A stretch of 64,000 nt of DNA. It comes from Alphaproteobacteria bacterium. GTDB taxonomy: Bacteria > Pseudomonadota > Alphaproteobacteria > Acetobacterales > Acetobacteraceae. Under the pieces are notes generated by a model, which was not told the origin of the DNA, searched no databases, and saw only the letters and a program-made list of their open reading frames with translations. Within the stretch, counting starts at the first letter, position 1, and every line of letters begins with the position of its first letter. Made by a program: the position numbers and the translations under genes. This document shows positions 1 through 64,000 of this stretch, piece by piece. The stretch spans positions 1 through 64,000 of the forward strand of contig JADZEB010000034.1 of the NCBI GenBank assembly GCA_020850755.1, written 5' to 3'.

Positions 1-539
1 GCGCGCTGGCCCTTGCCGATCGGCGCGATCAGGTCGATCACGCGCGGCGTGTAGTCCTTCTGCGGCCCCTTCGAGACGCCCTGCTGGCCCTCGATCTCCA
101 TCTTCAGCCGCTTGTCGGGATAGAGCGGCGTCAGGTTGTCGAAATTGATGCGGTGGCGCACGCTTTCGGGCGTGTCGAAATTCACCTTGTCGACCTTGAG
201 CAGGGCGAAGTAGCGCTCGCCATCCTTGGGCGCGCGGATCTGGCCTTCCACCGTGTCGCCGGTGCGCAGGGAGAAGCGCCGCACCTGGCTTGGCGAGACA
301 TAGATGTCGTCGGGGCCGGGCAGGTAGTTGGCCTGCGGGCTGCGCAGGAAGCCGAAGCCGTCCGGCAGCACCTCGAGCACGCCATCGCCGAAGATCGCCT
401 GGTCGTTCTCGGCCAGCTGCTTGAGGATGGCGAACATCATGTCCTGCTTGCGCAGGGTCGAGGCGTTCTCGATGTTCAGGCTCTCCGCGAAGGCGAGCAG
501 CTCGGCCGGGGTTTTCGATTTCAGTTCAGCAAGGTGCAT
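1..539 (-). CDS. rho: Transcription termination factor Rho, N-terminal part (runs off the left edge)
   Basis: RNA-dependent hexameric helicase/ATPase that ends transcription. The visible 179 residues start at [20 protein letters not shown], hold the Rho_N helix bundle (about residues 4-45) and then the RNA-binding cold-shock-like domain ([17 protein letters not shown], then [18 protein letters not shown]). They stop at [11 protein letters not shown], which is just before the Walker A motif of the ATPase domain lying outside the window. The sequence match to the Rho family is very clear. It is the last gene of the leftward hem block. The neighbourhood rho/hemJ/hemH/hemE is typical of the origin-proximal region of alphaproteobacteria. 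Confidence 0.97.
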
Positions 540-1133
540 GGGTCTTGGACTTTCCGGGACGGGTCGTGCGTGGGCGTTGCTGTGGTTCGGGCTCGGGAAC
601 GGAGGCGTGGTCGGGGGCGTTGTCGGGGGCGTGGCTCTGTCCGGCGGGGCGGGGCTGAATGGGCGCTGCCCTCGGCGGGGCGGGCCGGACCAGGCGGGCC
701 GGACCAGGGGGACTAGGGCAAGGCGGTATGCTGGCGGGGTCTTTGGCCTGCGGATCGGCGCGGATGGCGCAATGGTGCCGGCGGCAAGGCGCGGCGAAAT
801 GGCGGGTCGCGGAGGGAGGGTCGGCCGGGCTGGTCCGCGGCGGCGCCCGTCCTGCCCCCTTGGCGGGGGCCTTGCCCGAAGCCAGCCGCATGCCCTGGCG
901 GGCCCGGTGGCGTTCGGTGCGGGATGCCGGTGGGATCGCGGCCCATGCCGAGCCGCTTGCGAGACGGGCCCACCCTAGGCGGCGGCCCCGCGGTCCGTCA
1001 AGCGCTTCCGCCGCCTGCTCGCCTCGTTCCTCGACGCGACATGGGGCGGGTGGCGCCCGGCTTCAAGGATTGGGCTTCAGGCGCGGGGCTGCGATGGCGG
1101 GGGCCGCAAGGGTGGGGGCCGCGCGGTCAGGGT
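540..1133. other. Intergenic stretch between rho and hemJ, no gene seen
   Basis: About 590 bp of GC-rich DNA lies upstream of rho and downstream of hemJ. Open frames cross it on both strands, but their translations are Arg/Gly/Pro-rich low-complexity shadows with no recognisable domain. A short imperfect direct repeat (gtcgggggcgt) occurs near 610-635. It probably carries the rho promoter and leader, but I cannot point to a convincing -35/-10 pair. Confidence 0.5.
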
Positions 1134-1595
1134 CTAGAACGGCTTGCCGATCACCATCGCCACGATCACGATCATGGCAATCGTCGGTGCCTCGTTCCAG
1201 GCGCGGTAGAAGCGTGCCGGGCGCTGGTTGCGGTCGTGCAGGAAGTCCTTGAACCAGGCCGCGAACATGTGGTGGAAGCCGGTCATGGCGACGATGCCGA
1301 GCATCTTCAGGTGCCACCAGCCGGCGCGCCAATCGACGATGCCCGGCGTCAGCACCAGCAGCACGCCGAACAGCCAGGCCACCTCCATCGCCGGGTTCAT
1401 GATGATCTTGAGCAGGCGGCGCTCCATCACCTTGAAGGTCTCGGATTGCAGGCTGCCCGGCTCGGCGGCGCAGTGATAGACGAACAGGCGCGGCAGGTAG
1501 AACAGGCCGGCAAGCCAGGCCATCACCGCCATCAGGTGGATCGCCTTGGTCCAGGGATAGGCCCAGATCAGCGCGTCCTCGAACGCCGCCCACAT
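1134..1595 (-). CDS. hemJ: Protoporphyrinogen oxidase HemJ
   Basis: 153-residue integral membrane protein of the HemJ (UPF0093) family, which oxidises protoporphyrinogen IX to protoporphyrin IX in bacteria lacking HemG/HemY. The family signature is visible: WTKAIHLMAVMAWLAGLFYLPRLFVYH near the N-terminus holds the conserved His and Arg. Later come MEVAWLFG, GWWHLKMLGI and FHHMFAAWFKDF. About four membrane helices are expected. Length is normal for the family. It lies 35 bp downstream of a HAD phosphatase gene and in the same transcriptional direction as hemH and hemE, consistent with a haem-biosynthesis cluster. Confidence 0.93.
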   Translation of the reverse strand: MWAAFEDALIWAYPWTKAIHLMAVMAWLAGLFYLPRLFVYHCAAEPGSLQSETFKVMERRLLKIIMNPAMEVAWLFGVLLVLTPGIVDWRAGWWHLKMLGIVAMTGFHHMFAAWFKDFLHDRNQRPARFYRAWNEAPTIAMIVIVAMVIGKPF

Positions 1596-1630
1596 CGAAT
1601 GTCCCTCCCGCCTCCCAGCTCCGCCCGGCC

Positions 1631-2302
1631 CTAGCCGCGCCCGGCGAGCGCGCCGAGCGCTGCCGGCAGGTCCGCCAGCCGGCGCAGCACGGAAACCGCC
1701 CCGGCGCGGTGCAGCGCGTCCGCCGCCGCGTCATGGCCTTCCGCGGCGAAGCCGATCGCGCGCATCCCCGCCGCGCGCGCCGAACCGAGGCCGAGCACCG
1801 AATCCTCGACCACGATGCAGCCTCCGGGCGCGGCGGCGCAGCGGCGCGCGCATTCGAACCAGATGTCGGGCGCGGGCTTGGGCGCCGCCACGTCCTGGTA
1901 GCTCACCACCCGCCCGGCCAGGCGCCCCGCCAGACCCAGGCGGCGCATCTTCACCGCCAGTTCAGCGCGCGAGGAATTGGACCCCACCGCCGTGGCGTAG
2001 CCCGCCGCCTGCATCGCCGCCACCGCCTCGAGCGCGCCGGGCACGGGCTCCAGCGCCTCGGCCAGTAGATCGACGACGCGGCCATAGATCGCCTCGACCC
2101 AGCCGGGCGGGACGCGCCCGGTGCGCGCCTCGATCGCCGGCAGCATCATCGGCAGGGTCTGGCCGATGAAGCGGGCGCGGCATTCATCGGCGGTCATCGC
2201 CCAGCCGCGCGCCGTGAGTTCCTCGGCCACCAGCGCATTGACCAGCCCTTCGCTGTCGGCCAGCACGCCGTCGCAATCGAACAGGATGGCGGTGATGCTC
2301 AT
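1631..2302 (-). CDS. HAD-superfamily hydrolase, phosphoglycolate-phosphatase/beta-PGM-like
   Basis: 223 residues starting MSITAILFDCDGVLADSEG, where the nucleophile Asp and acid/base Asp sit in the DxDGxLxDS motif I. Motif II is VGSNSSR. Lys and the acidic motifs III/IV are in KPAPDIWFECARR and VVEDSVLGLGSARAAGM. These match the HAD subfamily with an alpha-helical cap after motif I, which contains phosphoglycolate phosphatases and beta-phosphoglucomutases. The exact substrate cannot be read from sequence. The ATG at 2302 is preferred over longer in-frame starts, which would extend into Arg-rich non-conserved sequence overlapping hemH. It begins 10 bp after hemH, so translational coupling is likely. 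Confidence 0.88.
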   Translation of the reverse strand: MSITAILFDCDGVLADSEGLVNALVAEELTARGWAMTADECRARFIGQTLPMMLPAIEARTGRVPPGWVEAIYGRVVDLLAEALEPVPGALEAVAAMQAAGYATAVGSNSSRAELAVKMRRLGLAGRLAGRVVSYQDVAAPKPAPDIWFECARRCAAAPGGCIVVEDSVLGLGSARAAGMRAIGFAAEGHDAAADALHRAGAVSVLRRLADLPAALGALAGRG

Positions 2303-2312
2303 CGGCCGGCGC

Positions 2313-3497
2313 TCATGCCGCCGCCTCGGCCGCCGCTTCCGCCGCCGCCGCCGGGCGCTCGGCCCGCGCGCGCCTGGCATGCGGGCAGTCGCCGAAAGCC
2401 TTGGGGCATTGCCGCCCGCCGGCGAAGGAGCAGAGCCGCCGCTCGCCTTGCCCGCGCGCATGGCGCACCAGATCGGCCAGCGCGGCGATGAAGGCGGCAT
2501 CCCCGTTCAGCGCCGGCACGCGCCAGTAGCCGGGCAGGCCGAGCTTCTCGGCCTCCTCGCGATACTCGATATCGAGCTCGACCAGCGTTTCCGAATGGTC
2601 GGAGACGAAGGCGATCGGCACCACCACCAGCGCCGCCTTGTCGTTTCCGGCGCGCTCGATCTCGTCCTCGGTCGAGGGACCGATCCACACCTGCGGCGTG
2701 ACCCGGCTCTGGTAGCAGACGACGGCTTCCGCGCGCGACAGCCCGGCCGCGACCCGCACCGCCTCCACCGTCTGTTCGACCTGCCACTGGTAGGGATCGC
2801 CCGCCTTGACGATGTCCTCGGGCAGGCCGTGGGCCGAGAACAAAGCGCGCAAGGCCGTGCCGGGCGGCAGGCTGGCGCGCGCCTGTTGCCAGGTCTCGCG
2901 CAGCTTCGCCGCCATGCTGGCAACGAAGCCCTCATCGCTGTGGTAGCAGCAGAGGATGCGCGTTTCCGCCATCAGCCCGACGCGCGAGGCGGCGATGCGC
3001 CAGGCATCGAGCGAGGAGCCGGTCGTCGTCGTGGAGAACTGCGGATAGAGCGGCAGCAGCAGTATCTCGTCCGGGTTCCACGCCTTCACCGCGCGCGCGG
3101 CCTCCTCGCTCATCGGGTGCCAGTAGCGCATGGCGATGAAGGCCCGCGCCTCCATATCCGGCTCGGTCGCGAGCGCGCCTTCCAGCGCGCGCGCCTGCTG
3201 CTCGGTCAGTTCCAGCAGCGGTGAGCGCCCGCCGAGTTCGGCATAGATCGCGCTCGCTTCCGGCACGCGCCGGCGCGTGATCAGCCGGGCGAGGAAGAAG
3301 CGCACCAGGCCCGGCACGCGCAGGATGGCGCGATCGGAAAAGAGATTGAGCAGGAAGGGGCGGATGCTCTCGGGCGTGTCCGGCCCGCCGAGATTGAACA
3401 GCACGATCGCCACCCGCCGCCTGCGCCCGCCGCGGCCTGCGGTGCGCGCCGGGGCCGGGCCGGTCTCGGTCGGATCGCTGATGCGCTGCTCGGTCAT
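2313..3497 (-). CDS. hemH: Ferrochelatase
   Basis: 394 residues. Inserts Fe2+ into protoporphyrin IX, the last step of protohaem synthesis. Family motifs: VAIVLFNLGGPDTPESIRPFL near residue 30, AMRYWHPMSEEA, LLLPLYPQFS followed by TTTGSSLD, LFSAHGLPEDIVKAGDPY (the SxHG metal-binding His), CYQSRVTPQVWIGPSTED, and PIAFVSDHSETLVELDIEYRE. The N-terminus has an extra basic stretch (GRGGRRRR) and the C-terminus carries an Ala-rich tail (residues about 375-394). It sits between the DinB gene and the HAD gene in the leftward hem cluster. Confidence 0.96.
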   Translation of the reverse strand: MTEQRISDPTETGPAPARTAGRGGRRRRVAIVLFNLGGPDTPESIRPFLLNLFSDRAILRVPGLVRFFLARLITRRRVPEASAIYAELGGRSPLLELTEQQARALEGALATEPDMEARAFIAMRYWHPMSEEAARAVKAWNPDEILLLPLYPQFSTTTTGSSLDAWRIAASRVGLMAETRILCCYHSDEGFVASMAAKLRETWQQARASLPPGTALRALFSAHGLPEDIVKAGDPYQWQVEQTVEAVRVAAGLSRAEAVVCYQSRVTPQVWIGPSTEDEIERAGNDKAALVVVPIAFVSDHSETLVELDIEYREEAEKLGLPGYWRVPALNGDAAFIAALADLVRHARGQGERRLCSFAGGRQCPKAFGDCPHARRARAERPAAAAEAAAEAAA

Positions 3498-3585
3498 GGG
3501 GGGGATCGCCGGAAGGGTCGGGGTCGCGGGCAGAGATGGGCCGGAGCGCGCCGATGGAAAGGGTGCGCGGCCCGTTTCCGTCGCG

Positions 3586-4125
3586 CTAGGGGTTGAGGAT
3601 ACGGTGCAGGTCGAGGGAAGGCGGCTCGCGCCCGGTGCCGGCCAGCGCCTGGCTGATCATGTCATGCACTTGGCCGCGATGATGGGTCTGGTGGTTGAAT
3701 ATGTGTGCCAGCAGCGCGGCCATGGCATCGACATAGGGCTTGCCGGCCATCGAGGCATAGGCGAAATCCCCATGCAGCCGCTCGGCCGGCAGGGCGGCGA
3801 TGAAGGCCTCGATCCGCCCATCCTCGGCCGCGCGCGCCTGGCGCAGAGCGTCGAAATCATCGAACAGGATCGCGTCCAGCTTGCGCGTCGGCGGCTCGCG
3901 CCCCTCGAAGCGGGCGAACCAGATGCCATCGCCCACCAGGATGTGGTTGAGCGTGGCGTGGATCGAGCCGAAGAAGCCGCGCCGGTCGGCCCGTCGCGCT
4001 GCGTCGCCCAGCTCGGCGCAGGCGGCATAGAGGATCGCATTGGCCAGCCGGTTGTAGCGCGCCATGCGCTGGAAATGCGCGCGCAGCGGATCGGCGGCAG
4101 CGGCCGATGGGGTGGGCGCGGTCAT
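3586..4125 (-). CDS. DinB-family putative metal-dependent hydrolase
   Basis: 179 residues of the DinB/YfiT four-helix-bundle fold. The putative divalent-metal histidines are visible as HATLNHILVGD in the first half and NHQTHHRGQVHDM near the C-terminus. The family includes DinB and bacillithiol/mycothiol-type thiol S-transferases, so the function here is not determined. The start ATG overlaps the stop of hemE by 4 bp, so it is translationally coupled to hemE and lies between hemE and hemH. A DinB protein at this position is an extra within the haem block. Confidence 0.85.
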   Translation of the reverse strand: MTAPTPSAAAADPLRAHFQRMARYNRLANAILYAACAELGDAARRADRRGFFGSIHATLNHILVGDGIWFARFEGREPPTRKLDAILFDDFDALRQARAAEDGRIEAFIAALPAERLHGDFAYASMAGKPYVDAMAALLAHIFNHQTHHRGQVHDMISQALAGTGREPPSLDLHRILNP

Positions 4126-5219
4126 GTCGCGCGCACCAGGCGCAAGAGCGCCGCGACATGCTCGGGCGGGGTGTCCTTGTGGATGCCGTGGCCGAGATTG
4201 AAGATGAAGGGCCGCCCGCGCATCGCGCCCAGGATGACCTGGGTCTCGCGCGTCAGCGCCTTGCCGCCCGTCAGCAGCGCAACGGGGTCGAGATTGCCCT
4301 GCAGGGCGAGATGCGCCGGCAGCCTTCCCGCCGCCCAGCCCGGCGGCACGGTGGTATCGAGCCCGATCGCATCGATGCCGGTCTCGCGCGCATAGGCCTC
4401 GATCAGCCAGCCGGCGCCGCGCGGGAAACCGATGACCGGCACACCCGGATGCCGCGCCTTCAACGCCGCGACGATCGCACGCGTCGGCTCGATCACCCAG
4501 CGGCGGAACTGCGGCTCGGACAATATGCCGGCCCAGGATTCGAACAGTTGCAGCACCTCGGCACCGGCATCCACCTGCGCCGACAGATAGGCGATCGTGG
4601 CATCCACCAGCCGCTCGGTCAGCGCGGCGAACAAAGCAGGATCGCGATAGGCAAGCCCCTTCACCGCCAGGAACTCGCGCGAGCCCGCGCCTTCCACCAT
4701 GTAGCAGGCGACCGTCCAGGGGCTCCCGGCGAAGCCGATCAGTGTGGTGGCGGGATGCGCCTCGGCCAGCCCCGCGCGCACGCGGCGCACCGTTTCCAGG
4801 ATCGGCGCCACCACGCCGCCGAAACTGCCCGCCATGTCGGCCCTGCCGAGTGCGGCGAAACCGGCTGCGTCGCGGATCGGATCGAGGCGCGGGCCTTCGC
4901 CCTCGGCGAACCAGAGCTTCTGGCCGAGCGCCCAGGGCACGATCAAGATGTCCGAGAACAGGATCGCCGCATCGAAGCCGTAGCGGCGGATCGGCTGCAG
5001 CGTCACTTCCGCGGCCAGCTCGGGCGCGGTGCAGAGCGACAGGAAGGCGCCCGCCTTGGCACGCGTGGCGCGGTATTCGGGCAGGTAGCGCCCGGCCTGG
5101 CGCATCAGCCATGCCGGCGGCGGCCACAGTGCCCAGCCGGCCAGCGCCGCGAGCAGCGGCTTGGCGGGCGGTTCGGCGCCAGCGTGGCGGGGATCGGAAG
5201 GGGGCGGGGTCTTACTCAC
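4122..5219 (-). CDS. hemE: Uroporphyrinogen decarboxylase
   Basis: 365 residues. Decarboxylates the four acetate side chains of uroporphyrinogen III to give coproporphyrinogen III. Signatures: PPAWLMRQAGRYLPEYRATRAK (the Arg-rich substrate loop), AAILFSDILIVPWALG (catalytic Asp), GFAGSPWTVACYMVEG, LFESWAGILS, and FNLGHGIHKDTPPEHVAALL at the C-terminus. First gene of the leftward hem operon (hemE-dinB-hemH-HAD-hemJ). It flanks the putative replication origin on the left, the same position as in Caulobacter and Rickettsia. Confidence 0.97.
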   Translation of the reverse strand: MSKTPPPSDPRHAGAEPPAKPLLAALAGWALWPPPAWLMRQAGRYLPEYRATRAKAGAFLSLCTAPELAAEVTLQPIRRYGFDAAILFSDILIVPWALGQKLWFAEGEGPRLDPIRDAAGFAALGRADMAGSFGGVVAPILETVRRVRAGLAEAHPATTLIGFAGSPWTVACYMVEGAGSREFLAVKGLAYRDPALFAALTERLVDATIAYLSAQVDAGAEVLQLFESWAGILSEPQFRRWVIEPTRAIVAALKARHPGVPVIGFPRGAGWLIEAYARETGIDAIGLDTTVPPGWAAGRLPAHLALQGNLDPVALLTGGKALTRETQVILGAMRGRPFIFNLGHGIHKDTPPEHVAALLRLVRAT

Positions 5220-5275
5220 AGCCGTTCCTTTTACTCTGAAAAGAGAAAAAGGGAATCGGAGGATGTAGTTTGGCC

Positions 5276-5284
5276 TGTGGATAG
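5276..5284 (-). promoter_or_regulatory. DnaA-box-like 9-mer
   Basis: TGTGGATAG on the + strand matches TGTGGATAA (the reverse of TTATCCACA) at 8 of 9 positions. It lies next to the AT-rich tract of the putative origin. Confidence 0.6.
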
Positions 5285-5307
5285 CGGGGACTCAGCCTCT
5301 CCGCCTT

Positions 5308-5316
5308 TCATCCACA
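5308..5316 (+). promoter_or_regulatory. DnaA-box-like 9-mer
   Basis: TCATCCACA matches TTATCCACA at 8 of 9 positions. It lies 23 bp beyond, and inverted relative to, the box at 5276-5284. Confidence 0.6.
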
Positions 5317-5538
5317 GGCTTGCCCCCGCCTTGGCCCACAATCGCGCTGGCGCCGCGAGCGCCTGTTCGCGGTGGATTCGCGCCTTCCCGGCCGGCCATC
5401 CCCTTGATCCCGTCCCGGCGGGTCTGCATTGTCCCGGGCGGGATGGCGGTGCGCATGGATAGTGCGGGGCTTCGGCTCCTGGCTTGGCGCTGTCGCGCAA
5501 CCCCGCCTTTTCCCCAGGACTCACGCGGATACACAGCC

Positions 5539-6426
5539 TTGCCCCAGTCGCGCGCCCAGATCGACCTGCACCTCGTCTCGGATGCCACCGGCGAGACGCT
5601 GAACAGTCTCGCGCGCGCCTGCCTGGTGCAGTTCGAGGGGGTGAAGGGCGTCCAGCATCGCTGGAGCCTGATCCGCAGCCGCTTCCAGCTCGACCGCGTG
5701 ATCGAGGGCATCCGCGCCGAGCCGGGGCCCGTGCTCTATACCATGATCGACAAGAGCCTGCGTGCCACGCTCGAGGCCGCCTGTCAGCAGATCGGCGTGC
5801 CCTGCCTTTCCGTGCTCGATCCGGTGCTGAGCATGCTGGAAGGCTTCATCGGCCAGAACATGGCGCGCAAGCCCGGACGGCAATATGTGCTCGATGCCGA
5901 CTATTTCCAGCGCATCGACGCCATGCACTATGTCCTCGCGCATGATGACGGGCAGGCCGCCGTCAGCATCGCCGCGGCCGATGTGGTGCTGGTGGGCGTT
6001 TCGCGCAGTTCCAAGACGCCGACCTGCTTCTACCTCGCCAATCGCGGCATCAAGGCCGCCAATGTGCCGATTGTGCCGGGCGCGCCCTTGCCGGGGATCC
6101 TGGACGATCCGCCCATGCCGGTGATCGGGCTGACCATCGACCCCGACCGGCTGGTGGAGATCCGCCGCCACCGCCTGACGCTGATCACGCCGGGCGTGCC
6201 GACCGCGCGCGAAACCAGCTATGTCGATCCGGCCAAGGTGCGCGAGGAGTTGCTTGCCGCCAAGCGCCTCTGCGTCGCGCGGCGCTGGCCGGTGATCGAT
6301 GTCACGCGCCGCTCGATCGAGGAAACAGCCGCGACCGTGCTCCAGCTGATGGAAAGCTGGCGCCGCGCGCGGGCCGAGCGCACCGCCGGTACCCCGCCCA
6401 CGCCATCGCCCACCGGCGCGCCATGA
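5539..6426 (+). CDS. ppsR: PEP synthase / PPDK regulatory protein (PSRP, DUF299), bifunctional kinase-pyrophosphorylase
   Basis: Regulatory enzyme that phosphorylates and dephosphorylates PEP synthase or pyruvate phosphate dikinase using ADP/Pi. Family motifs: [21 protein letters not shown] at the N-terminus, the P-loop-like [36 protein letters not shown], and the C-terminal [24 protein letters not shown]. The TTG at 5539 gives 295 residues, the usual length. ATGs at 5443 and 5455 would add residues without family similarity, so the start is uncertain. This is the homolog of RP001, the gene right of the origin in several alphaproteobacteria. It overlaps maf by 4 bp. Confidence 0.93.
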
Positions 6427-7076
6427 ACGACAGCGAGCCCGATTCCACCACCGATCCGGCGCCGTTCGGCTTGCAGCCCGGCCATCGCCTGGTGCTCGCC
6501 TCCGCCAGCGCCTCGCGCCGCGCCGTCTTGGAACGCGCCGGACTTGCCTGCGCTGTCGTGCGCCCGGCCGTGGACGAGGAGGCGCTGAAGGAATCGCTCC
6601 GTGCCGAGAAGATCCCGCCCGGCGAGGCGGCGATCGCGCTGGCCGAGATGAAGGCGCTGCGCATCTCCGAGCGCGATCCTGCCGCGCTGGTGATCGGCGG
6701 CGACCAGCTTCTGGTCTGCGAGGGCGCCTGGTTCGACAAGCCCGGCGATCGCGCCGGCGCCGAGCGTAGCCTGCGCGCGCTGAACGGGCGCGCGCACGAG
6801 CTGTTCACCGCGCTGGTCATGCTGCGCGGCGGAGAGCGCATCTGGCAGCACCTGTCCGTCTCGCGGCTAGCCATGCGCGCGCTTTCCCCGGCGGCGATCG
6901 CCTCCTATCTCGACCAGGCGGGCGAAGCCATCTATGCCTGTGTCGGCGCCTACCAGGTGGAGGGGCTCGGGCCGCGCCTGTTCGACGCGATCGAGGGCGA
7001 TGCCTTCTCGATCCAGGGCCTGCCGCTGATGCCGCTTCTCGGATTCCTGCGCCAGCACGGAGCGTTGCGACCATGA
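6423..7076 (+). CDS. maf: Maf-family nucleoside triphosphate pyrophosphatase
   Basis: 217 residues. Maf/YhdE/YceF proteins hydrolyse non-canonical or canonical NTPs to NMP and PPi. Visible are [19 protein letters not shown] (the SxSxRR signature), [58 protein letters not shown], and [20 protein letters not shown]. An N-terminal extension of about 20 residues precedes the conserved start. It overlaps ppsR and aroE by 4 bp each, so ppsR-maf-aroE are translationally coupled. The pairing next to aroE and coaE is standard in alphaproteobacteria. Confidence 0.94.
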
Positions 7077-7924
7077 GCATTTCGGGCAAGGCGAAGCTCG
7101 CCGGCATCATGGGCTGGCCGGTTTCGCATTCGCGCTCGCCCCGGCTGCACGGGCACTGGCTCGCGCGCTACGGCATCGACGGCGCCTATGTGCCGCTGCC
7201 GGTGCGCCCCGATGATCTCGCCGATGCCTTCCGCATCCTGCCGCGGGTGGGCTTCCGCGGCTGGAGCGTGACCATCCCGCACAAGGAGGCGGCGCTCGGC
7301 CTGTGCGGGCGGGTCGAGCCGGCGGCGCGGCGGATCGGGGCGGTGAACACGGTCGTCGTCGCCGAGGACGGCACGCTCGCCGGCAGCAACACCGATGTCT
7401 ACGGCTTCATGCAGCACCTGAAGCAGGAATGTCCCGCCTTCTCGGCCGCGTCCGGCCCGGCGGTGGTGCTGGGCGCGGGCGGGGCGGCGCGCGCGATCCT
7501 GGCCGGGCTGCTCGATGCCGGCTGCCCGTGCATCCTGCTTGCCAACCGCTCGCGCGCGCGCGCCGAGGCGCTGGCGGGCGAGCTTGGCGGCGCGATCAGC
7601 GTGATCGAGTGGGAGGCGCGCGCCCGCGCGCTGGAAGGGGCGGCGCTGCTGGTCAATACCACCTCGCTCGGCATGCAGGGCCAGCCGCCGCTCGAGATCG
7701 CGCTCGATCGCCTGCCGCGCGGCGCTGTCGTCAACGACATCGTCTATGCGCCGCTGGAAACGGCCCTGCTCGCGCAGGCGCGGGCGCGCGGCAATGCGGT
7801 GGTCGACGGGCTCGGCATGCTGCTGCACCAGGGCCGGCCGGCCTTCGCCGCCTGGTATGGCCGCGACCCCGAGGTGGACCAGGCGCTGCGCCAGGATGTC
7901 GCCGCCGACCTGCTCGGCCGCTAG
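7073..7924 (+). CDS. aroE: Shikimate dehydrogenase (NADP+)
   Basis: 283 residues. Reduces 3-dehydroshikimate to shikimate in the chorismate pathway. The substrate-binding domain has GWPVSHSRSPRLHGHWL (SxS motif), SVTIPHKE with catalytic Lys71, GAVNTV (Asn92) and NTDVYGF (Asp108). The nucleotide-binding domain has VLGAGGAARAI (residues 132-142) and NRSRARAEAL, the NADPH 2'-phosphate site. NTTSLGM and VNDIVYAPLET are also present. Length and start are typical. It is coupled to maf by a 4-bp overlap, and coaE follows after 24 bp. Confidence 0.97.
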   Translation: MSISGKAKLAGIMGWPVSHSRSPRLHGHWLARYGIDGAYVPLPVRPDDLADAFRILPRVGFRGWSVTIPHKEAALGLCGRVEPAARRIGAVNTVVVAEDGTLAGSNTDVYGFMQHLKQECPAFSAASGPAVVLGAGGAARAILAGLLDAGCPCILLANRSRARAEALAGELGGAISVIEWEARARALEGAALLVNTTSLGMQGQPPLEIALDRLPRGAVVNDIVYAPLETALLAQARARGNAVVDGLGMLLHQGRPAFAAWYGRDPEVDQALRQDVAADLLGR

Positions 7925-7948
7925 CGAAGAAGGACGGGGCGCCGCGCC

Positions 7949-8662
7949 ATGCGCGTGATCGGGCTTACCGGCGGCATCGGCATGGGAAAAAGCACGGCCT
8001 CTGCCTGCTTCCGCCGCCACGGCCTGCCGGTGCATGATGCCGACCGCGCCGTGCATGCGCTCTACGCCGCCGGCGGGGCGGCGGTGGCGCCGATCGGCGC
8101 GGCCTTCCCCGACGCGGTGCAGCCCGATGCCCGGGGCCGCCCGCGCATCGACCGCGCACGGCTTGCCGCCCTCGTGCTCGGCAACGCCCCGGCGCTGAAG
8201 GCGCTCGAGGCGATCGTCCATCCGCTGGTGCGCGCGGCCGAGCTTGCCTTCCTGCGCAGGGCGCGGGCGCGGGGCCTGCGCGCGGTGGTGCTCGACATCC
8301 CGCTGCTGCTGGAGACGAAGGGCGAGCGGCGCTGCGATCTCCTCGTCGTCGTCAGCGCGCCGGCATCCGTGCAGGCGGCGCGCGTGCTCGGCCGCGCCGG
8401 CATGACCGAGGAGAAGCTCGCCGCCATCCGCGCCCGCCAGATGCCCGATGCCGAGAAGCGCCGCCGCGCCGATATCGTGGTGCCGACGGGGCTTTCGCGC
8501 CACCATGCGCAGGCGCGGCTGCGCCGCCTGCTGGCAGAGCTGCGCGCACCGGCCGGAAGCATGCCGGCGCGCCAGCTCGGGCGGCGGCAGCGCTTTCCCT
8601 TCCATCCCTTCGCGCAGAGCCGCCCGGAAAGCGCCGCGCGCATCAGGGGGCGCGGGCGATGA
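7949..8662 (+). CDS. coaE: Dephospho-CoA kinase
   Basis: 237 residues. Phosphorylates the 3'-OH of dephospho-CoA, the last step of CoA synthesis. P-loop [12 protein letters not shown] at residues 5-16. [14 protein letters not shown] (substrate-binding D), [32 protein letters not shown] and [19 protein letters not shown] match the family. The C-terminus is about 30 residues longer than the E. coli enzyme and basic (residues about 205-237). The stop overlaps the dnaQ start by 4 bp. Confidence 0.96.
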
Positions 8663-9423
8663 AGGAGCGCGAGATCGTGCTCGACACCGAGACCACCGGA
8701 CGCAACCCGCTCGGCGGCGACCGCATCCTGGAGATCGCGGCGATCGAGCTCGTCAACCACCTCCCGACCGGGCGCGAATTCTACACCCTGGTCGATCCCG
8801 GCCGCGATTCCGAGCCCGAGGCGCTGGCGGTGCACGGCATCACCCGCGCCCAGACCCAGGCCGCGCCGCAATTCGCCACCATCGTCGATGACCTGCTCGG
8901 CTTCCTCGGCGATGCGCAGGTCGTCGCCCACAATGCGCGCTTCGATTTCGACTTCCTGAACATGGAACTGGCGCGCATCGGCCGCCCCGAGCTGCCCTTC
9001 GCGCGCGCCATCGACACGGTGGCGATCGCGCGGCGGCGCTTTCCCGGCGCGCCGGCCAATCTCGACGCGCTCTGCCGGCGATTCGAGATCGACCTCTCGG
9101 TGCGCGGCAAGCACAGCGCGATCGTCGATACGCGCCTGCTGGCGGAAGTCTATCTCGAACTGATCGGCGGCCGGCAGCCCGACCTCGCGCTCGCCGACCG
9201 TGCCGCGGCGGAAACGCTGGTGGTGCGCGCCATCGCGCCCGACCGCCCGGCCCGCCCACCGCGCCCGCACGGCCCGAGCGCGGCCGAGGCGCAAGCGCAC
9301 GCCGCCTTCATCGCCGGGCTGAAGGACCCGCTCTGGGCGGCGCTGCTGGCGCCGCCGCCACCCGCCGAGGCGGGCAAGGATGCGGCCAAGGACGGCGTGG
9401 CCAAGGACGGCGCGGCCGAGTAG
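8659..9423 (+). CDS. dnaQ: DNA polymerase III epsilon subunit (3'-5' proofreading exonuclease)
   Basis: 254 residues. DEDDh exonuclease: [25 protein letters not shown] (Asp9, Glu11) is Exo [15 protein letters not shown] is Exo II, and [17 protein letters not shown] holds the general-base His and final Asp. The C-terminal 60 residues are Pro/Ala/Lys-rich, as expected for the flexible tail that contacts the polymerase subunit, ending in a short [11 protein letters not shown] repeat. It is the last gene of the ppsR-maf-aroE-coaE-dnaQ operon and converges on secB. Confidence 0.96.
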
Positions 9424-9447
9424 CGCGGCGCGCGCCCGCCCCGCGCC

Positions 9448-10014
9448 TCAGACCGTGGCGCCGGGCGGAGCCACCGGCGGCTGGCCCTGCTCGGCGCGGC
9501 GCTGCTGGTAGAGCTGGAAGAAATCGATCAGCGGCATCATCAGCGGCATGAAGCCGCCCTCGCGCGTGGCATCGGCCACCACGGCGCGCGCGAAGGGGAA
9601 GAGCTGGCGCGGGCATTCCACCAGCAGCACGAGCTCCATCATGTCGTTCGGCACGCCGGTCAGGGTGAAGATGCCGCGATAGTCGAGCTCGACCGCGAAC
9701 ACGGTCTTGTCGGTGGCGGCGGCGGTGAGCTCGATCAGCAGCGAAACCTCGAACAGGTTGTCGCGCAGCTGGCGCGCATTGACGTCGAGCTTGGTGCTGA
9801 TCTGCGGCTGCGGCGGCTGGTTGAGGAAGACATCGGGCGCGCCCGGCACCTCGAAGGAGAGGTCCTTCACATATTGCAGGTTTATGGCGATCGGCGCGGT
9901 GGGCGGGGCGCCGGCGGGCTGCCCGGTTCCGGGCTGGTCGGCTCCGGGCTGGCCGTCACCCGGCGGGCTGCCGGCGGAAGAGGCGCCATTACCGTTCGGG
10001 CCGGCGTTTGCCAT
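9448..10014 (-). CDS. secB: Protein-export chaperone SecB with an extended N-terminus
   Basis: 188 residues. Tetrameric chaperone that keeps pre-proteins unfolded and delivers them to SecA. The core begins near residue 43 (INLQYVKDLSFEVPGAP) and includes LNQPPQPQISTKLDVNAR, ELDYRGIFTL, LLVECPRQLFPFARAVVADATREGGFMPLMMPLIDFFQLYQQR. The first 40 residues are a Gly/Pro/Gln-rich low-complexity arm with QPGAD-QPGTG-QPAGA repeats, longer than in most SecB proteins. The ATG at 10014 has AAGGA 8 bp upstream and is preferred over the ATG at 10032. It converges with dnaQ and adjoins the timA/mltA block as in other alphaproteobacteria. Confidence 0.93.
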   Translation of the reverse strand: MANAGPNGNGASSAGSPPGDGQPGADQPGTGQPAGAPPTAPIAINLQYVKDLSFEVPGAPDVFLNQPPQPQISTKLDVNARQLRDNLFEVSLLIELTAAATDKTVFAVELDYRGIFTLTGVPNDMMELVLLVECPRQLFPFARAVVADATREGGFMPLMMPLIDFFQLYQQRRAEQGQPPVAPPGATV

Positions 10015-10177
10015 CGGGACGTTCCTTCGCATCGGGTGGGGCGCGTCGAGGCGCGCGCGGGATCAGGCTCGGGCTAGCACGGAACCGCCGTGTCGGGCAA
10101 TGCGGCGGGGCGGCCCGGGGCAGGCGAGCGCGGTCCTGCGATGCCGCCTTTGCGCACGAACCGGCCGAAGGGAGGCG

Positions 10178-10299
10178 GCGCCCGATCCGGTGGAACCGCG
10201 CTGCGGTTCCGCCGGATGGGACCGGGCCGCTCGCAGATCGTCGGTTCCCAGGGCGCGGGTTCCGTTCGGCTGATCCAGCCCGGACGGGACGCGCCCTAG
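10178..10299 (-). repeat. Two-hairpin dispersed element, copy 1 (full, minus orientation)
   Basis: Contains hairpin B at 10185-10217 (ATCCGG...CCGGAT) and hairpin A at 10259-10290 (GTTCCGTTCGG...CCGGACGGGAC), joined by a conserved linker. It ends with CTAG at 10296-10299. Read on the minus strand the order is CTAG-border, A, linker, B. The TAG stop codon of the histidine phosphatase gene lies inside this border. Related copies are at 27891-28020, 29056-29185, 58529-58597 and 60495-60624. Confidence 0.8.
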
Positions 10300-10853
10300 C
10301 CGTGCTTCCAGTTGATCTCGGCCGGGGCGGCCGCGGTGGGGTCGGTGCGCAGGATCTCGCCATTCTGGACCTTGATCCCGGTGAAGCTGAGGATGAAACC
10401 CCAATGCGACACCACCAGCGTGTTCTGCCAGCCGGGCAGGGCGGCCATCTCGGCGCGGAAGGTGGCGGCGCGCGCCAGCACGGATTCCGCCGGCTCCTCG
10501 ATCGGCGGCCACCACACCTCGGGCACATGGGCGAAATCGAGTTCGGGCCAGGCGGCGGCCAGCTCGGTCGTGGGCGAGCCGATGTCGCAGGCGAAGGCGT
10601 AGCGCTCGCGCACCACGGGGTTGACCAGGATCGGCGCGCCGATCTCGGCCGCGACGATCGATGCGGTTTCCAGCGCGCGGGTATAGGGCGAGGCGATGAT
10701 GCGGTCGATCCGCTGCCCGCGCAGCTTCTGCCCGGCCTCGCGCGCCTGGGCGCGGCCGAGCTCGGTCAGGCGCGGATCGGGAATGCCCGGATCCTTGCGC
10801 GTGAGGGTGAACAGCGCGTTGAACTCGGACTGGCCGTGGCGCAGCAGGATCAT
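10296..10853 (-). CDS. Histidine phosphatase (phosphoglycerate-mutase-like) family protein
   Basis: 185 residues beginning MILLRHGQSEFNALF, the RHG motif with the phospho-accepting His6. Further elements: PRLTELGRAQAREAG, IIASPYTRALETA (second Arg), VVRERYAFACDIGS (acid), and VVSHWGFILSFTG (second catalytic His). The substrate is unknown. Phosphoglycerate mutase activity is not implied because many members are phosphatases. The ATG at 10853 is chosen because longer frames run through AATQAATQAA low-complexity sequence. The stop codon overlaps the border of repeat copy 1. It separates secB from timA, which are often close in related genomes. Confidence 0.87.
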   Translation of the reverse strand: MILLRHGQSEFNALFTLTRKDPGIPDPRLTELGRAQAREAGQKLRGQRIDRIIASPYTRALETASIVAAEIGAPILVNPVVRERYAFACDIGSPTTELAAAWPELDFAHVPEVWWPPIEEPAESVLARAATFRAEMAALPGWQNTLVVSHWGFILSFTGIKVQNGEILRTDPTAAAPAEINWKHG

Positions 10854-11146
10854 CGGCGGACCATTGCGGGGTGTGGGCGCAGGATGCGGGCGCGGTTCGG
10901 CGCGGGGGCTGTTGTAAAGCCCAGGCGCGCGGATGCGCAACGGGCAGGCGCGGTCCCGTGCGCGGGCGGCGGCCTGGGTGGCGGCCTGGGTGGCGGCCTG
11001 GCGGGTGGTGCCGGGGCCGGACCCTTTTCGCGGGGGATTCGCTTGTGATTCATTCCTTGCGCCCTTATGTGTTAGATAATTCCGGACCAGCCGGATGTGA
11101 TCCCGCCCCGTCTTGCCGGGCGGGCGCGACACGGATGAACGGCGCA

Positions 11147-11848
11147 ATGCCAGTCGATCTCATATTGTTCGGCATGGTTGCGGCCTTCCTGGTGCTGCGG
11201 CTGATCAGCGTGCTTGGCCGCCGCACCGGACATGAGCGGCCGCCCCAGCCCTACCAGCCGCCCGGCATGCCGCCGGCGCCCCGTCCCGGCGAGGCCCCCC
11301 GGGCCGAGGAAGCGCGCTCCCTCCCCGCCCCCGTTCCCGCACCCCCGCCGGACGCCTTCGCCGCCACCGCCGCGCGCGGCCTGCCCGACGCCAACAGCCT
11401 GGCCGGACAGGGGCTTGCCCGCATCCGCGAGGCCGATCCGAGCTTCGATCCGCAGCGCTTCCTGCAGAACGCCCAGGCGGCCTTCGGCATGATCATCGCC
11501 GGTTTCGCCCGCGGCGACCGCGATGCGCTGCGCGCCCTGTTGTCGCCTGACGTGTTCGCCGGCTTCGAGGCCGCGATCACCGAGCGCGAGAAGGCCGGCG
11601 AAACCGCCCGTACCGAGCTTATCACCGTGCGCGAGGCGACCATCACCAGCGCCCAGCTGCGCGATCGCGTTGCCGCCGTCACGATCAAGCTGATCAGCGA
11701 CCAGGTCAGCTGGGTGCGCGACGCCAAGGGCGAGATCGTGTCGGGTTCGGAGGCGGTGACCGAGGTTGCCGACCAGTGGACCTTCGCCCGCGACCTCAAC
11801 TCGTCCGACCCGACCTGGCTGCTGGTCGGCACCGAGAGCGGCGACTAG
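11147..11848 (+). CDS. Tim44-like domain protein (TimA type)
   Basis: 233 residues. The N-terminus is a single membrane anchor (PVDLILFGMVAAFLVLRLISVLGRRTGHE), then a Pro-rich linker to about residue 75, then a Tim44/ImpB-type domain (RIREADPSFDPQRFLQNAQAAFGMIIAGFARGDRDALRALLSPDVFAGFEAAI ... ADQWTFARDLNSSDPTWLLVGTE). Bacterial homologs of mitochondrial Tim44 are inner-membrane-anchored periplasm- or cytoplasm-facing proteins of uncertain role. An alternative ATG at 11135 adds four residues. Its place between secB and mltA is the conserved alphaproteobacterial arrangement. Confidence 0.9.
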   Translation: MPVDLILFGMVAAFLVLRLISVLGRRTGHERPPQPYQPPGMPPAPRPGEAPRAEEARSLPAPVPAPPPDAFAATAARGLPDANSLAGQGLARIREADPSFDPQRFLQNAQAAFGMIIAGFARGDRDALRALLSPDVFAGFEAAITEREKAGETARTELITVREATITSAQLRDRVAAVTIKLISDQVSWVRDAKGEIVSGSEAVTEVADQWTFARDLNSSDPTWLLVGTESGD

Positions 11849-12099
11849 GGCAAACCAGGCCGCGCCCGCAGCCCGGGCTTCCCTGGCGCCACTGCCAGGG
11901 GGCCGGCCCAGGCCGGACGAAACGCGCCCCCTTGCCGGCCAGCGTCCGCGACCGGACACCGGGCGGTGGCCGCTCTAGCCCCGCCGCCGCCATGCCAACC
12001 CCACCCCCACCCTCGCGCGCCACGGGGCGCGACGCCCCCCTTTTTGCGCCAACTCGGCACTTGCATCACGGCGCCTGGGCGGCAAGGGTTGATCCCGTC

Positions 12100-13659
12100 A
12101 TGGCAAGCGCAACCCCCGTCCCGGCCGCGATGCCGCCGGGTCCCCCCGCGTCCCCGTCCCGGTCCCCGTCCGACGCGTCCGCGACGGGCAGCGCCTGGGC
12201 GGCGGCGCCTTCCGCGGCGTTGCGCGCCGCCCCCCTTCTTGCCGTCCTGCTGCTGGCTGCCTGCGTCCCGGCGCCCCCGCCCGGAACCGGCGAACCGGGG
12301 GCCGAAGCGGGGGTCGAGGCGGGCGAGCGCCTGTCGATCGTGGCGGGCGAGTTCACCGACCTGCCGGGATGGGCCGAGGACCGCCACGCCGAGGCGCTGC
12401 CGGCGCTGCGCGCCTCTTGCGCCCGGTTCGCGACACTGCCGGCGCGCGAGGCGCTGGGCGGGGACGGGGTGGTGGCGGCGCTGGCGGGTGTTGCCGGCCA
12501 GTGGCGCCCGGTGTGCGAGGCGGCCGCGGCGCTGCCCGATGCCGACCCGGCCCAGGCCCGCGCCTTCTTCGAGCGGCATTTCCAGCCCTATCGCGCCCAG
12601 GCCGGAGAGCCCTGGGAGGGGCGGCGCGACGGCCTGGTCACCGGCTACTACGAGCCGGAGATCGCCGGCGCCCGGCGCCGGAGCGCGCGGGCGCAGGTCC
12701 CGCTGCATGGCCGGCCGCGCGACCTGGTGGAGGTCGATCTCGGCCGCTTCCGCCCCGCCCTTGCCGGCCAGCGCATCGCCGGACGCCTGGACGGGCAGGG
12801 GCAGCTCCAGCCCTATCCGAGCCGCGCCGACATCGCGCGCGAGGGCCTGGACGGCCGGGCGCCCGTTCTCGCCTGGGCGGAAAGCGCGGCCGATGCCTTC
12901 TTCCTCCAGGTGCAGGGCTCGGGCCGGGTGCGCCTGGCCGAGGGCGGCACGCTCAGGCTCGGCTATGCCGGGCAGAACGGGCATCCCTATGTCCCGATCG
13001 GGCGCGTGCTGGTGGAGCGCGGCGAGATGGCGCGCGAGCAGGTGAGCATGGGCTCGATCCGCGCCTGGCTTGCCGCCAACCCCGACCGCGCCCGCGCGCT
13101 GATGGACGAGAACCCGTCCTACGTGTTCTTCCGCGAACTGCGCGGGCTGGCCGAAAGCGACGGGCCGCTCGGCGGTTTCGGCGTGCCGCTGACGGCTGGG
13201 CGCAGCGTCGCGGTCGATCGCCGGCACCTGCCGCTCGGCCTGCCGCTCTGGCTGGAGACGGCCGATCCGATCGGCGGGGCGCCGATCCGGCGCATCGTGC
13301 TGGCCCAGGATGTGGGCAGCGCGATCCGCGGGCCGCTGCGGCTCGACCTGTTCTGGGGCACCGGCGCCGAGGCCGGCCGGCACGCCGGGGTCATGCGCAA
13401 TCCGGGCCGTTTCTGGCTGCTGCTGCCGCGCGTGCAGGCGGCGGCCCAGGCGCCGTCGCCGGCCCCGACGGCCGCGCCCGCCGGCGAGGCGCCCGCCGCC
13501 CCGGCGCCGGCATCGGCACCGGCAAGCTATGCCCCCGCCGCCGGTGCGTCCGCGCCCGCCGCCCCGCCTGATACCGCCGCGCCCGATACCGCTGCGCCCG
13601 ATACCGCTGCGCCGGGCGTCGCGCTTCCCCTGCCGCCGCTGCCGCCCCGTCGGCGCTGA
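12100..13659 (+). CDS. mltA: Membrane-bound lytic murein transglycosylase A
   Basis: 519 residues. Cleaves the MurNAc-GlcNAc bond of peptidoglycan forming 1,6-anhydroMurNAc. A lipobox-like LLLAAC is followed by a short Pro linker, indicating a lipoprotein, although the signal is preceded by an unusually long Ala/Pro/Ser stretch, so the start is uncertain. The MltA and 3D domains are clear: RDGLVTGYYEPEI, ADAFFLQVQGSGRVRL, MDENPSYVFFRE, VPLTAGRSVAVDRRHLPLGLPLWLE, and QDVGSAIRGPLRLDLFWGTG with the catalytic Asp. The C-terminal 80 residues are Ala/Pro-rich with repeated APDTA units. A 7-bp stem hairpin (CCCTGGC/GCCAGGG, 11881-11900) lies in the 251-bp gap before it. Confidence 0.94.
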   Translation: MASATPVPAAMPPGPPASPSRSPSDASATGSAWAAAPSAALRAAPLLAVLLLAACVPAPPPGTGEPGAEAGVEAGERLSIVAGEFTDLPGWAEDRHAEALPALRASCARFATLPAREALGGDGVVAALAGVAGQWRPVCEAAAALPDADPAQARAFFERHFQPYRAQAGEPWEGRRDGLVTGYYEPEIAGARRRSARAQVPLHGRPRDLVEVDLGRFRPALAGQRIAGRLDGQGQLQPYPSRADIAREGLDGRAPVLAWAESAADAFFLQVQGSGRVRLAEGGTLRLGYAGQNGHPYVPIGRVLVERGEMAREQVSMGSIRAWLAANPDRARALMDENPSYVFFRELRGLAESDGPLGGFGVPLTAGRSVAVDRRHLPLGLPLWLETADPIGGAPIRRIVLAQDVGSAIRGPLRLDLFWGTGAEAGRHAGVMRNPGRFWLLLPRVQAAAQAPSPAPTAAPAGEAPAAPAPASAPASYAPAAGASAPAAPPDTAAPDTAAPDTAAPGVALPLPPLPPRRR

Positions 13660-13680
13660 GGGGAGCCGCTCGCGAATGCG

Positions 13681-13731
13681 AAACCCGCGCCGCAAGCCGC
13701 CCGGGGTTCCGGGCGGCAGCGGTCGCGGGTT
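13681..13731. terminator. Nested hairpin between convergent mltA and a small secreted-protein gene
   Basis: Inner stem GCCGCCCGG (13696-13704) / CCGGGCGGC (13709-13717) with a GGTT loop, enclosed by outer stem AACCCGCG (13682-13689) / CGCGGGTT (13724-13731). It is symmetric, so it could terminate both convergent genes. There is no strong T-run, so Rho-assisted termination is also possible. Confidence 0.6.
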
Positions 13732-13775
13732 CCGTCGCGGGTTCCGTCGCGCGCCAGGCGCGCGGCGGGGGTGGC

Positions 13776-14099
13776 TCAGCGCTGCACGTCGGCGCCGATG
13801 CCGCCATAGAGGATCTCGACATTGTCGCCGACGGTACGCACCGCCAGCACCGGCAGGGTGTGGCCGGCGCGCATCTCCGGCCCGTAGACGATGCGCAGAT
13901 CCTCGCCCGCGCCCTCGACGCCGATCACGCGTGCGGTGGTGACCGCCATTGCGCCGGGGGCGTAGGTGATGCGCGTCTCCTCGCCGGAGGTGTTGGCGGC
14001 CAGGACCGGACCCGAGGACTGGAGCTGGGCCGAGGCGGCATTGGCGCCGAGGACGCCGAGGGCGAGGGCGGCGATGGCGAAGGCGTTGCGTGCGGGCAT
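13776..14099 (-). CDS. Small secreted protein of unknown function
   Basis: 107 residues. A clear Sec signal peptide MPARNAFAIAALALGVLGANAASA, with cleavage expected after ASA near residue 24. The mature part of about 83 residues is beta-rich by eye (ITYAPGAMAVTTARVIGV, LRIVYGPEMRAGHTLPVLAVRTVG) and has no cysteine. I do not recognise a family. It converges with mltA across the nested hairpin and is divergent from lutA over a 430 bp gap. Confidence 0.7.
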   Translation of the reverse strand: MPARNAFAIAALALGVLGANAASAQLQSSGPVLAANTSGEETRITYAPGAMAVTTARVIGVEGAGEDLRIVYGPEMRAGHTLPVLAVRTVGDNVEILYGGIGADVQR

Positions 14100-14531
14100 G
14101 GTGTGATCTCCTCGTTGGCGGATCGGGTCCGCGGTTCCTGTTGCACCGGGCGGAACAGCCTTCCTTGCCCGGCCTCCGACGCGAGCCTTGCGTCCGATGA
14201 GGAGAAGCTAGGCGCACGGCGCGAATACTTGAACTCGCATTCGTGTTACTACAGGTATCGTTTCCGTGAGCGGCATCGGAGCAATCGAGACCAGTTGTCC
14301 TGGCCGCGCATCGCAGTCCATCTGGATCAATAACATTCGCGCGATCTTGGCCCGGCGCGATCACGATCGCGTGCGGCCGGCCCCGCCGGGACCCGCCCGG
14401 CGCCCCCTGCCGGCCGGCGCGATCACGGCCTCGTGTTGCGCATCCCGATCCTTGCCGCTTGCGCCGCGTGGCGGGGCGGCCTGCGCGGCTCGCTTTCCAT
14501 CGCCCCGCCCTTGCGCTAGGTAGAGCGCGCC
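14100..14531. other. Divergent intergenic region before lutA
   Basis: 432 bp between the small secreted protein gene and lutA. It contains a relatively AT-rich part (about 14208-14345) that probably holds both promoters. TTGAAC at 14229-14234 is a possible -35 element, but no good -10 is found at 16-18 bp. I saw no palindromic GntR/LldR-type operator. Confidence 0.4.
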
Positions 14532-15305
14532 ATGGCCAGCCCCGCCCGCCCGCGCGTCGCCCTGTTCGTCACCTGCCTCGTGGACCTGTTCCGGCCCACG
14601 GCGGGATTCGCGGCGGTCCGCCTGCTCGAACAGGCCGGCTGCATCGTCGAGGTGCCGGCGGCGCAGACCTGCTGCGGCCAGCCCGCCTACAACAGCGGCG
14701 ATCGCGCCACCGCCGCCGACATGGCGCGCGCCGTGGTCGCCGCCTTCGAGGGCTACGATTTCATCGTCGCGCCCTCCGGTTCCTGCGCCGGCATGATCCG
14801 CGCGCATTATCCTTCACTGCTGGCCAACGACCCGCAGTGGAAGCCGCGCGCCGAGGCCATCGCCGGGCGCACGCACGAGCTGGTTTCCTTCCTGCACGAC
14901 ATCATGGGCGTGCGCAGCCTGCCCGTCCGCCACGAGGGGCGCGTGACCTATCACGATTCCTGCTCCGGGCTGCGCGAGCTGGGCGTGAAGGCGCAGCCGC
15001 GCGCCCTCCTGGCCACGGTCGCGGGGCTCGAGCTCGTCGAGATGGCCGCCCCCGATGTCTGCTGCGGATTCGGCGGCACCTTCTGCGTGAAGTATCCGGC
15101 GATCTCCGACCGCATGGTCACCGACAAGGCCGAGGATGTCGAGCGCACCGGAGCGGCCACGCTGCTGGCCGGCGACATGGGCTGCCTGCTCAACATCGCC
15201 GGCAAGCTCAAGCGGCGCGGCAGCAGTGTCGCCGTGCGCCATGTCGCCGAGCTGCTGGCGGGCATGACCGGGGAGGCGCCGCCGATCGGCGAGCCCAAGG
15301 CTTGA
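14532..15305 (+). CDS. lutA: Lactate utilization protein A, (Fe-S)-binding oxidoreductase
   Basis: 257 residues. Two CCG (cysteine-rich) domains, as in LutA/YkgE and the GlcF/HdrB family: QTCCGQPAYNSGD (CCG at residues 47-49) with GSCAGMIRAHYP, and YHDSCSGLRELG with DVCCGFGGTFCVKYP (CCG at 177-179). Known role in Bacillus: the LutABC complex oxidises L-lactate to pyruvate. First gene of an operon with a membrane protein gene, lutB and lutC, and an LctP-type permease lies 6 kb downstream. The ATG at 14532 gives the usual MASPARPRVALFVTCLVDLF start. Confidence 0.94.
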   Translation: MASPARPRVALFVTCLVDLFRPTAGFAAVRLLEQAGCIVEVPAAQTCCGQPAYNSGDRATAADMARAVVAAFEGYDFIVAPSGSCAGMIRAHYPSLLANDPQWKPRAEAIAGRTHELVSFLHDIMGVRSLPVRHEGRVTYHDSCSGLRELGVKAQPRALLATVAGLELVEMAAPDVCCGFGGTFCVKYPAISDRMVTDKAEDVERTGAATLLAGDMGCLLNIAGKLKRRGSSVAVRHVAELLAGMTGEAPPIGEPKA

Positions 15306-15381
15306 GCCGCGCGCGACCCGCCCCCAGATCTGGGCGCAAGACGGCATGCCCGAGGAAGGCCCCATCCGCAAAGGAACGGCC

Positions 15382-15930
15382 ATGACCATCGCTCCCGCCC
15401 CCGCGATCGCGCCTGCCGCCGCCTCGGCGCCTGCCGCGGAGCCCAGCCCGCGCCTGATGCCGGGCAGCCATTACTTCCTGCTCGCCCTTGTCGCCACCGC
15501 GCTGTTCTTCGTCATCCTGTGGATCACGGGCGGCGGCGGGCAGCGCGGCACGGTGGCGCTGCTGGCCGTGCTGATCGGGCTCGGCTATGGCGCGATCCGC
15601 GCCTCGGGCCTCTATTTCACCATCATCGCGCTGGCGCACATTCCGGCCATGCGCGCGCGCCTGGCCACGGGCAATGCACACGGCGTCCCGCCCTCGCCGC
15701 TGCACCAGAATGCCGCCGCCTTCCTGGCGCGGTTCGAGCGCGCGGGCCTGACCACGCTGGCGCTCAGCCACCGCCCGACGCTGGCGCACATCCTGCTCAC
15801 GCTGCTCTGCTTCATCGTCCCGGCGGTGGTGCTGACCGCGGCTTGGCCCGACATCGCGGGGCATCTCGGCCGTCCGGCCCCGGCCGGCTGCGCGGTGCCG
15901 CCCGGCCCGCCGCCGAGCCTCTCGCTCTAG
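15382..15930 (+). CDS. Predicted membrane protein of unknown function inside the lut operon
   Basis: 182 residues. The ATG at 15382 has AAAGGAAC just upstream. After an Ala/Pro-rich N-terminus come three hydrophobic segments (HYFLLALVATALFFVILWI, TVALLAVLIGLGYGAI with LYFTIIALAHI, and LAHILLTLLCFIVPAVVLTAAW), separated by a cytoplasmic-looking loop with HGVPPSPLHQNAAAFLARFE. I recognise no family. It lies 76 bp after lutA and 20 bp before lutB, so it is co-transcribed and may tether the cytoplasmic Lut proteins or pass electrons to the membrane, which is inference only. Confidence 0.75.
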   Translation: MTIAPAPAIAPAAASAPAAEPSPRLMPGSHYFLLALVATALFFVILWITGGGGQRGTVALLAVLIGLGYGAIRASGLYFTIIALAHIPAMRARLATGNAHGVPPSPLHQNAAAFLARFERAGLTTLALSHRPTLAHILLTLLCFIVPAVVLTAAWPDIAGHLGRPAPAGCAVPPGPPPSLSL

Positions 15931-15950
15931 CGCGCCGGCACCGCCCCCCC

Positions 15951-17402
15951 ATGCTCCCGACCTCGCCGCACTTCAAGGAGAATGCCGCCCGCGCGCTGGC
16001 CGATGGCGGGCTGCAGAAGGCGCTCGGGCGCTCGCGCGGGGCGTTCCAGCAGAAGCGCGCCGATGCCGCCGCCCGCCTGCCCGAGTTCGAGCGGCTGCGC
16101 GAGATCGGCCGCGACATCAAGAACCACACGCTGGCCAACCTCGATTTCTACCTCGAGCATTACGCCCGCAATGTCGAGGCTGCAGGCGGGCGCGTGCACT
16201 GGTGCGCAACGGCCGAGGATGCGCGCGCGACCATCCTCGCGATCTGCCGCGAAGCGGGCGCGCGCACCGTGACCAAGGGCAAGTCGATGATCGGCGAGGA
16301 GATCGCGATCAACGCCTACCTGGAACGCCACGGCATCGAGCCGGTCGAGACCGATCTCGGCGAATACATCATCCAGCTGCGCCAGGAGCCGCCCTCGCAC
16401 ATCATCGCCCCGGCCTTCCACCTCAACAAGGAGGACTGGATCGAGGCGTTCAAGGCGAAGCACACCGAACTGCCGCCCGACCGGCCGATGACCGAGCGCA
16501 AGGCGCTGGTGGACGAGGCGCGCACCGTGCTGCGCGGCCGCTTCCTTGCCGCCGATGTCGGCATCACGGGCGCCAACCTGCTGATCGCCGAGACCGGCTC
16601 CTCGGTCATCGTCACGAACGAGGGCAATGGCGACCTGACCCAGACCCTGCCGCGCGTGCATATCGCCATCGCCTCGATCGAGAAGGTGGTGCCGACGCTG
16701 GAGGATGCCTGCGCCATCCTGCGCCTGCTGGCGCGCTCGGCCACGGGGCAGGAATTCTCCACCTACACCACCTTCTCGACCGGGCCGCGGCGCGCGGCCG
16801 ACCCGGACGGGCCGGCGCAATATCACGTCATATTGCTCGACAATGGCCGCTCGGCGATGGTCGGCACCGAGTTCCAGGACATGCTGCGCTGCATCCGCTG
16901 CGCGGCCTGCATGAACCATTGCCCGGTCTATGGCGTGGTCGGCGGGCATGCCTATGGCTGGGTCTATCCGGGGCCGATGGGCGCGGTGCTGACGCCCTCG
17001 CTGCTGGGCGTCGAGCAGGCGGGGCACCTGCCCAACGCCTCCACCTTCTGCGGGCGGTGCGAGGAAGTGTGCCCGATGAAGATCCCGCTGCCCAGGATGA
17101 TGCGCCACTGGCGCGAGCGCGAGTTCGAGCGCCACCTGGTGCCGCGCGGCACCCGCTACGGGCTCGGCCTCTGGGCCTTCCTCGCCCGCCGCCCGGCGCT
17201 CTACCGGCTGGCGATGCGCGCTGCCGCGTGGACGCTCGGCCTGCTCGGGCGGCGGCGCGGGCGCTTCGCCACGCTGCCCTTCGCCGGCGGCTGGACCGCC
17301 GGGCGCGACATGCCCGCGCCCGAGGGCGAGACCTTCCAGGCGCGCTATGCGCGGCTGAGACGCGCCGGGGCGGGTGATCCCGCCCGGCAGACGCGGCGCT
17401 GA
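15951..17402 (+). CDS. lutB: Lactate utilization protein B, iron-sulfur subunit
   Basis: 483 residues. LutB/YkgF family: an N-terminal LUD (DUF162) domain (about 60-300, with TVTKGKSMIGEEIAINAYLE and GITGANLLIAETGSSVIVTNEGN), then two [4Fe-4S] sites. Site one is CIRCAACMNHCP (Cys314, 317, 320, 324) and site two is CGRCEEVCP (Cys367, 370, 374). The C-terminus has the DUF3390 extension seen in LutB. The ATG at 15951 is preferred because upstream codons overlap the membrane-protein gene. lutC follows after 16 bp. Confidence 0.95.
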   Translation: MLPTSPHFKENAARALADGGLQKALGRSRGAFQQKRADAAARLPEFERLREIGRDIKNHTLANLDFYLEHYARNVEAAGGRVHWCATAEDARATILAICREAGARTVTKGKSMIGEEIAINAYLERHGIEPVETDLGEYIIQLRQEPPSHIIAPAFHLNKEDWIEAFKAKHTELPPDRPMTERKALVDEARTVLRGRFLAADVGITGANLLIAETGSSVIVTNEGNGDLTQTLPRVHIAIASIEKVVPTLEDACAILRLLARSATGQEFSTYTTFSTGPRRAADPDGPAQYHVILLDNGRSAMVGTEFQDMLRCIRCAACMNHCPVYGVVGGHAYGWVYPGPMGAVLTPSLLGVEQAGHLPNASTFCGRCEEVCPMKIPLPRMMRHWREREFERHLVPRGTRYGLGLWAFLARRPALYRLAMRAAAWTLGLLGRRRGRFATLPFAGGWTAGRDMPAPEGETFQARYARLRRAGAGDPARQTRR

Positions 17403-17418
17403 GCGGGACGCGCGCGCG

Positions 17419-18159
17419 ATGAGCGGCGAGAACGGCAACGGCAACCCCGGCAAGGAGGCGATCCTGGGCGCGATCCGGCGCGGGCTGCGGCGCGGGCCGC
17501 TGCCGGCCGACCAGCAGGCGCTGCTCGCGGCGCGCATCGCCACCCATCCGCGCCACCTGATCCCGGCGCGCTCGCGCCTGCCGCGCCCGGCACAGGTGGA
17601 ACTCTTCCTCGATCGCGTCGTGGCCGAGTTCGGCACCGTCGCGCGGGTGGCCGATGCCGCCGCCGTGCCGCAGGCGGTGGCCGACTATCTGGCGCAGGCG
17701 AACCTGCCGCCCAGCATCGCCATGGCGCCGCACCCCCTGCTTGCCGCCATGCCTTGGGCCGAGCGGCCGATGCTCGCCATCCGCCAGGGCCGCGCCGCCC
17801 CCGCGGACCAGGCCGGCCTTACCGCCGCCTTCGCCGCCATCGCCGAGACCGGCACGCTGATGCTGCCTTCTGGGGCGGAGCGGCCGACCACGCTCAACAT
17901 CATGCCCGAGACCGGCATCGTCGTCGTGCAGGCAAGCCGCATCGTCGGCGCCTACGAGGAGGCGTGGGACCTGTTGCGGCGCGAGGCGCGCGAGGATGGC
18001 GCGCCCGGCACGCTGGGCCCCCGCTTCATGCCGCGCAACGTGATGCTGATCACCGGTCCCTCGCGCACCGCCGATATCGAGCAGACGATCGAGCTTGGCG
18101 CGCACGGGCCGCGCCGGCTGCATGTGGTGCTGATCGATGACGACCCGGCGGCGCGATAG
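17419..18159 (+). CDS. lutC: Lactate utilization protein C (LUD domain)
   Basis: 246 residues. LutC/YkgG family, with a LUD domain in the C-terminal two-thirds: AETGTLMLPSGAERPTTLNIMPETGIVVVQASRIVGAYEEAW, RFMPRNVMLITGPSRTADIEQTIELGAHGPRRLHVVLID. It has no cysteines of Fe-S type. The ATG at 17419 is chosen (an upstream ATG at 17374 overlaps lutB). The 3' end overlaps the smr start by 23 bp in another frame, which tightly joins the lactate operon to the older smr-xre pair. Confidence 0.94.
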   Translation: MSGENGNGNPGKEAILGAIRRGLRRGPLPADQQALLAARIATHPRHLIPARSRLPRPAQVELFLDRVVAEFGTVARVADAAAVPQAVADYLAQANLPPSIAMAPHPLLAAMPWAERPMLAIRQGRAAPADQAGLTAAFAAIAETGTLMLPSGAERPTTLNIMPETGIVVVQASRIVGAYEEAWDLLRREAREDGAPGTLGPRFMPRNVMLITGPSRTADIEQTIELGAHGPRRLHVVLIDDDPAAR

Positions 18160-18817
18160 CGCGCCGCAGGGCGCCCCGGCCGGGGGCGTGCCACGCCTGC
18201 GCCGCCCACCGCGCGGCCTGTCCGCCGAGGAGCGGGCGCTGTGGCAGCATGTGGCGGAAAGCGTGCGCGCGATCGCGCGCAACCGCGCCAGCGCGATCGA
18301 GACCACGGAGGCGGCGACGAAGCCGCCGCCGCCCGCGCCACCCGCGCCCGCCGCCCCGCCGCGCGCCGCGCGCGCGCCGGCGCCACCGCCACCCTCCGCG
18401 CCCGCGCGCCCCGCCGCGCCGCCCGAGCTCTCGCCCGAAAGCCGCCCGGGCGGCGTCGATAATGCGCGCTGGCAGGCGCTCGCGCGCGGCAGCCTGCGGC
18501 CCGAGCGGCGGCTCGATCTGCACCATCAGCGCGCGGCGCACGCCCATGCGCTGGTGGAACGCTTCATCCCGGATTCGGTCGCCGAGGGCTGCCGCTGCGT
18601 CGAGATCGTCACCGGCCGCGGCGCCGGCGCCGAGGGCGGCGTCCTGCGGCGCGAGCTGCCGCACTGGCTGAACGCGCCCGCCCTGCGCCGGCACATCCTG
18701 GCGATCGTGCACGCGCCGGGGGGTGCCGCGGGGCCGAACACGGGCGCGCTGCGCCTGCTGTTGCGCCGCGCCGGCGGCAAGGGCCAGGACGATAAGAACC
18801 GGGGCCGCAAGCGATGA
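18137..18817 (+). CDS. Smr-domain protein (putative endonuclease)
   Basis: 226 residues. The N-terminus (MTTRRRDSAPQG...LSAEERALWQHVAESV) matches the DNA mismatch/Smr proteins of alphaproteobacteria, followed by an Ala/Pro-rich linker (about 55-100). The C-terminal Smr domain reads RRLDLHHQRAAHAHALVERFI then EIVTGRGAGAEGGVLRRELPHWLN. The usual LDLHG has become LDLHH and the TGxG loop is TGRG. The family includes nicking endonucleases related to the MutS2 C-terminus. It follows mltA directly in many related genomes, whereas here the lut operon lies between them. The stop overlaps the XRE gene by 4 bp. Confidence 0.88.
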   Translation: MTTRRRDSAPQGAPAGGVPRLRRPPRGLSAEERALWQHVAESVRAIARNRASAIETTEAATKPPPPAPPAPAAPPRAARAPAPPPPSAPARPAAPPELSPESRPGGVDNARWQALARGSLRPERRLDLHHQRAAHAHALVERFIPDSVAEGCRCVEIVTGRGAGAEGGVLRRELPHWLNAPALRRHILAIVHAPGGAAGPNTGALRLLLRRAGGKGQDDKNRGRKR

Positions 18818-19221
18818 CACCCTTCGGCCAGAAGCTGCGCGCCTTGCGCGCGCAACGCCGGCTCACGCTCAAGCAGATGGCGGCGGATCTCCAGGTCTCG
18901 GCCGCCTATCTCTCGGCGCTGGAGCATGGCCGGCGCGGCCGGCCCTCGCCCGGGCTCGTCCACCAGATCAACGAGTATTTCGGCCTGATCTGGGACGATG
19001 CCGAGGAGCTTGCCCGCCTCGCCCGCCTGTCGCATCCGCGCATCGTCGTGGACACGGCCGGGCTCGGCCCGCAGGCGACCCAGCTTGCCAACCAGCTTGC
19101 GCGCTCGATCCATCGCCTGAACGCCGAGACGGTGGCGAAGATGCTGGCGCTGATCGAGGCCGAGCCGAACGAGGGCCGCGCCCCCGCCCCGGCGGCGGCG
19201 AACGAACGCAAGCCGCGCTGA
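18814..19221 (+). CDS. XRE-family helix-turn-helix transcriptional regulator
   Basis: 135 residues. HTH at residues 1-65: FGQKLRALRAQRRLTLKQMAADLQVSAAYLSALEHGRRGRPSPGLVHQINEYFGL, a classic lambda-repressor-like fold in which a helix-turn-helix begins LKQMAADLQVS. The remainder (WDDAEELARLARLSHPRIVVDTAGLGPQATQLANQLARSI) resembles the conserved C-terminal part of the smr-linked XRE proteins of alphaproteobacteria. Translationally coupled to smr. Target unknown. Its position downstream of lutABC does not prove that it controls lactate genes. Confidence 0.88.
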   Translation: MTPFGQKLRALRAQRRLTLKQMAADLQVSAAYLSALEHGRRGRPSPGLVHQINEYFGLIWDDAEELARLARLSHPRIVVDTAGLGPQATQLANQLARSIHRLNAETVAKMLALIEAEPNEGRAPAPAAANERKPR

Positions 19222-19275
19222 AGACGGGCTCGCTGAAAGTGGGCGTGCGCTACGCGGCGGCCATGCCTCGCGGGC

Positions 19276-20547
19276 CTACTCGGCAGCGGGGCGCGCGGCG
19301 GGGGCGGGCGCTGCGGCTGCGGGCGCGGCCTGCGGTGCCGCCACCTCCTCGGCGCGCAGCGGGAACAGGACGGCGCAGACGAACATCACCCCGGCGCAGC
19401 CGAGCAGCACCAGCACGCTCGCGGTGACGGCGCCGGTGGCGTTGTGCAGATCGCCGATCAGGCGCGGGGCGAGCGAGCCGGCCAGGAAGGTGATGAAGTA
19501 GCGCACCGAATAGGCCCGCGCCCGCCAGGCCGGGGCGACATAGCGCGCGACCAGCGTCTCGTTCGCGGTCACCTGGCCGAAGATCGCGAAGATCGCGCCC
19601 GTGGCGCAGAGGATCGCGCCCAGGCCCTGCGCCACCGACAGCAGCGCGATCGAGGGCGTGAGCAGGAAGGCCAGCGGCAGGAACACACGCTTGAGCGCCA
19701 GCCTGTCGATGCGATAGCCGATGATCAGCTGGGCGGTGGCGCCGATCATGGTGACGATGAAGGCGAGCGCGCCAATCAGCGTCTCGCTGCCGGCGGCCCA
19801 GGGCACGCGCTCGTCGAGCAGCTTGGGCAGGAGCAGCGGCAGGGAGGCGAAGACCAGCCCGCCCGCCGCCTGCGACACCATGTTGATCGCGAAGGCGCGC
19901 TTGGCGACATCGAGCGGGATCGGCGCCGCCGTGGTGGCGCGCCGTCCGCCGCCGGCATGCGAGGCGCGCGGCGCGAACAGGTGGTGCGCGATGCCGAGCG
20001 CGACGCAGGCGATGCCCGGCACGACGAAGGCCAGCCGCCAGCCCGCCGCATCGGTGATCGCGCCGGTGACCAGCGGCGCGCAGGCAACCCCGGCATTGCC
20101 CCAGACGCCGTTCACGCCGACGACGCGTCCGACGCGCGGGCCGGCATTCTCGGCCAGGAGCGCCCCGCCGACGGGATGATAGATCGCAGCCGCCGCGCCG
20201 ATCGCGGCCAGCATCAGCATCAACCCGGTCTGCGTGCCGGCAAACGACGTCGCCGCCGTGGCGATGCCGGCCGAGAGCAGGAACAGCGTCATCAGGTTGC
20301 GCTTGGAGATGCGATCGGCAACCCAGCCCACCGGCAGCGATGCGAAGCCGTAGACCAGCGCGCCAAGGAAGGCCAGGCCCATCAGCGTGCCGTAGCTCGC
20401 GCCGAAATCGCTGCCCATGGCCAGGACGGCGGTGGGCAGGATCAGCATCACGTAATGGTCGAGGAAATGCGCGCCATTGACGAAGGCGATGGTACGCCGC
20501 GCGTCGCGGTCGATGGCGGCCTCGGCGGCGGCGGAGGTGGCGGACAT
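19276..20547 (-). CDS. Major facilitator superfamily transporter (fosmidomycin-resistance-like)
   Basis: 423 residues with twelve predicted membrane helices. The signature between TM2 and TM3 is GWVADRISKRNLMTL. The N-terminal AHFLDHYVMLILPTAVLAM and YHPVGGALLAENAGPRVGRVVGVNGVWGNAG resemble the Fsr/fosmidomycin-resistance branch of the MFS. The C-terminus is an Ala/Pro tail of about 25 residues. The substrate cannot be assigned. It converges on the smr-xre end with a 54 bp gap, and a small hypothetical gene lies upstream on the same strand. Confidence 0.85.
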   Translation of the reverse strand: MSATSAAAEAAIDRDARRTIAFVNGAHFLDHYVMLILPTAVLAMGSDFGASYGTLMGLAFLGALVYGFASLPVGWVADRISKRNLMTLFLLSAGIATAATSFAGTQTGLMLMLAAIGAAAAIYHPVGGALLAENAGPRVGRVVGVNGVWGNAGVACAPLVTGAITDAAGWRLAFVVPGIACVALGIAHHLFAPRASHAGGGRRATTAAPIPLDVAKRAFAINMVSQAAGGLVFASLPLLLPKLLDERVPWAAGSETLIGALAFIVTMIGATAQLIIGYRIDRLALKRVFLPLAFLLTPSIALLSVAQGLGAILCATGAIFAIFGQVTANETLVARYVAPAWRARAYSVRYFITFLAGSLAPRLIGDLHNATGAVTASVLVLLGCAGVMFVCAVLFPLRAEEVAAPQAAPAAAAPAPAARPAAE

Positions 20548-20617
20548 GCGGCAGCGATCCCTGGCCCTGGGCGGTCGATCCTACACGCTTCGCCGGCCGC
20601 GCGCACCCGCCACGGAT

Positions 20618-20944
20618 TCAGGCGGCGGGCTCGGCGCCGAGCAGCGCCGCGGCGATCGCCGCCCATTCCGCCTCCATCGGTTCGGTGGCGGGCGCGCGGC
20701 CGGCGCGGCGATACCAGTAGGCGGCGTTGGCCGGATCCCCCTCGCGCCGGTGCAGATAGGCATGGACCCAGGCGCCGTCGCGGTAGCCGGCCGAGCGCGC
20801 CGGCAGCGCCTCGCAGGATTGCGCCAGGGCATGGGCCTTGTCCCAGTGGCCGCGCGCCTCCCACCACAGGGCGGCAAGCGGGGCGGAGAGGCCGGCGGGC
20901 GGCGCGTCGCGGGCAAGGGAGCGGCGGAACTGGTCGGGCGTCAT
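20618..20944 (-). CDS. Conserved hypothetical protein
   Basis: 108 residues, soluble, Ala- and Trp-rich. Distinctive motifs LAALWWEARGHWDKAHALAQSC and WVHAYLHRREGDPANAAYWYRRAGR resemble a widespread small uncharacterised family with a TPR-like helical pair. No catalytic residues are evident. The ATG at 20944 is the only reasonable start. It lies 70 bp upstream of the MFS gene on the same strand and is divergent from the lactate permease. Confidence 0.72.
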   Translation of the reverse strand: MTPDQFRRSLARDAPPAGLSAPLAALWWEARGHWDKAHALAQSCEALPARSAGYRDGAWVHAYLHRREGDPANAAYWYRRAGRAPATEPMEAEWAAIAAALLGAEPAA

Positions 20945-21417
20945 GGCGGCCTCGGGCGACAGGGGGAGCGATGGGCGGGGGCAAGCCTAGCCGATCGCGG
21001 CCCGCCGGGTGGAGCGGGTGGCGCTTGCCGCGCGCGGGGTATCGCCGCCACACCCGGCGCGGCGAGGCGGACGGGCCGGCCGGCATCATGGCGGCCTGCG
21101 GCGGGACGGGTCTAGGCTGTGGGCGCGGCCGACACCGTAGCGCGGCCGGGCTGATCGGGCGCGCGGGATTGCCGGGAAGGGGCAGTGCCCAACGCCCGCA
21201 GCCGTGCGGTCCGGGAAGACGGGCCCGTCCGCCAGCCCGATGGCGCGGGCGTGGCCCGGGTGGCGCGCACACGCGCAGCCGCTCGTTCCACCCGCCGGGG
21301 CCGGCATCTCCCGGCCCTGCCCGCTGGCGCGGAACCGGCCCTCCTGCCCGCTGGCGCGGAACCGGCCCTCCTGCCCGCTGGCGCGGGCGGGCGGCCGGTG
21401 CCAGGATCGGCCGGCCC
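20945..21417. other. Intergenic region with a 27-bp tandem repeat before the lactate permease
   Basis: 473 bp between divergent genes. Apart from the tandem repeat at 21311-21386, nothing gene-like is seen. The frames that cross it are GC-driven and give Arg/Gly/Pro-rich products. The permease promoter should lie here, but no clear consensus elements are visible. Confidence 0.45.
21311..21386. repeat. 27-bp tandem repeat, about 2.5 copies
   Basis: Unit GCCCGCTGGCGCGGAACCGG plus CCCTCCT, starting at 21319, 21346 and 21373 (the last copy has 14 bp). A partial unit precedes the first. The two complete copies are identical, which suggests recent duplication. Confidence 0.85.
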
Positions 21418-23010
21418 ATGCCCGGCCTGTTCCTGCCCGCCCTGTCCCCGCCCGCCCTTCGGCCCGCCGCGCTCGCGCTGCTCGCCGCCGCCATGGTCGC
21501 GCTCGGCGCGGAGGCCGCGATGGCGCAACCTGCCGATCCCGCCGCCGCGTCCGGCACGGGCGCGGCCCTCGCCCTGCCGCTCGCCGCCCTGCCGCTGCTC
21601 GCAGTGGTGGGCCTGCTGGCGACAAGGCGCGCGCGGCTGGCCACCGCCAGCCTGGTCGCGCTGGCGCTGACGCTGCCAGCGATGATCGCCGCGCGCGGCG
21701 GGCTGGACGGCCTCGCCCCCTTCCTGTGGGCCGAGGGGCTCAAGGGCGGCTTCATCGCGCTCCAGCCGGTGCTGGTGCTGGGCGCCGGCCTGTTCTTCCA
21801 CCGTGCCACCGAGCGGCGCGGCGCGGCGGCCGAATCGGTGCGCGCCGCCTATCGCCATCGCCGCCTCTATGCCGCCTGCTTCGTCATCGGGCCGTTCGCG
21901 GAAAGCGCCACCGGCTTCGGCGTGGGCCAGCTTCTCACCGCCACGCTGATCGCGCGCCTGGGCGTGACGGGCGTGCCGGCGGCAGCCCTTGGCGTTTTCA
22001 GCCAGAGCATGGTGCCGTGGGGCGCCCTGGCGGTGGGGCCGTTGGCGATCTCGGCGGTGCTGGGCGTGCCCTCGGGCCGGTTCGGGGCGATGACGGCGCT
22101 GTTCCACGGCGCCGTGCTGCTTGGCCACCTGCCGGTATTCTGGCGCGTTGTTGCCGCCGCCGGCCATGCGCCGAGCGCGGCCGACCGCGCGGGCGATCTG
22201 CTCTGGACGCTGGCGCTGTGGCCGCTCTTGATCGGCACTAACCTGTGGCCGGGCATCGAGGTGGCGGGCATCGCCGGCCCCGGCCTGCTGGTGGTGCTGC
22301 ATCTCTGGCAGGACGGGGCGGAGCGCCGCCCGCTGCTGGCGCTGACCGCGCCCTATCTCGTGCTGGCCGGCGCGATCCTGGCCACGCGCATCCTGCCGCC
22401 CGTGACCGCGATCACCGCGCGGTTCCTGCGCGCCGACCCCTATCCCGGCCTGCCGCCGCTGGCGCCCCTACACCTGCCGGCCTTCTGGCTGGTGGTGGTG
22501 GCCGCGGGCGTGGCGCTCCGCCAGGGCGAGCCGGCGCGGCTCCTCGCCGCCGCGCGCGCCGCCTGGGCCGAGGGCTTCCAGCCCATGCTCGCCACTGCCG
22601 CCTTCATCGTCATGGCGCAGTGGATGATGGCGGCAGGGTTGGCCGAGGCGATGGGCGAGGCGCTGTGGCGCGCGCTCGGGCTTGCCGCCCTGCCGCTCGC
22701 GCCCGCGCTCGGCGCGCTTTCGGCCTTCATCACCGCGAGCAACACGAGCTCGCTCGCCCTGTTCGCCCCGATGACGGCGAGCCTGGGCGCGCGTGGGGGG
22801 CTGCCGCACGGGTTGCTGCCCGCCGCGCTCAACTGCCTTGCCGCGACCTGGTGCATGTTCCCGCCGGTGCGCGCCTCGATCAGCTGCGCGCTGGCCGGCA
22901 CGCCCGGGCGCGAGGCCGACATCTACGCCCTGATCCTGCGCGCGGGCTTCCATGCCATCGCCATCGTCGCGGCGGGCGTGGCGCTGGCGCTGCTGCTTGC
23001 GCGCGGCTAG
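21418..23010 (+). CDS. L-lactate permease family transporter (LctP/LldP)
   Basis: 530 residues, about thirteen hydrophobic segments. The LctP-family hallmark ACFVIGPFAESATGFGVGQLLTATLI is present, as are FSQSMVPWGALAVGPL, SAFITASNTSSLALFAPM and AATWCMFPPVRASISCALAG. Members import lactate or glycolate with protons. The N-terminus carries an extra hydrophobic segment ending MAQPADPAAA that looks like a cleavable signal. The ATG at 21418 is chosen because upstream frames run through the tandem repeat. With lutABC about 3-7 kb upstream it probably supplies lactate to the Lut complex (inference). Confidence 0.9.
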   Translation: MPGLFLPALSPPALRPAALALLAAAMVALGAEAAMAQPADPAAASGTGAALALPLAALPLLAVVGLLATRRARLATASLVALALTLPAMIAARGGLDGLAPFLWAEGLKGGFIALQPVLVLGAGLFFHRATERRGAAAESVRAAYRHRRLYAACFVIGPFAESATGFGVGQLLTATLIARLGVTGVPAAALGVFSQSMVPWGALAVGPLAISAVLGVPSGRFGAMTALFHGAVLLGHLPVFWRVVAAAGHAPSAADRAGDLLWTLALWPLLIGTNLWPGIEVAGIAGPGLLVVLHLWQDGAERRPLLALTAPYLVLAGAILATRILPPVTAITARFLRADPYPGLPPLAPLHLPAFWLVVVAAGVALRQGEPARLLAAARAAWAEGFQPMLATAAFIVMAQWMMAAGLAEAMGEALWRALGLAALPLAPALGALSAFITASNTSSLALFAPMTASLGARGGLPHGLLPAALNCLAATWCMFPPVRASISCALAGTPGREADIYALILRAGFHAIAIVAAGVALALLLARG

Positions 23011-23119
23011 GGCCGCGGAGCGTTTCGAGAACGAAATAGCGTTCCCGCCCCGCCCGGCGCTAGACTGCGGCTGTCCGGGACGATCGCACGACGACGCACC
23101 GACCAGGGGGGCGCGTGTC

Positions 23120-23815
23120 ATGGCCATGTGTCCATTCCGTGCCGGCGAATACATGCTGACCAAGCCGGGCAGCACCGGCAAGCCGGGTTCGAACGGCAAG
23201 GTCAAGCGCATCATCATGCACATCACCGGCGCGCCGTTGAGCATCAAGCGCCAGGCGCCGATCAACAAGCGCGTCTGGGAGCAGGGCTCGAGCGGCGGCT
23301 TCGGCGTCTCGGCCCATTTCACGATCGAGGGCGACGGGGCGGTGTTCCAGCATGTCGATACCAACACCATCGCCAAGGGCACCGGCTGGCTGACCGGCCA
23401 GTCGATCCATATCGAGCATTGCGGCAAGCCCAAGCCCACCGGCGCGGACGAGATGACGCGCCAGCAATTCCACGCCAGCGCGTTGTTGCTGGCCTGGCTC
23501 TCGCTCGAGCATCCGGACATACCGCTGGTCGCCACCGGCACGAGCTACAGCGACTATGGCGACCCCGAGAAGCCGGGCGTCACCTGCCACCGCTTCATCC
23601 AGGAGAAGTGGAGCAAGGACCCGTCGGTGAAGAAGCGCGTGCCCTATTGGCGCGCGCTCGGCGCGAGCGACTGGCGAAACTGCCCCGGCCCGGACATCGT
23701 CGCCCGGCTGCCGACCATCATCATGATGGCCAACACCTACGCGCCCCTGATCGAGATGGGCGGCCCCTTCTTCTGGCAGAACCTGCAGGTGGCGATGGGG
23801 ATGAGCACGGAATAG
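23120..23815 (+). CDS. N-acetylmuramoyl-L-alanine amidase (Amidase_2/PGRP fold), no signal peptide
   Basis: 231 residues. Amidase_2-like features: KRIIMHITGAPLS (His34, first zinc ligand candidate), SAHFTIEGDGAVFQHVDTNTIAKGTG, SIHIEHCGKP, TCHRFIQEKW (His157) and WRNCPGPDIVARL (Cys188), where the CPG motif parallels the Cys ligand of T7 lysozyme-type amidases. No signal peptide or membrane anchor is visible, so it would be cytoplasmic unless exported otherwise, as for phage or toxin amidases. AGGGGGG 8 bp before the ATG is a good ribosome binding site. No other phage gene is nearby. Confidence 0.78.
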   Translation: MAMCPFRAGEYMLTKPGSTGKPGSNGKVKRIIMHITGAPLSIKRQAPINKRVWEQGSSGGFGVSAHFTIEGDGAVFQHVDTNTIAKGTGWLTGQSIHIEHCGKPKPTGADEMTRQQFHASALLLAWLSLEHPDIPLVATGTSYSDYGDPEKPGVTCHRFIQEKWSKDPSVKKRVPYWRALGASDWRNCPGPDIVARLPTIIMMANTYAPLIEMGGPFFWQNLQVAMGMSTE

Positions 23816-23840
23816 CGCGGGGTTGTTCGCGCCGCCGCCG

Positions 23841-25178
23841 CTACAGGATGAACTTGCTCAGATCCGCGCTTGCGGCCAGCGGCGCCACGCGCTCGTTCAC
23901 ATGGGTCGCATCGATGGTGATGCTCTGCCCGCCGCGATCGGAGGCGGTGAAGCTGATCTCCTCGAGCAGCTTCTCCATCACCGTGTGCAGGCGGCGCGCG
24001 CCGATATTCTCGACCGACTGGTTGATGTCGGCGGCAAGCTTGGCCAGGGCGTCGATCGCATCCTCGGTGAAATCGAGCGCCACCCCCTCGGTGCCCATCA
24101 GCGCCTTGTACTGCTTGATCAGGCTCGCCTCCGGCTCGGTCAGGATGCGGCGGAAATCCTCCCGGGTCAGGCTTTTCAGCTCGACGCGGATCGGCAGCCG
24201 GCCCTGCAATTCCGGCAGGAGGTCGGACGGCTTGGCGAGGTGGAACGCGCCCGAGGCGATGAACAGCACATGGTCGGTCTTCACCGGCCCGTGCTTGGTG
24301 GTGACGGTGGTGCCCTCGATCAGCGGCAACAGGTCGCGCTGCACGCCCTCGCGGCTGACATCGGCGCCGCGGAACCCGCCTTCGGAGGAGCGGGCGCAGA
24401 TCTTGTCGATCTCGTCGAGGAAGACGATGCCGCTGTTCTCGGTCAGGGCGACGGCTTCCTTGGTCACGCGCTCGCTGTCGAGCAGCTTGTCGCTCTCCTC
24501 GCGCTCCAGCACCTGGCGCGCCTCGGCCACCGGCATCTTGCGCGGCTTCATGCGCCCGCCGAACATCTTGCCCAGCGCCTCGCCGATATTCATCATGCCC
24601 GGGCCCATGCCGGCACCCATGCCGGGCGGCGCGCCGGGCAGGTCGAGCTGGCCGATCGGGATGCCGCCGCCGCCCTCGGCCACCTGCACCTCGATCTCCT
24701 TGTCGTCGAGCTTGCCCTCGCGCAGCAGGCGGCGGAACTTCTGGCGCGTCTCGGCCGAGGCGCCCTCGCCCACCAGCGCGGTGACGATGCGCTCCTCGGC
24801 GGCAAGCTCGGCCTTGGCCTGCACCTCCTTGCGCAGCCGCTCCTTGGTCATCTGGAGCGCGACTTCCATCAGGTCGCGCACGATGCTTTCCACGTCGCGC
24901 CCGACATAGCCAATCTCGGTGAACTTGGTCGCCTCGACCTTCAGGAACGGCGCCTGGGCGAGGCGGGCAAGCCGCCGCGCGATCTCGGTCTTGCCGCAGC
25001 CGGTCGGGCCGATCATCAGGATGTTCTTGGGCAGCACCTCCTCGCGCAGCGCCTCGGGCAGCTGCTGGCGGCGCCAGCGGTTGCGCAGCGCGATCGCCAC
25101 CGCGCGCTTGGCGTCGTGCTGGCCGACGATGAAGCGGTCGAGCTCGGAAACGATCTCGCGGGGGGAATAGTTGGTCAT
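23841..25178 (-). CDS. hslU: ATP-dependent protease ATPase subunit HslU
   Basis: 445 residues. AAA+ unfoldase of the HslUV protease. Starts [20 protein letters not shown]. Walker [10 protein letters not shown] at residues 57-65, pore-loop motif GYVGRDVES, the intermediate I-domain (about 110-230, here with a Gly/Met-rich [12 protein letters not shown] insert), Walker [12 protein letters not shown], sensor regions [12 protein letters not shown] and [21 protein letters not shown], and the C-terminal LSKFIL that docks into HslV. Downstream of hslV with a 4-bp gap. Confidence 0.97.
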
Positions 25179-25182
25179 CGGA

Positions 25183-25740
25183 TCAGAGCTTCTCCAGCAC
25201 GATGCGGCCGTTGGTGTAGACGCAGATCCCGGCCGCGATCTCCATCGCCTTGCGCACGATCGCTTCGGCCTCGATGCCGTCGACGCCGACCAGCGCGCGC
25301 GCCGCGGCCAGCGCATAGTTGCCGCCCGAGCCGATGCCGATGATCCCGTCCTCGGGCTCGAGCACGTCGCCATTGCCGGAGATCAGGAAGCTGCGCTCGC
25401 GGTCGGCCACCGCCATCAGCGCCTCCAGCCGGCGCAGATAGCGGTCGGTGCGCCAGTCCTTGGCCAGCTCGACGCAGGCGCGCTCGAGCTGGCCGGGATG
25501 GCGTTCAAGCTTGCCCTCCAGCCGCTCCAGCAGGGTGAAGGCGTCGGCGGTGGCGCCGGCGAAGCCCGCCAGCACCGCGCCGCCGGAGCCGAGGCGGCGC
25601 ACCTTGCGCGCATTGCCCTTGACCACCGTCTGGCCCATCGACACCTGGCCGTCGCCCGCCATCACCACCGCATCGCCCTTGCGCACGCAGAGGATGGTGG
25701 TGCCGTGCCAGCCGATCGGGTCGCGCGAATTGTCACTCAT
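25183..25740 (-). CDS. hslV: ATP-dependent protease peptidase subunit HslV
   Basis: 185 residues. Threonine peptidase forming the double hexamer core of HslUV. The catalytic Thr is Thr14 in [12 protein letters not shown], preceded by a 13-residue propeptide ([13 protein letters not shown]) that must be removed. [32 protein letters not shown], and [16 protein letters not shown] are family motifs. Operon hslV-hslU, as usual. Divergent intergenic DNA to trmH is 87 bp, but trmH is on the same strand upstream. Confidence 0.97.
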
Positions 25741-25827
25741 CTGGTTGCAGCCTTTCCCGCCAGACCCCCAATATGGTCGGTATCACGCCGCTGGCAAGCT
25801 GGCGTGCGCGCCGCCGAGCCGCGCGCA

Positions 25828-26478
25828 TCATCGCGCGCCGCCTTCGCCGGGCTTGCGCAGGAGGGGCGGGACGCCGCGGCGGAACTTCGGCCGGCCATGC
25901 ACATGCGCGCCCGCCGCCTTGTCCTCGGGCGCGGGGCCGCCGGCGCGCACCGGGCGGTCGGGGAAGCGGCCATGCACCAGCATCCGGTCGTACATCACCA
26001 GGGCGCCGGCGACCGCGAGGTTGATCGCGAAGCGCGTCGGGATGCGCACCACATGCGCGCAGCGCGCCAGCATGGCGGGCGAGAGGCTGGCGCGCTCGGG
26101 GCCCAGCACATAGGCGGCGTTGAGCGGATGGCGGAAGCTTGGCAGCGCCACCGCCTCGGGGGCGAGCTCGACGCCCACCAGCGTGCAGCCGCGCGGCAAC
26201 GACATGGACGCGGCATCCTCGAACCGGTAGAAGGGCACGTGCCGCGGCGCATCCGACGTGTCGGCCTCGCGTCCGGCGCGGGTGCTGTAGGCGGCGGCTG
26301 CGGTGAAGATGAAGCTCGCGCCGAACGCGTGCGCGGTGCGGAACAAGGCCCCGAGGTTCGCCGACTTGCTGACCCCCTCCACCCCGATGCCGAACCAGCC
26401 GCGCCCCGGACGGAACAGCGCGCCCGCCTGTTGCCCCTCGGCCGCGTTCTCCTCCTCGCCCGTGTTGGTGTCGCTCAT
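25828..26478 (-). CDS. TrmH/SpoU-family RNA 2'-O-methyltransferase
   Basis: 216 residues. SPOUT fold with the three SpoU motifs: GVSKSANLGALFRTAHAFGASFIF (motif 1, Asn and Arg), PLNAAYVLGPERASLSP (motif 2) and VRIPTRFAINLAVAGALVMYDRML (motif 3; the usual SLN is AIN here). SAM-dependent 2'-O-methylation of tRNA or rRNA is the family role, and the target is not decided. An N-terminal acidic segment (MSDTNTGEEENAAEG) and a basic C-terminal tail flank the domain. Divergent from the methyltransferase at 26584, with 105 bp between. Confidence 0.86.
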   Translation of the reverse strand: MSDTNTGEEENAAEGQQAGALFRPGRGWFGIGVEGVSKSANLGALFRTAHAFGASFIFTAAAAYSTRAGREADTSDAPRHVPFYRFEDAASMSLPRGCTLVGVELAPEAVALPSFRHPLNAAYVLGPERASLSPAMLARCAHVVRIPTRFAINLAVAGALVMYDRMLVHGRFPDRPVRAGGPAPEDKAAGAHVHGRPKFRRGVPPLLRKPGEGGAR

Positions 26479-26583
26479 CGCGCGCCTGCCCGCCCTGCCG
26501 TGCCGGCGCCCTGTCGCGCCGGCCGCGCAGCCCATACGCCGGGGCGCCGTTCCGGCGCAAGCCCGCAGCGCGAGCCGTCGCGC

Positions 26584-27894
26584 ATGAGCGGCCCCGATCC
26601 CGCCCCGCCCGGCAGCGGAAGCCTGCCACCCGAAAGCCTGCCGCCCGAACCCGAGGCGGATGCGCTCGTCTCGGGCCAGTACGAGGCCTACCCCTATCCC
26701 GAGCGCGACCCGAAGGACGAGGCCAGGCGCCTGCTCACCGGATCGCCCTCGCATCTGCTCGAGATCGACTACTGGGTGTTCGGCGCGGCGCGGCCGAAAA
26801 GCCGCCCGCTCGCGGCGCTGATCGCGGGCGGGGGCACCGGCGACGCCTGCATCATGCTGGCCCAGCAGCTCGCCTCGGCCGGGCGGCCGGGACAGGTGAC
26901 CTATCTCGACCTCTCCACCGCCTCGCGCGCGGTGGCGGAGAAGCGAGCGGCGGCGCGCGCGCTGGGCAACATCGCCTTCCGCACGGGCTCGCTGCTCGAC
27001 CTGCCGAAGATGGGCATGTGCCCGTTCGAATACATCGATTGCTGCGGCGTCTTGCACCATCTCGCCGATCCGGCGGCGGGGCTGGCGGCCCTTCTGTCCG
27101 TGCTCGCGCCGGGGGGCGGCATCGGGCTTATGGTCTATGCACCCTATGGCCGCACCGGCGTCTATCCGATGCAGGCGGCCCTGCGCGCCCTTGCCCCGGC
27201 CACGCTGCCGGCGCCGGCGCGCGTCGATCTTGCGCGGCGGCTCTACAAGCAGCTGCCCGAAACCAACTGGATGCGCCGCAACCACCTGATCGTCGATCAC
27301 GTCAAGGGCGGGGACGCCGGCCTGTTCGACCTGTTCCTGCATGCGCGCGACCGGCCCTATACGGTGGGCGCGCTCGATGCGCTGGTGCGCGGGGCGGGGC
27401 TTCGCATCGTCGCCCTGATGGAGCCGGCGCGCTACGACCCGGCACTCTATCTCTCCGATCCCCGGCTCAAGGCGCGGCTCGAAGGGCTCGATACGCTCGC
27501 GCGCGCCGGCCTGGCCGAGCAGATCGCCGGCAATATGGGCATCCACATCGCCTATCTGGTGCGCGAGGCCGAGGCGCGCGCCCTGCCCGATCCGGCCGAT
27601 CCCGCCGCCGTGCCGGTGATCAAGAGCATGGACGGGGCGCAGCTTGCCCGCGCCATCCGTCCCGACGGCACGATGGGCGTCTCCTTCGACGGCATCACGC
27701 TTTCCCTGCCCTTGCCGCGCCGCGCGGCGGCGATCATCCAGCGCATCGACGGGGTGCGCGCGCTGGGCGCGATCCATGCCGACATGGCGGCCGCCGTCGG
27801 CACCTTGTCGTGGGAGGCGTTCGCGCGCGACTGGCTGGCGGTCTGGCACGCGCTCAACGGTTTCAACCGCATCTTCCTCGCCGCGCCCGACTAG
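26584..27894 (+). CDS. Class I SAM-dependent methyltransferase
   Basis: 436 residues. The N-terminus QYEAYPYPERDPKDEARRLL is typical of a family of larger bacterial methyltransferases. The SAM-binding core follows: PLAALIAGGGTGDACIMLAQQL (motif I), VTYLDLSTASRAVAEKRA (motif II), GSLLDLPKM, and EYIDCCGVLHHLADPAAGLAALLSVLAPGGGIGLMVYAP. The C-terminal 180 residues look like a helical/winged-helix-like accessory domain (TMGVSFDGITLSLPLPRRAAAIIQRIDG). Substrate unknown. The stop codon (CTAG) overlaps the border of repeat copy 2. Confidence 0.85.
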   Translation: MSGPDPAPPGSGSLPPESLPPEPEADALVSGQYEAYPYPERDPKDEARRLLTGSPSHLLEIDYWVFGAARPKSRPLAALIAGGGTGDACIMLAQQLASAGRPGQVTYLDLSTASRAVAEKRAAARALGNIAFRTGSLLDLPKMGMCPFEYIDCCGVLHHLADPAAGLAALLSVLAPGGGIGLMVYAPYGRTGVYPMQAALRALAPATLPAPARVDLARRLYKQLPETNWMRRNHLIVDHVKGGDAGLFDLFLHARDRPYTVGALDALVRGAGLRIVALMEPARYDPALYLSDPRLKARLEGLDTLARAGLAEQIAGNMGIHIAYLVREAEARALPDPADPAAVPVIKSMDGAQLARAIRPDGTMGVSFDGITLSLPLPRRAAAIIQRIDGVRALGAIHADMAAAVGTLSWEAFARDWLAVWHALNGFNRIFLAAPD

Positions 27895-28020
27895 AGCGGC
27901 GTCCGATCTGGTGGAAACGCAGCGCCGTTCCACCAGATCGGACCAGGCTTCTCGCGAACCTTGGGTTTCTCGGGCACGTTCCGTTCGGCGGGTTCAAGCC
28001 GAACGGAACATGCCCTGGGG
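27891..28020 (-). repeat. Two-hairpin dispersed element, copy 2 (full, minus orientation)
   Basis: Hairpin B at 27905-27939 has perfect 12-bp arms (GATCTGGTGGAA / TTCCACCAGATC). Hairpin A at 27978-28009 also has perfect 12-bp arms (GTTCCGTTCGGC / GCCGAACGGAAC). The B-side border starts CTAGAGCGGCGTCC and includes the TAG stop of the upstream methyltransferase gene. The linker is more diverged than in copies 1 and 3. Confidence 0.85.
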
Positions 28021-28027
28021 CGCCCGC

Positions 28028-28945
28028 TCAGGCGCCGCGCTGCGGGACCGATTTCATGCGCGCTTCGCGGCGTGCGATCGCCATCGTCGCGGCGAAGATC
28101 ACCACCGCGCCGAGCCAGCTCCAGCCGTCCATCACCTCGCCGAAGGCGAGCCAGCCAAGGCAGGCGCCGAAGGGCAGGCGGGCGAAATCGAACGGCGCCA
28201 CGAAGCCGGCATCGGCCAGCGCGAAGGCGCGGCTGGCGCAGACCTGGCCGATCACCGACATGGTGGCGAGCCCGAAGGTGGCCAGGAGCTCCATCGCCGT
28301 CGGCCACTGCCAGGCCATCAGCGCCGGCGGCAGCGAGACCGGCGTCATGATCAGCGTCATCATCAGGACGATGGTCCCCGGCGGCTCGGTGCGGGCGAGC
28401 GCCTTCAGCATCAACATCACCGCCGCCATCATCACCGCCGCGCCGATCGGCAGGAGCGCCACCGGCTCGAAGCTGGCGAGGCCCGGGCGCACGATGATCG
28501 CGCTGCCGAGGAAGCCCACGATCACCGCCGCCCAGCGCCCGCCATCGATGCGTTCGCGCAGGACCAGCGCTGCGCCCAGGGTGGCGAAGATCGGCGCGGT
28601 GAAGTTCAGCGCCGTGGCGCGGTCGATCGGCATCAGCGCCAGCCCGGCGAACCAGAGATAGATCGTCAGGAGCTGCGTCAGGGAGCGCGCGACATAGAGC
28701 CAGAAGCGGCGCCGACTGACCGCGCCCAGCGCGCCGCGCGCGATCACCGGCGAGAGCACCAGGATCGACAGGACATTGCGCCAGAACACCACCACCACGA
28801 CCGGCAGGGTCTGCGATGCATAGCGGGTGCAGAGATTGGCGCTCGCCGCGCCCGCGGCGAAGGCGAACATCCAGAGGGCGGCGCGCACCGGCACCGGCCA
28901 GGCGCCCATGCCGCGCGCGGGCGGGGGTGGTGGCGCGGCGCTCAT
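28028..28945 (-). CDS. EamA/DMT-family drug-metabolite transporter
   Basis: 305 residues with ten predicted helices in two EamA repeats. First repeat: NLCTRYASQTLPVVVVVFWRNVLSIL, YLWFAGLALMPIDRATALNFTAPIFATLGAALVLRERI with the conserved Glu-Arg end, GFLGSAIIVRPG. Second repeat: VIGQVCASRAFALADAGFVAPFDFARLPFGACLGWLAFGEVMD. The substrate is unknown. Members export amino acids, metabolites or S-adenosylmethionine. The 3' end faces repeat copy 2. Confidence 0.87.
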   Translation of the reverse strand: MSAAPPPPPARGMGAWPVPVRAALWMFAFAAGAASANLCTRYASQTLPVVVVVFWRNVLSILVLSPVIARGALGAVSRRRFWLYVARSLTQLLTIYLWFAGLALMPIDRATALNFTAPIFATLGAALVLRERIDGGRWAAVIVGFLGSAIIVRPGLASFEPVALLPIGAAVMMAAVMLMLKALARTEPPGTIVLMMTLIMTPVSLPPALMAWQWPTAMELLATFGLATMSVIGQVCASRAFALADAGFVAPFDFARLPFGACLGWLAFGEVMDGWSWLGAVVIFAATMAIARREARMKSVPQRGA

Positions 28946-29055
28946 GCGCGGGCAGGCCCGGGCGCCCGGGGCGCACGGAGGAGGGGGGCGGGAGTTCGGG
29001 GAGGGGCGGCGGACGACATCGCGACCGAGAGCCTAAGCGCCCGCGCCCTGTCCGC

Positions 29056-29185
29056 CTAGGGCGCGTTCCGTTCGCGCTGGATCAGCCGAACGGAAGCCGT
29101 GCCCTGGGAACGGACGATCTACGAGCAGCCTGGTTCCATCCGGCGGAACCGCAGCGCGGCGCCACCGGATCGGACGCTGCTCCAG
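29056..29185 (+). repeat. Two-hairpin dispersed element, copy 3 (full, plus orientation)
   Basis: CTAG border at 29056-29059, hairpin A at 29065-29095 (GTTCCGTTCG...CGAACGGAA), linker GCCCTGGGAACGGACGATCT, and hairpin B at 29138-29170 (ATCCGGCGGAACC...CCACCGGAT), ending GCTGCTCCAG. This copy lies between divergent promoters, not at a stop codon. It is the reverse complement of copy 1 with few differences. Confidence 0.85.
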
Positions 29186-29588
29186 AGAGCCGTCCGCTCC
29201 CGCGCGGACGCGCGGCAACCCCCCGGCGGAGGATTGCGCCGGCCGCGACCCCGGATGTCTCCACCATGATCGCGCGGCCCCGGAGCCGGCATGACCGGTG
29301 CCGCCTGCGCGAGCTTTCCCGCGCGCGCTCCCGCACTGGTTGATCCGGCCCGACATGCAACGCGGCCTGATCCATGGCGCCGCGGGTATCCCGATGCGGT
29401 TCCGCCTGTGGCAAGGGCCGCGGCCTCCCGGTTTGCCGACTTTCGCGCCCTGCCAGCAGCGCGTTGTAACGCCTTGGGAACCATGCCTGGGGTAACAGCG
29501 TTGCATCTCGCGTCCCGAGACCGCACCATGGTCTGCGGGAACGGCCGAGTCGGCCCGGTGCCGGCCCGCCTCTGGGGAGAACCGCGCC
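29186..29588. other. Upstream region of the MORN gene
   Basis: 403 bp with no convincing gene. TTGTAACGCCTTGGG (29463-29477) and neighbouring sequence are somewhat less GC-rich and may contain the MORN gene promoter. No operator palindrome was found. Confidence 0.35.
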
Positions 29589-30725
29589 ATGTCACGCCGC
29601 ATCCTGCCGGCCACCCTGGCCCTGGCCCTGCTCGCGGGCGCCTTTGTCGCCGCGCCGGAGCAGGCGGTGGCGCAGACCCGCTTCCAGTCCCCGCCGGCCG
29701 AATCCTTCCCGATGGGCCAAGCCGGCTGGATCTCGGACGGGTCCACCGGCTGCCGGATCTGGAGCATCAGCCTGCAACCTGGCCTGTCGGTCTCCTGGAA
29801 CGGCGGCTGCGAGGGCGGCATCGCCAGCGGCGAGGGCGTGCTGCAATGGTCCTTCTCCGGCCGCCCGACCGAGCGCTACGAGGGCACGATGCGCGAGGGC
29901 CGGCCGCATGGCCGCGGCTCCTATTCCTGGCCGGATGGCGAATGGTATCTCGGCGAGTATCTGGCCGGGCGGCGGCACGGACGCGGCTTCTACTTCTTCC
30001 GCAGCCGCAGCATCTATGCCGGCGAGTTCGTCGAGGATTCGCGCACCGGCCACGGCGTCGCGGTGCTGCCCGATGGCTCGCGCTATGAAGGGGAATGGCG
30101 CGGCGGGCGGCGCTTCGGTCGCGGCACGCTGACCTATCCCGACGGGCGGCGCGTGGTGGCCGACTGGCGCGACGACCGCGTGCTGCGCGGCTCGATGGTA
30201 GCGCTCGACCCGGAATCCTCGCCGCGCCCGACCGACGACCGCCCGGCCGATATCTGGCCGCTGCCGTCCAGCATGCAGACCGACCCGGCCAGCAACTGCC
30301 AGGTCTGGAACGGCGCGCCGATCCCGCAGGAAAGCGTGAGCTGGAGCGGGGCCTGCGCCAACGGGCTGGCGCAGGGCCAGGGCGTCGCGCAATGGTCGCA
30401 GGCGGGGCGGCCCACGCTGCGCATGGAGGGCCAGTTCCGCGACGGCCGCGCCAACGGCCAGGTGACGCTGGAGGGCGATTCCGCCAGCCCCTATGCCGGC
30501 ATCCACTATGAGGGGCTGATGCGCAATGGCCGCCCGCACGGGCAGGGCATGCTGGTGATCGGGCGGGTGCGGCTGACGGGCAACTGGGCCGATGGCTGCC
30601 TGCGGCGCGGGCGCGACACGGTGGGCTTCTTCGGCCGGATCGAAGGCGATTGCGACATCGCCCCCCCGCCGCCGCCGCAGCGCCGCCGCGCCCCGCGCCC
30701 GCGGCCGCAGCCGAGCGGGGGGTGA
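29589..30725 (+). CDS. Secreted MORN-repeat protein with a duplicated cysteine-pair module
   Basis: 378 residues. Sec signal peptide MSRRILPATLALALLAGAFVAAPEQAVAQ. MORN repeats (YEGTMREGRPHGRGSYSWPDG, YLGEYLAGRRHGRG, YAGEFVEDSRTGHGVAVLPDG, YEGEWRGGRRFGRGTLTYPDG) fill residues about 97-195. A second set runs 278-335. Each MORN block is preceded by a homologous module: CRIWSISLQPGLSVSWNGGC (Cys55-Cys74) and CQVWNGAPIPQESVSWSGAC (Cys237-Cys256), both followed by GxAxGxGVxQWS..GRPT. A third pair, Cys337/Cys355, closes the protein. The tail is Pro/Arg-rich. Probably periplasmic or surface-exposed. Function unknown. Confidence 0.8.
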   Translation: MSRRILPATLALALLAGAFVAAPEQAVAQTRFQSPPAESFPMGQAGWISDGSTGCRIWSISLQPGLSVSWNGGCEGGIASGEGVLQWSFSGRPTERYEGTMREGRPHGRGSYSWPDGEWYLGEYLAGRRHGRGFYFFRSRSIYAGEFVEDSRTGHGVAVLPDGSRYEGEWRGGRRFGRGTLTYPDGRRVVADWRDDRVLRGSMVALDPESSPRPTDDRPADIWPLPSSMQTDPASNCQVWNGAPIPQESVSWSGACANGLAQGQGVAQWSQAGRPTLRMEGQFRDGRANGQVTLEGDSASPYAGIHYEGLMRNGRPHGQGMLVIGRVRLTGNWADGCLRRGRDTVGFFGRIEGDCDIAPPPPPQRRRAPRPRPQPSGG

Positions 30726-30823
30726 AGCCGCCGCAGCCGAGGCCAGCAAGGCCAACCCCCGACCTCGCTGCGCGGCCCGGACTGATGCTCTGCTAAGTCC
30801 GCGCGCCTGATGGTGGCGCGCGT

Positions 30824-31729
30824 TCAGCGCTCCTTGCGCCGCAACCCTCTCCCTCTCCCCCTCCCCGCCCCTCCATCCAGGAAGCGGGCGAAGATCGCCG
30901 CCGTGGCCTCGGTCGCGGCCGCCCCGCCGATCCCCTCCGTCGCAGCCTTCTCCGCCCCCGGGATCAGCGCGGCGAAGGCATCATGCATCGGAAACAGCAT
31001 GTCGGTGCGCGCGCAGGCCGCCAGCGTCGGCACCCGCAGCCGCCTGAACCGCCGCGCCTTGTCGTAGCGGAAGGCGGCGCGATAGCTGTGGTGGTAGGTG
31101 GTGATCGCCTTCAGCACCTCGACGAACTTGGCGTGCAGCCCCGGCCCCGAGGGCAGGCCGGTGGGGCGGCGATGCAGGGCGTCGGTCGCGTACCAGGGCC
31201 AGAAGGTGTAGGTGTCGCGCACGAAGTGCCAGGCCCAAGCGAGATACTGCCCTTGCAGGTCGGGCGTGATGGCGGGGGCGTATTTCGCCAACAGCTCGGC
31301 CTGTAGCTCGGGCGTGTAGATGCCGACGCCATCGAGGATCAGCCGACGCACGCGGCCGGGCGCGATCAGCGCGATCTCGGCCGCGATCGAGGCGCCGGTA
31401 TGCGTGCCGTAGAGATCGAAACGCTGGAGCCCGAGCGCGTCGAGCGCGGCCAGATGCACGCGCGCGAAGAAGGCGATGTCCGGCACCGCGGGCATGGCGC
31501 CGGCGGAATCGCCATTGCCGAGCGTGTCGGGCGCGATCGCGCGCCGTCCTTGCAGGGCGAAGGCGGCAAGCAGCGGCTCGAGCGTCCTGGCCGAACCGGG
31601 CGAGGCATGGATCAGCACCACGGGCGGGGCATCAATGCGCGCGCGGCGGGCGGCGGGGGCGGCGGTGCGGTAATGCACCTGGCCCTGCTTCACATCGACG
31701 AAGCCGCGGCGGATCGGAACCTTCTGCAT
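30824..31729 (-). CDS. Alpha/beta-hydrolase-fold protein with an atypical nucleophile elbow
   Basis: 301 residues. Fold features: PVVLIHASPGSARTLEPLLAAF (oxyanion-hole region), RAIAPDTLGNGDSAG, then the elbow DLYGTHTGASIAAEIAL. The GxSxG motif here is Gly108-Thr-His110-Thr-Gly112, so the nucleophile position is His, not Ser/Cys/Asp. A candidate acid is Asp in ACARTDMLFP, but no His follows in the C-terminal 50 residues where the catalytic His should be. It may be non-hydrolytic or use another mechanism. The C-terminus is Gly/Arg-rich. Confidence 0.78.
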   Translation of the reverse strand: MQKVPIRRGFVDVKQGQVHYRTAAPAARRARIDAPPVVLIHASPGSARTLEPLLAAFALQGRRAIAPDTLGNGDSAGAMPAVPDIAFFARVHLAALDALGLQRFDLYGTHTGASIAAEIALIAPGRVRRLILDGVGIYTPELQAELLAKYAPAITPDLQGQYLAWAWHFVRDTYTFWPWYATDALHRRPTGLPSGPGLHAKFVEVLKAITTYHHSYRAAFRYDKARRFRRLRVPTLAACARTDMLFPMHDAFAALIPGAEKAATEGIGGAAATEATAAIFARFLDGGAGRGRGRGLRRKER

Positions 31730-31955
31730 CGGGCGGCACTCCTGGCGGGGAAGGGGCTGGGCGGTTGCGCGCCGCCGATGCTCGGCCCTGCGCGCGGCGC
31801 TGGCAAGACGGGGCGAGGGCCCCGGCCGGCGGGACGGCGCTTGCGGCGCGGCGCGCGGGATGCTTCAACCGCGCTCCCCCATTTCGCGGAGGAACCGCCA
31901 TGCCGGCCCGCGCCGGACACGCCACGCCCCGGCGCCGGCCGGATGCCCGCCTGCC

Positions 31956-33209
31956 ATGAGCGCCGCGACAAGTAGCGCCGCACCGGTCGATGCGCTGGCG
32001 GGCGCCGGCGCGGGCGCGCGGCTCCTGCGCGGCTTCCTGCCCTTCGCGATCGCCTACCTGCTCTCCTTCCTGCTGCGCAACGTGAACGCGGTCGCCGGCC
32101 CGGCCATCGCCGCCGATATCGGCGTCGACCAGGTCGCGCTCGGCGTGCTGACCTCGGCCTATTTCGCCGCCTTCGCCGGGGTGCAGCTGCCGATGGGCCT
32201 CTCGCTCGACCGCTACGGCCCGCACCGCACCGAGGCGTTCCTGCTGCTGTTCGCCGCCCTTGGCGGGGCGGTGTTCGCCACCGGCCACTCGGTCGCGGCG
32301 CTGGCCGCGGGCCGCGCGCTGATCGGCTTCGGCGTCGGCGCCGGGCTGATGGCCGCCTTCACCGCCAATGCGCGCTACTGGCCGCCCTCGCGCCTGCCGC
32401 TGGCCAATGGCTGCGCGCTCGCCTTCGGCGGGGTCGGCGCCGCGCTCGCGACCGAGCCGGTGCAGCGCGCCGTCGCCCTGTTCGGCTGGCGCCCCCTGTT
32501 CTGGGGCCTGGGCGCGGCGGCGCTGCTGCTGTCTGCGGCGCTCGCGCTTGCCGCGCCGCGCCGCGCGCCCGCCCGTGCCGGCGCGCCCGCGCCGCAGACC
32601 ATCACCCAGCAGATCGCCGGCATGGTGGCGGTCCTCTCTGCGCGCGCCTTCTGGCGCGTCGCCGTGCTGGTGCTGACGACGCAGGCGGTGTGGCTCGGCT
32701 ACCAGAGCTACTGGACCGGCGTCTGGCTGCGCGACGTGGCGGGCCTGTCGCCGGATGCGGCTGCGCGCGCGCTGCTGTGGGGGGCGGGCAGCATCGCGCC
32801 CGGCTTCCTGGCGAGCGGCATCCTGGCCGAGCGGCTGGGGCGGCGCGGCATCTCCACCGCCTATTCGGTGGCGGGCTGGAGCGGCATCTTCATCCTGATC
32901 CAGATCGCGCTCTGCCTTGCCCCGGCCGCGGCCGCGCCGGCCTTGTGGGTCGGCTTCTTCTTCTTCGGCGCCGGCCCGGTGGTAGGCTATGTGATGGTGA
33001 CGCGCGAGTTCCCGCCATCGCTCGCCGGCCGGGCCAACACCGCGCTCAACCTGCCGATGTTCGTGCTGACCTTCGCCGTGCAGGCGGGCGTCGGGCCGAT
33101 CGCGCAGCATGTCGGGCACGAGGCGGTGCTGGGCGCGCTCGTGGTGGTGCAGGTGGCGGGCTTCGCCTGGTTCCTGATCGACGCCAGGCCGCGCCGCCCC
33201 GCGCGCTGA
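31956..33209 (+). CDS. Major facilitator superfamily transporter
   Basis: 417 residues, twelve predicted membrane helices. Starts at MSAATSSAAPVDALAG. TM1 is FLPFAIAYLLSFLLRNVNAVAGPAIAADIGVDQVALGVLTSAYF, and the loop 2-3 motif is GLSLDRYGPHRTEA. A second-half copy of the motif is SGILAERLGRRG. It resembles CynX/NimT or nitrate/anion MFS branches, with substrate undetermined. Divergent from the alpha/beta hydrolase gene (226 bp gap) and convergent with the SPFH gene (9 bp gap). Confidence 0.85.
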   Translation: MSAATSSAAPVDALAGAGAGARLLRGFLPFAIAYLLSFLLRNVNAVAGPAIAADIGVDQVALGVLTSAYFAAFAGVQLPMGLSLDRYGPHRTEAFLLLFAALGGAVFATGHSVAALAAGRALIGFGVGAGLMAAFTANARYWPPSRLPLANGCALAFGGVGAALATEPVQRAVALFGWRPLFWGLGAAALLLSAALALAAPRRAPARAGAPAPQTITQQIAGMVAVLSARAFWRVAVLVLTTQAVWLGYQSYWTGVWLRDVAGLSPDAAARALLWGAGSIAPGFLASGILAERLGRRGISTAYSVAGWSGIFILIQIALCLAPAAAAPALWVGFFFFGAGPVVGYVMVTREFPPSLAGRANTALNLPMFVLTFAVQAGVGPIAQHVGHEAVLGALVVVQVAGFAWFLIDARPRRPAR

Positions 33210-33218
33210 TCCCGCGCG

Positions 33219-34055
33219 CTAATCCTGCGCCGGCGGCACGCTTTCGGGCGGCGACGCCTTCGCCCCGCCGCCCGGATCGACCGGCAGCACCGCGCCGGGC
33301 AGGCCGAGCACGAAGGTGTTGCCCTTCGATTCCGCCACCGCCTGGAGCGCGCGCATCGGCAGGAGCGCCGGATTGTCGGCAGCGAGCCGCGCCGCATTGG
33401 CCAGGCTGCGCAAGGCCGCCGTCTCGCCGCGGGCGCGTTCCAGCGCCGCCTGGCCCTGCTTGCGCGCCACCAGAAGCTGGGCATAGGCCTGCTTCAGCTC
33501 GCCCGACAGCATCACGTCGCGCAGCTCCACCGCCTCCAGCGCCGCCCCCATCGCCGCCAGCCTTTCCGCGCAGGCATCGCGCACCGCCGTGCCGATCGCG
33601 GCGCGCTTCTCGATGATCTCGTCGAGCGTGAGCGCGGCCACCGCCTCGCGCAGCGCCACCTGCAAGGCGGCATAGAGGGCGTCGGGATAGGCGGCAGTCG
33701 GAAAGCGCGACAGCCTGGCCTGGTGCGCCGCCTCGGCCGAGGTGATGCGATAGGTCGCGAGCATGGTCAGCTTCACCGCCGCGCCGTCGGCCGAGAGCAT
33801 CTCCTGGCCGGTCAGCGGCAGCACGGTGGGCCGGCCGTCATAGGCGACGATCTCCTGGTGGCGCCAGGGCAGCAGGTTGCGGTAGCGCCCGGGCGGGGCG
33901 CGCCCGGCCACGCGGCCATCGACGATGCGCAGCGCGAGATCGTGGTCATAGACGGTCTGGCCCTGCGCCAGACGCCGGCCGAGCGCGCCCAGGAACAGCG
34001 CGCCCATGATCGCGACGGCGAGGAGCGCGAGCAGGATCGCAACGGGCTGGTTCAT
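33219..34055 (-). CDS. SPFH/band-7 domain protein (slipin/stomatin-like)
   Basis: 278 residues. N-terminal membrane helix (VAILLALLAVAIMGALFLGAL), then an SPFH domain (residues about 35-210) with PPGRYRNLLPW, LTMLATYRITSAEAAHQA, ALREAVAALTLDEIIEKRAAIGTAVRDACAERLAAMGAALEAVELRDVML, followed by an Ala/Arg-rich helix (KQGQAALERARGETAALRSLANAARL) and a Pro-rich tail. Such proteins oligomerise on membranes and organise microdomains or regulate proteases. No NfeD partner gene is adjacent. Confidence 0.85.
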   Translation of the reverse strand: MNQPVAILLALLAVAIMGALFLGALGRRLAQGQTVYDHDLALRIVDGRVAGRAPPGRYRNLLPWRHQEIVAYDGRPTVLPLTGQEMLSADGAAVKLTMLATYRITSAEAAHQARLSRFPTAAYPDALYAALQVALREAVAALTLDEIIEKRAAIGTAVRDACAERLAAMGAALEAVELRDVMLSGELKQAYAQLLVARKQGQAALERARGETAALRSLANAARLAADNPALLPMRALQAVAESKGNTFVLGLPGAVLPVDPGGGAKASPPESVPPAQD

Positions 34056-34102
34056 CGCCGGCGGCTCCTTCGTCTCGGGCGGGCGGGGGCCGTGGACCTA
34101 CA

Positions 34103-34182
34103 CCCCGAAGGGCGCCCCGTGCCGGCGGGGGTTGTCCACCCGCAGGGCCGGCGCGCGGCTGCCTTGCGGCTGCCCTTCGGGG
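34103..34182. repeat. 80-bp nested inverted repeat
   Basis: Perfect 11-bp outer arms CCCCGAAGGGC (34103-34113) and GCCCTTCGGGG (34172-34182). Inside are a GCCGGC...GCCGGC pair and a GCGGGGGT...ACCCGC hairpin. It could be a structured RNA, a terminator for the divergent or neighbouring transcript, or a small palindromic mobile element. The sequence alone does not decide. Confidence 0.6.
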
Positions 34183-34407
34183 CTTCGGCCAAGAACCCCT
34201 TGCGAGCGGGAGTTGAACCCGAACAGGGGGCCGCCGATGCCCGCCACGCGCGGCGATGCCGTGCGGGCGGTTGGGCCAGCCCCGGCGACAGTGTAACGCG
34301 CCCTCCCCGCGCCGGGGAAGGCAGGAGCGATGCGGGTGCGGAATGGCCGCGGGCGTGATGCGCGGCCGCGTGCCGCGATGGCGGCAGGGCGGTGCTGCGG
34401 GGCGATG

Positions 34408-34491
34408 CGGCGGGGCGGAGCGGCCGAGCGGCGGGGCGGAGCGGCGGAGCGGCGGGGCGGAGCGGCGGAGCGGCGGGGCGGGGCGGCGGCG
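34408..34491. repeat. 21-bp tandem repeat, four copies
   Basis: Unit CGGCGGGGCGGAGCGGCGGAG at 34408, 34429, 34450 and 34471. Copies 2 and 3 are identical, copy 1 has one change, and the last copy diverges at its end. It is strongly G-biased on the + strand. Confidence 0.9.
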
Positions 34492-34750
34492 AGGGGACGT
34501 GTCGGGGCTGGCGCGTCCCGGCTCTGGTCCGGCGCGCGCGGCGGGATGCGGGGTGCGGTGCAGTTCCGCCGCGCGGCTGCCCTGTCGGCCCGGCGCGTGT
34601 GGCCGGATGGCCGGCGGCGCGGCGGGGGCGCCTGCCGGATGGGCTCGTATCGCCGCGCGCCTTGGCCGCATGCCTTGCCGGCGTGGTGGCGGCCGCCTCG
34701 CCGGGCGTCGAGGGGCGGCGACAGATTGGGGCGTGCCCGGACCGGCCCGG

Positions 34751-34816
34751 ACTTGACCCCGACTTGGCCCCGACTTGGCCCCGAGTTAGCCCCGAGTTAG
34801 CCCCGAGTTAGCCCCG
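34751..34816. repeat. 11-bp tandem repeat, six copies
   Basis: Units ACTTGACCCCG, ACTTGGCCCCG (twice), AGTTAGCCCCG (three times), starting at 34751 and repeating every 11 bp. The period equals about one helical turn, so each copy presents the same DNA face. It is flanked by further degenerate ACTTG/ACCTG words. Confidence 0.92.
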
Positions 34817-35039
34817 ACCTGATCCGGATCTGGCCCGGACCGCGGGCGCCTCGGCGCTGGGTGGGAACGGTCCGGGCGCGCATGCCCTCGGCGATGGTGG
34901 TGTCGTGCCGGCCAGGCATGGCGCGGTTGCTGGCGGCAGGGCCGGCCCCGGTCCCGGCGATGGCGGCCCGGCTGCGCGGCAAAAATTGGTGTGGCTGGCA
35001 GGTGCGGCGCTGGCCGGCGGCGAGGCCGGCCTGCGGCGT

Positions 35040-35438
35040 TCAGCCCCGTTGCGGGCGGGGGCGTTGGGGCGCGGCGGCGGGCGAGGGCACGGGAACGGGA
35101 ACGGGAACGGGTGCAGGCGAGGTGGCCGGGCGCGGCAGCCAGGCGCGCCAGCGCGCTCGCTTGCCCATGCCCTTGCCCCCGCGCTCGGACTCGGCCAGGC
35201 CCATGATCGCCGCGCCCATCGCCGCGCTGCCGAAGGTGATCGCCGAGAACACGACCAGCAGCACCAACGCCACGAGGCCGTCTGTGCGGCTGCCATGCAG
35301 CATCAGGCTGCGCAGGCCCGCAATGTCGAGCGCGAGCAGGAGCGCCACGAACAGCCAGCCCGCGCCGATGCCCACCAGCGTGTGGCGCAGCAGGAAGCGC
35401 AGGAAAGGCAGGCTTTCGCGTGGCAGGCGCGTGCTCAT
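35040..35438 (-). CDS. Small membrane protein of unknown function
   Basis: 132 residues. MSTRLPRESLPFLRFLLRHTLVGIGAGWLFVALLLALDIAGLRSLMLHGS and TDGLVALVLLVVFSAITFGSAAMGAAIMGLAE give two membrane helices. The C-terminal 40 residues are basic then PVPVPVPVPSP-rich. The first 90 residues look like a common uncharacterised alphaproteobacterial family, whereas the tail does not. It lies 95 bp downstream of the GNAT gene on the same strand. Confidence 0.75.
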   Translation of the reverse strand: MSTRLPRESLPFLRFLLRHTLVGIGAGWLFVALLLALDIAGLRSLMLHGSRTDGLVALVLLVVFSAITFGSAAMGAAIMGLAESERGGKGMGKRARWRAWLPRPATSPAPVPVPVPVPSPAAAPQRPRPQRG

Positions 35439-35533
35439 GGCTGCCAGTCTGCCGCCCGCCCGCCTCGCCTGTCGAGCGGAATCGCCCCGCCCCGACCGCG
35501 TTCCCGCGCCGGCCGGCTGGGCGCTGTCGCCGC

Positions 35534-36088
35534 TCAGCCTTCGGGCGGGGTGGCCTCGCCCGGCCCGAGCGCGCGCTGCATCAGCACGCTGTCGACCCAC
35601 TGGCCATGCTTCCAGCCGATCGCGGGCAGCAGCCCGACCTGGGCGAAGCCCATCCGCTCGTGCAGGCGGATCGAGCCCAGAGTCTGCCGCCCGCCGATCA
35701 CCGCCACCATCTGCCGCGCGCCGAGCGCCTCTGCCGCCTCGATCAGCGCGGCGAGCAGCGCGGCGAGCAGCGCGCCCCCGACGCCGCGCGCTTGCGCCTC
35801 GGGCGCGACATAGACCGAATCCTCGACCACGAAGCGATAGCCGATGCGCGGGCGATACTGGCTGCAATAGGCGTAGCCGAGCACGGCGCCCGAGCCGGGC
35901 TCGGCCGCGACCAGATAGGGAAAGCCCTTCTCCAGCAGGGCGGCGCGGCGGGCGGCCATCTCGGCCGCTGGCGGCGGGTCGTATTCCCAGCTGGCGAAGC
36001 CGTGGCTGACGGCATGGCCATAGATCGCGGTGATGGCCGCGATATCGGCCTCGGCCGAGGGGCGGATCAGGGGGGCGGTGTCGGGCAT
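35534..36088 (-). CDS. GNAT-family N-acetyltransferase (phosphinothricin-acetyltransferase-like)
   Basis: 184 residues. Starts MPDTAPLIRPSAEADIAAITAIYGHAV. GFASWEYDPPPAAEMAARRAALLEKGFPYLVAAE and GYAYCSQYRPRIGYRFVVEDSVYVAPEAQARGVGGALLAALL match the Pat/YwnH branch. Acetyl-CoA is bound by the QARGVGGAL loop. SIRLHERMGFAQVGLLPAIGWKHGQWVDSVLMQRAL closes the fold. Members acetylate phosphinothricin, methionine sulfone or related amino acids. The true substrate is unknown. The ATG at 36088 is favoured over one at 36154. Confidence 0.88.
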   Translation of the reverse strand: MPDTAPLIRPSAEADIAAITAIYGHAVSHGFASWEYDPPPAAEMAARRAALLEKGFPYLVAAEPGSGAVLGYAYCSQYRPRIGYRFVVEDSVYVAPEAQARGVGGALLAALLAALIEAAEALGARQMVAVIGGRQTLGSIRLHERMGFAQVGLLPAIGWKHGQWVDSVLMQRALGPGEATPPEG

Positions 36089-36547
36089 GGCAGGCTCGGC
36101 GACGGGGGGCGGAGGCAGGGGCGTCACGGGCGCATGCGCGCGGTCGCGCAGCATAGAACGGTCGCCGGCGCGGCGGCAGGTGCGTCGCCGGGCAGGCGGG
36201 GCGGATGGTCATGGGCGGCGGCCTTCCCGATCCGCCCCGGCCCGGCGCCGCGGCGAATGGATGAGACGGCACCGAGAGGGGCGGACCCTTGCGCCCCGCC
36301 CGATCGCTCCGCCCGATCGCCCCGCCCTGCCCCGCACGGCGGGAGAAGGGCGACCGGGTGCGCGGAAACGGATGAACGCGGGCACCGCCGCCCCCAACCC
36401 CCGCCGCACCACCACACACCGCCCACCCTTGCCACCCGCCCCGGGCCGGTGTGGGATGGTCCGGCGCGGGATGGCGTTGCGGGGTCGCAACGCTCTGCGC
36501 CCCCGCGCACGAAACACATGCGCGCGACGCATCAAGGAGCCGGGACC
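36089..36547. other. Divergent intergenic region before the gamma-glutamyltransferase gene
   Basis: 459 bp, GC-rich, with no gene-like frame, repeat or palindrome that stands out. GGAG 9 bp before the ATG at 36548 is the ribosome binding site of the next gene. Confidence 0.4.
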
Positions 36548-38155
36548 ATGAAGGGCGTGATCGTTTGTCCGCAGCCGCGGGCGGCAGATGTCGGTGCGGC
36601 GATCCTCAATCGCGGCGGCACCGCCTTCGATGCGGTGCTGGCCACCGCCTTCGCCCAGATGGTGTGCGATCCCTTCATGTGCGGCGTGGGCGGCATGGGC
36701 AGCCTGCAATATTTCCGCGCCGCCGACGGCGCGCACGGCATGATCGACTTCCACGCCCGCGCCGGGGCCAAGGTCCGCCCCGACATGTGGACCGCCGACT
36801 TCAAGGGCCGCAGCGAGATCTCGGGCTACACCCTGTTCGAGGACCAGCGCGGCGAGCTCGGCTACACCGCGATCATGACCCCGGGCACGGTGCGCGGCTT
36901 CGCCGCCTTCCACGCCCAGTTCTGCAAGATGGGCTGGGCCGAGCTGCTGGCGCCCGCCGCCGCCATGGCGCGCACGGGCTTCGCCATCACGCCGTTCTAT
37001 CGCGACTTCCTCACCCGCAAGCCGCAGCCCGGCCTGCCCACGGGGCTCGAGCGGGTGAAGAAGACCGCCGCCTCCGCCGCCCTGTTCCTCAATGCCAAGG
37101 GCGCGATCCACGAGGTGGGCGAGCATTTTGTCAATCCCGACATGGCGCGCACCATCGAGCGCATCGCCAAGGCCGGGCCGGAGGATTTCTATGTCGGCGA
37201 ACTGGGCCAAGCGATCGCCGCCGATCTGGCCGCCAATGGCAGCTACATCACCGCCGAGGACCTGAAGAACTACCGCGTGCGGCCGGGCAAGCCGGTGATC
37301 GGCAGCTATCGCGGCTTCGAGGTCGCGTCGAACCCGCCGCCCGGCTCGGGCGCGGTGCTGATCGCGATGCTGAACATCCTGGAGAATTTCGACCTCGGGC
37401 GCTGCCCGCCGGGCAGCGCCGATCATCTCGACCTGGTCGCGCGCGCGATGGGCGCGGCCCATCTCGACCGCGAGAAATGGCTCGGCGATCCGGACTTCGC
37501 GGATGTGCCGGTGGCGGAGATGATCTCCAAGGAACGCGCGGCGATGTGGGCGGGCGAGATCCGCAAGGGCTGGCTGCCCGGCAACCGCAAGGGCGAGCCG
37601 CCCTCCTGCACGACGCATCTTTCGGTGATGGACGCGGCCGGCAATGCGGTCTCGGTCACGCATACGCTCGGCACCGGGGCGGGCGTGGTCACGCCGGGCC
37701 TGGGCTTCCAGTACAACAACGCGATGAAGCTGTTCGACCCCATCCCCGGGCGCAAGAACAGCATGGAGCCGGGCAAGGCGCGCACCACCGGCATGGTGCC
37801 GACCATGCTGCTCAAGGGCGGCCGGCCCTGCATGGTGGTGGGCGCGCCGGGCGGCAGCGTGATCATCTCCTCGGTGCTGACCTCGATCATCAACATCATC
37901 GATTTCGGCATGAGCGCGGTGGAGGGCGTCAGCTTCCCGCGCATCCATTGCGAGGGCGGGCCGGTGTTCTGCGAGGCGCGCGTGCAGGAGGATGTGGTGG
38001 CGGAACTTGCGCGCCGCGGGCACGAGGTGCGCCACAGCCCGATCAGCTACGACCCGCAGATGAGCCGCGCGCATGTGATCTGGCGGCCCGAGGGCGGGCG
38101 CTGGCAGGGCGGCGCCGATCCGCGCGGCGGCGGCGGCGTCGCCTGGGCGTGGTAG
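36548..38155 (+). CDS. Gamma-glutamyltranspeptidase-family protein, no signal peptide
   Basis: 535 residues. N-terminal-nucleophile hydrolase of the GGT family: VCPQPRAADVGAAILNRGGTAFDAVLATAFAQMVCDPFMCGVGG at the start, ASNPPPGSGAV in the middle, and the autocleavage site SCTTHLSVMD, where Thr355 should become the N-terminal nucleophile of the small subunit. GAGVVTPGLGFQYNNAM and GAPGGSVIISSVLTSIINIIDFGMS are also typical. No signal peptide, so probably cytoplasmic, unlike the periplasmic E. coli enzyme. Members without a signal can be acylases or hydrolyse other gamma-glutamyl compounds. An aminotransferase gene follows after 124 bp. Confidence 0.88.
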   Translation: MKGVIVCPQPRAADVGAAILNRGGTAFDAVLATAFAQMVCDPFMCGVGGMGSLQYFRAADGAHGMIDFHARAGAKVRPDMWTADFKGRSEISGYTLFEDQRGELGYTAIMTPGTVRGFAAFHAQFCKMGWAELLAPAAAMARTGFAITPFYRDFLTRKPQPGLPTGLERVKKTAASAALFLNAKGAIHEVGEHFVNPDMARTIERIAKAGPEDFYVGELGQAIAADLAANGSYITAEDLKNYRVRPGKPVIGSYRGFEVASNPPPGSGAVLIAMLNILENFDLGRCPPGSADHLDLVARAMGAAHLDREKWLGDPDFADVPVAEMISKERAAMWAGEIRKGWLPGNRKGEPPSCTTHLSVMDAAGNAVSVTHTLGTGAGVVTPGLGFQYNNAMKLFDPIPGRKNSMEPGKARTTGMVPTMLLKGGRPCMVVGAPGGSVIISSVLTSIINIIDFGMSAVEGVSFPRIHCEGGPVFCEARVQEDVVAELARRGHEVRHSPISYDPQMSRAHVIWRPEGGRWQGGADPRGGGGVAWAW

Positions 38156-38279
38156 ATCGGGCGTGGTGGATCGGTCGTGGTAGTCGGGGCGTGGCGACGG
38201 GCGGCATGCTAGTCTGAACGCGCGCGGCCGAGCCAGACAAGGCCGGGCCAGACAAGGCCGTGCACCAAGGAGGGCGGTC

Positions 38280-39602
38280 ATGATCAAACGGGACAGGTCG
38301 AAGGCGCTGTTCGAGCGCGCGGTGAAGGTCATGCCCGGCGGCAACAGCCGCACCACGGTCTGGAGCGCGCCCTTCCCGCTCTATGCCGCGCGCGGGGCGG
38401 GCTGCCGCATCTGGGATGTCGAGGGGGTGGAGCGGCTCGACTTCCTCAACAACTACACCGCCCTGATCCACGGCCATGCCCATCCGGCCATCACCGCGGC
38501 CGTCGCCGCGCAGATCGCCAACGGCACCTGCTTCCCGATGCCGACCGAGGCGGAAGTGGCGCATGCCGAGCTCTTGTGCGCGCGCATCCCTTCGTTCGAG
38601 CGCATCCGCTTCGCCAATACCGGCTCGGAAGCGGTGATGATGGCGGTCAAGCTCGCCCGCGCCCATACCGGGCGGGCCAAGATCGCCAAGACCGAGGGCG
38701 CCTATCACGGCAGCTACGACCCGGTGGAAGTGAGCCAGGACACGCCGCCCGCGCTCTGGGGCAATGGCGATCCGCCCACCACCGCCTATACCAAGGGCAC
38801 GCCCAAGGGCATCCTCGACGATACCATCGTCATCCCCTTCAACAATGCCGAGCAGGCCGAGCGCATCCTGCGCGCGCACCGGCACGAGCTGGCCTGCGTG
38901 CTGGTCGATCCGGTGCCGAACCGCACCGGCATGCTGCCGGCCGATCCGGCCTATCTCGCCACACTGCGCCGCGTCACGCAGGAGCTCGGCGCGCTGCTGG
39001 TCTTCGACGAGGTGATCAGCTTCCGCATCGGCTATCGCGGCGCGCAGGGCGCCTTCGGCATCGAGCCCGACCTGACCAGCGTCGGCAAGATCATGGGCGG
39101 CGGCTTCGCGGTGGGCGCGGTTGCGGGCAAGGCCGAGTTCATGGCGCTGATGGACCCGCGCGCGGGCAAGCCGGCGGTGCCCCATGGCGGCACCTTCAAC
39201 GCCAACCCGGTGACGATGATCGCCGGGCGCATCGCCATGGAGATGATGGACGAGGCCGCCTTCGCGCGCCTGAACGGGCTCGGCGATCGGCTGCGCCGCC
39301 AGGCCGGCGAGGCCTTCGCGGTGGCCGGCGTGCCGGGCCAGATCTGCGGTGCGGGCAGCCTGTTCCGCCTGCACATGACGGCGCGGCGGCTGTTCGACTA
39401 TCGCTCGGCGATCCTTACCCCGGCGGAAAGTGCCGCCACCAAGGCCGTCACCGAGGCGATGCTGGAGGGCGGCATCCTGATCTCGCCGCAGGGCATGGGC
39501 TGCCTTTCCAGCGTCATGGGCGAGGCCGAGGTGGATCGTTTCACCGAGGTGCTGCTGGCGGCCTTGCGGGCGGTGGCGGCGCGCGGCCTTGCCGCCGAGT
39601 AG
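38280..39602 (+). CDS. Class III aminotransferase, glutamate-1-semialdehyde aminomutase-like
   Basis: 440 residues. PLP-dependent fold type I: MPGGNSRTTVWSAPFPLY, FLNNYTALIHGHAHPAI, RFANTGSEAVMMAVKLARAHTGR, EGAYHGSYD, LLVFDEVISFRIGYRGAQG (Asp243 binds the PLP nitrogen), LTSVGKIMGGGFAVGAVAG (Lys270, Schiff base), and GGTFNANPVTMIAG. It resembles HemL, but without the rest of a C5 pathway here and with many homologs acting on other substrates, HemL identity should not be assumed. The GGT-like gene upstream suggests a shared amino-compound pathway (inference). Confidence 0.87.
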   Translation: MIKRDRSKALFERAVKVMPGGNSRTTVWSAPFPLYAARGAGCRIWDVEGVERLDFLNNYTALIHGHAHPAITAAVAAQIANGTCFPMPTEAEVAHAELLCARIPSFERIRFANTGSEAVMMAVKLARAHTGRAKIAKTEGAYHGSYDPVEVSQDTPPALWGNGDPPTTAYTKGTPKGILDDTIVIPFNNAEQAERILRAHRHELACVLVDPVPNRTGMLPADPAYLATLRRVTQELGALLVFDEVISFRIGYRGAQGAFGIEPDLTSVGKIMGGGFAVGAVAGKAEFMALMDPRAGKPAVPHGGTFNANPVTMIAGRIAMEMMDEAAFARLNGLGDRLRRQAGEAFAVAGVPGQICGAGSLFRLHMTARRLFDYRSAILTPAESAATKAVTEAMLEGGILISPQGMGCLSSVMGEAEVDRFTEVLLAALRAVAARGLAAE

Positions 39603-39804
39603 CGCGGTGCCGGAACCGCCCCGCCGCGACCCCGGCCAGCCCTGAGCACGAGCAAGAAAGCCGTTTTCAATCAATATCCTGGGCTTTCGCGGCGGCAGTT
39701 TCGCACGATATTACGAATAATTCAGAAACCGCCCACCGCGGCGCAACACCCCTGCCCGGATACTCGCTCCATCGTCTGCTGCTTGCAGCAGCACGGTGGC
39801 GCGA

Positions 39805-39878
39805 CGGCCCAATCCCGGCAGGCTGTCGCCGCATTGGGCCGGCAGCGATACTACCTCCCCGCTGCCGGCCCAACTTTT
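39805..39878 (+). promoter_or_regulatory. Attenuator-like or sRNA-terminator-like alternative hairpins
   Basis: Three segments: CGGCCCAAT (39805-39813), ATTGGGCCGGCAGCG (39833-39847) and CGCTGCCGGCCCAA (39860-39873) followed by CTTTT. Segment 2 can pair with segment 1 over 9 bp or with segment 3 over 14 bp. The 2:3 hairpin plus T-run is a terminator-like structure, so 1:2 would act as antiterminator. It could instead be the 3' end of a small RNA, or the terminator of the upstream aminotransferase gene. Confidence 0.6.
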
Positions 39879-39949
39879 ACTGTATCCCGCATCACCTCGA
39901 CCTGCCCGCGACGTGCATGATTGCGCTGCGACTGGCCTCGGCGGGGCAA

Positions 39950-39967
39950 GAACATTACAGAATGTTC
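39950..39967. promoter_or_regulatory. 18-bp operator-like palindrome
   Basis: GAACATT-ACAG-AATGTTC has perfect 7-bp arms around a 4-bp centre, 107 bp upstream of the ATG at 40074. It is AT-richer than the surroundings. Such symmetry suggests a dimeric regulator site. It is not the alphaproteobacterial LexA direct repeat. Confidence 0.5.
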
Positions 39968-40073
39968 ATCTTACGAGAATTCCACAAAACGCTTCTTGCT
40001 TGGAACTTGCGGCTGAGAGATTGTTGCAACGACGACATCCGTCGTCTTGCCATCACAAAGGATTCCGCATCCC

Positions 40074-40259
40074 ATGGTTACCCGCCGCAAGGTTCTTGTC
40101 GGCACGTTCGGCGCCCTCGCCGGCGTTGCCGCTCTCGCTGGTGAGGCTGCCGCCCAAGGTGGCTCGACGCCGCCCGCCGGTGGTGGCGGTCAGGGCACGG
40201 CGCGCCGCCGCCGCCGCCGCACCGCCCGCCGCCAGCGCCGCCGCCAGCGCCAGAACTAG
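40074..40259 (+). CDS. Small Tat-signal, arginine-rich secreted protein
   Basis: 61 residues. MVTRRKVLVGTFGALAGVAALAGEAAAQ is a signal peptide with a twin-arginine TRRKVLVG start, a hydrophobic stretch and an AAA cleavage site near residue 27. The mature part is only about 34 residues: a Gly/Pro linker (QGGSTPPAGGGGQGT) and a strongly basic tail (ARRRRRRTARRQRRRQRQN). I recognise no family. The in-frame TTG at 40047 is a possible longer start, but the ATG with AAAGGA upstream fits better. A strong terminator follows, so it is probably monocistronic. Confidence 0.65.
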   Translation: MVTRRKVLVGTFGALAGVAALAGEAAAQGGSTPPAGGGGQGTARRRRRRTARRQRRRQRQN

Positions 40260-40318
40260 ACGCGTCCGGACGGTGCGCCCGGCCCTTCCGGCCAGCCACC
40301 GCTTCGGCACGACCGCGA

Positions 40319-40349
40319 GCGCCGCCCGCACCGGGCGGCGCTTTCGTTT
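40319..40349. terminator. Rho-independent terminator between the small Tat gene and the convergent amidase
   Basis: Stem GCGCCGCCC (40319-40327) / GGGCGGCGC (40333-40341) with a 5-nt loop, followed by TTTCGTTT on the + strand. It ends the transcript of the gene at 40074-40259. Confidence 0.85.
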
Positions 40350-40366
40350 CCGGGGTGGCGTCCCGC

Positions 40367-41836
40367 TCAGCCCGCGGTGGCGGCGCCCGACAATGTCTTG
40401 AGCCTGGCGAAATCGGGCAGCGGGCGCCGATGCGTGGCCAACCCCGCGAACAGCCGCTCCAGCGCCGCCGCTGCGCCCAGGAGCCAGCGATCCGCCCCGC
40501 GCCGCCCCACCACCTGCAATCCGAACGGGAAGCCCTTGCGATCGACGCCGCAGGGAATGGTGATCGCCGGATGGCCGAGCATGGTGATCGCGTAGGTGGT
40601 GGCCGAGGTGTCGAAATAGCCGGTGAGCGGCGTCCCTTCCAGGTCGGTGGGGAAGGGCTCGTTCTTCGGATACGGCGTCAGCACCTGGGTCGGTGTCAGC
40701 AGCAGGTCGTGGCGGGCGAAGAAATCCTGCGCCTCGCGATAAAGCCGCGTCTGGGCGGCATGGGCGGCGGCGACATCGGCCAGGCTGTAGCCCAGCCCCT
40801 CCTCGTAGTTGGTGCGCGTGTTGCGCCCGAGCAGCTTCGGATCGCGCTCGTAGATGTGGCGGAAGCTCGCATGGAAGGTCGTGCAGCGCAGCACGCGATA
40901 GGCCTGGGCCATGCCGTCCATCGGCGGATGCGTGTCCTCCATCGCCGCGAAGGCGGGCGCGATCGCCGCCATGCGCTCGGCGAAGACGGCGCGGATCGAG
41001 GGCGCGATCGGCGCGAAGCCGAGATCGGCCGAGAAGGCGACGCGCAGCCCGGCCAGATCGATCTCGGGCGGACTGGCGAGGGCATCGATATCCTCCTGGC
41101 GCAGCCATGGACTGGCCATGGGATCGCGGCTGTCCGTCGACGCCATCACCGACAGGAGCAGCGCCGTGTCGGCCACGTCGCGGCCCATCGGGCCCTGCAC
41201 CGAGAACACAGTCCAGCCGAGCTTGCGCTTCTCGGACGCGACCAGGCCCGGCGTCGGGCGGAAGCCCACCACGCCCGACCAGGAGGCGGGCTTGCGCAGG
41301 CTGCCGCCCGTGTCCGAGCCGGTGCAGAGCGGCAGCATCGAGCAGGCGAGCGCGACGCCCGACCCGCCCGAGGACCCCGCACAGGAGAGCGCCGGGTCGA
41401 AGGCGTTGCCGGTCGCACCGTAGACATCGTTGAAGGTGTTGCCGCCGGTGCCGAACTCGGGCGTGTTGGTCTTGGCCACGACGATGCCCCCGGCGGCGCG
41501 GATGGCGGCGACGATGCGCTCGTCCCCGGCCGGCACATTGTCCTTGAACAAGGGCGAGCCATAGGTGGTGCGCAGCCCCTCGGTATCGTTCAGGTCCTTG
41601 ATGCCGACCGGCAGCCCGTGCAGGGCCCCGAGCGCATCGCCCCGCATCACCGCCTGTTCGGCCGTCCTCGCCTCGGCCATGCCGCGATCGAAGCACTCGG
41701 CGACGATCGCGTTGGTGGCGGGGTTCGTCCCGGCCACGCGCGCGATGCAGCTTCGCATCAGCTCCACCGGCGAGAGGGCGCGCGCGCCGATCATGCGGCG
41801 GAGCGTGACGGCGGGAAGGTCGCAAGGCTCGGTCAT
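40367..41836 (-). CDS. Amidase-signature-family enzyme
   Basis: 489 residues. Ser-cisSer-Lys triad visible: GLPVGIKDLNDTEG (Lys80), SCAGSSGGSGVALA (cis-Ser in GSSGG at 154-158) and TGSDTGGSLRKPAS (nucleophile Ser179). Later come LLLTPTQVLTPYPKNEPFP and ITMLGHPAITIPCGVDRKGFPFGLQVVG. Amidase-signature enzymes hydrolyse aliphatic or aryl amides or act as GatA-like subunits, and here no GatB/C genes are adjacent, so GatA is unlikely. It lies 49 bp downstream of hyfI on the same strand and could be on the same transcript. Confidence 0.9.
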   Translation of the reverse strand: MTEPCDLPAVTLRRMIGARALSPVELMRSCIARVAGTNPATNAIVAECFDRGMAEARTAEQAVMRGDALGALHGLPVGIKDLNDTEGLRTTYGSPLFKDNVPAGDERIVAAIRAAGGIVVAKTNTPEFGTGGNTFNDVYGATGNAFDPALSCAGSSGGSGVALACSMLPLCTGSDTGGSLRKPASWSGVVGFRPTPGLVASEKRKLGWTVFSVQGPMGRDVADTALLLSVMASTDSRDPMASPWLRQEDIDALASPPEIDLAGLRVAFSADLGFAPIAPSIRAVFAERMAAIAPAFAAMEDTHPPMDGMAQAYRVLRCTTFHASFRHIYERDPKLLGRNTRTNYEEGLGYSLADVAAAHAAQTRLYREAQDFFARHDLLLTPTQVLTPYPKNEPFPTDLEGTPLTGYFDTSATTYAITMLGHPAITIPCGVDRKGFPFGLQVVGRRGADRWLLGAAAALERLFAGLATHRRPLPDFARLKTLSGAATAG

Positions 41837-41885
41837 CGGCGGCGGGCTCCGGAGGGCTTTCTGGTTGGCAGTATGCAATATGAGG

Positions 41886-42446
41886 TCAGATGGCACCGGG
41901 CGCGGAAGCCTGGCGCGGCTTCGGGCGCGGCCGGTCGGCCGCCTGCAGGAGCGCGAGCAGCCCTTCGAGCAGCTGCACGGGAGTGGGCGGGCAGCCGCGG
42001 ATGACGAGGTCGACCGGCACCGCTGCCTCGATCCCACCGGCCACCGCGTAGCTGCCGGCGAACACCCCGCCATTGGCGGCGCAATCGCCCACCGCCACCA
42101 CCCATTTCGGATCGGGCGTGCAGTCGTAAGCGCGCAAGAGCGCCTCGTGCATGTTGCGCGTCAGCGGGCCGGTCACCATCAGCACGTCGGCATGCTTCGG
42201 GCTGGCGACGAATTTCAGCCCGAACCGCTCCAGGTCGTAGACGATGGAGTTGAGCATGTGGATCTCCAGCTCGCAGCCATTGCACGAGCCCGCATCCACC
42301 TGGCGGATGGCGAGGCTGCGCCCTAGCCGCTCGCGCGCGCTCGCCTCGATCGCACGCGCAAGCTCCTCGGCGGCGCGGTCGGGCAGGGCCGGCGCGCGCT
42401 CGGTCGCCGGGCCGTCGATCAGGGTGCGGGCGAAGCGGCGCCACAT
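41886..42446 (-). CDS. HyfI/NuoB-like iron-sulfur small subunit of an Ehr-type complex
   Basis: 186 residues. The proximal [4Fe-4S] (N2-like) ligands are all kept: GSCNGCELEIHML (Cys55, Cys58), GDCAANGG (Cys122) and RGCPPTPVQLLEGL (Cys152). AIRQVDAGSCNGCELE and VTGPLTRNMHEALLRAYD are typical of HycG/HyfI/NuoB. It would transfer electrons inside the peripheral arm. The ATG at 42446 lies 2 bp after the stop of the hyfG-like gene. Last gene of the six-gene operon. It has a 20-residue Pro/Ala C-terminal tail. Confidence 0.9.
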   Translation of the reverse strand: MWRRFARTLIDGPATERAPALPDRAAEELARAIEASARERLGRSLAIRQVDAGSCNGCELEIHMLNSIVYDLERFGLKFVASPKHADVLMVTGPLTRNMHEALLRAYDCTPDPKWVVAVGDCAANGGVFAGSYAVAGGIEAAVPVDLVIRGCPPTPVQLLEGLLALLQAADRPRPKPRQASAPGAI

Positions 42447-42448
42447 GG

Positions 42449-43987
42449 CTACAGGTCCACGCCGGAATAGGAGCAGTTGAAGCTCTTGTTGCAGAGCGGG
42501 AAGTCGGGAACGATGTTGTCCTCGATCGCCGCTTCCAGCAACGGCCATTGCAGCCAGGACGGATCGCGCAGGAAGGCGCCGCGCAGGATCGCGCTCTCGT
42601 CCAGCCGCACCCAGGCGAACACCTCGCCGCGGAAGCTCTCGGCCATCGCCGCGCCCTCGCCCGCGGCGGCCGCCAGCGGCACCAGCACCGGCCCGTGCGG
42701 CAGGTCGGCCAGGATCGCGCGCACAAGCTTGATACTCTCCTGCAGTTCGGCCAGCCGCACGCGCACGCGCGCATCGACATCGCCCTCGGCGAACACCGGC
42801 ACGGCGAAGTCGAGCGCGTCATAGGGCGCGTAGCCGGGCGATTTGCGGCAATCGAAGCCGCGGCTGGCCGCGCGCCCGACATGGCCGCCGGCGGCGAAGC
42901 GCGCGACAAGCTGCGCCGAGACCGCGCCTGTGCCGACCACGCGATCGACCAGCGAGGCATAGTTCTCGTAGGTCGCGATCAGGTCGGGCAGCTCGGCCTC
43001 GATCGCGGCCAGCGCGCGCTCGATCGCATCGGGGCCGAGCAGCGTCAGGTCGTCGGCAATCCCGCCCGGCAGCACGCGGTCCATCATCAGCCGGTGCCCG
43101 AAGGCGGTGGCGGCGGCGCGCAACACGCCCTCGCGCAGCAGGCCGGTGCGCGCATGGATGAAGGCGAAGGCGGCGTCGTTGCAGACGAAGCCGAAATCAT
43201 GCAGGTGGTTGGCGATGCGCTCGATCTCGGCCATCAGCGCGCGCAGCCACACCGCGCGCGTGGGCGCGGCAACGCCAAGGGCGGCTTCCACGGCGCGCGC
43301 ATAGGCGATCGAGTAGGCGACGGTGGCATCGCCCGAGATGCGCGCGGCGAAGGTGGCGGCGGCGCGGGCGGGCTTGCCGATCATCAAGCCCAGCGTGCCC
43401 TTGTGGACATAGCCGAGCCGCTGCTCCAGCCGCGCCACCATCTCGCCCTGCGCGGTGAAGCGGAAATGGCCCGGCTCGATGATGCCGGCATGGATCGGGC
43501 CGACCGGGATCTGGTGCAGGCTCTCGCCCTCGACCGGCAGGAAGGCGGGTTGCGGCGCATCAGTGGGCGCGGGCGGCGCCTCGCGCCGGGCCGGCCGCGC
43601 CGCCATCGGGGCGGCCAGCGCCCAGCGGCCATGATCGAGCCAGGGGCGGAGATCGACCGCATCGGTGGCGACAAGGCCCCAGAGGTCGCGCACCATCCGC
43701 TCGAAGCGCACCGCGCCCGGCCGCAGCGGGGACAGGGCCGGGTAGGTGCCATCCGGACAGGCGAGGGAGAACAGGACGAACTCCTCCTCCTCCTCGTGGC
43801 GCAGCGCGCAAAGCACCACCCCCGGCTCGGCCCAGAGCGACAGCAGTTCAAGCCGCGCATCGGCGGCGAGCAGCAGCAAAAGACGTTCCCATTGCGGGCG
43901 GTCGAGCCGCGCATGCGCCCAGGGGCGGCAGGGCATGGCGGTGCCCTGGCCGAGCAGGGCGCGAAGCTCCTCGATGCGCGGGTCCAT
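42449..43987 (-). CDS. HyfG/NuoCD-like large subunit lacking most NiFe ligands
   Basis: 512 residues, a NuoC-like domain (about 1-115) fused to a NuoD/hydrogenase-large-subunit domain (HQIPVGPIHAGIIEPGHFRF ... LEQRLGYVHKGTLGLM). In NiFe hydrogenases the active-site motifs are RxCGxC and DPCxxC. Here the first reads RISGDA (Ser218 and Ala221 replace the Cys), and the C-terminal motif reads FNCSYS (Cys505 kept, Ser508 replaces Cys). Three of four ligands are missing, so no Ni-Fe centre is expected. This is as in energy-converting-hydrogenase-related complexes and complex I. The real electron donor or acceptor is unknown. Confidence 0.9.
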   Translation of the reverse strand: MDPRIEELRALLGQGTAMPCRPWAHARLDRPQWERLLLLLAADARLELLSLWAEPGVVLCALRHEEEEEFVLFSLACPDGTYPALSPLRPGAVRFERMVRDLWGLVATDAVDLRPWLDHGRWALAAPMAARPARREAPPAPTDAPQPAFLPVEGESLHQIPVGPIHAGIIEPGHFRFTAQGEMVARLEQRLGYVHKGTLGLMIGKPARAAATFAARISGDATVAYSIAYARAVEAALGVAAPTRAVWLRALMAEIERIANHLHDFGFVCNDAAFAFIHARTGLLREGVLRAAATAFGHRLMMDRVLPGGIADDLTLLGPDAIERALAAIEAELPDLIATYENYASLVDRVVGTGAVSAQLVARFAAGGHVGRAASRGFDCRKSPGYAPYDALDFAVPVFAEGDVDARVRVRLAELQESIKLVRAILADLPHGPVLVPLAAAAGEGAAMAESFRGEVFAWVRLDESAILRGAFLRDPSWLQWPLLEAAIEDNIVPDFPLCNKSFNCSYSGVDL

Positions 43988-44011
43988 GGCCGTTTCGCCC
44001 TCCCGCCCCGG

Positions 44012-45481
44012 TCAGCCCAGCAGCGCCGCCACCTGGACGAACCAGGCGACCAGCGGCTCGGGCAGCCACACGCCCGCCACCAGCACGAGCGCGAGATGAA
44101 GATAAAGCGGCACCAGCGCGGCGGCCGAGGGCGGCTCGCTCTTGTCGGGCATGGTGGCGCCGAAGGCCACACCCTGGATGCGCGCGACCATCGCGGCAAG
44201 CCCCGTCAGCAGCCCGAGCGCCAGCAGCGCGGCAAGCCAGGGCTGGCGCGCGAAGGTGGTGGTGAGCAGCAGGAACTCGCTCATGAACACGCCCGAGGGC
44301 GGCAGGCCGGCGATCATCGCCACCCCCGCCACCAGCCCCCAGCCGAGCCAGGGGTGGCTGGCGGTGAGGCCGGAGATCTCGGCGAATTTCTGCGTGCCCT
44401 TCACCTGCGCGGCCTGGCCCACGGCGAAGAAGATCGCGCTTTTCGTCAGGCTGTGCATGGTCATGTGCAGGAGCCCGGCGAAATTCGCCAAGGGCCCGCC
44501 CATGCCGAAGGCGAAGGTGGCAAGCCCCATATGCTCGATCGAGCTGTAGGCGAAGAAGCGCTTGATGTCGCGCCGCTTCCAGAGCGAGAAGGCCGCCAGC
44601 ATCAGCGAGGCAAGGCCCATCGTCAGCATCAGCGGGCCCGGCGCGATCGCGCCCGTGTTCTGCGCCAGCAGCATCTTGCAGCGCAGGACGGCATAGAGCG
44701 CGACATTCAGCAGCAGCCCCGACAGCACCGCCGAGATCGGGGTCGGGCCTTCCGCATGCGCATCGGGCAGCCAGGCATGCAGGGGCGCGAGCCCGACCTT
44801 GGTGCCGTAGCCCACCAGCAGGAAGACGAAGGCGAGGTTGAGGATCGCCGGGTTGAACTCGCCCGCGCGCGGCAGCAGCGTGCTGAAGGTCATCGCGTCA
44901 AGCCCGGTGCCCACCACCGGCCGCGCCGCGAGGTAGAGGATGGTCGTGCCGAACAGGGCGAGCGCGATGCCGACGCCGCAGAGGATGAAATACTTCCATG
45001 CCGCCTCGATGCTCTCGTGCGTGCGGTAGAGGCTGACCATCAGCACGGTGGCAAGCGTGGCCCCCTCCACCGCCACCCACATGACGCCGAGATTGTTGGC
45101 GAGCAGCGCCAGCAGCATCGAGCCCATGAAGGCCTGGTACATGGCGTGGTAGAAGCGCAAATAGGGCTCGGCCAGCTTGCCGCTGTTCACCTCGAAGCGG
45201 ATATAGGCGGCCGAGAAGATCGCGGTCGACAGGCCGACAAAGGCGGTCAGCGCCACCAGGTAGATGTTGAAGGCATCGACATGCAGCAGCACATCGGCGC
45301 GCGGCGGCAGGAAGAACAGGCGCAGCGCGGCAAGCAGCGTGAGGACCGAGGCGCCGACATTCACGAGCGAGCCCACGCGCCAGCCGGGCACGGCGAACAG
45401 CAGCAGCATGGCAAGGCCCGGCACCAGCACCACCAGCCCGGCCGCCGAGGTGACGAGGGCGGAAAGCTCCAGCCCGCTCAT
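44012..45481 (-). CDS. HyfF-like antiporter-type membrane subunit
   Basis: 489 residues, about fourteen membrane helices, Mrp/NuoLMN antiporter family. Key elements: VAVEGATLATVLMVSLYRTHESIEAAWKYFIL (conserved Glu and Lys), LVGYGTKVGLAPLHAWLPDAHAEGPTPISAVLSGLLLNVALYAVLR, KRFFAYSSIEHMGLATFAFGMG, LLHMTMHSLTKSAIFFAVGQ and PPSGVFMSEFLLL. It is a proton or sodium translocating subunit. The 3' end is 24 bp from the hyfG-like gene, and the start overlaps hyfE by 4 bp. Confidence 0.92.
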   Translation of the reverse strand: MSGLELSALVTSAAGLVVLVPGLAMLLLFAVPGWRVGSLVNVGASVLTLLAALRLFFLPPRADVLLHVDAFNIYLVALTAFVGLSTAIFSAAYIRFEVNSGKLAEPYLRFYHAMYQAFMGSMLLALLANNLGVMWVAVEGATLATVLMVSLYRTHESIEAAWKYFILCGVGIALALFGTTILYLAARPVVGTGLDAMTFSTLLPRAGEFNPAILNLAFVFLLVGYGTKVGLAPLHAWLPDAHAEGPTPISAVLSGLLLNVALYAVLRCKMLLAQNTGAIAPGPLMLTMGLASLMLAAFSLWKRRDIKRFFAYSSIEHMGLATFAFGMGGPLANFAGLLHMTMHSLTKSAIFFAVGQAAQVKGTQKFAEISGLTASHPWLGWGLVAGVAMIAGLPPSGVFMSEFLLLTTTFARQPWLAALLALGLLTGLAAMVARIQGVAFGATMPDKSEPPSAAALVPLYLHLALVLVAGVWLPEPLVAWFVQVAALLG

Positions 45482-46155
45482 CGCCGTTCGCCCCGGAAGC
45501 TTTCCAGATAGTGCAGGTCCAGCGTGTCGAAGCGCTCGCGGATCTGGAAGAAGAAGATGCCGAAGATGATGAAGGCCACCATCACCGAGAAGGCGATGAT
45601 CAGCTCCACCACCAGCGGCATGCCCTCCACCCCCACCGCGGCCAGGATCAGCCCGTTCTCGAGCGACATGAAGCCCACCACCTGGGTGATGGCGTTGCGC
45701 CGCGTGATCATCACCAGCATGCCGATCAGCACGACGGAAAGGGCGAGCGCCAGGTCCTCGCGCGTCAGCACCGCCGCCTCGCCGGTGATCGGCAGCACGA
45801 CCATGATCGACAGCGCCACCAGCGCCACGCCCGCCACCATCGACAGGCCGATGCCGAGCACGGTTTCTATGGTGCGGTGGATCATCAGCTTGACGACGAT
45901 CCGTCGCAGCGCCACCGGCACGAAGATCGCCTTGAACAGGAGCGCGATCGCCGCCGTGACGAACAGGTGCGCCGCGCCCTGGACCCAGCCCTGCCAGGCG
46001 GCGGCCAGCGCCAGCACCACCGCCTGGAGCGCGTAGATGTTGATCAGCGCCATCAGCCGCCGCTGGTAGAGCATGGCGAAGGACAGCACCAGCACGATCG
46101 CACCGAGAAGGTGCGCGACATCGTAGGAAAGCTCGCCGAATCCCAGGGGGCGCAT
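45478..46155 (-). CDS. HyfE-like membrane subunit
   Basis: 225 residues, about six to seven membrane helices, HyfE/NuoK-MrpC-related: MLYQRRLMALINIYALQAVVLALAAAW, LMIHRTIETVLGIGLSMVAG, VVLIGMLVMITRRNAITQVVGFMSLENGLILAAVGVEGMPLVVELIIAFSVMVAFIIFGIFFFQI. The Glu in SLENG corresponds to the conserved membrane Glu of NuoK. The ATG at 46155 shares one base with the hyfC stop (TGATG). It is coupled to hyfF by a 4-bp overlap. Confidence 0.9.
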   Translation of the reverse strand: MRPLGFGELSYDVAHLLGAIVLVLSFAMLYQRRLMALINIYALQAVVLALAAAWQGWVQGAAHLFVTAAIALLFKAIFVPVALRRIVVKLMIHRTIETVLGIGLSMVAGVALVALSIMVVLPITGEAAVLTREDLALALSVVLIGMLVMITRRNAITQVVGFMSLENGLILAAVGVEGMPLVVELIIAFSVMVAFIIFGIFFFQIRERFDTLDLHYLESFRGERR

Positions 46156-47123
46156 CACACCAACGAGGTCGAGAGGAACAGGAAGATCGCCCCGAGAAGG
46201 GCGACCAGGAGTGCCGTGCCGAGGAACTCGGTCACGCGGAAGACGCGCATCTTGGCGATGGCGCATTCGAACAGGGCAAGGGCGGCGGCCAGCACCAGCA
46301 CCTTGGCCGCCCAGAGCGCGAGCCCGAGCGGCCAGCCGAGCGGATCGGCGCCGCGGCCGAGCCCGTAGGGGAAGAACAGCACGCCGATCAGCGACATCCA
46401 GAACAAGAGGCGCAGCATCGCCGCCGCCTCGACCAGCGCCAGATGGCGGCCGGAATATTCCAGCACCATCGCCTCGTGCACCATGGTCAGCTCCAGGTGC
46501 GTGGCGGGATTGTCCACCGGGATGCGCGCATTCTCGGCGATCGCGATCGCCACCATGGCGATCAGCGCCAGCGCCAGCGAGACGCGCACGCCGAGATCGG
46601 TGTCGCGCAGCACCGAGAGGGTGAGATCGAGCTGCGTCGTGCCGGTCAGCAGCGCGAAGATGAACACGACCATCAGCATCGCCGGCTCGGCCAGCACGGC
46701 GAAGGTCATCTCGCGGCTGGCACCAAGCCCGCCGAAGGCGGTGCCGACATCCATCGCCGCCAAGGCCACGATCGCGCGCGCCGCGGCCAGCATGCCGATC
46801 AGCACGACGAGATCGGAAAGCGGCGCGAAGCTCATGCCGTTGGCGAAGCTCGGCACCAGCGCGACCGCGGCCAGCACGAAGGCCATGTGCAGATAGGGGG
46901 CGAGGCGGAACAGGGAGGAGGCGTTCGCCGCCACCACCGGCTGCTTGCGCATGAGCTTCCAGAGGTCGCGATAGGGCTGCAGGAGCGGCGGCCCGCGCCG
47001 CCCCAGGATGCGCGCCTTCAGAAGCCGCACGAAGCCCGTCAGCAAGGGCGCCGCCGCCAGCATCAGCGCCAGGTGCAGTGCCTGGGCGAGGAAGGCGGAC
47101 AGGGCGGCCAGGACGCCCGCCAT
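46155..47123 (-). CDS. HyfC/NuoH-like membrane subunit
   Basis: 322 residues, eight predicted helices. NuoH/HycD family: RGPPLLQPYRDLWKLMRKQPVV (the quinone-end loop GPPLxQPYxDLxKL), ENARIPVDNPATHLELTMVHEAMVLEYSGR (the acidic E-x3-P-D-x-P loop of the family) and the C-terminal helices. It links the peripheral arm to the antiporter subunits. Begins 1 bp after the hyfB stop. Confidence 0.92.
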   Translation of the reverse strand: MAGVLAALSAFLAQALHLALMLAAAPLLTGFVRLLKARILGRRGPPLLQPYRDLWKLMRKQPVVAANASSLFRLAPYLHMAFVLAAVALVPSFANGMSFAPLSDLVVLIGMLAAARAIVALAAMDVGTAFGGLGASREMTFAVLAEPAMLMVVFIFALLTGTTQLDLTLSVLRDTDLGVRVSLALALIAMVAIAIAENARIPVDNPATHLELTMVHEAMVLEYSGRHLALVEAAAMLRLLFWMSLIGVLFFPYGLGRGADPLGWPLGLALWAAKVLVLAAALALFECAIAKMRVFRVTEFLGTALLVALLGAIFLFLSTSLV

Positions 47124-47124
47124 G

Positions 47125-49158
47125 TCAGCGGGCCTCCAGCGCGGCGAGAAGAACGAGCAGCGTCACCAGCGCCCCGAACATCAGCGCGAGGTAGCGGCGG
47201 ATGGTCAGGAACTGGAGGTGGTTGACGCGCTCGGCGATCGCCATCACCACGGCTTGCAGGGGCGCGAACAGGAAGCGCGCGGCCGGGTCGCGGAAGCCCG
47301 ACTGGTGGCGCGCGGGGCGGGTCTCGCCCGGCTCGGGCATCTCGACCTGCTCGCTCGCGGCCAGCAGCGGGCGGCCAAGGATGCGCAGGATCGGCTGGCC
47401 GAAGCTGCCGGCGGTGTATTGCGCGGCCGGGTTGCCCCAGGGCCGCTCGGTCGGCGCGGCGCGGAAGCCGCAATCCCATGCAGGGCCGCGACGATGGCCG
47501 GGCACGGCAAGGCGCTGGACCACAACGACGGTGGCCATGAAGCCCAGCACCACCAGCGCGGCCAGCGCCAGGCTGCCATAAGCGGTGTGGCTTTCCGGGG
47601 CCAGCGCCGGGCCGATCCAGCCGCCGGCCAGCCGCGCGCCCTCGGCGCCGGGCAGCAGCATGCGCAGGACCGGCGCGCCGAGCTGCAAGGGCAGGCTCGG
47701 CACCAGGCCGAGCAGCACGCAGAGCAGGCTTGCCAGCAGCATCGCCGCGCGCATCGGCGCGTCCGCCTCCACCGCGCCCTCGGCCTCGGCGCTGCGCGGG
47801 CGGCCGAGGAAGGCCACGCCCAGGAAGCGCACCGCCACCATCGCCGCCATCGCCGCGGCGATCGCCATCGCCACCGCCACCACCGCCGCCTCGACCTGGA
47901 AGGCGAGCTGGTCGATGCGCGGGGCGGCGATCACCGCCTGCACCAGCAGCCATTCAGAGGCGAACCCGTTGCCGGGCGGCAAGGACGCCATCGCCATGCC
48001 GAGCAGGAGCGCGGACAGGGCGGTTGCCGGCATGCGGTGGATCAGCCCGCCCATGCGGTCGATCGCGCGGGTGCCGGTGGCGACCAGCAGCGCGCCGGTG
48101 ACGAAGAACAGGCCGGACTTGAAGATGGCGTGGTTGAGCGCATGCAGCATCGCCCCACCGAGCGCCAGCGCGGCGAGCCCCGGCTCGCGCCCGCGGAACA
48201 GAAGCGCCAGCCCGAACCCGATCGCGACCAGCCCGACATTCTCGATCGTGGAGCAGGCAAGCAGGGTCTTGCCGTCGCGTTCCAACACCGCGCGCAAGGC
48301 GCCCATCACCGCCGAGGCGGCGCCCACCGCCATGACGATCCCGCCCCACCAGCCCGGCTGGTCGGCGCCCATCAGGTCGAACAACACCCGCGCCAGCGCA
48401 TAGAGCGCGACCTTGGTCATCACCCCCGACATCAGCGCCGAGACATGGCTCGGCGCGGCGGGATGGGCGAGCGGCAGCCAGATATGCAGCGGGAACAGGC
48501 CGGCCTTGGACCCGGCGCCGGCGAGGGCGAGCAGCATGACCGCGCTCGCGCGCAGGCCCGTGGGCGGTGCGGCGCGCATCTCGGCGAAGCGGTAATCGCC
48601 CTCTGTCCCGGCCAGGAGGCCGAAGCAGAGCAGCATGCAGGCGGCGCCGAAGGCGGCCATGCCGAGATAGATCTGGGCCGCGTCGCGGCTTTCCGCCTCG
48701 CGGTGGCTGGCCAGCACCAGCGCCCAGGAGGCGAGCGACATCAGCTCGAACCCGACCAGGAAGCTGAAGGCGTCCGCCGCCAGCAAGGCCAGCGCCATGC
48801 CGCCCAGGAACACGGGATAGAAGGGCAGGACGCGGCCCGGCTCCGCCTCGTGGCGGCCATAGCCGAGCGCGAACAGCGAGGAAAGCGCCCCGCCCAGGCC
48901 CAGGATCAGCAGGAACCAGGCCGACAGCGCATCGAGCGCCAGGTGCACGCCGAGCCAGGGCAGGCCGAAGGGCAGCGAGAAGGCCACCGGCCCCGCGCCG
49001 CCGGCAAGATGCACCAGCGCGGCGAGTGCGATCAGCGCCGAAAGCGCGAGCGAGCCGCCATAGACGATCGCATTGCCGAAGGGTCTGCGCGCGAGCGCCG
49101 CGCCCACCGGCCCGAGCATGCCAAGGCCAAGCGCGGCCAGCGCGATCGCGGTCAGCAT
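47125..49158 (-). CDS. HyfB-like antiporter-type membrane subunit
   Basis: 677 residues, about sixteen membrane helices. HyfB/HycC family: VGFELMSLASWALVLASHREAESRDAAQIYLGMAAFG, AGSKAGLFPLHIWLPLAHPAAPSHVSALMSGVMTKVALYALARV (the Lys/His proton path), LLACSTIENVGLVAIGFGLALL, ALNHAIFKSGLFFVTGALL, PPGNGFASEWLL, and a long C-terminal helix region ending with FLFAPLQAVVMAIAERVNHLQFLTIRRYLALMFGALVTLL. First gene of the operon hyfB-C-E-F-G-I. HyfA, HyfD and HyfH homologs are absent. Confidence 0.92.
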   Translation of the reverse strand: MLTAIALAALGLGMLGPVGAALARRPFGNAIVYGGSLALSALIALAALVHLAGGAGPVAFSLPFGLPWLGVHLALDALSAWFLLILGLGGALSSLFALGYGRHEAEPGRVLPFYPVFLGGMALALLAADAFSFLVGFELMSLASWALVLASHREAESRDAAQIYLGMAAFGAACMLLCFGLLAGTEGDYRFAEMRAAPPTGLRASAVMLLALAGAGSKAGLFPLHIWLPLAHPAAPSHVSALMSGVMTKVALYALARVLFDLMGADQPGWWGGIVMAVGAASAVMGALRAVLERDGKTLLACSTIENVGLVAIGFGLALLFRGREPGLAALALGGAMLHALNHAIFKSGLFFVTGALLVATGTRAIDRMGGLIHRMPATALSALLLGMAMASLPPGNGFASEWLLVQAVIAAPRIDQLAFQVEAAVVAVAMAIAAAMAAMVAVRFLGVAFLGRPRSAEAEGAVEADAPMRAAMLLASLLCVLLGLVPSLPLQLGAPVLRMLLPGAEGARLAGGWIGPALAPESHTAYGSLALAALVVLGFMATVVVVQRLAVPGHRRGPAWDCGFRAAPTERPWGNPAAQYTAGSFGQPILRILGRPLLAASEQVEMPEPGETRPARHQSGFRDPAARFLFAPLQAVVMAIAERVNHLQFLTIRRYLALMFGALVTLLVLLAALEAR

Positions 49159-49160
49159 GC

Positions 49161-49196
49161 GGGGCTCGGGGCGGGGCTCGGGGCGGGGCTCGGGGC
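49161..49196. repeat. 12-bp tandem repeat, three identical copies
   Basis: Unit GGGGCTCGGGGC at 49161, 49173 and 49185, immediately upstream of the hyfB start and within the 255 bp between hyfB and modC. Confidence 0.88.
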
Positions 49197-49413
49197 CGGG
49201 CCCCGGCGCGCCGCCAGCCTCGCAGCGGTCCCGCGCGCCGGCGCGGGGCCCTTGCGTGCATGCGCGTAGCGGGCAGCGGGATGTTGCAAAGAGCCGACCC
49301 CGGTCATGCAGGACGGGCGCGGATGCGCCATCCCGAATTGATACGGGGCCGGTGGAAGCCGCGTCAATGCAAGTGCGTCCCCGCAGGCCCGGTGGGCGCG
49401 GCGGCGCACCGCC

Positions 49414-50517
49414 TCAGCCCTCGGTGCGGGCAAGCGCGATGCTTTTCACCAGCGCCCAGACGCGCTTGCCGGGCACCAGCCCGAGCGCCGCCACCGAATG
49501 CCGCGTCAGATGCGCCAAGAGCCGCGCCCCGTCCGGGCCGGGCAGCGCCAGCACCAGCTCGACATAGCCCTCCTGCGGCACGATCGCGGCGATCTCGGCC
49601 TCGATCTGGTTGAGCATCGACAGGCCCTGCGGCGGGGCGATGGCGATGGCCACGTCGCGCGCCAGCACCTGCACGCGCACCGCCGCGCCCACCGGCGCCT
49701 CCATCAGCGGCATGCGCAGGCTGCCGCCGGCGATCGCCAGCAGGCTGAGCCCGTCGGCGGCATCGTGCGCGGCCACGCGCGCATGCAGCACTGCGCCCGA
49801 GCGGTCGCGCCCGAGCCGGGCCGCCACCGCCGGGTCGGCCATCAGCGCATCGAGCGGGCCCTGCGCCACAGCGCGCCCGGCCTCCAGCAGCACGAGCGTA
49901 TCGGCCAGCCGCACCACGTCCTCGAGATCGTGGGTCACGAGCACGATCGGCATCGACAGCGTCCGGCGCAGCGCCGCCAGCTCGGCCTGGAGCGCGCGCC
50001 GGGTGGCCTGGTCCAGCGCGGCGAAAGGCTCGTCCAGCAGCAGCACGGCCGGGTCGCGCGCGAGCGCGCGGGCGAGCGCCACGCGCTGCTTCTGCCCGCC
50101 CGAAAGCGCATCGGGCCGACGCGCGCCGAGGCCGGGCAGGCGCAGCCGTTCCAGCAGCGCGTTGGCGGCGCCGGCGGGCGCGCCGGCGGGCAAGGCGAGC
50201 GCCACATTGGCGGCGGCGGACAGGTGCGGGAACAGCGCCGGCTCCTGGAACACGAAGCCGAGCCGGCGCCTGTGGGTGGGCAGCGATACCCCCTCCGCCG
50301 TGTCGAGCCACACTTGGCCGGCGCAGGCCACCCGCCCCTCGGCAGGACGATAAAGCCCCGCGATCGCGCGCAGCACCGTGGTCTTGCCCGCGCCCGAGGG
50401 GCCGAACAACGCCACCACTTCGCCCGGCGCGGCGGCGAAGGCAAGATCGAGCGGGATCGGCCCGGCCTGGCGCAGCCGCACCGAAAGCCCGGCGCCGGCC
50501 TCGGGCGCGCTACTCAT
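49414..50517 (-). CDS. modC: Molybdate ABC transporter ATP-binding protein
   Basis: 367 residues. ABC ATPase: Walker A GPSGAGKTT, Q-loop VFQEPALFPHL, signature ALSGGQKQRVALARALARDP, Walker B LLLDEPFAALD, H-loop VLVTHDLED. Instead of a longer C-terminal region, it ends in a TOBE/Mop-like domain (RVQVLARDVAIAIAPPQGLSMLNQIEAEIAAI ... RLLAHLTRHSVAALGLVPGKRVWALVKSIAL), the molybdate-sensing part of ModC. The start overlaps modB by 8 bp. Confidence 0.93.
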   Translation of the reverse strand: MSSAPEAGAGLSVRLRQAGPIPLDLAFAAAPGEVVALFGPSGAGKTTVLRAIAGLYRPAEGRVACAGQVWLDTAEGVSLPTHRRRLGFVFQEPALFPHLSAAANVALALPAGAPAGAANALLERLRLPGLGARRPDALSGGQKQRVALARALARDPAVLLLDEPFAALDQATRRALQAELAALRRTLSMPIVLVTHDLEDVVRLADTLVLLEAGRAVAQGPLDALMADPAVAARLGRDRSGAVLHARVAAHDAADGLSLLAIAGGSLRMPLMEAPVGAAVRVQVLARDVAIAIAPPQGLSMLNQIEAEIAAIVPQEGYVELVLALPGPDGARLLAHLTRHSVAALGLVPGKRVWALVKSIALARTEG

Positions 50518-51190
50518 CGCGCGCGCCCTCGCGGCGGCGGGCGAGCAACGTCGTCAGCACCAGCGCCGCCAGCGCCACCACCAGCAGCACCGCCGCCATC
50601 AGCCCGGCCGCTGCCTCGTCCAGCGCCTGGACGCGGTCATAGATCGAGATCGCGAGCGTGCGCGTGTCGCCCGGGATCGAGCCACCGACCATCAGGACGA
50701 CGCCGAACTCGCCCAGCGTGTGCGCGAAAGTGAGGATCGCACCGGTGAGCAGGCCGGGCCAGGCGAGCGGCAGCTCGACGCGCCAGAAGGCGCGCCAGGG
50801 CGAGAGGCCCGCGCAGGCCGCCGCCTCGCGCAGGGCGCGCGGCACGGCGGCGAAGCCGTTCTGCGCCGGCTGCACGGCGAAGGGCAGGTTGGCGATGGCG
50901 GATGCCAGCACCAGCCCCTCGAAGCTGAAGGCGAGCGTGCGCCCGGCGACCGCCTGGAAGATGCGGCCGGGCAGGGTGTCGGGGGCGAAGGCCACCAGCA
51001 GGTAGAAGCCGAGCACGGTCGGCGGCAGCACGAGCGGGAGCGCCACCAGCGCCTCGGCCAGCGCGCGGCCGCGAAAGCGGCGATAGGCGAACAACCGGCC
51101 GAGCCAGGCGCCGAGCGGCATCAGCACGACAACGGTAACGATGCCGAGCAGGAGCGACAGACGCAGCGCTGCCCAGTCCATGCCGGCCAT
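50510..51190 (-). CDS. modB: Molybdate ABC transporter permease
   Basis: 226 residues, five to six helices. ALRLSLLLGIVTVVVLMPLGAWLGRLFAYRRFRGRALAEALVALPLVLPPTVLGFYLLVAFAP is the ModB N-terminus, and the EAA loop that contacts ModC is REAAACAGLSPWRAFWRVELPLAWPGLLTGAILTFAHTLGEFGVVLMVGGSIPG. It lies 18 bp after modA. Confidence 0.94.
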   Translation of the reverse strand: MAGMDWAALRLSLLLGIVTVVVLMPLGAWLGRLFAYRRFRGRALAEALVALPLVLPPTVLGFYLLVAFAPDTLPGRIFQAVAGRTLAFSFEGLVLASAIANLPFAVQPAQNGFAAVPRALREAAACAGLSPWRAFWRVELPLAWPGLLTGAILTFAHTLGEFGVVLMVGGSIPGDTRTLAISIYDRVQALDEAAAGLMAAVLLVVALAALVLTTLLARRREGARDE

Positions 51191-51208
51191 GCCCCGCGCG
51201 CCCCCGCC

Positions 51209-52072
51209 CTAGTCCGCCGCCGGCCGCGACAGGTCGGGCCGCGACAGGCCGTGGCGGGCCAGGATCGCGCCCGCCTCGGCGCCTTGCAGGAAAACGTAGA
51301 ACTCCCGCGCCGCGTCCGAGGCGTTGCGCGCCAGCGCCATGCGGTGGCGCAAGGGCGCGTGCAGGGCGGCATCGAGAAGCGCCGCGCGCCCGCCCGCCGC
51401 CATGCGCGGGGCGAGCACCAGCGATTGCGGCAGGAGCGCGCCTTGCGCATTGCCCGACAGCGCGAACTGCGCGGCGGCCGAGACGCTCTCGCCGAAGACG
51501 AGGCGCGGGCCGATCGCCTCCCACAAGCCGCGTGCCACGAGCGCCTGCTGCGCGGCACGGCCATAGGGGGCGTGGGCCGGGTTGGCGATCGCGAAGCGCG
51601 TAATCGCGCCCACCGCCAGCGCGCGGCCGAGATCGGCCAGCATCGCATCGGGCGCGAAGGGCGCGCCATGCGGGGCGAACAGCGCCAGCCGCCCGAGCGC
51701 GAACACCAGGCCCGGATCGGCGAACACGCCGCGCGCATGGAGCGCGAGCACGCTCTCCTCGTCGGCGGCGAGCAGGAGCTCGAACGGCGCGCCCTGCGCG
51801 ATCTGGCGGGCGAAATTGCCGGTGGCACCGAAGCTCGGGCGCAGCTGCTGCCCGCCCGATCGCGCGGCGAAGGCGGCCGCGAGCTCGGCGAAAAGCTGCG
51901 ACAGGCTGGCCGCGACCGCGACCAGCGGCGCGGCCTGGGCGGCGCGCGGTTGGGACAGGGCCGCCCGCCCCAGCGCCGTCAGGGCCAGCGTCACCCCACC
52001 GGCCAGCGCAATGCGGCGCGATGGCGCTGGCAGGAGGCTGGTGCGGCGCGGGCGATGGCTGGGATTCGGCAT
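51209..52072 (-). CDS. modA: Molybdate ABC transporter substrate-binding protein
   Basis: 287 residues. Periplasmic binding protein: the N-terminus has a twin-arginine-like SRRIALAGGVTLALTALGRAALSQPRA signal. The mature part begins APLVAVAASLSQLFAELAAAFAARSGGQQLRPSFGATGNFARQIAQGAPFELLLAADEESVLALHARGV, matching ModA (Ser in AASLS and SFGATG/GNFARQI for oxyanion contact). The ATG at 52072 is used because the longer frame starting 52129 overlaps the operator-like palindrome and has no similarity. Confidence 0.9.
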   Translation of the reverse strand: MPNPSHRPRRTSLLPAPSRRIALAGGVTLALTALGRAALSQPRAAQAAPLVAVAASLSQLFAELAAAFAARSGGQQLRPSFGATGNFARQIAQGAPFELLLAADEESVLALHARGVFADPGLVFALGRLALFAPHGAPFAPDAMLADLGRALAVGAITRFAIANPAHAPYGRAAQQALVARGLWEAIGPRLVFGESVSAAAQFALSGNAQGALLPQSLVLAPRMAAGGRAALLDAALHAPLRHRMALARNASDAAREFYVFLQGAEAGAILARHGLSRPDLSRPAAD

Positions 52073-52093
52073 GCGGACTTCGCTGCAGCGGAC

Positions 52094-52119
52094 GCGATAT
52101 ATTCGAGTGACGATATCGC
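52094..52119. promoter_or_regulatory. ModE-like operator upstream of modA
   Basis: GCGATAT (52094-52100) and ATATCGC (52113-52119) form a perfect 7-bp inverted repeat with a 12-bp spacer. The left half resembles the CGNTATATA half-site of ModE. It lies 22 bp upstream of the modA start, in the 56-bp gap after modE, and overlaps the probable -10 (TATAT on the minus strand). Confidence 0.65.
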
Positions 52120-52128
52120 CTGCCGACA

Positions 52129-52530
52129 CTATCGGGTCCGGCCCCGGCCGGTCAACCGCGCGGCGTCCGGCGCCGCCGCGCCGCGCAGCCGCTTGAGCGC
52201 GGCGATGTCGGCGCGCACGGCCCTCTGCGCTGCCGCCTGCATGCGCGCAAGGCGGCGCAGCACCGCCAGGCCGAGCGGCGTCAGCCTTGCCCCGCCGCCG
52301 CGCGCTCCCCCCTTCGCGGCCGCCACCAAGGGGTCCGGGAAGCAGCCATTCAGCTCCTCCACCAGCCGCCAGGCGCGGGCATAGCTCATGCCAAGCGCAC
52401 GCCCCGCCGCCGCGATCGAGCCGGTCTCGGCGATACCGGCGAGCAGCGCCGTCTTGCCCGGCCCGAACGCCACATTCGGCGCCAGCACCACGCGCAGCCT
52501 GAGGCCGAGATTCCTGCCGCTCGCCTTCAT
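52129..52530 (-). CDS. modE: ModE-like molybdate-responsive regulator (DNA-binding domain only)
   Basis: 133 residues. Winged helix-turn-helix of the ModE/LysR-like type: LAPNVAFGPGKTALLAGIAETGSIAAAGRALGMSYARAWRLVEELNGCFPDPLVAAAKGGARGGGARLTPLGLAVLRRLARMQ. The Mop/TOBE molybdate-binding domains of full-length ModE are missing, so it either senses molybdate indirectly or only binds DNA. GAGGAAG just before the ATG at 52530. It precedes modABC on the same strand. Confidence 0.87.
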   Translation of the reverse strand: MKASGRNLGLRLRVVLAPNVAFGPGKTALLAGIAETGSIAAAGRALGMSYARAWRLVEELNGCFPDPLVAAAKGGARGGGARLTPLGLAVLRRLARMQAAAQRAVRADIAALKRLRGAAAPDAARLTGRGRTR

Positions 52531-52657
52531 CGCTTCCTCTTTGTCATGGCGCCAAGGCGTAGCATGCGCCCGCGCCCCGGGCGAGCCCGCAGCACCTGCC
52601 GCAGCCGCTTGCGCCGGCCACTTGCACCAGGGGCGCCCCGCCGCCATGGTGCGCGCC

Positions 52658-53029
52658 ATGAGCAGGCTTTTCCTGGCAGCGGGCGCGCTTTCCGGGCTGG
52701 TCGCGGTGGCGATGGCGGCGGCCGCCTCGCACGCCCTGCCGGCGCGGCTCGACCCGCCGGCGCTTGCGATGCTGGGCCGCGCCGAGACGATCCTCGGCTG
52801 GCACGCGCTGGCGCTGCTCGCGACCGGCCTGCTGGCCGAGCGCGCGCCGCACAGCCGCCTAGTCGCGGCCGCCGGGCTCGCCTTCATCGCCGGGCTGACG
52901 GCCTTCTGCGGCGCGGTCTATCTGCTCGCCTTCACCGGCCTGCGCCTGCCGGCGGTGGCACCGCTCGGCGGGGCAAGCTTGATGGCCGGCTGGGCGCTGC
53001 TCGGGCTCGGCGCAGTGCTGCGGCGATGA
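52658..53029 (+). CDS. DUF423 small membrane protein (YgdD-like)
   Basis: 123 residues, four hydrophobic helices. FLAAGALSGLVAVAMAAAASHALPARLDPPALAMLGRAETILGWHALALLATGLLAER and AFCGAVYLLAFTGLRLPAVAPLGGASLMAGWALLGLGAVL match the DUF423 family, whose role is unknown. ATGs at 52646 and 52658 are both possible; the second matches the family start. The stop overlaps the next gene by 4 bp (ATGA). Divergent from modE. Confidence 0.85.
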   Translation: MSRLFLAAGALSGLVAVAMAAAASHALPARLDPPALAMLGRAETILGWHALALLATGLLAERAPHSRLVAAAGLAFIAGLTAFCGAVYLLAFTGLRLPAVAPLGGASLMAGWALLGLGAVLRR

Positions 53030-53988
53030 GCGAGGCGGCAGCGCCAGGGCCGGTGGCAGAAGCGGTGCCAGCCGGCGCCGCCTATCTCGCCGCCGAGGGC
53101 TTCGAGGCCGAGTGCGAGGCGGCGCTGATCGAAGCGGGCGGGCGCCTCGGCGCGCGGCACGGGCGGCTCCTGCTCAGCCCCGATCCGCCGCGCGCCAACC
53201 CCTGGGCGGCGAATATCTGGCTCGCGCCGCAGGAGATCGCCATCGCCTCGATCAAGCATGCGGCGGCGAAGCTCAAGGCGATCCAGCGCAACTGGGCTCT
53301 GTTCGCGACCGGCCTGCATCGCCGCGCCACGCTGATCGAGGCGGCGCTGCCGCCGGTGAAGGCGCGCCCGCTCCGCTTCCCCGAGCCTGCGCCGACCGCA
53401 CCGCTCGGCGGCTGGACGCTGCTTGCGCCCGACCGGCTGCTCGCCTCGGCGCGGTGCAGCTCGCCCTTTCCCCATGGCGTCGTGCGCTTCGAGGAGGACC
53501 GCACCGGCCCGCCCAGCCGCGCCTACCTCAAGCTCTGGGAGGCGCTGACGCTGATCGGGACACACCCGGCGCCGGGCAGCCTCTGCCTCGATCTCGGCGC
53601 CGCGCCGGGCGGCTGGAGCTATGCGCTGGCCCGGCTCGGGGCGCGCGTGGTGGCGGTGGACAAGGCCGCGCTCGACCCCAGGGTGACCGCCATGGCGGGC
53701 CTGCGCCACTTGCAGCAGAGCGCCTTCGCACTCGATCCGGCCGCCTTCCGCGCAGCCGAGGGCCAGCCGGCCGACTGGCTGTTCTCGGACGTGGTGTGCT
53801 ATCCGGCGCGGCTGCTCGCGCTGGTGCGGCGCTGGCGCGTGGCGGGTGCGGCGCGGCGCTTCGTCTGCACCATCAAGTTCCAGGGCGCGACCGACCACGC
53901 CGCGGTGCGCGACTTCGCCGCATTGCCCGGCGCGCGGCTGATGCATCTGCACCACAACAAGCACGAGCTGACCTTCATGCTGGTCTAG
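53026..53988 (+). CDS. RlmM/FtsJ-like 23S rRNA ribose methyltransferase
   Basis: 320 residues. Rossmann core: LCLDLGAAPGGWSYALARLGARVVAVDKAALDPRV (motif I DLGAAPGGW), DWLFSDVVCYPARLLALVRRW (motif IV), CTIKFQGATDHAAVRDF (the K of the KDKE tetrad), and NKHELTFMLV at the C-terminus, which are typical of RlmM (Cm2498). The N-terminal THUMP-like part is short and divergent: SSPFPHGVVRFEEDRTGPPSRAYLKLWEAL. Length is slightly below E. coli RlmM. Coupled to the DUF423 gene, a pairing seen in other genomes. Confidence 0.85.
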   Translation: MSEAAAPGPVAEAVPAGAAYLAAEGFEAECEAALIEAGGRLGARHGRLLLSPDPPRANPWAANIWLAPQEIAIASIKHAAAKLKAIQRNWALFATGLHRRATLIEAALPPVKARPLRFPEPAPTAPLGGWTLLAPDRLLASARCSSPFPHGVVRFEEDRTGPPSRAYLKLWEALTLIGTHPAPGSLCLDLGAAPGGWSYALARLGARVVAVDKAALDPRVTAMAGLRHLQQSAFALDPAAFRAAEGQPADWLFSDVVCYPARLLALVRRWRVAGAARRFVCTIKFQGATDHAAVRDFAALPGARLMHLHHNKHELTFMLV

Positions 53989-54041
53989 GCATGGACACGG
54001 CGCGGCGCGTTCTGCGCTATGATGCCGCCGCGACGGCCGGG

Positions 54042-54126
54042 GGGAGCGTGGTGGAACCGGTAGACACACTGGACTTAAAATCCAAGGGCGCAAGCCGTGC
54101 GGGTTCGAGTCCCGCCGCTCCTACCA
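54042..54126 (+). tRNA. tRNA-Leu, anticodon TAA
   Basis: 85 nt including encoded CCA. Acceptor arms GGGAGCG (54042-54048) and CGCTCCT (54116-54122, with one G-U pair), discriminator A, then CCA. D-arm TGGAACCGGTAGACAC, anticodon loop CTTAAAA giving UAA, long variable arm GGGCGCAAGCCGT and T-arm GCGGGTTCGAGTCCCGC. The long variable arm is class II, as expected for Leu. The anticodon reads UUA/UUG codons, which are rare in a genome of this GC content. Confidence 0.95.
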
Positions 54127-54169
54127 GCCGCGCCCGCTGTTGCGCCCCCTGCCGCTAGGTCCCGCCGCC

Positions 54170-55942
54170 TTGCCCGACCGCCCGCCCCCGGACTCCTTGA
54201 CGCTCCCGCCCGCGCCGCCGCCCGCGCAATTGCCCGTGCCCTTGCGCGATGCGCTGCGCGCCGCAGCCTCCCACCATGCCGCTGGGCGCTATCGCGAGGC
54301 GGTGGTCGTGCTCGGGGCGGCGCTGCCCGATTTTCCCGCCAGCTTCGACCTGCGCAACAATCTCGGCGTCTGCCTGCGTGCCGCCGGCGACATCGCCGCC
54401 GCCACCGAGCTGTTCGCGCGCCTGGTCGCCGACTTCCCCGACCGCGCCGAGGGCCACTACAATCGCGGCAATGCCGAAAGCGCCGCCGGGCGCCACGAGG
54501 CGGCGATCGAAAGCTTCCGGCGCGTGCTGGCGCTGGTGCCGCGCCATGCCGGCGCGCTCAACAATATGGGCCTTTCGCTCAACGCACTCCGCCGCCACGA
54601 GGAGGCGGCCCAAGCCTATGCCCGGTCCCTGGCGATCGACCCGGCGAACGCCGATTGCTGGACCAGCCTGGGCGCGGCCAGCAGCGAGGCGCGGCGCTTC
54701 GCCCTGGCGATCGCCTGCCATCGGCGCGCGCTGGCGATCCGCCCCGACCATCCGGCGGCGCGCACCAACCTGGTCTCCGCGCTGTTCGAGGCAGGCGCCT
54801 TCGACCAGGCCCTGGCCTTGGGCGATCGGTTCCTGGCCGGCACGCCCGCGCCGGGCGCGGAAGCCGCGCGCGGGGTGCGCGCGGTGATGGGCCAGGCGCT
54901 GATCAGCAAGGGCGAGGTCGGGCGCGGGCTGGCGATGCTGGAGGCGGTGCTGGCCGAGGCGCCGGAGCATCTCTCGGCCGCGCTCGGGCGGGCGCGGGGG
55001 CTGCTGCTCGCGGGCGATCTCGCCGCCGGCTGGGCCGCCTATGCGGCGCGCTTCCGCCGCCCCGGCGCGCCGCGCATCCACACTCCCGCCCCGGCCTGGG
55101 ACGGGCGCTTCGCCCCGGGCCTGCGCCTGCTGATCTGGGCCGAGCAGGGTGCGGGCGACATCATCCAGATGCTGCGCTACCTGCCGCTGCTGGTCCAACG
55201 CGGCATCCGCCCGATCCTGCGCCTGCCGGCGGGCCTGCGCGCCCTGGCCGAGAGCGTGGTCGGCATCGCGCCGGGCGATCTCGCCTTCGTCGCCGAGGAT
55301 GCGGCCACGCCGCGCTTCGATGCGCACACGCCGATGCTCGACCTGCCGCGCCATTTCGCCACGACGCTGGCCAGCATCCCGGCCGCGACGCCCTATCTGC
55401 GCGCGCCCGACCCGGCCGAACGCGCGCGCGCCCTGGCGCTGGCGCCGGAGCTGCGCGCGGCGATCGCGCCTGCGCCCGGCATCCGTCGCGTCGGCATCGT
55501 CTGGGCCGGCAATCCGCGCCACGAGAACGACCGCAACCGCTCCGCCCCGCTGGAGCGGTTCCTGCCGCTCCTGGCGCTGCCGGGCTTGCGGCTGGTCTCG
55601 TTGCAGAAGGGCGCCGGCAGCGAGCAGCTCGCCGCGCTGGGTGCGGGCGCGCTGATCCCCGATCTCGGCGCGGCGCTGCACGACTATGCCGACACGGCGG
55701 CCATCCTGGCGGCGATCGACCTTGTCGTCAGCGTCGATACCTCGATCGTGCATCTGGCCGGCGCGCTCGGCCGTCCGGTCTGGACGCTTCTGCCGCACGC
55801 GCCGGACTGGCGCTGGCTGCTCGATCGCGCGGATACGCCCTGGTATCCCTCGATGCGGCTGTTCCGCCAGCCGCGCCCCGGCGCCTGGGGCGAGCTGTTC
55901 GCGGCGGTGGCGCAGGCGCTGGCCGCGGGGCGGCCTTCCTAG
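54170..55942 (+). CDS. TPR protein fused to a GT9-like glycosyltransferase domain
   Basis: 590 residues from TTG 54170 (AGGTCC 10 bp upstream). A TTG at 54140 is also possible, and no ATG fits. TPR repeats fill residues about 25-230 (YREAVVVLGAALPDFPASFDLRNNLGVCLRAAGDIAAATELFARLVADFPDRAEGHYNRGNAESAAGRHEAAIESFRRV). A region of about 300-590 resembles GT9/GT41-related enzymes: LRLLIWAEQGAGDIIQMLRYLPLL, RVGIVWAGNPRHENDRNRSAPLERF, and SVDTSIVHLAGALGRPVWTLLPHAPDWRWLLDRADTPWYPSMRLFRQ. It may glycosylate proteins or LPS. It follows the tRNA gene and begins a new transcript. Confidence 0.82.
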   Translation: MPDRPPPDSLTLPPAPPPAQLPVPLRDALRAAASHHAAGRYREAVVVLGAALPDFPASFDLRNNLGVCLRAAGDIAAATELFARLVADFPDRAEGHYNRGNAESAAGRHEAAIESFRRVLALVPRHAGALNNMGLSLNALRRHEEAAQAYARSLAIDPANADCWTSLGAASSEARRFALAIACHRRALAIRPDHPAARTNLVSALFEAGAFDQALALGDRFLAGTPAPGAEAARGVRAVMGQALISKGEVGRGLAMLEAVLAEAPEHLSAALGRARGLLLAGDLAAGWAAYAARFRRPGAPRIHTPAPAWDGRFAPGLRLLIWAEQGAGDIIQMLRYLPLLVQRGIRPILRLPAGLRALAESVVGIAPGDLAFVAEDAATPRFDAHTPMLDLPRHFATTLASIPAATPYLRAPDPAERARALALAPELRAAIAPAPGIRRVGIVWAGNPRHENDRNRSAPLERFLPLLALPGLRLVSLQKGAGSEQLAALGAGALIPDLGAALHDYADTAAILAAIDLVVSVDTSIVHLAGALGRPVWTLLPHAPDWRWLLDRADTPWYPSMRLFRQPRPGAWGELFAAVAQALAAGRPS

Positions 55943-56052
55943 CGGAAACGCACGCCGCGATTGCCTCGCCCGTGCGGGGCGCTATGCTCCGCGCAAGGCC
56001 CGCGCCCGCAGAGGCGCCGAGAAATCGGGCTTCCCCGGAGGAGACATCCAGC

Positions 56053-57075
56053 ATGCGCCGCCGTTCCTTCCTGTCCGCCACCCTTGGTGTGTCCACCGGC
56101 GCCGGGTTCGGCCTTGCCGCGCCCTCGCGCCTGCGCGCGCAGGCCCCCGCCCCCGCGCCCGCCTCCGCCTCTGCGCCCGAGCCCTGGCCGGTGCGCCCGG
56201 TGCGCATCGTCGTGCCCTTCGCCGCCGGCGGCCCGGTCGATACGCCCGCGCGCGTGATCGCCGACCGGCTGAGCGAACGCTTCGGCAGCCCCTTCATCGT
56301 CGACAACCGCGCCGGGGCAGGCGGGGCGATCGGGGCGCAGTTCGTCGCCCAGGCGGCGCCCGATGGCGGCACGCTGCTGTTCACCAGCTCCTCGGTGGCG
56401 CTGGCGCCGACGCTGCAACCGAATGTCCGCTTCGACCCGATCAACGACCTGACGCCGATCAGCCTGATCGCCGACATCCCGACCTCGGTCGTGGCGCGGC
56501 TGGACGGGCGCGTGAAAAGCCTCGGGGAACTGATCGCGCTGGCGCGGGCCAATCCCGGCTCGGTCAGCTTCGGCACCGGCGGCGTCGGTTCCTCGAACCA
56601 TCTTGCCGGCTCGCTGCTCGCCAGCACGGCGCGGATCGACCTCCTGCATGTGCCCTATCGCGGCGTCGCCCCGGCCATGACCGCGCTCTATGCCGGCGAT
56701 ATCGACCTGGTCGTGTCCTCGACCGTGGAGACGGTTGGGCATTATCGCCAGGGCCGCGTGCGCATGCTGACGGTGATGACGCCGCAGCGCCTGCCCGCCC
56801 TGCCCGACGTGCCGGCGGCGGCCGAGGTGCTGCCCGGCTTCGCCGCCACCAACTGGTTCGCGATGATGGCCCCGCGCGGCCTCGCCCCGGCCCTGGTGCA
56901 GCGCCTCTCGGCCGAGCTGATGCGCATGCGCGATTCGCCCGAGCTGCGCGCGCGCTTCGCCGATGCGGCGGTGGAGCCGACCATGTCGGCGCCCGCCGCG
57001 CTGGCCGAGCGGGTTGCCAGCGAGGTGCCGAAATGGCGCCGCGTGGTGTCCGAGATGGGCATCCGCGCGCAGTAG
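56053..57075 (+). CDS. Tripartite tricarboxylate transporter substrate-binding (Bug family) protein
   Basis: 340 residues. The N-terminus MRRRSFLSATLGVSTGAGFGLAAPSRLRAQA is a Tat-type signal (RRSFL). Mature motifs of the Bug/TctC family: PVRIVVPFAAGGPVDTPARVIADRLSERFGSPFIVDNRAGAGGAIGAQFVAQAAPDGGTLLF, TSSSVALAP, SFGTGGVGSSNHLAG, DLLHVPYRGVAPAMTALYAGDIDLVVSS. No TctA/TctB membrane genes are adjacent, which is common for orphan Bug proteins. The ligand (often carboxylates or other small organic acids) is unknown. Confidence 0.93.
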   Translation: MRRRSFLSATLGVSTGAGFGLAAPSRLRAQAPAPAPASASAPEPWPVRPVRIVVPFAAGGPVDTPARVIADRLSERFGSPFIVDNRAGAGGAIGAQFVAQAAPDGGTLLFTSSSVALAPTLQPNVRFDPINDLTPISLIADIPTSVVARLDGRVKSLGELIALARANPGSVSFGTGGVGSSNHLAGSLLASTARIDLLHVPYRGVAPAMTALYAGDIDLVVSSTVETVGHYRQGRVRMLTVMTPQRLPALPDVPAAAEVLPGFAATNWFAMMAPRGLAPALVQRLSAELMRMRDSPELRARFADAAVEPTMSAPAALAERVASEVPKWRRVVSEMGIRAQ

Positions 57076-57131
57076 GGCGGGGGCGCGGCGGGGCGGGGGC
57101 GCAGTAGGGCGCCGCGCCGCCGTCCTGCCGT

Positions 57132-57278
57132 TCAGCGCTCCAGGGCGCGGGCGGCGGCGCGGGCGGCGATCAGCCCGCCATTGATCGCCCTGGCATAGCC
57201 GCCCGAGATGGTGCAGGCCGAGGCGATCCAGAGCCCCGGCAGCCACGCCTGCGATGCCGGGTCGATGTGCGCATCAGG
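57132..57278 (-). pseudogene. Remnant of an FAD-dependent oxidoreductase C-terminus
   Basis: About 48 residues ending in a stop at 57132: AHIDPASQAWLPGLWIASAC and TISGGYARAINGGLIAARAAARAL. The GLWIAxxCTISGGYARAxxxGxxAA pattern is the C-terminal FAD-binding end of NAD(P)/FAD-dependent oxidoreductases. No upstream flavin-binding domain is present in this or other frames. It adjoins a degenerate copy of hairpin A (57303-57335). Probably a gene decayed by deletion. Confidence 0.5.
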
Positions 57279-57550
57279 CCGCCATCGCGCCGGGGCGGGC
57301 TCGGTTCGGCTCCGATCATCCGAACGGGCATGGCTCTCCCCCGGCAGCCTCGAACTCGCGGGCAGGCAGGCCTGCCCTGAAGGAGTTGCGCTGCCGCCCC
57401 GCCGGAACAGACGCGGCTTCATGCAGTGCATTGAGCCCGTGGCGCGTGACAAAGCGCGCGCGGGGCCGCACCATCGCGCATCGCACCCGCCCGCCGCGCC
57501 CGAGTCGAATGTGCCGCACACGGACGCCGCCCCTGTTGGAACGCCCGCGC
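57279..57550. other. Region between the flavoprotein remnant and mepA
   Basis: 272 bp. It contains a degenerate hairpin-A-like palindrome (57303-57335) and otherwise nothing recognisable. The mepA promoter should lie here. Confidence 0.35.
57303..57335 (+). repeat. Degenerate hairpin-A remnant of the dispersed element
   Basis: GTTCGG (57304-57309) and CCGAAC (57320-57325) around CTCCGATCAT, then GGGCATGGCTC. It resembles hairpin A plus the start of the linker, without hairpin B. Confidence 0.4.
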
Positions 57551-58531
57551 ATGACCCCGCTGTTGCGCACGCACCCTGTCCGCGCCCGGTTCCGGGCATG
57601 GCCGCGCCCTGCCTGGCGGCTCGCCCGCCTCCTCCCTTCGGTCGGGCTCCTGACCGCGCTGCTGGCCGGGCTGCCGGTCGCCCTGTTCGCCCCCGCGCCC
57701 GCCGCTGCCCAGCGCGAGCCGAGCCAGACCGCGCTGCGCTTCGCCGCCGTGCGCCAGCCTTCGGCCGGGCTGGCGCAGGTGATCGGCAAGCCCACCGCCG
57801 GCTGCATCGCCGGCGCCGTCGCCCTGCCGCATGAGGGCCCGGGCTACCAGGTGGTGCGCATCAGCCGCAACCGCTTCTACGGCCACCCCGTGACCATCGA
57901 TTTCGTGCACGCCCTCGGCCGCGCCGCGCGCGAGGCGGGGCTGCCCGCCCTCTATGTCGGCGACCTGTCGCAGCCGCGCGGCGGGCCGATGACCTTCGGC
58001 CATGCCAGCCACCAGAGCGGACTGGACGCCGATATCTGGTTCACGCTCGCGCCCAAGCCCAACCTGCCGGCGGCGGCGCGGGAAAGCTTCGCCTCGCCCT
58101 CGCTGGTCAGGCCTGACCAGATGGCGGTCGATCGCGCGCAATGGCGCCCGGCCCACGCCGCCCTGCTGCGGCTGGCCGCGACCCGGCCCGGGGTGGACCG
58201 CGTGCTGGTGCACCCGGCGATCAAGCAGGAGCTTTGCCGCACCGTGACCGGCGACCGTTCCTGGCTGCGCCGGGTGCGGCCCTGGTACGGGCACAATTCC
58301 CACTTCCATGTCCGCATGCGCTGTCCCGGCGACAGCCCGGACTGCGAAGCCTTCCCCGAGGCCCCGGCGGGCGATGGCTGCGACCGCAGCCTGGAATGGT
58401 GGTTCACCGAGGCGTTCCGCCCCCGGCCCCGTCCGCGCCCGCCGGCCACGCCTCCGCGCCCGCGCGAGCCGATCCTGCCGGTCGCCTGCGAGGCGGTGCT
58501 GGGCGCCGCGAACGCCAGCCTGCGGCGGTAG
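57551..58531 (+). CDS. mepA: Penicillin-insensitive murein DD-endopeptidase (MepA/LAS family)
   Basis: 326 residues. Cleaves D-Ala-mDAP crosslinks in peptidoglycan. Signal peptide ends AAAQREPSQ after a hydrophobic segment (VGLLTALLAGLPVALFAPAPAAAQ). LAS zinc site: MTFGHASHQSGLDADIWF (H-x-x-H..GLDxD), and the second motif HNSHFHVRMRCPGDSPDCE with the HxH ligands. DRSWLRRVRPWYGHNSHFHVRM is the MepA signature. A Pro/Arg tail (PRPRPRPPATPPRP) follows. The ATG at 57551 gives a good signal. The TAG stop lies inside repeat copy 4. Confidence 0.92.
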   Translation: MTPLLRTHPVRARFRAWPRPAWRLARLLPSVGLLTALLAGLPVALFAPAPAAAQREPSQTALRFAAVRQPSAGLAQVIGKPTAGCIAGAVALPHEGPGYQVVRISRNRFYGHPVTIDFVHALGRAAREAGLPALYVGDLSQPRGGPMTFGHASHQSGLDADIWFTLAPKPNLPAAARESFASPSLVRPDQMAVDRAQWRPAHAALLRLAATRPGVDRVLVHPAIKQELCRTVTGDRSWLRRVRPWYGHNSHFHVRMRCPGDSPDCEAFPEAPAGDGCDRSLEWWFTEAFRPRPRPRPPATPPRPREPILPVACEAVLGAANASLRR

Positions 58532-58597
58532 GGCAGGTTCCGTTCGGGCCGGATCAGCCGGACGGAACTCGTGCCCTGGAAACGGACGCCGCTCCAG
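58529..58597 (+). repeat. Two-hairpin dispersed element, copy 4 (hairpin A only)
   Basis: TAGGGCAGGTTCCG starts at the mepA stop, hairpin A has arms GTTCCGTTCG...CGGACGGAAC, and the linker begins CGTGCCCTGG and ends GCTCCAG at 58597. Hairpin B is missing, so this is an internal-deletion copy. The stop codon TAG of mepA (58529-58531) coincides with the border. Confidence 0.75.
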
Positions 58598-58851
58598 CCG
58601 GGGACCGCGCGACACCGACCCGGCCCGGCCCGGCAATCACGGGTCCGGCAACCACGCGTTAGGCCCGTTTCGTGCATTCTGCGGACATGCACAGCGTGGT
58701 GCGACGTGCGGCCCGACCCGCGCATGTTGCATTCAAGCAACAGGTGTGGCGCCAACATGCCTCTAACCTAGCCGTGACTGGAATTTTTCGCGCCCAAGTG
58801 CATTGTATCAATCAGGGCTGCAATGCCCGCCGGGAACTGCTCGCAGGGAAC
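58598..58851. other. Intergenic region before the L,D-transpeptidase gene
   Basis: Contains inverted repeats GCATGTTG (58722-58729) / CAACATGC (58753-58760) with a nested GTTGC/GCAAC pair, and GCATTG (58800-58805) / CAATGC (58821-58826) around ATTGTATCAAT. The AT-rich TGGAATTTTTCG (58778-58789) may belong to a promoter. AGGGAAC precedes the ATG. Confidence 0.4.
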
Positions 58852-60498
58852 ATGACGATGTGGGGCCATGAGGACATGCCGCGCCTGTCGCGGCGGCAGG
58901 CTTTGCGGTTGGGTGGCGGTGCGGCGGCGCTTCTGGCCGTCGCCTTCGGCGGTAACCCGGCGCGCGCGCAGGCCGTGTCCCAGCCCGGCTCTGGCGCCGC
59001 GCTGACCGATCCGGTCGCCCGCTTCTTCGATGCGCGCGGCGGGGCGGCCGCCTTCGTCTCGCCCACGGGCTTCACCCCGGCCGGGCAGGCGCTGATCGCG
59101 CGCCTGCGTCGCGCCGCCGAGGACGGGCTCGACCCCGCCTACTATGCCATTCCCGATCCGGCCGCCGCCTTCGCCGATGCCGATGCCGCCCGCCGCGCCG
59201 ACTGGGCGCTGGCCCGCGCCGCTGCGAGCTTCATCGCCGACCTGGCCGGCGGGCGTGTGCGCAGCCTGCCCAACCGCCCCGACATTCTGCGCGCCCCGCT
59301 CACCTTCGACATGGCCGAGGCGCTCGGCCGCATCGCCGCCTCGGCCGATCCGGCCATGGCGGTGGACGGCTTCCAGCCGACCGACGCGGCCTATCGCGCC
59401 CTACGCGCCGAGCTTGCCCGCCTGCGCAGCCAGACCATGGCCGGCGCCACCGAGATCCGCCGTATCCCGGCCGGGCCCACCATCGATCCCGGCCAGCGCA
59501 ATCCGCGCGTCGCCATCCTGCGCGAGCGGCTGGCCGCCGCTGGCTTCCAGCTCGCCTCGGCCGAGGCGAGCGACCACTACGACCCCGATCTGGTCGCGGC
59601 GGTGAAGCGCTTCCAGGCGCAGAACGGCCTCAATGCCGATGGCCGCCTCGGCCGCGGCACGGTGCAGGCGCTGAACGAGGGCCCCTCCGATCGCATCAAC
59701 CAGATCCGCGTGGCGATGGACATGCGCCGCTCGCTGGTGCCGGACGAGGCGGTGTCGGTCGAGGTCAACGTCCCTGAATATCGCCTGCGCGTCACCGAAA
59801 GCGGCCGCGTCACGCTGGACATGGCGGTGGTGGTGGGCCGGCCCGGCCGCGCCACGCCGATGCTGCGCACGCGCCTGACCCACGCCCTGTTCAACCCGCC
59901 CTGGGGCGTGCCGGAAAAGCTCGCGCGCGAGGACCTGTTGCCGCGCTTCCGCCGCGACCCGCAGGCCATGGCCGAACGCGGCTTCCGCGTCTTCCAGCGC
60001 GTCGAGGGCCAGGTGGTCGAGGTCGATCCGCGCACGGTGGACTGGACCCAGGTCAACCAGCGCGCTTTCCCCTATTACGTGCGCCAGAATCCCGGCGCGG
60101 CGAACGCGCTCGGCCGGCTGCGGCTGACCATGCCCAACCGCGACGACATCTTCATGCACGACACGCCGGACAGGCACTACTTCCGGCGCGAGATGCGCGC
60201 CTACAGCTCGGGCTGCATCCGGCTCGAGAAGCCGATCGAGCTGACCGCCTTCCTGCTCGCCAGCAATCCCGGCTGGGGCCGCGAGCGGATCGAGGCGGCG
60301 ATCGAGCGGCGCGGCACCGCCGGCGTGCCGGCGCAGCGCACGATCCAGACCGTGATCGCCTATCGCACCGTCGTGGTGGGCGCGGATGGGCGCGTCACCT
60401 ACTGGCGCGACATCTACAATCTCGACCACGCCTATCTGCGCGCGATGGATGCGCAGCGCCGCCCGGTGGGCGCCGAGACGCAGCTCGCCGCGCGCTAG
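58852..60498 (+). CDS. YcbB-type L,D-transpeptidase (peptidoglycan 3-3 crosslinking)
   Basis: 548 residues. Signal: LSRRQALRLGGGAAALLAVAFGGNPARAQA, a twin-arginine-like start. Domain order matches LdtD/YcbB: an N-terminal scaffold domain (about 60-200), a PG_binding_1 domain (AILRERLAAAGFQ ... DPDLVAAVKRFQAQNGLNADGRLGRGTVQALN), a YkuD catalytic domain (about 295-480) with DIFMHDTPDRHYFRREMRAYSSGCIRLEKPIEL, where the Cys in SSGCIRL is the nucleophile. The YcbB capping subdomain is inserted before it. AGGGAAC before the ATG at 58852. The stop lies in the border of repeat copy 5. DUF882 follows. Confidence 0.93.
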   Translation: MTMWGHEDMPRLSRRQALRLGGGAAALLAVAFGGNPARAQAVSQPGSGAALTDPVARFFDARGGAAAFVSPTGFTPAGQALIARLRRAAEDGLDPAYYAIPDPAAAFADADAARRADWALARAAASFIADLAGGRVRSLPNRPDILRAPLTFDMAEALGRIAASADPAMAVDGFQPTDAAYRALRAELARLRSQTMAGATEIRRIPAGPTIDPGQRNPRVAILRERLAAAGFQLASAEASDHYDPDLVAAVKRFQAQNGLNADGRLGRGTVQALNEGPSDRINQIRVAMDMRRSLVPDEAVSVEVNVPEYRLRVTESGRVTLDMAVVVGRPGRATPMLRTRLTHALFNPPWGVPEKLAREDLLPRFRRDPQAMAERGFRVFQRVEGQVVEVDPRTVDWTQVNQRAFPYYVRQNPGAANALGRLRLTMPNRDDIFMHDTPDRHYFRREMRAYSSGCIRLEKPIELTAFLLASNPGWGRERIEAAIERRGTAGVPAQRTIQTVIAYRTVVVGADGRVTYWRDIYNLDHAYLRAMDAQRRPVGAETQLAAR

Positions 60499-60624
60499 TG
60501 CACGTTCCGCTCGGCTTCGATCGGCCGAACGGAAGTCGAGCCCGAGAAACCTGAGGTTCGCGAGCAGCCTGATTCGATCCGGCGGAGCCGCGCTGCGGGT
60601 CCAACAGGTCGGGCGCTGCTCCAG
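60495..60624 (+). repeat. Two-hairpin dispersed element, copy 5 (full, plus orientation)
   Basis: CTAG border at 60495-60498 contains the TAG stop of the L,D-transpeptidase gene. Hairpin A (CGTTCCGCTCGGC...GCCGAACGGAAG) follows, then the linker, hairpin B (ATCCGGCGG...), ending CTGCTCCAG at 60624. It is more diverged in the linker and the right arm of B than copies 1 and 3. Confidence 0.8.
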
Positions 60625-61188
60625 CCGGGACTGGTCCCGCCCCGCTTCGCGCGCCGGGCGGATACCGCGCCGGCCCCTGGTCAGCCAGCCTTCGGTCGAG
60701 CGCACCGCAGCGCGGTCCATCCCGGGCGAGCCACCCGGCGGATCGCCCGGCACGGACGGGGCGCCGGATCAGGTTCCTGGCGGCGCGATCGGGCGAGACA
60801 GGGTGCGCGCAGGATCAGGATCATGCCCCTGTCGCGCCGCGGCCCGACGCGGTCCGTGCCATGGCGCATCGACGCCCGATGGCGGCGCGCGGCCGGCCGG
60901 TCCGGAGCTGTCGGTCATGGCCGGGGCGCATCCGGCTGCCGCCCCGCCCCGCGCGCGCGTCTTGGCCATATTCCTGCCCAGATTAACCATCAGTAAGCTT
61001 TTGGCGCTGCTCACGATTCCGGCTTGATCCCGGGCCGGCATCGGGCTAGGTAGCGCTCTGTCCGATCCACGGCTGGAACCCTTTTTCTGGTCGTCGCCGC
61101 GTGCGTCCGCCTTGTGGGTGGTGGGGGTGCGCTCAGGATCGGCTTCCGACGACGGCTCGCAACCAACCGAGGAAGGATTACGCGGCGC
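60625..61188. other. Intergenic region before the DUF882 gene
   Basis: 564 bp without a convincing gene. TTAACCAT at 60983-60990 resembles a CtrA half-site and lies about 200 bp before the ATG. The region around 60963-61090 is AT-richer and likely contains the promoter. GAGGAAGG lies about 14 bp before the ATG at 61189. Confidence 0.4.
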
Positions 61189-61902
61189 ATGATTTTGCCA
61201 AGCACGATTCAAGCGTCCCCGGAAGCCGAGGACGAGTTCTGCGATTGCCCGGCCTGTGCGCTCGGGCGGCGCGATGTGGTCCGGTTCGCTGCAACCTTCG
61301 TTTGTGCCGCCGTCGGTGCGGCGGCGCTGTCCAGCCCCGCCTTCGCCGCGCTGGACGAGGTCGACCCGCCCGCCGAATTCGATCCGGACGAGCTTCTGGC
61401 CGAGGCGCCGCGCGACCTGGAGGAAACCGAGCAGCTTGCCGCCGTGCCGCGCACCCGCGTGCGCCGTCTGCGCCTGCACAATGTCAACACCAACGAGGTG
61501 TTCGACGATGTCTATTGGCGCAATGGCCGCTATGTCGGGCGCTCGCTGCAAAGGCTGAACGTGCTGCTGCGCGACCATCGCGCCCGGCGCGCCACGCGCA
61601 TGGACCCGCGCCTGTTCGACCTGCTCTGGACGGTGCAGCGTCGGCTCGGGGCGAACGGCGAGTATCGGGTCGTGTCCGCCTATCGCTCGCCGGAAACCAA
61701 TGCCGCCCGCCGGCGCGCATCGCGTCGGGTCGCGCGCAACAGCATGCACATGTACGGCAAGGCGATGGACGTGGCCCTGCCGGGACGCAGCGCCGAGGGC
61801 ATCGCCCGGCTGGCCGCCACCATGCGGCTCGGTGGTGTCGGGCTCTATCGCCGCGACGGCTTCGTGCATCTCGACACCGGCCCGCCGCGCCGCTGGTCCT
61901 GA
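61189..61902 (+). CDS. YcbK/DUF882-family (M15-type) murein protein
   Basis: 237 residues. An N-terminal Cys/Asp-rich segment EDEFCDCPACALGRRDVVRF precedes a hydrophobic signal (FAATFVCAAVGAAALSSPAFA). The DUF882 domain follows: RLHNVNTNEVFDDVYWRNGRY, RLFDLLWTVQRRLGANGEYRVVSAYRSPETNAARR, RNSMHMYGKAMDVALPGRS (zinc His and Asp), and GFVHLDTGPPRRWS (final His). In E. coli ycbK follows ycbB, as here. Role: peptidoglycan D,D-endopeptidase (MepK-like). The CDCPAC motif before the signal is unusual. Confidence 0.9.
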   Translation: MILPSTIQASPEAEDEFCDCPACALGRRDVVRFAATFVCAAVGAAALSSPAFAALDEVDPPAEFDPDELLAEAPRDLEETEQLAAVPRTRVRRLRLHNVNTNEVFDDVYWRNGRYVGRSLQRLNVLLRDHRARRATRMDPRLFDLLWTVQRRLGANGEYRVVSAYRSPETNAARRRASRRVARNSMHMYGKAMDVALPGRSAEGIARLAATMRLGGVGLYRRDGFVHLDTGPPRRWS

Positions 61903-61929
61903 GGCCAGGCGGACCTGGGAGAACAAGGC

Positions 61930-61960
61930 GGGGCGGCAGCGATGCCGCCCCGTTTGATTT
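61930..61960 (+). terminator. Rho-independent terminator after the DUF882 gene
   Basis: Stem GGGGCGGCA (61930-61938) / TGCCGCCCC (61943-61951) with loop GCGA, followed by GTTTGATTT. It separates this gene from the convergent polysaccharide deacetylase gene. Confidence 0.88.
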
Positions 61961-61984
61961 CGGACGCTGCCCGCTGTCTGTCCG

Positions 61985-63457
61985 CTACCGCCCGCCGATA
62001 CCGGCGAAGCTGGCTCGCGCATGGGCCACCCACAGCGCCGCCGCCTCGGCCCCCGACAGGAAGCGGGCGATGCCGCTGTCGCGCGCGCGCGCCAGGATGC
62101 GGCGCAAGGGCGGCATGTAGCCCTGCCAGCTCCCGGCATCCTGCAAGGTGCGCGAATGCCAGTTCAGCACCAGGAGCCCCCCCGGCACCAGGCTTTCCGC
62201 CAGGATCGCGTCGAGTTCGGCCGCGATCTCGGCCTCGGGGCGGCCGGCCTGGCGCGGCACGGCATAGCCGTCCATCACCGGCGTCGGCAGCGCGACGAAG
62301 GGGGCGGGCGCGTCTTTCGCCAGCGCCTCCGCCCCGCCCCAGCCGAGCGCCGGCAGCAACGGCAGGCGCGCGCCATTGCGCCAGCCGAGATCGAGCGGTG
62401 TCAGCGAGGCATCATAGGCGAAGCCGGCCCGGGCGAGGTCGCGCCAGCCGCCGATCATGTCGGCCCAGCGCACCGCCCAGTAATGCGCCCGCCCGCCGGC
62501 GGGTGCGGCGCCAAGCGCCTCGCGCAGCCGGGCGAAAGCCTCGGCATAGCCCGCCGGGCTGTGGCTGTTGATGCCGTAGTGGACGCCGACATCGAAGCCC
62601 TCGGCCACCAGGGCGCGCAACGCGGCGTTGTAGGCGCCCGCGCCGATATCGTAGCGGCAGTCGCGCGGATGGCGCGCGGCGGCGCCCGTGGCGCCCGGCC
62701 AGACATAGAAGCTCCCGGCCCCACGCCCGCCAAGCTCCGCCTCCAGCGCCGCCCAGCCGGCGAAGTTCCAGTAGGGATCGGCGCGCCCGCGCAGCATCCC
62801 GCCGAGCCCGAGCGCGAGTGCGTCGCGCTCGGCGCGGTTGCCGCGCGCCAGCCCGAGCCAGGCGGCGCGGGCGAGCACGAAGGCATCGTGCAGCCGCTCG
62901 CCATCGACATCGTGCGTCAGCACCACCGCCGCGCGTCCGCCGCCCCAGGGGTCGGGCGCGGGCGGGAGCGGCTGCCCGGCGGCGGCGATGCGGGCGCGCA
63001 GATGGGCGGCGGCACGCTCGATCAGCGGCACGAGGCGCAGGCCCGCGCGCGCGAGCGGATGGGCGGCGGGCGGGATGCGGCCGAAAGCGTCGGGTCCTGG
63101 GCTGGCGGCAGGCGCGAAGCAGGCCGCCTCGTGGCCGAAGGTGAGCAGGTGGGCGGCGCCGGCGACGAGGTCGGGCGCGGCGGCATCGCCGCTGGCCCAG
63201 AGCGTCGCGCCATCGGGCAGGGCGATCGCGCGCGCCGGCCCCGGATCGAAGGGCAGGGCGATCTCGTCGTCGGCCGCGTCGCCGACGCCATAATGCAGCA
63301 CGAGCGCGGCGTTTGCCGGCAGGCTGGCGCGGTCGCGGTGCAGGGCGAAGCGCCCGCCCAGGCGCAGGCCGAGCTCGACCAGCGCCCATTCCAGCGCGCC
63401 GCGCAGCGCCGCGGGCAGGCGGAGGGCCAGGATGTGCCAGGTCGCTGCGTCTGGCAT
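61985..63457 (-). CDS. Polysaccharide deacetylase-family protein (NodB-like, N-terminal extension)
   Basis: 490 residues. The NodB-like core starts at AAVVLTHDVDGERLHDAFVLARAAW (the D of the THDVD motif), followed by GFDVGVHYGINSHSPAGYAEAF (second motif with two His), RWADMIGGWRDLARAGFAYDASL (third motif), and GGLLVLNWHSRTLQD (final motif). The N-terminal 190 residues are Ala-rich, with no clear domain. An unidentified sugar or polysaccharide is the likely substrate, and no glycan operon is adjacent. Confidence 0.8.
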   Translation of the reverse strand: MPDAATWHILALRLPAALRGALEWALVELGLRLGGRFALHRDRASLPANAALVLHYGVGDAADDEIALPFDPGPARAIALPDGATLWASGDAAAPDLVAGAAHLLTFGHEAACFAPAASPGPDAFGRIPPAAHPLARAGLRLVPLIERAAAHLRARIAAAGQPLPPAPDPWGGGRAAVVLTHDVDGERLHDAFVLARAAWLGLARGNRAERDALALGLGGMLRGRADPYWNFAGWAALEAELGGRGAGSFYVWPGATGAAARHPRDCRYDIGAGAYNAALRALVAEGFDVGVHYGINSHSPAGYAEAFARLREALGAAPAGGRAHYWAVRWADMIGGWRDLARAGFAYDASLTPLDLGWRNGARLPLLPALGWGGAEALAKDAPAPFVALPTPVMDGYAVPRQAGRPEAEIAAELDAILAESLVPGGLLVLNWHSRTLQDAGSWQGYMPPLRRILARARDSGIARFLSGAEAAALWVAHARASFAGIGGR

Positions 63458-63492
63458 GGGATCGGGCGCGGGGCCGGGCGCGCCTGCGCGCC

Positions 63493-64000
63493 TCAGCCCG
63501 GCGCGGCGGCCGCGCCGCTGGCCGGGGCGGCGGTGGGCGCGGTGCTGGCGCCGGGCGAAGCGGGCGCGGTGCGCACGGCGAAGAAGGCGGCGGTGAACAG
63601 GCGGCGGAACAGGCGATGGCGTGCCAGCCGCTCGTCGATCGCCTGCAGGGCGCGGGCGGTGGCGCGCAACAGGCCGGGATGGAAGGCGGCGAACAGGGCG
63701 AAGTTGCGCAAGCCCTCGAAGTAGCGCGCCTCGCTTTCCGGGAAGGCGCCCAGGAACTCCTCGATCTCGGTCATCGAGAAGGGATGCTCCCAGGCGAGGT
63801 TGGGCCGGCCCGGCCGTGTCGCCGCGCGCGCCGCCGCCAAGAGCGGGTTGATGTTCAGCGCCTCGACGAAGGCGCCGCGCCCGCCGGGCTTGAGCAGCGC
63901 CCTGGTCTTATCGGCGAAGCGGCGCTTGCCGGCGCGGTCGAAATGATGGACGCAGGCCAGCGCGTAAAGGGCATCGAAGCTGCCTGGCTCGAAGTTCTCG
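63493..64000 (-). CDS. Class I SAM methyltransferase, C-terminal part (truncated by the right edge)
   Basis: The frame runs from the window edge to a stop at 63493. It reads ENFEPGSFDALYALACVHHF, then DRAGKRRFADKTRALLKPGGRGAFVEALNINPL, the motif IV/V/VI region of a class I methyltransferase (HHF and LKPGG). The C-terminal half (WEHPFSMTEIEEFLGAFPESEARYFEGLRNFALFAAFHPGLL) resembles the phospholipid/sugar-type methyltransferase tail. The SAM-binding motif I is outside the window. Confidence 0.75.
   Translation of the reverse strand, partial: ENFEPGSFDALYALACVHHFDRAGKRRFADKTRALLKPGGRGAFVEALNINPLLAAARAATRPGRPNLAWEHPFSMTEIEEFLGAFPESEARYFEGLRNFALFAAFHPGLLRATARALQAIDERLARHRLFRRLFTAAFFAVRTAPASPGASTAPTAAPASGAAAAPG

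Follow-up and report, generated by a model that had tools for sequence, protein, structure and literature searches.

What is the repeated two-hairpin element that occupies several spacers of this alphaproteobacterial contig, how does it move, and why do its copies lie so close to the ends of genes? The stretch of DNA analyzed here, referred to below as the window, comprises 64,000 nucleotides and carries six copies. The initial annotation described a dispersed two-hairpin family with CTAG borders, and all the copies that it listed indeed exist. Its count of five becomes six with inclusion of a decayed copy: the degenerate A hairpin noted at 57303–57335 is present but is not isolated, being part of a decayed full-length copy. 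The limits of the four near-full copies were refined by using a covariance model. The copies are as follows.

10169..10299, − strand: near-full copy that has lost the hairpin-B border (covariance model limits)
27891..28018, − strand: full copy with the best-preserved hairpins (covariance model match of 111.5 bits)
29056..29185, + strand: full 130-bp copy with CTAG as its left border and CCAG as its right border, not located at a stop codon
57293..57419, + strand: strongly decayed full-length copy (nhmmer E = 3e-6) that contains the degenerate A hairpin at 57303–57335
58529..58597, + strand: internally deleted copy in which hairpin A is joined directly to the right-hand terminus, in agreement with its earlier description as a shorter copy without hairpin B
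60495..60624, + strand: full 130-bp copy with left border CTAG at 60495–60498

The sole Rfam match within the window is a tRNA gene on the + strand (54042–54123).

Alignment of copies from across the genome reveals an element of 130 bp that extends from an outer CTAG to an outer CTAG. Within these sharp borders lie hairpin A (CTAGGGCACGTTCCGTTCGGCTTGGATCAGCCGAACGGAAGTCGTGCCC), a linker (GAGAAACTTAAGGTTTGC), and hairpin B (GAGCAGCTTAGTCCGATCTGGTGGAACCGCGCTGCGGTTCCACCAGATCGGACGCTGCTCTAG), such that two imperfect palindromes are separated by only a short linker. The hairpin arms of the copy at 27891..28018 are preserved at 16/16 and 17/18. Among 102 aligned copies, the outermost C is conserved in 95% and the outermost G in 97%, and the flanking bases beyond them show no consensus. 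The outer ends read C|TA|G(A/G)GC... and would serve as terminal inverted repeats. One typical, well-preserved copy located elsewhere in the genome yields a fold z of about −13 relative to dinucleotide shuffles, both as RNA and as DNA. Family-wide, 22 of the 40 predicted stem pairs show, in at least one sequence, substitution of both partners while pairing is preserved. There is no gene inside the 130-bp element, and no transposase gene is carried.

The genome is a 4.52-Mb draft consisting of 61 contigs, in which the covariance model identifies at least 110 non-redundant places occupied by the element; some of its matches are a single palindrome read again on the opposite strand. A blastn search of the genome returns dozens of full-length matches. 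The analyses below employ 102 complete copies, drawn from 1.15 Mb of sequence (the window and 60 further stretches) and from shorter loci. Exactly 130 bp is the length of 79 of these copies, and the most similar copies differ from one another by 1 to 5 nt, which indicates that amplification was fairly recent. Solitary B hairpins and internally deleted copies are also found, as are variants of 106 to 107 bp, including a 107-bp variant in the related genome G023. Several contigs (e.g., C24, C29, C8, C26, C42, and C15 of G000) terminate in or close to a copy, and the assembly seems to have been broken by the element copies themselves.

Across the family, the same covariance model detected relatives of the element in 66 of 299 genomes and 36 of 102 genera, including the genome under study. 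When 385 genomes sampled from the class were searched with a model built from the family copies, further relatives were recovered in 21 additional genomes. The hairpin edges in these relatives are mostly CTAGAGC...GCTCTAG. Their stems have diverged through numerous paired changes. At one locus in a relative (L184 in G082), head-to-tail tandem copies that share a CTAG are interrupted by a stretch of Ns.

Gene ends were assigned with a simple codon-usage caller (coding density 0.87), which places 101 of the 102 copies between genes. The earlier statement that all copies are intergenic holds, with the correction that the adjoining gene is in most cases near enough for its stop codon to fall within the border. 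Specifically, the border CTAG supplies the exact TAG stop of a neighboring gene in 92 of 102 copies, with the stop residing at the A end in 30, at the B end in 41, and at both ends in 21, where the stops of two convergent genes are included. No clear preference for orientation relative to the stop is evident among the 92 stop-bearing copies. In the window, the left border CTAG at 27891–27894 carries the stop of a + strand methyltransferase-domain gene ending at 27894, and the A-side CTAG at 10296–10299 carries that of a − strand histidine-phosphatase gene (10296–11147). Likewise, the left border of the deleted copy carries the TAG stop (58529–58531) of an M74 endopeptidase gene, and the TAG in the left border of the copy at 60495..60624 is the stop of a YkuD-domain gene ending at 60498. 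TAG represents 42% of called stops (411/981; G000, sampled 1.15 Mb).

This coincidence exceeds that expected from the locations of other CTAG sequences. Outside the copies, CTAG is depleted about sevenfold in the sampled 1.15 Mb (417 observed versus 3034 expected). In a comparison set of stretches that were chosen for holding copies, such that fractions are usable and densities are not, 169 of 357 non-element noncoding CTAGs are at any stop (161 at one stop, 8 at two), and the copies differ from these with Fisher p values of 4e-16 when any stop is counted and 3e-9 when two stops are required. Compared with the remaining noncoding CTAGs, those at stop codons are favored about tenfold as sites of the element. 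Furthermore, 65 of 98 copies reside between convergent genes, versus 111 of 693 spacers (p = 4e-24).

Gene truncation was considered as a cause of the stop coincidence and was rejected. Element-free homologues end at the same codon (TAG/TAG or TAG/TAA), and the C terminus of the YkuD-domain protein is near the ends of its family relatives, with no truncation. Because stop positions are equal at unoccupied sites, the genes were not truncated by insertion.

Unoccupied sites were sought by comparing the joined flanks of copies from G082, G124, and G187 with sister species, all of which belong to different genera within the family. Two pairs of loci (L182/L228 and L179/L227) are informative. At the first site, the occupied sequence in G082 is ..GCCGACTT-CTAG[element]CTAG-CGTCTGTC, and the empty sequence in G202 is ..GCCGACTT-CTAG-CGTCTGTC. 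At the second, G202 carries a single CCAG (..GATGGCG-CCAG-AGCGCGTGCC) where G082 carries a copy. Several sites occupied in G124 lack the element in G187, in matches of lower similarity. Absence from orthologous loci, anticipated for close strains, is thus observed among related species. Most copies have CTAG at both ends, and two abutting copies in the genome under study (L134, 13910–13913) share exactly one CTAG, as expected if an insertion hit the CTAG end of an earlier copy. The target, TA within CTAG, is duplicated on insertion, and the duplicated unit would be either TA or the whole CTAG.

The ends of the element point to a source for the activity that moves it. Genome G082 carries an IS630-family element of about 1052 bp (L245) that has ends C|TA|GAGCGTTTTCCGATCAGT and in which two reading frames overlap at a run of six T. 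Similar elements with slightly different ends are present in G281, G068, G036, and G018. Intact IS630-family elements in relatives have ends that match the repeat, C|TA|GAGC...TTCCGATC, and the 130-bp form has GAGC...TTCCGATC in common with them. Moreover, the first 19 bases of the 107-bp variant in G023 (CTAGAGCGTTTTCCGATCA) are identical to the end of the G082 IS, and an annotated IS630 from Roseomonas mucosa exhibits the same end type. The match is partial for the element in the genome under study, whose ends agree with IS630 ends at 11 to 12 of 18 positions by manual count. IS630 itself is reported to target CTAG (Tenzen and Ohtsubo 1991, as cited in PMC6811581). The element therefore resembles IS630 and IS630-Tc1-mariner ISs in the ends found in relatives and in its target, but these ISs carry a transposase gene and the element does not.

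The mover with matching ends that the initial annotation sought was thus located in relatives and not in the genome itself, where searches of the 61-contig draft with PF13358 or with the G082 protein revealed no IS630 transposase. None was detected in the element-bearing draft genomes G202, G124, and G251. Most of the family genomes are drafts, and draft assemblies drop multicopy ISs. We infer that the mover has been lost from the genome under study or is missing in the draft. Given the similarity of the ends and the target, an IS630 transposase is the likely mover, and the element itself is very probably a MITE, a non-autonomous transposon, of the IS630/Tc1-mariner type. Two of the loci noted above (L182 and L228, in G082 and G202; joined-query ~1999–2095) also carry a two-hairpin repeat of another, unrelated kind (CTAGCGTCTGTCCGCC...CTGACAGACTCTAG), likewise bounded by CTAG, that is frequent in these relatives, and more than one such repeat family may use the IS630 route.

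Other movers were weighed against this proposal. An IS5-type transposase generating a 4-bp CTAG duplication would also fit the borders, and IS5-type elements use targets of the form YTAR. We consider this improbable, both because it is IS630 elements with matching ends that are found in relatives and because of the pattern seen when the outer left base is deviant (GTAG, TTAG, or ATAG). In these copies the opposite inner base is usually still C, as if only TA had been duplicated. Even less credible is a REP/BIME-type repeat mobilized by a Y1 transposase (TnpA_REP). The dispersal of palindromes close to gene ends speaks for such a system, and GTAG REPs have likewise been reported to provide TAG stops (PMC3733652), but the unit here is 130 bp, is bordered by CTAG on either side, and has duplicated its target. 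In addition, a search with PF01797 (Y1, TnpA_REP) found no match in the genome under study, whereas five control genomes matched, so the linked Y1 transposase that had been suggested is absent and an origin from REP/RAYT systems is largely refuted. Of the initial "REP/MITE-like" designation, the MITE portion is retained on the basis of more than 100 near-exclusively intergenic copies, the empty orthologous loci in related species, the duplicated CTAG, and the matching IS630-family ends in relatives, and the REP portion is dropped given the absence of Y1 and a unit far larger than a REP.

A different type of explanation is that the hosts have adopted the element, whatever its mobile origin, as a 3′-end module that is selected between convergent genes as a bidirectional terminator, an insulator, or a protector of mRNA ends. 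The excess of convergent contexts, the 21 copies whose ends include the stops of both genes, and the family-wide compensatory changes in the stems are all consistent with this proposal. However, the hairpins are not followed by any run of four or more T residues (the longest in the consensus is three), and therefore the element is not a canonical intrinsic terminator, in which a GC-rich hairpin precedes a T run. The same gene pair is occupied in one species and not in another, decayed and deleted copies exist, and compensatory changes can also come from palindrome repair or from a need for the ends to match. We therefore judge adoption by the host to be unlikely, although less so than either of the other movers. 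Neutral tolerance alone may be insufficient to yield the approximately tenfold enrichment at stop sites, and we count this, together with the partial match of the ends and the lack of a detected IS630 transposase in the genome under study and in several element-bearing relatives, against our preferred explanation.

If the element is an IS630-type MITE, the following route could account for its distribution. A transposase encoded elsewhere would insert the element at the TA of CTAG, leaving CTAG at both ends. CTAG is a rare target in this GC-rich genome and often marks a gene end (C followed by a TAG stop). With G as the first base of the element, TAG is rebuilt by an insertion that hits a stop codon and the protein is left intact; for convergent genes with one common CTAG, both stops are rebuilt. 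Such insertions would persist as nearly harmless events. Copies would thus accumulate at gene ends because the target is rare and often a gene end, and because the stop is rebuilt.

These findings suggest how an element could reach 100 copies with little harm, by using a target found mostly at stop codons and restoring the stop with its own first base. They also serve as a warning for annotation, as transposon sequence would account for many of the 3′ ends of genes and many of the spacers in genomes of this type, and assemblies seem to break into contigs at these repeats. Moreover, a likely mover can now be named for a class of hairpin repeats that is widespread in alphaproteobacteria. To our knowledge, no mover has been identified for repeats of the RIME and Bru-RS types. 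We tentatively raise the possibility, which we regard as somewhat doubtful, that alphaproteobacterial two-palindrome intergenic repeats overall, including RIME and Bru-RS, are IS630-type MITEs that spread by landing on CTAG stops and rebuilding TAG, with tail-to-tail gene pairs as the main safe site.

Among known repeats, the closest architecture is that of the rhizobial RIME1 type, which likewise has two palindromes in one short intergenic element (~108 bp). A 106-bp CTAGAGC...GCTCTAG two-hairpin repeat that occurs at 732 places in 242 plasmid records, mainly from Sinorhizobium and Rhizobium, is probably RIME1. The element described here differs from RIME1 in sequence and in length (130 bp, or 106 to 107 bp in variants). 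Neither a search of 250 kb of S. meliloti pSymB with the family model (R2) nor blastn of the element and its relatives against plasmids produced a match. Given that the models fail to recognize each other's sequences, we refrain from classifying the element as RIME. Bru-RS of Brucella, listed at 103 to 105 bp (PMC2267715), is similarly a short intergenic element with palindromes.

The supply of stop codons has precedent in BOX elements and in GTAG REPs, whose ends often provide TAG stops to flanking genes (PMC3733652). However, GTAG REPs are single hairpins of 20 to 40 bp with a tag at one end and are Y1-linked, with no Y1 present here, and what has precedent in these systems is close to the rule for the element described here. 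The closest functional parallel is RUP (repeat unit of pneumococcus) with IS630-Spn1. RUP is an IS630-Spn1-related MITE of ~107 bp that is non-coding (PMC2229807, PMC3049150), and it shares with the present element its TA targets, ends that match an IS630-family element, and enrichment between convergent genes. It belongs to another phylum and differs in sequence, whereas the element described here has two strong hairpins, targets CTAG rather than TA alone, and coincides far more strongly with stop codons. The present element is thus of a known kind, with an unusually strong stop-codon association.

Follow-up and report, generated by a model that had tools for sequence, protein, structure and literature searches.

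What is encoded in the intergenic stretch between an aminotransferase gene and a short open reading frame (ORF) of this Acetobacteraceae genome, where hairpins crowd together on the plus strand? The family comprises acetic acid, acid-loving and Roseomonas-type bacteria, and the stretch lies in the 64,000-nucleotide piece of DNA that we analysed as a whole (the window). A preliminary description offered two readings, a transcription attenuator with mutually exclusive hairpins or the end of a small RNA. Structure and conservation, both read directly from the sequence, point to the second. Positions 39769-39878 (+) are probably an independently transcribed small RNA (sRNA) of about 110-150 nt, which belongs to a family-wide sRNA family and would act in trans on mRNAs. 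The features of the locus are as follows.

38280-39602: upstream neighbour, aminotransferase gene (Pfam Aminotran_3)
39710-39724, plus strand: upstream element ATTACGAATAATTCA (ATKRC-N6-KTMA), a candidate promoter or regulator site for the sRNA, seen in 25/34 upstream regions
39769-39799, plus strand: 5' hairpin of the sRNA (folding), with a hairpin here in many relatives too
39801-39829, plus strand: hairpin A with a 9-bp stem, its loop 39810-39820 (CAAUCCCGGCA) carrying the conserved UCCCGGC (covariation in relatives; found by model R2, below)
39805-39841, plus strand: alternative pairing of the preliminary description, 39805-39813 with 39833-39841, in the window only (1/34) and 9 kcal/mol weaker
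39834-39873, plus strand: terminator hairpin with a 14-bp stem and a 12-nt loop, 39848-39859 (AUACUACCUCCC), exposing the anti-Shine-Dalgarno-like ACCUCCC (folding)
39874-39881, plus strand: U-rich tail CUUUUACU, the presumed RNA 3' end
39954-39968, plus strand: ATTACAGAATGTTCA, the upstream element repeated ahead of the short ORF, with a presumed similar role
40074-40259, plus strand: arginine-rich ORF of 61 residues whose start resembles a Tat signal, candidate secreted, probably not controlled by the terminator
41886-42548, minus strand: NuoB/HyfI-like gene, a conserved convergent neighbour in relatives (Pfam PF01058; tblastn)

The pairings reported earlier, 9 bp between segments 1 and 2 and 14 bp between segments 2 and 3 with CTTTT behind them, are correct in coordinates and complementarity. 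Segment 1 (39805-39813, CGGCCCAAT) is exactly complementary to 39833-39841, and 39834-39847 is exactly complementary to 39860-39873, which is followed by CTTTTACTG. An upstream hairpin had also been noted at 39776-39791; the hairpin exists, but this extent is only the top of one that folds over 39769-39799. The intergenic stretch does have the lower GC content ascribed to it (0.603 for 39603-40073 versus 0.729 for the whole window). Three plus-strand hairpins lie between the aminotransferase gene and the 61-residue ORF, namely 39769-39799, 39801-39829 and 39834-39873. The middle one is absent from the preliminary description; it uses segment 1 and competes with the pairing of segments 1 and 2. 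The fold of 39760-39885 has a z score of -6.6, with none of 200 shuffles as good. ACCUCCC is found in the terminator loop only, of the three hairpin loops. Only two perfect stems of at least 14 bp with a loop of 3-15 nt exist in the 64 kb, and of 20 dinucleotide shuffles just one contains any. The second, besides the terminator hairpin, is a perfect inverted repeat at 27901-27943, with 16 bp in the stem and 11 nt in the loop.

A first covariance model, R1, used the window as its only sequence. Run against 394 genomes of the family, it gave matches that clustered in two genera, g69 and g121. The aligned RNA of these genera has a hairpin with the loop CUUUCCCGGC and a terminator loop with ACCUCCC, and is located behind a gene that we take from its sequence to be leuD-like. 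Unlike in g69 and g121, no sRNA copy was found behind either of the two leuD-like genes of the window's genome. The second model, R2, was made from nine g69/g121 relatives with the window left out. It recovers 39793-39880 of the window with a score of 55.4 bits (E 3.3e-12), no other place in the window scoring above 15.7 bits, and the match in the window's own genome has an E value of 2.3e-10. At E ≤ 0.01, R2 matches 20 of the 394 genomes: the window's, 10 of g69/g121 (nine being the training set) and 9 weaker ones, five of which (genera g17 and g119) share the hairpin with loops such as CUUUUUCCCGGCA. Four of the 20 genomes were not accepted at the place matched (G005, G087, G400 and G125, the last with two matches); an accepted member of G125, L146, lies at another place.

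The third model, R3, describes hairpin A alone and was built from six sequences, the window among them. We ran it against 130 family genomes and a sample of 96 genomes from across the class, of which 94 belong to other families. As some match at E ≤ 1 appears in 84 of the 130 family genomes, weak R3 matches mean little, and only the 30 matches made into loci (E up to 0.021) were considered. Acceptance required UCCCGGC in the loop and a terminator downstream. This gave 22 of the 130 family genomes with one locus each, from 18 of 102 genera, including three (G000, G011 and G016) that were in the R3 training set. Loci L152, L158, L159, L160, L161, L163 and L164 were rejected by eye for want of the loop or the terminator, and L162 because it is the same place as the rluD-like match described below. 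Outside the family (94 genomes) the best E value was 0.016, and none of the 8 best loci viewed had loop and terminator together. Adding the other members of g17, g69, g119 and g121 to the 22 R3 loci gives a family of 34 members in 19 genera. The UCCCGGC loop was required for acceptance, so its presence in 34/34 follows in part from that choice. The covariation, the terminator, the synteny and the upstream element do not follow from acceptance by this loop. Looking for homologous loci by synteny, through the aminotransferase or the 61-residue protein, yielded none.

Hairpin A carries the covariation. Among the nine relatives 7 of its 11 pairs changed on both sides, with 19 cells, a number reached by 0/500 shuffles; the count of 7 double-changed pairs itself was reached by 47/500. 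The terminator stem is hardly variable in these nine sequences and therefore says little on covariation. Across the wider set, 8 of 10 pairs of hairpin A change on both sides (0/500 shuffles) in alignment A7 of 28 rows, which was fitted with R3 and leans towards the structure. Two of its 28 rows are antisense (L125 + and L137 +), and 8 of the 34 loci submitted fell below threshold. Hairpin A thus shows the conserved structure with covariation that is one criterion for a trans-acting bacterial sRNA. The second criterion, an intrinsic terminator at the 3' end, is found in 34/34 members, GC-rich and with a U-rich tail. The exposed ACCUCCC terminator loop occurs in 11 of the 34 (the window, g69 and g121), and most of the wider members have an extra hairpin between hairpin A and the terminator and a short terminator loop. 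The earlier suggestion of the end of a small RNA is borne out to this extent, as homologues that combine the covarying hairpin with a terminator are present in 19 genera.

The element ATKRC-N6-KTMA (T allowed for C) stands 78-174 nt before the loop in 25 of the 34 upstream regions, versus 0.25% of shuffles. Elsewhere in 33 loci it occurs about 16 times in 193,822 strand-bases (40 in all). Because the motif was read off the same sequences before counting, these counts overstate it, and its fixed spacing is the better argument. A sigma-70 promoter scan at the locus found no promoter. The upstream element suggests that the sRNA has its own promoter. Likewise, the second copy at 39954-39968 suggests that the 61-residue ORF has its own promoter behind the terminator. 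This copy is closer in sequence to the upstream regions of the g121 sRNA than the copy at 39710-39724 is.

For transcription, targets and mechanism we infer the following course. The RNA would have a promoter of its own; transcription would start somewhere from about 39735 to 39768 and end near 39880. By analogy with known sRNAs, the C-rich loops (UCCCGGC, and ACCUCCC in the window, g69 and g121) may pair with the G-rich ribosome-binding regions of target mRNAs and, acting in trans, would lower their translation. The U tract of the terminator is short (CUUUUACU), which counts against the sRNA reading. A target search of the 64-kb window found no loop-complementary sites at gene starts. The complement of the hairpin A loop, TGCCGGGATTG, with one mismatch occurs 12 times in the window (itself included) versus 2.4 expected (0/100 shuffles); these occurrences lie on both strands, off gene starts, and perhaps reflect codon usage.

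A DNA similarity search of the locus gave as its best foreign matches the antisense strand of a coding sequence that, from a protein motif, we take to be rluD-like. In the window's own genome (G000:C51:25230-25269, L002), 39809-39847 matches this strand at 85% over 40 nt with 42.8 bits. Dinucleotide shuffles reach at least 38 bits in 1% of cases in 0.53 Mb, so the match is borderline in 4.5 Mb. The predicted duplex of sRNA and rluD-like mRNA has -104 kcal/mol versus a mean of -69.9 and a best of -88.8 for 200 shuffles, and by this prediction the sRNA could form a duplex of about 40 nt with the mRNA. The sRNA family does not preserve the 3' arm that matches. We treat the match as a probable coincidence, as it is borderline against shuffles and its 3' arm is unkept.

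The sRNA might also be cut from the 3' end of an upstream mRNA and not come from its own promoter. In L129, L135 and L136 (g12/g17) the hairpin follows directly on a small secreted-protein gene, with the RNA starting 22-32 nt behind it, so that there it could be processed from the mRNA 3' end. A precedent exists in the CcsR RNAs, which are processed behind ccaF1 according to the available part of one source (PMC10253847). We nevertheless consider this origin unlikely for the family: the upstream genes of the members differ, the upstream element with its fixed internal spacing is found in 25/34, and a gap of 166 nt lies between the aminotransferase stop and the first hairpin of the window.

Small secreted arginine-rich ORFs adjoin the sRNA downstream in the window and upstream in g12 and g17 (L129, L131 and L136). 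These ORFs differ in sequence and belong to no Pfam family (two tested besides the window's). The 61-residue ORF with a signal-like start that was described earlier is present and begins at 40074. Its product has no Pfam match up to E 10 and no NCBIfam match, and a search of 199 other genomes of the family gave no homologue at E ≤ 0.001.

The downstream side of the putative sRNA shows a recurrent neighbour. With the window proteins as tblastn queries and flanks of ~1.5 kb, the NuoB/HyfI-like gene is convergent downstream in 14 of 24 other loci, from 9 genera; in the remaining 10 of 24 none lies within the ~1.5-kb flank. In the window an amidase gene stands between the sRNA and this gene, whose operon continues with a Complex1_49kDa-type gene and a hydrogenase 4 subunit F gene. 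Since convergence of the sRNA with the NuoB/HyfI-like gene has persisted in 9 other genera and in the window (there behind the amidase gene), a core family-wide sRNA could be tied to a hydrogenase-4-like respiratory operon. The RNA or terminator read-through would set the expression of the operon, and the extra 9-bp pairing of the window would delay the terminator and tune read-through. We regard this extended proposal as improbable.

Very unlikely, and unsupported by our results, is a transcription attenuator of the 61-residue gene, in which the pairing of segments 1 and 2 would be the antiterminator, that of segments 2 and 3 the terminator, and a ligand, a protein or the ribosome the switch. 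The window holds both pairings, and an ORF on the same strand follows 195 nt downstream. In folding of a truncated transcript with ends at 39840-39867, segment 1 pairs with segment 2 by preference. Once the 3' arm of the terminator is present, however, the mean probability of these pairs falls near 1e-6. The three-hairpin form has -65.7 kcal/mol versus -56.6 kcal/mol for the best fold that keeps segments 1 and 2 paired, a lead of 9 kcal/mol for the terminator fold, so, judged by these energies, the pairing of segments 1 and 2 would exist at most transiently while the RNA folds.

Conservation argues in the same direction. The preliminary description had proposed covariation of the pairings in relatives as a check of the attenuator, and counted a lack of conservation of the alternative pairing against it. 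We find this pairing in 1 of 34 members, the window alone, and it is absent in 33/33 relatives. When hairpin A and the 5' arm of the terminator are matched by Watson-Crick pairs alone, the window forms a helix of at most 9 bp, and the 33 others stop at 5-6 bp, the shuffle level. When the hairpin-A stretch is shuffled, 0.7% of 300 sequences attain an alternative pairing of 9 bp, which is unusual for one sequence and not overwhelming for a feature picked from 64 kb. In truncated transcripts the terminator 5' arm is mostly paired with hairpin A (mean probability >0.5) in 6 of 34 members, the window among the 6. By this modelling a loose competition between hairpin A and the terminator arm may exist in the family, while the specific antiterminator is unconserved.

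The neighbours also speak against attenuation. Downstream of the terminator the window has a same-strand ORF, whereas 14 of the 24 other loci have the convergent gene; since the NuoB/HyfI-like gene lies on the other strand, the terminator cannot attenuate it. The second copy of the upstream element sits between the terminator and the 61-residue ORF. As for the riboswitch that had been mentioned as a possibility, none is found at the Rfam gathering score. That the locus is a mere terminator of the upstream gene with decorative hairpins and no RNA function is likewise very unlikely: most operons do end in strong terminator-like hairpins and the GC-rich stem is usual for this DNA, but an unpaired loop and a covarying stem are kept in 19 genera whatever the upstream gene.

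Does the proposed trans-acting sRNA belong to a known family? At gathering score Rfam 15 gives no family for the window or for the loci of five relatives, and we reject a known Rfam family for these on that basis. Literature searches on anti-Shine-Dalgarno (anti-SD) sRNAs of Alphaproteobacteria, on Acetobacteraceae sRNAs and on the loop string yielded no description of this sRNA. For Gluconobacter oxydans, 24 intergenic novel transcription starts are given in the available part of a report (PMC5756330). The best Rfam matches of the window are weak, with CcsR1 at 27.8 bits (E 8e-5 for 481 bases searched). When the family was scanned with RF02344 and RF02791, all matches lay under the cut-off; these scans carry little weight, because the window was not among their matches. 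In one genome of another family of the class (G057), four tandem CcsR1-like RNAs (L014, L022, L023 and L046) lie within about 400 bases, at 43.9-52.0 bits and all under the Rfam cut-off.

CcsR1 (RF02791) and the 'cuckoo' RNAs of Alphaproteobacteria resemble the window in being short RNAs with a GC-rich terminator hairpin and an exposed loop that contains CCUCCC. The score of 27.8 bits is nevertheless below the gathering score of 65.3. Cuckoo RNAs have CCUCCUCCC in a hairpin loop, while the window lacks CCUCCUCCC, has CAAUCCCGGCA and AUACUACCUCCC as loops, and carries UCCCGGC in its other hairpin. As far as the excerpted account goes, cuckoo RNAs often adjoin a short DUF1127 gene and CcsR RNAs are linked to stress defence (PMC10253847). 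No DUF1127 gene stands beside the RNA in the window, given the failure of its 61-residue neighbour to match Pfam. Loops with CCUCCUCCC are described as anti-SD in rhizobial sRNAs in the accessible portion of another study (PMC3927594).

The ar14/NfeR1 family (RF02344) shares the three-hairpin layout, which aligns over the whole model at 27.8 bits, as well as variable stems with kept loops; its gathering score of 58.8 is not reached. Its anti-SD motif is unpaired in all three loops and acts on translation starts, as stated in the part of the source at hand (PMC7143759), whereas here the motif is confined to the terminator loop of 11/34 members. ar7 (RF02342) has a terminator loop with CCUCC and matches the window at 22.5 bits with E 0.02, short of the gathering score of 60. 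RcsR1 (RF02552) weakly matches one relative, L142, at 27.8 bits, under its gathering score of 60, and does not match the window up to E 5.

The closest likeness outside Rfam concerns the attenuator. Premature transcription stop before a small arginine-rich gene of an alphaproteobacterium is known from Sinorhizobium meliloti, where a uORF controls the attenuator of a DUF1127 gene (PMC12218461, in excerpt). According to that excerpt, the S. meliloti system needs a translated uORF and, as proposed, Rho (PMC12218461), whereas the window has an intrinsic terminator; the window also has neither a conserved alternative pairing nor a DUF1127 match.

If the sRNA reading is right, at least 19 genera of one alphaproteobacterial family share a conserved regulatory RNA that no Rfam 15 entry covers at gathering score. 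The preserved loop, the covarying stem and the common upstream element would provide a ready model, seed and regulatory site. The RNA would combine an anti-Shine-Dalgarno-type loop, in part of its members, with UCCCGGC, another conserved loop, which the compared anti-SD families lack.

Follow-up and report, generated by a model that had tools for sequence, protein, structure and literature searches.

Rhizobium-specific intergenic mosaic elements (RIMEs) are alphaproteobacterial repeats that are built from palindromes and are similar in size to the repeat described here. CcrM-associated intergenic repeats (CIRs; Chen and Shapiro 2003) are also alphaproteobacterial and, as far as they are described in a review account (PMC2229807), measure ~110-130 bp, carry two long inverted repeats as arms joined by a linker, have TA termini and a GANTC loop, and occur exclusively in intergenic regions. 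GTAG REPs are single palindromes of 20-40 bp that bear a GTAG tag at one end and are linked to RAYT (Y1) transposases. Their termini "often provide" the TAG stop codon to flanking genes, and they are enriched between convergent and unidirectional genes (PMC3733652). Thus, the use of repeat termini as TAG stops has a published precedent. Similarly, 36 genes of pneumococcus have their stop encoded within BOX elements, and both RUP and SPRITE show enrichment in gaps between convergent genes (PMC3049150). The insertion sequence IS630 prefers the TA within CTAG, according to Tenzen and Ohtsubo (1991) as cited in PMC2170065.

The locus examined here, positions 60495-60624 of a 64,000-nucleotide stretch of DNA (hereafter the window) from a member of the Acetobacteraceae, is one copy of an interspersed repeat of ~130 bp. 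This repeat is a two-arm palindromic element, probably mobile, that resembles the alphaproteobacterial CIRs and the MITEs and REPs of bacteria.

Architecture of the repeat and its copies in the window

The repeat consists of two hairpins, A and B, that are joined by a short linker, with CTAG at each end and ~126 bp between the flanking CTAGs. Its consensus reads CTAGGGCACGTTCCGTTCGGCTTGAATCAGCCGAACGGAAGTCGTGCCC-linker-GAGCAGCTTGGTCCGATCTGGTGGAACCGC-loop-GCGGTTCCACCAGATCGGACGCTGCTCTAG, and the consensus fold is accompanied by compensatory base changes in both hairpins. Each end of the element closes its own hairpin, the two ends do not pair with each other, and the terminal inverted repeat is very short (~8 bp, CTAGRGCA). 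GANTC is present in or at one loop in 39/104 of the genome's own copies. A covariance model returns 150 scored matches in the 4.5-Mb draft genome, corresponding to ~125 distinct copies once reverse-strand self-matches are dropped, and no mapped copy lies inside a called gene.

A first-pass annotation of the window had listed five copies, claiming that in four of them the border contains a gene's TAG stop and that only copy 3 is away from a gene end. The coordinates agree with both statements (Table 1). Its description of these borders as CTAG holds for copies 1, 2 and 5 but not for copy 4, a fragment without hairpin B. The remaining border has decayed to CCAG in copy 2 (A side, 10 bp from the stop of the convergent transporter gene) and in copy 5 (B side). 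The degenerate sixth copy, absent from that annotation, lies upstream of the mepA-like gene.

CTAG occurs 31 times in the window versus the 62 occurrences predicted by dinucleotide shuffles, or about half. Given this roughly twofold depletion, stop codons and element borders account for a large share of the sites that are left. Separately, a GC-rich tandem repeat of GGCGGAGCGGC units is present at 34412-34504, within an intergenic gap of ~1 kb (34056-35039).

Table 1. Repeat copies in the window and the genes that end at or near them
Feature	Position	Strand	Remarks
Copy 1, full length	10170-10299	-	A border CTAG = histidine phosphatase TAG stop
Histidine phosphatase gene	10296-10853	-	TAG stop 10296-10298, common to copy 1 border
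Methyltransferase gene	26584-27894	+	TAG stop 27892-27894, common to copy 2 border
Copy 2, full length	27891-28018	-	B border CTAG = methyltransferase TAG stop
Convergent transporter gene	28028-28945	-	TGA stop near copy 2
Copy 3, full length	29056-29185	+	Divergent intergenic region; no called gene end at border
Sixth copy, degenerate	57290-57422	+	26.5 bits; away from gene ends
mepA-like gene	57509-58531	+	TAG stop 58529-58531, common to copy 4 border
Copy 4, second hairpin (B) deleted	58528-58597	+	A border GTAG = mepA-like stop
L,D-transpeptidase gene	58687-60498	+	TAG stop 60496-60498, common to copy 5 border
Copy 5, full length	60495-60624	+	A border CTAG = L,D-transpeptidase stop

Coincidence of repeat borders with stop codons across the genome

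Stretches around nearly all strong copies were fetched, yielding a sample of 864 kb, and genes were called by a custom codon-pair model written for the purpose rather than by a standard annotator (86-92% coding). An exact border TAG stop is found in 96 of the 104 full-length copies with usable flanks. Specifically, the stop is located at one border in 74 copies, at both borders in 22, and at neither in eight. All 22 double-stop copies reside between convergent gene pairs, with one stop per end. Random placement in noncoding DNA is expected to give ~1.6% (based on 749 stops, 94,185 noncoding bp and two borders), from which the observed 96/104 departs with p ~1e-162. Mapping the copies against gene ends and comparing with random placement was the check that the first-pass annotation had called for, and the non-random placement it suspected is borne out. 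The coincidence of border and stop is confirmed, and it is far stronger than the window alone revealed.

A gene-calling artefact or chance could be raised against this result, given that a custom script called the genes. However, homology places the ends of conserved proteins at the border, and the p value relative to random noncoding placement is extreme, such that we assign this explanation a negligible probability. The coincidence also exceeds the general tendency of CTAG to occur at stops. CTAGs outside the element in the same 864 kb comprise 140 at stops, 113 in intergenic DNA and 68 in genes. Thus, stops represent 55% of non-element noncoding CTAGs versus 92% of the full copies (p ~1e-16).

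CTAG as the target

Every stop border reads CTAG (118/118), with no instance of TGA and no other TAG context, whereas among the other TAG stops in the sample ~56% are CTAG and ~44% are not. TGA is the stop of most genes in the sample. Because the stop borders are always CTAG and never TGA, the target is the tetranucleotide CTAG rather than "a stop codon". Two candidate targets had been offered initially, CTAG and gene 3' ends as such; the comparison of 118/118 with ~56% supports the former, and the latter is not supported, given the complete absence of TGA and TAA stops at the borders. No further sequence motif is evident around the occupied stops.

Origin of the stop codons at the borders

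Orthologs that lack the element reveal where the border genes end without it. For the histidine phosphatase, 19 of 24 element-free orthologs (from 24 species) terminate at position -1 or 0 as counted from the end of the window gene, and for the methyltransferase 20 of 24 end within 1 aa (18 at -1 or 0, two at +1). The stops of these orthologs are mostly TGA. In a second genus (g111), two border genes have orthologs that also stop at this codon position, with TGA or TAG; the flanks in this genus retain no synteny across the junction, and the orthologous genes themselves are usable for comparison. Similarly, for many border genes the NCBIfam profile runs to the C-terminus or close to it, as with acetoacetate-CoA ligase, enoyl-CoA hydratase, ChvG, serine/threonine dehydratase, glutamate-cysteine ligase and PgmG. 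The two convergent genes at C1:176523-176652 both reach their profile ends (536/537 aa to 534/535, and 310/311 aa to 309/310). Since both genes end natively, the simplest arrangement before insertion is that they had one CTAG in common. The C-terminal tails of the L,D-transpeptidase and mepA vary too much among family members to indicate the native end.

The agreement of orthologs and profiles with the ends of the border genes indicates that the stop position is native and is regenerated by the element. On this evidence, the element landed in CTAG stops that already existed, with CTAG recurring at both of its ends. The original proposal that the element "supplies" the stop is accordingly not supported, because element-free orthologs stop at the same codon and the family profiles end there as well.

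A stronger form of that proposal would have the element, with TAG carried in its ends, land within or immediately ahead of gene 3' ends and create new stops there, thereby truncating or extending genes. TAG is indeed spelled by the border throughout, and BOX, which serves as the stop of 36 pneumococcal genes (PMC3049150), offers a precedent. However, the coincident C-termini of the orthologs and the family profiles that end with the border genes argue otherwise. Moreover, no gene ends inside an element, none of the 74 distal flanks begins with a leftover stop codon, and random insertion would be in frame only about one third of the time. We therefore regard the creation of new stops as highly improbable.

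Gene context, occupancy and decay

Full copies reside in 67 convergent, 32 tandem and five divergent gaps, and the gene pairs overall number 100 convergent, 549 tandem and 102 divergent. When CTAG stops are sorted by gene end, the occupied and empty sites number 29:23 at convergent ends versus 15:119 at tandem ends (29/52 versus 15/134 occupied; p=1e-9, odds ratio 10). Sites at which a single CTAG forms two stops are occupied in seven of nine cases. Among noncoding CTAGs as a whole, the ratio of occupied to empty is 30:140 at stops versus 1:113 elsewhere (p=1e-6).

Single-stop copies have an intact CTAG on the stop side in 74/74 cases but on the free side in only 37/74, where the losses are mostly changes of T or A. 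Thus, the stop-side CTAG is protected while the free side decays. Orientation relative to the gene is free, with the A side facing the gene in 33 copies and the B side in 41. The stop bias is equal in copies near the consensus (young) and in diverged copies (old), which dates its origin to insertion itself or shortly afterwards. Slow purging alone is rejected as its cause on the same grounds.

These patterns raise the question of whether the element is actively steered to stops or to zones of transcription termination, such as the ends of convergent transcripts, beyond its need for CTAG. The excess occupancy of stop CTAGs over other noncoding CTAGs, the tenfold odds at convergent over tandem stops and the equal bias of young copies would all fit such steering. 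However, the non-stop noncoding CTAGs lie mostly in promoter-bearing gaps (110 in tandem or divergent gaps versus two in convergent ones), and so rapid purging of harmful insertions would yield the same picture. Insertion at CTAG stops in tandem gaps may also harm operons. On balance, we consider active steering rather unlikely.

Alternatively, positive selection might retain the element as an RNA device at the 3' end, serving as a terminator, an mRNA stabiliser or an insulator of convergent genes. A role of this kind is possible, given the strong covarying hairpins, the enrichment between convergent genes and the high occupancy of double-stop sites. Other features fit it poorly. An intrinsic terminator is recognised by a GC hairpin followed by a U-tract, and neither a U-tract nor a terminator-like site was found at copy 5, nor does the consensus contain a T-run. 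Furthermore, copy 5 folds only weakly better than shuffled sequences (z -1.6), either end of the element may face the gene, and many copies are decayed. Maintenance as an RNA device is therefore unlikely.

Related elements and mobility

The genomes searched included none of the same genus, and the nearest relatives of the L,D-transpeptidase are Roseomonas-like proteins with ~50% identity. Related elements are sparsely represented in other genera of the family, and the covariance model finds others in four other families of the class. In these related copies the arms are two tandem CTAGAGC...GCTCTAG hairpin units, and GANTC is common in the loop. Because each arm in the related genera is bounded by CTAGAGC and GCTCTAG (L080, L083, L098), the element resembles a dimer built from single palindromic units. 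Related copies are located at TAG stops in 13/27 and 20/34 cases (about half to 60%), in two sets that partly overlap and with a gene caller trained on another genome. Elements from other alphaproteobacterial families (L264, L266, L268, L269) display the same two-arm, CTAG-ended design with different stems, and these also occur at TAG stops.

Searches of the draft genome gave no match to an IS630 transposase (DDE_3, PF13358) or to a Y1 transposase (PF01797, RAYT), with positive controls for the latter. The 864 kb were also scanned for a long element sharing the repeat's ends, a possible autonomous partner, with only chance pairs as the result, and a distant-sensitivity search of the plasmid collection PLSDB gave no match to the element. 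The only PF13586 match in the genome is an IS5-like element that lies inside a repeat copy at C4:125230-126090 with CTAG on both sides, and so another element of this genome also uses CTAG. This IS5-like element was considered and rejected as the source of a mobilising enzyme, its ends being different from those of the repeat.

A model for insertion at CTAG

We favor, with a probability of roughly 0.8, a reading in which a small non-autonomous mobile element inserts at CTAG, the stop is rebuilt in the process, and harmful insertions at CTAG are lost or avoided. We infer that the element spreads by transposition, that the target is duplicated, and that selection causes the bias. A transposase, which the draft may lack, most likely inserts the element at CTAG, and CTAG would be re-formed at both junctions. 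CTAG could come to flank the element through duplication of TA or of CTAG, or because the element has termini that start with G or finish with CTAG. Should TA be the duplicated sequence, as it is when IS630 inserts at CTAG, then the element would begin with G at both ends, and joining C-TA to this G would rebuild CTAG on both strands.

This genome is GC-rich, and in it CTAG is scarce and most often represents a gene end (NNC TAG). An insertion that rebuilds TAG at the junction would leave the upstream gene unharmed, and where a single CTAG is shared by overlapping convergent genes, the stops of both would be restored. Insertions into coding or promoter CTAGs, in contrast to these, would be lost or avoided. 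Rapid loss of harmful insertions, an insertion bias, or a benefit of structured 3' ends could each account for the excess seen at stops and convergent ends.

More tentatively, and with the odds somewhat against it, the data might be extended to a family whose insertion chemistry has become fixed on CTAG and which can thereby invade stops, including CTAGs shared by two convergent genes, while rebuilding the stop on both strands. Gene ends would then constitute a genome-wide safe harbour, and the element would be actively steered to, or favored at, the ends of convergent transcripts.

The repeat makes a quantitative case in which distribution over gene ends follows from a target tetranucleotide that coincides with a stop codon. 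This explains how more than 100 insertions can lie exactly at gene termini while the examined proteins are unaltered, and it cautions annotators that a TAG stop at the border of a repeat may be native. Because convergent CTAG ends are so strikingly occupied, insertion bias can be tested directly against selection, and so can a role at the ends of convergent transcripts.

Comparison with known systems

The repeat shares with RIMEs, by description, a like size and a palindromic build; as noted, PLSDB plasmids hold no match. It is likened to the CIRs by architecture rather than by sequence, since it also has two arms and a linker, a similar size, TA termini and an intergenic location. In contrast to the CIRs as portrayed in the review account (PMC2229807), where the coincidence of borders with stops and the targeting of CTAG are not mentioned, the repeat displays both, and its copy number is higher (>100). 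As with GTAG REPs, palindrome termini act as TAG stops, but this repeat is 130 bp long with two hairpins, carries CTAG at both ends, and has no Y1 transposase in its genome.

MITEs such as RUP, Correia and ERIC are likewise small, non-coding and structured elements with terminal TA, and RUP is enriched at convergent gene ends (PMC3049150). The repeat differs in having a terminal inverted repeat of only ~8 bp and ends that belong to separate hairpins. With MITEs of the IS630 type the repeat may share a mode of insertion, as CTAG is its target and is present on both sides and TA may be duplicated; no IS630 transposase was found in the draft genome. As far as the cited papers show, what sets this repeat apart from all of these systems is the near-total coincidence with stops, the stops on both sides, the strict rule of CTAG and the evidence for a native origin of the stops.
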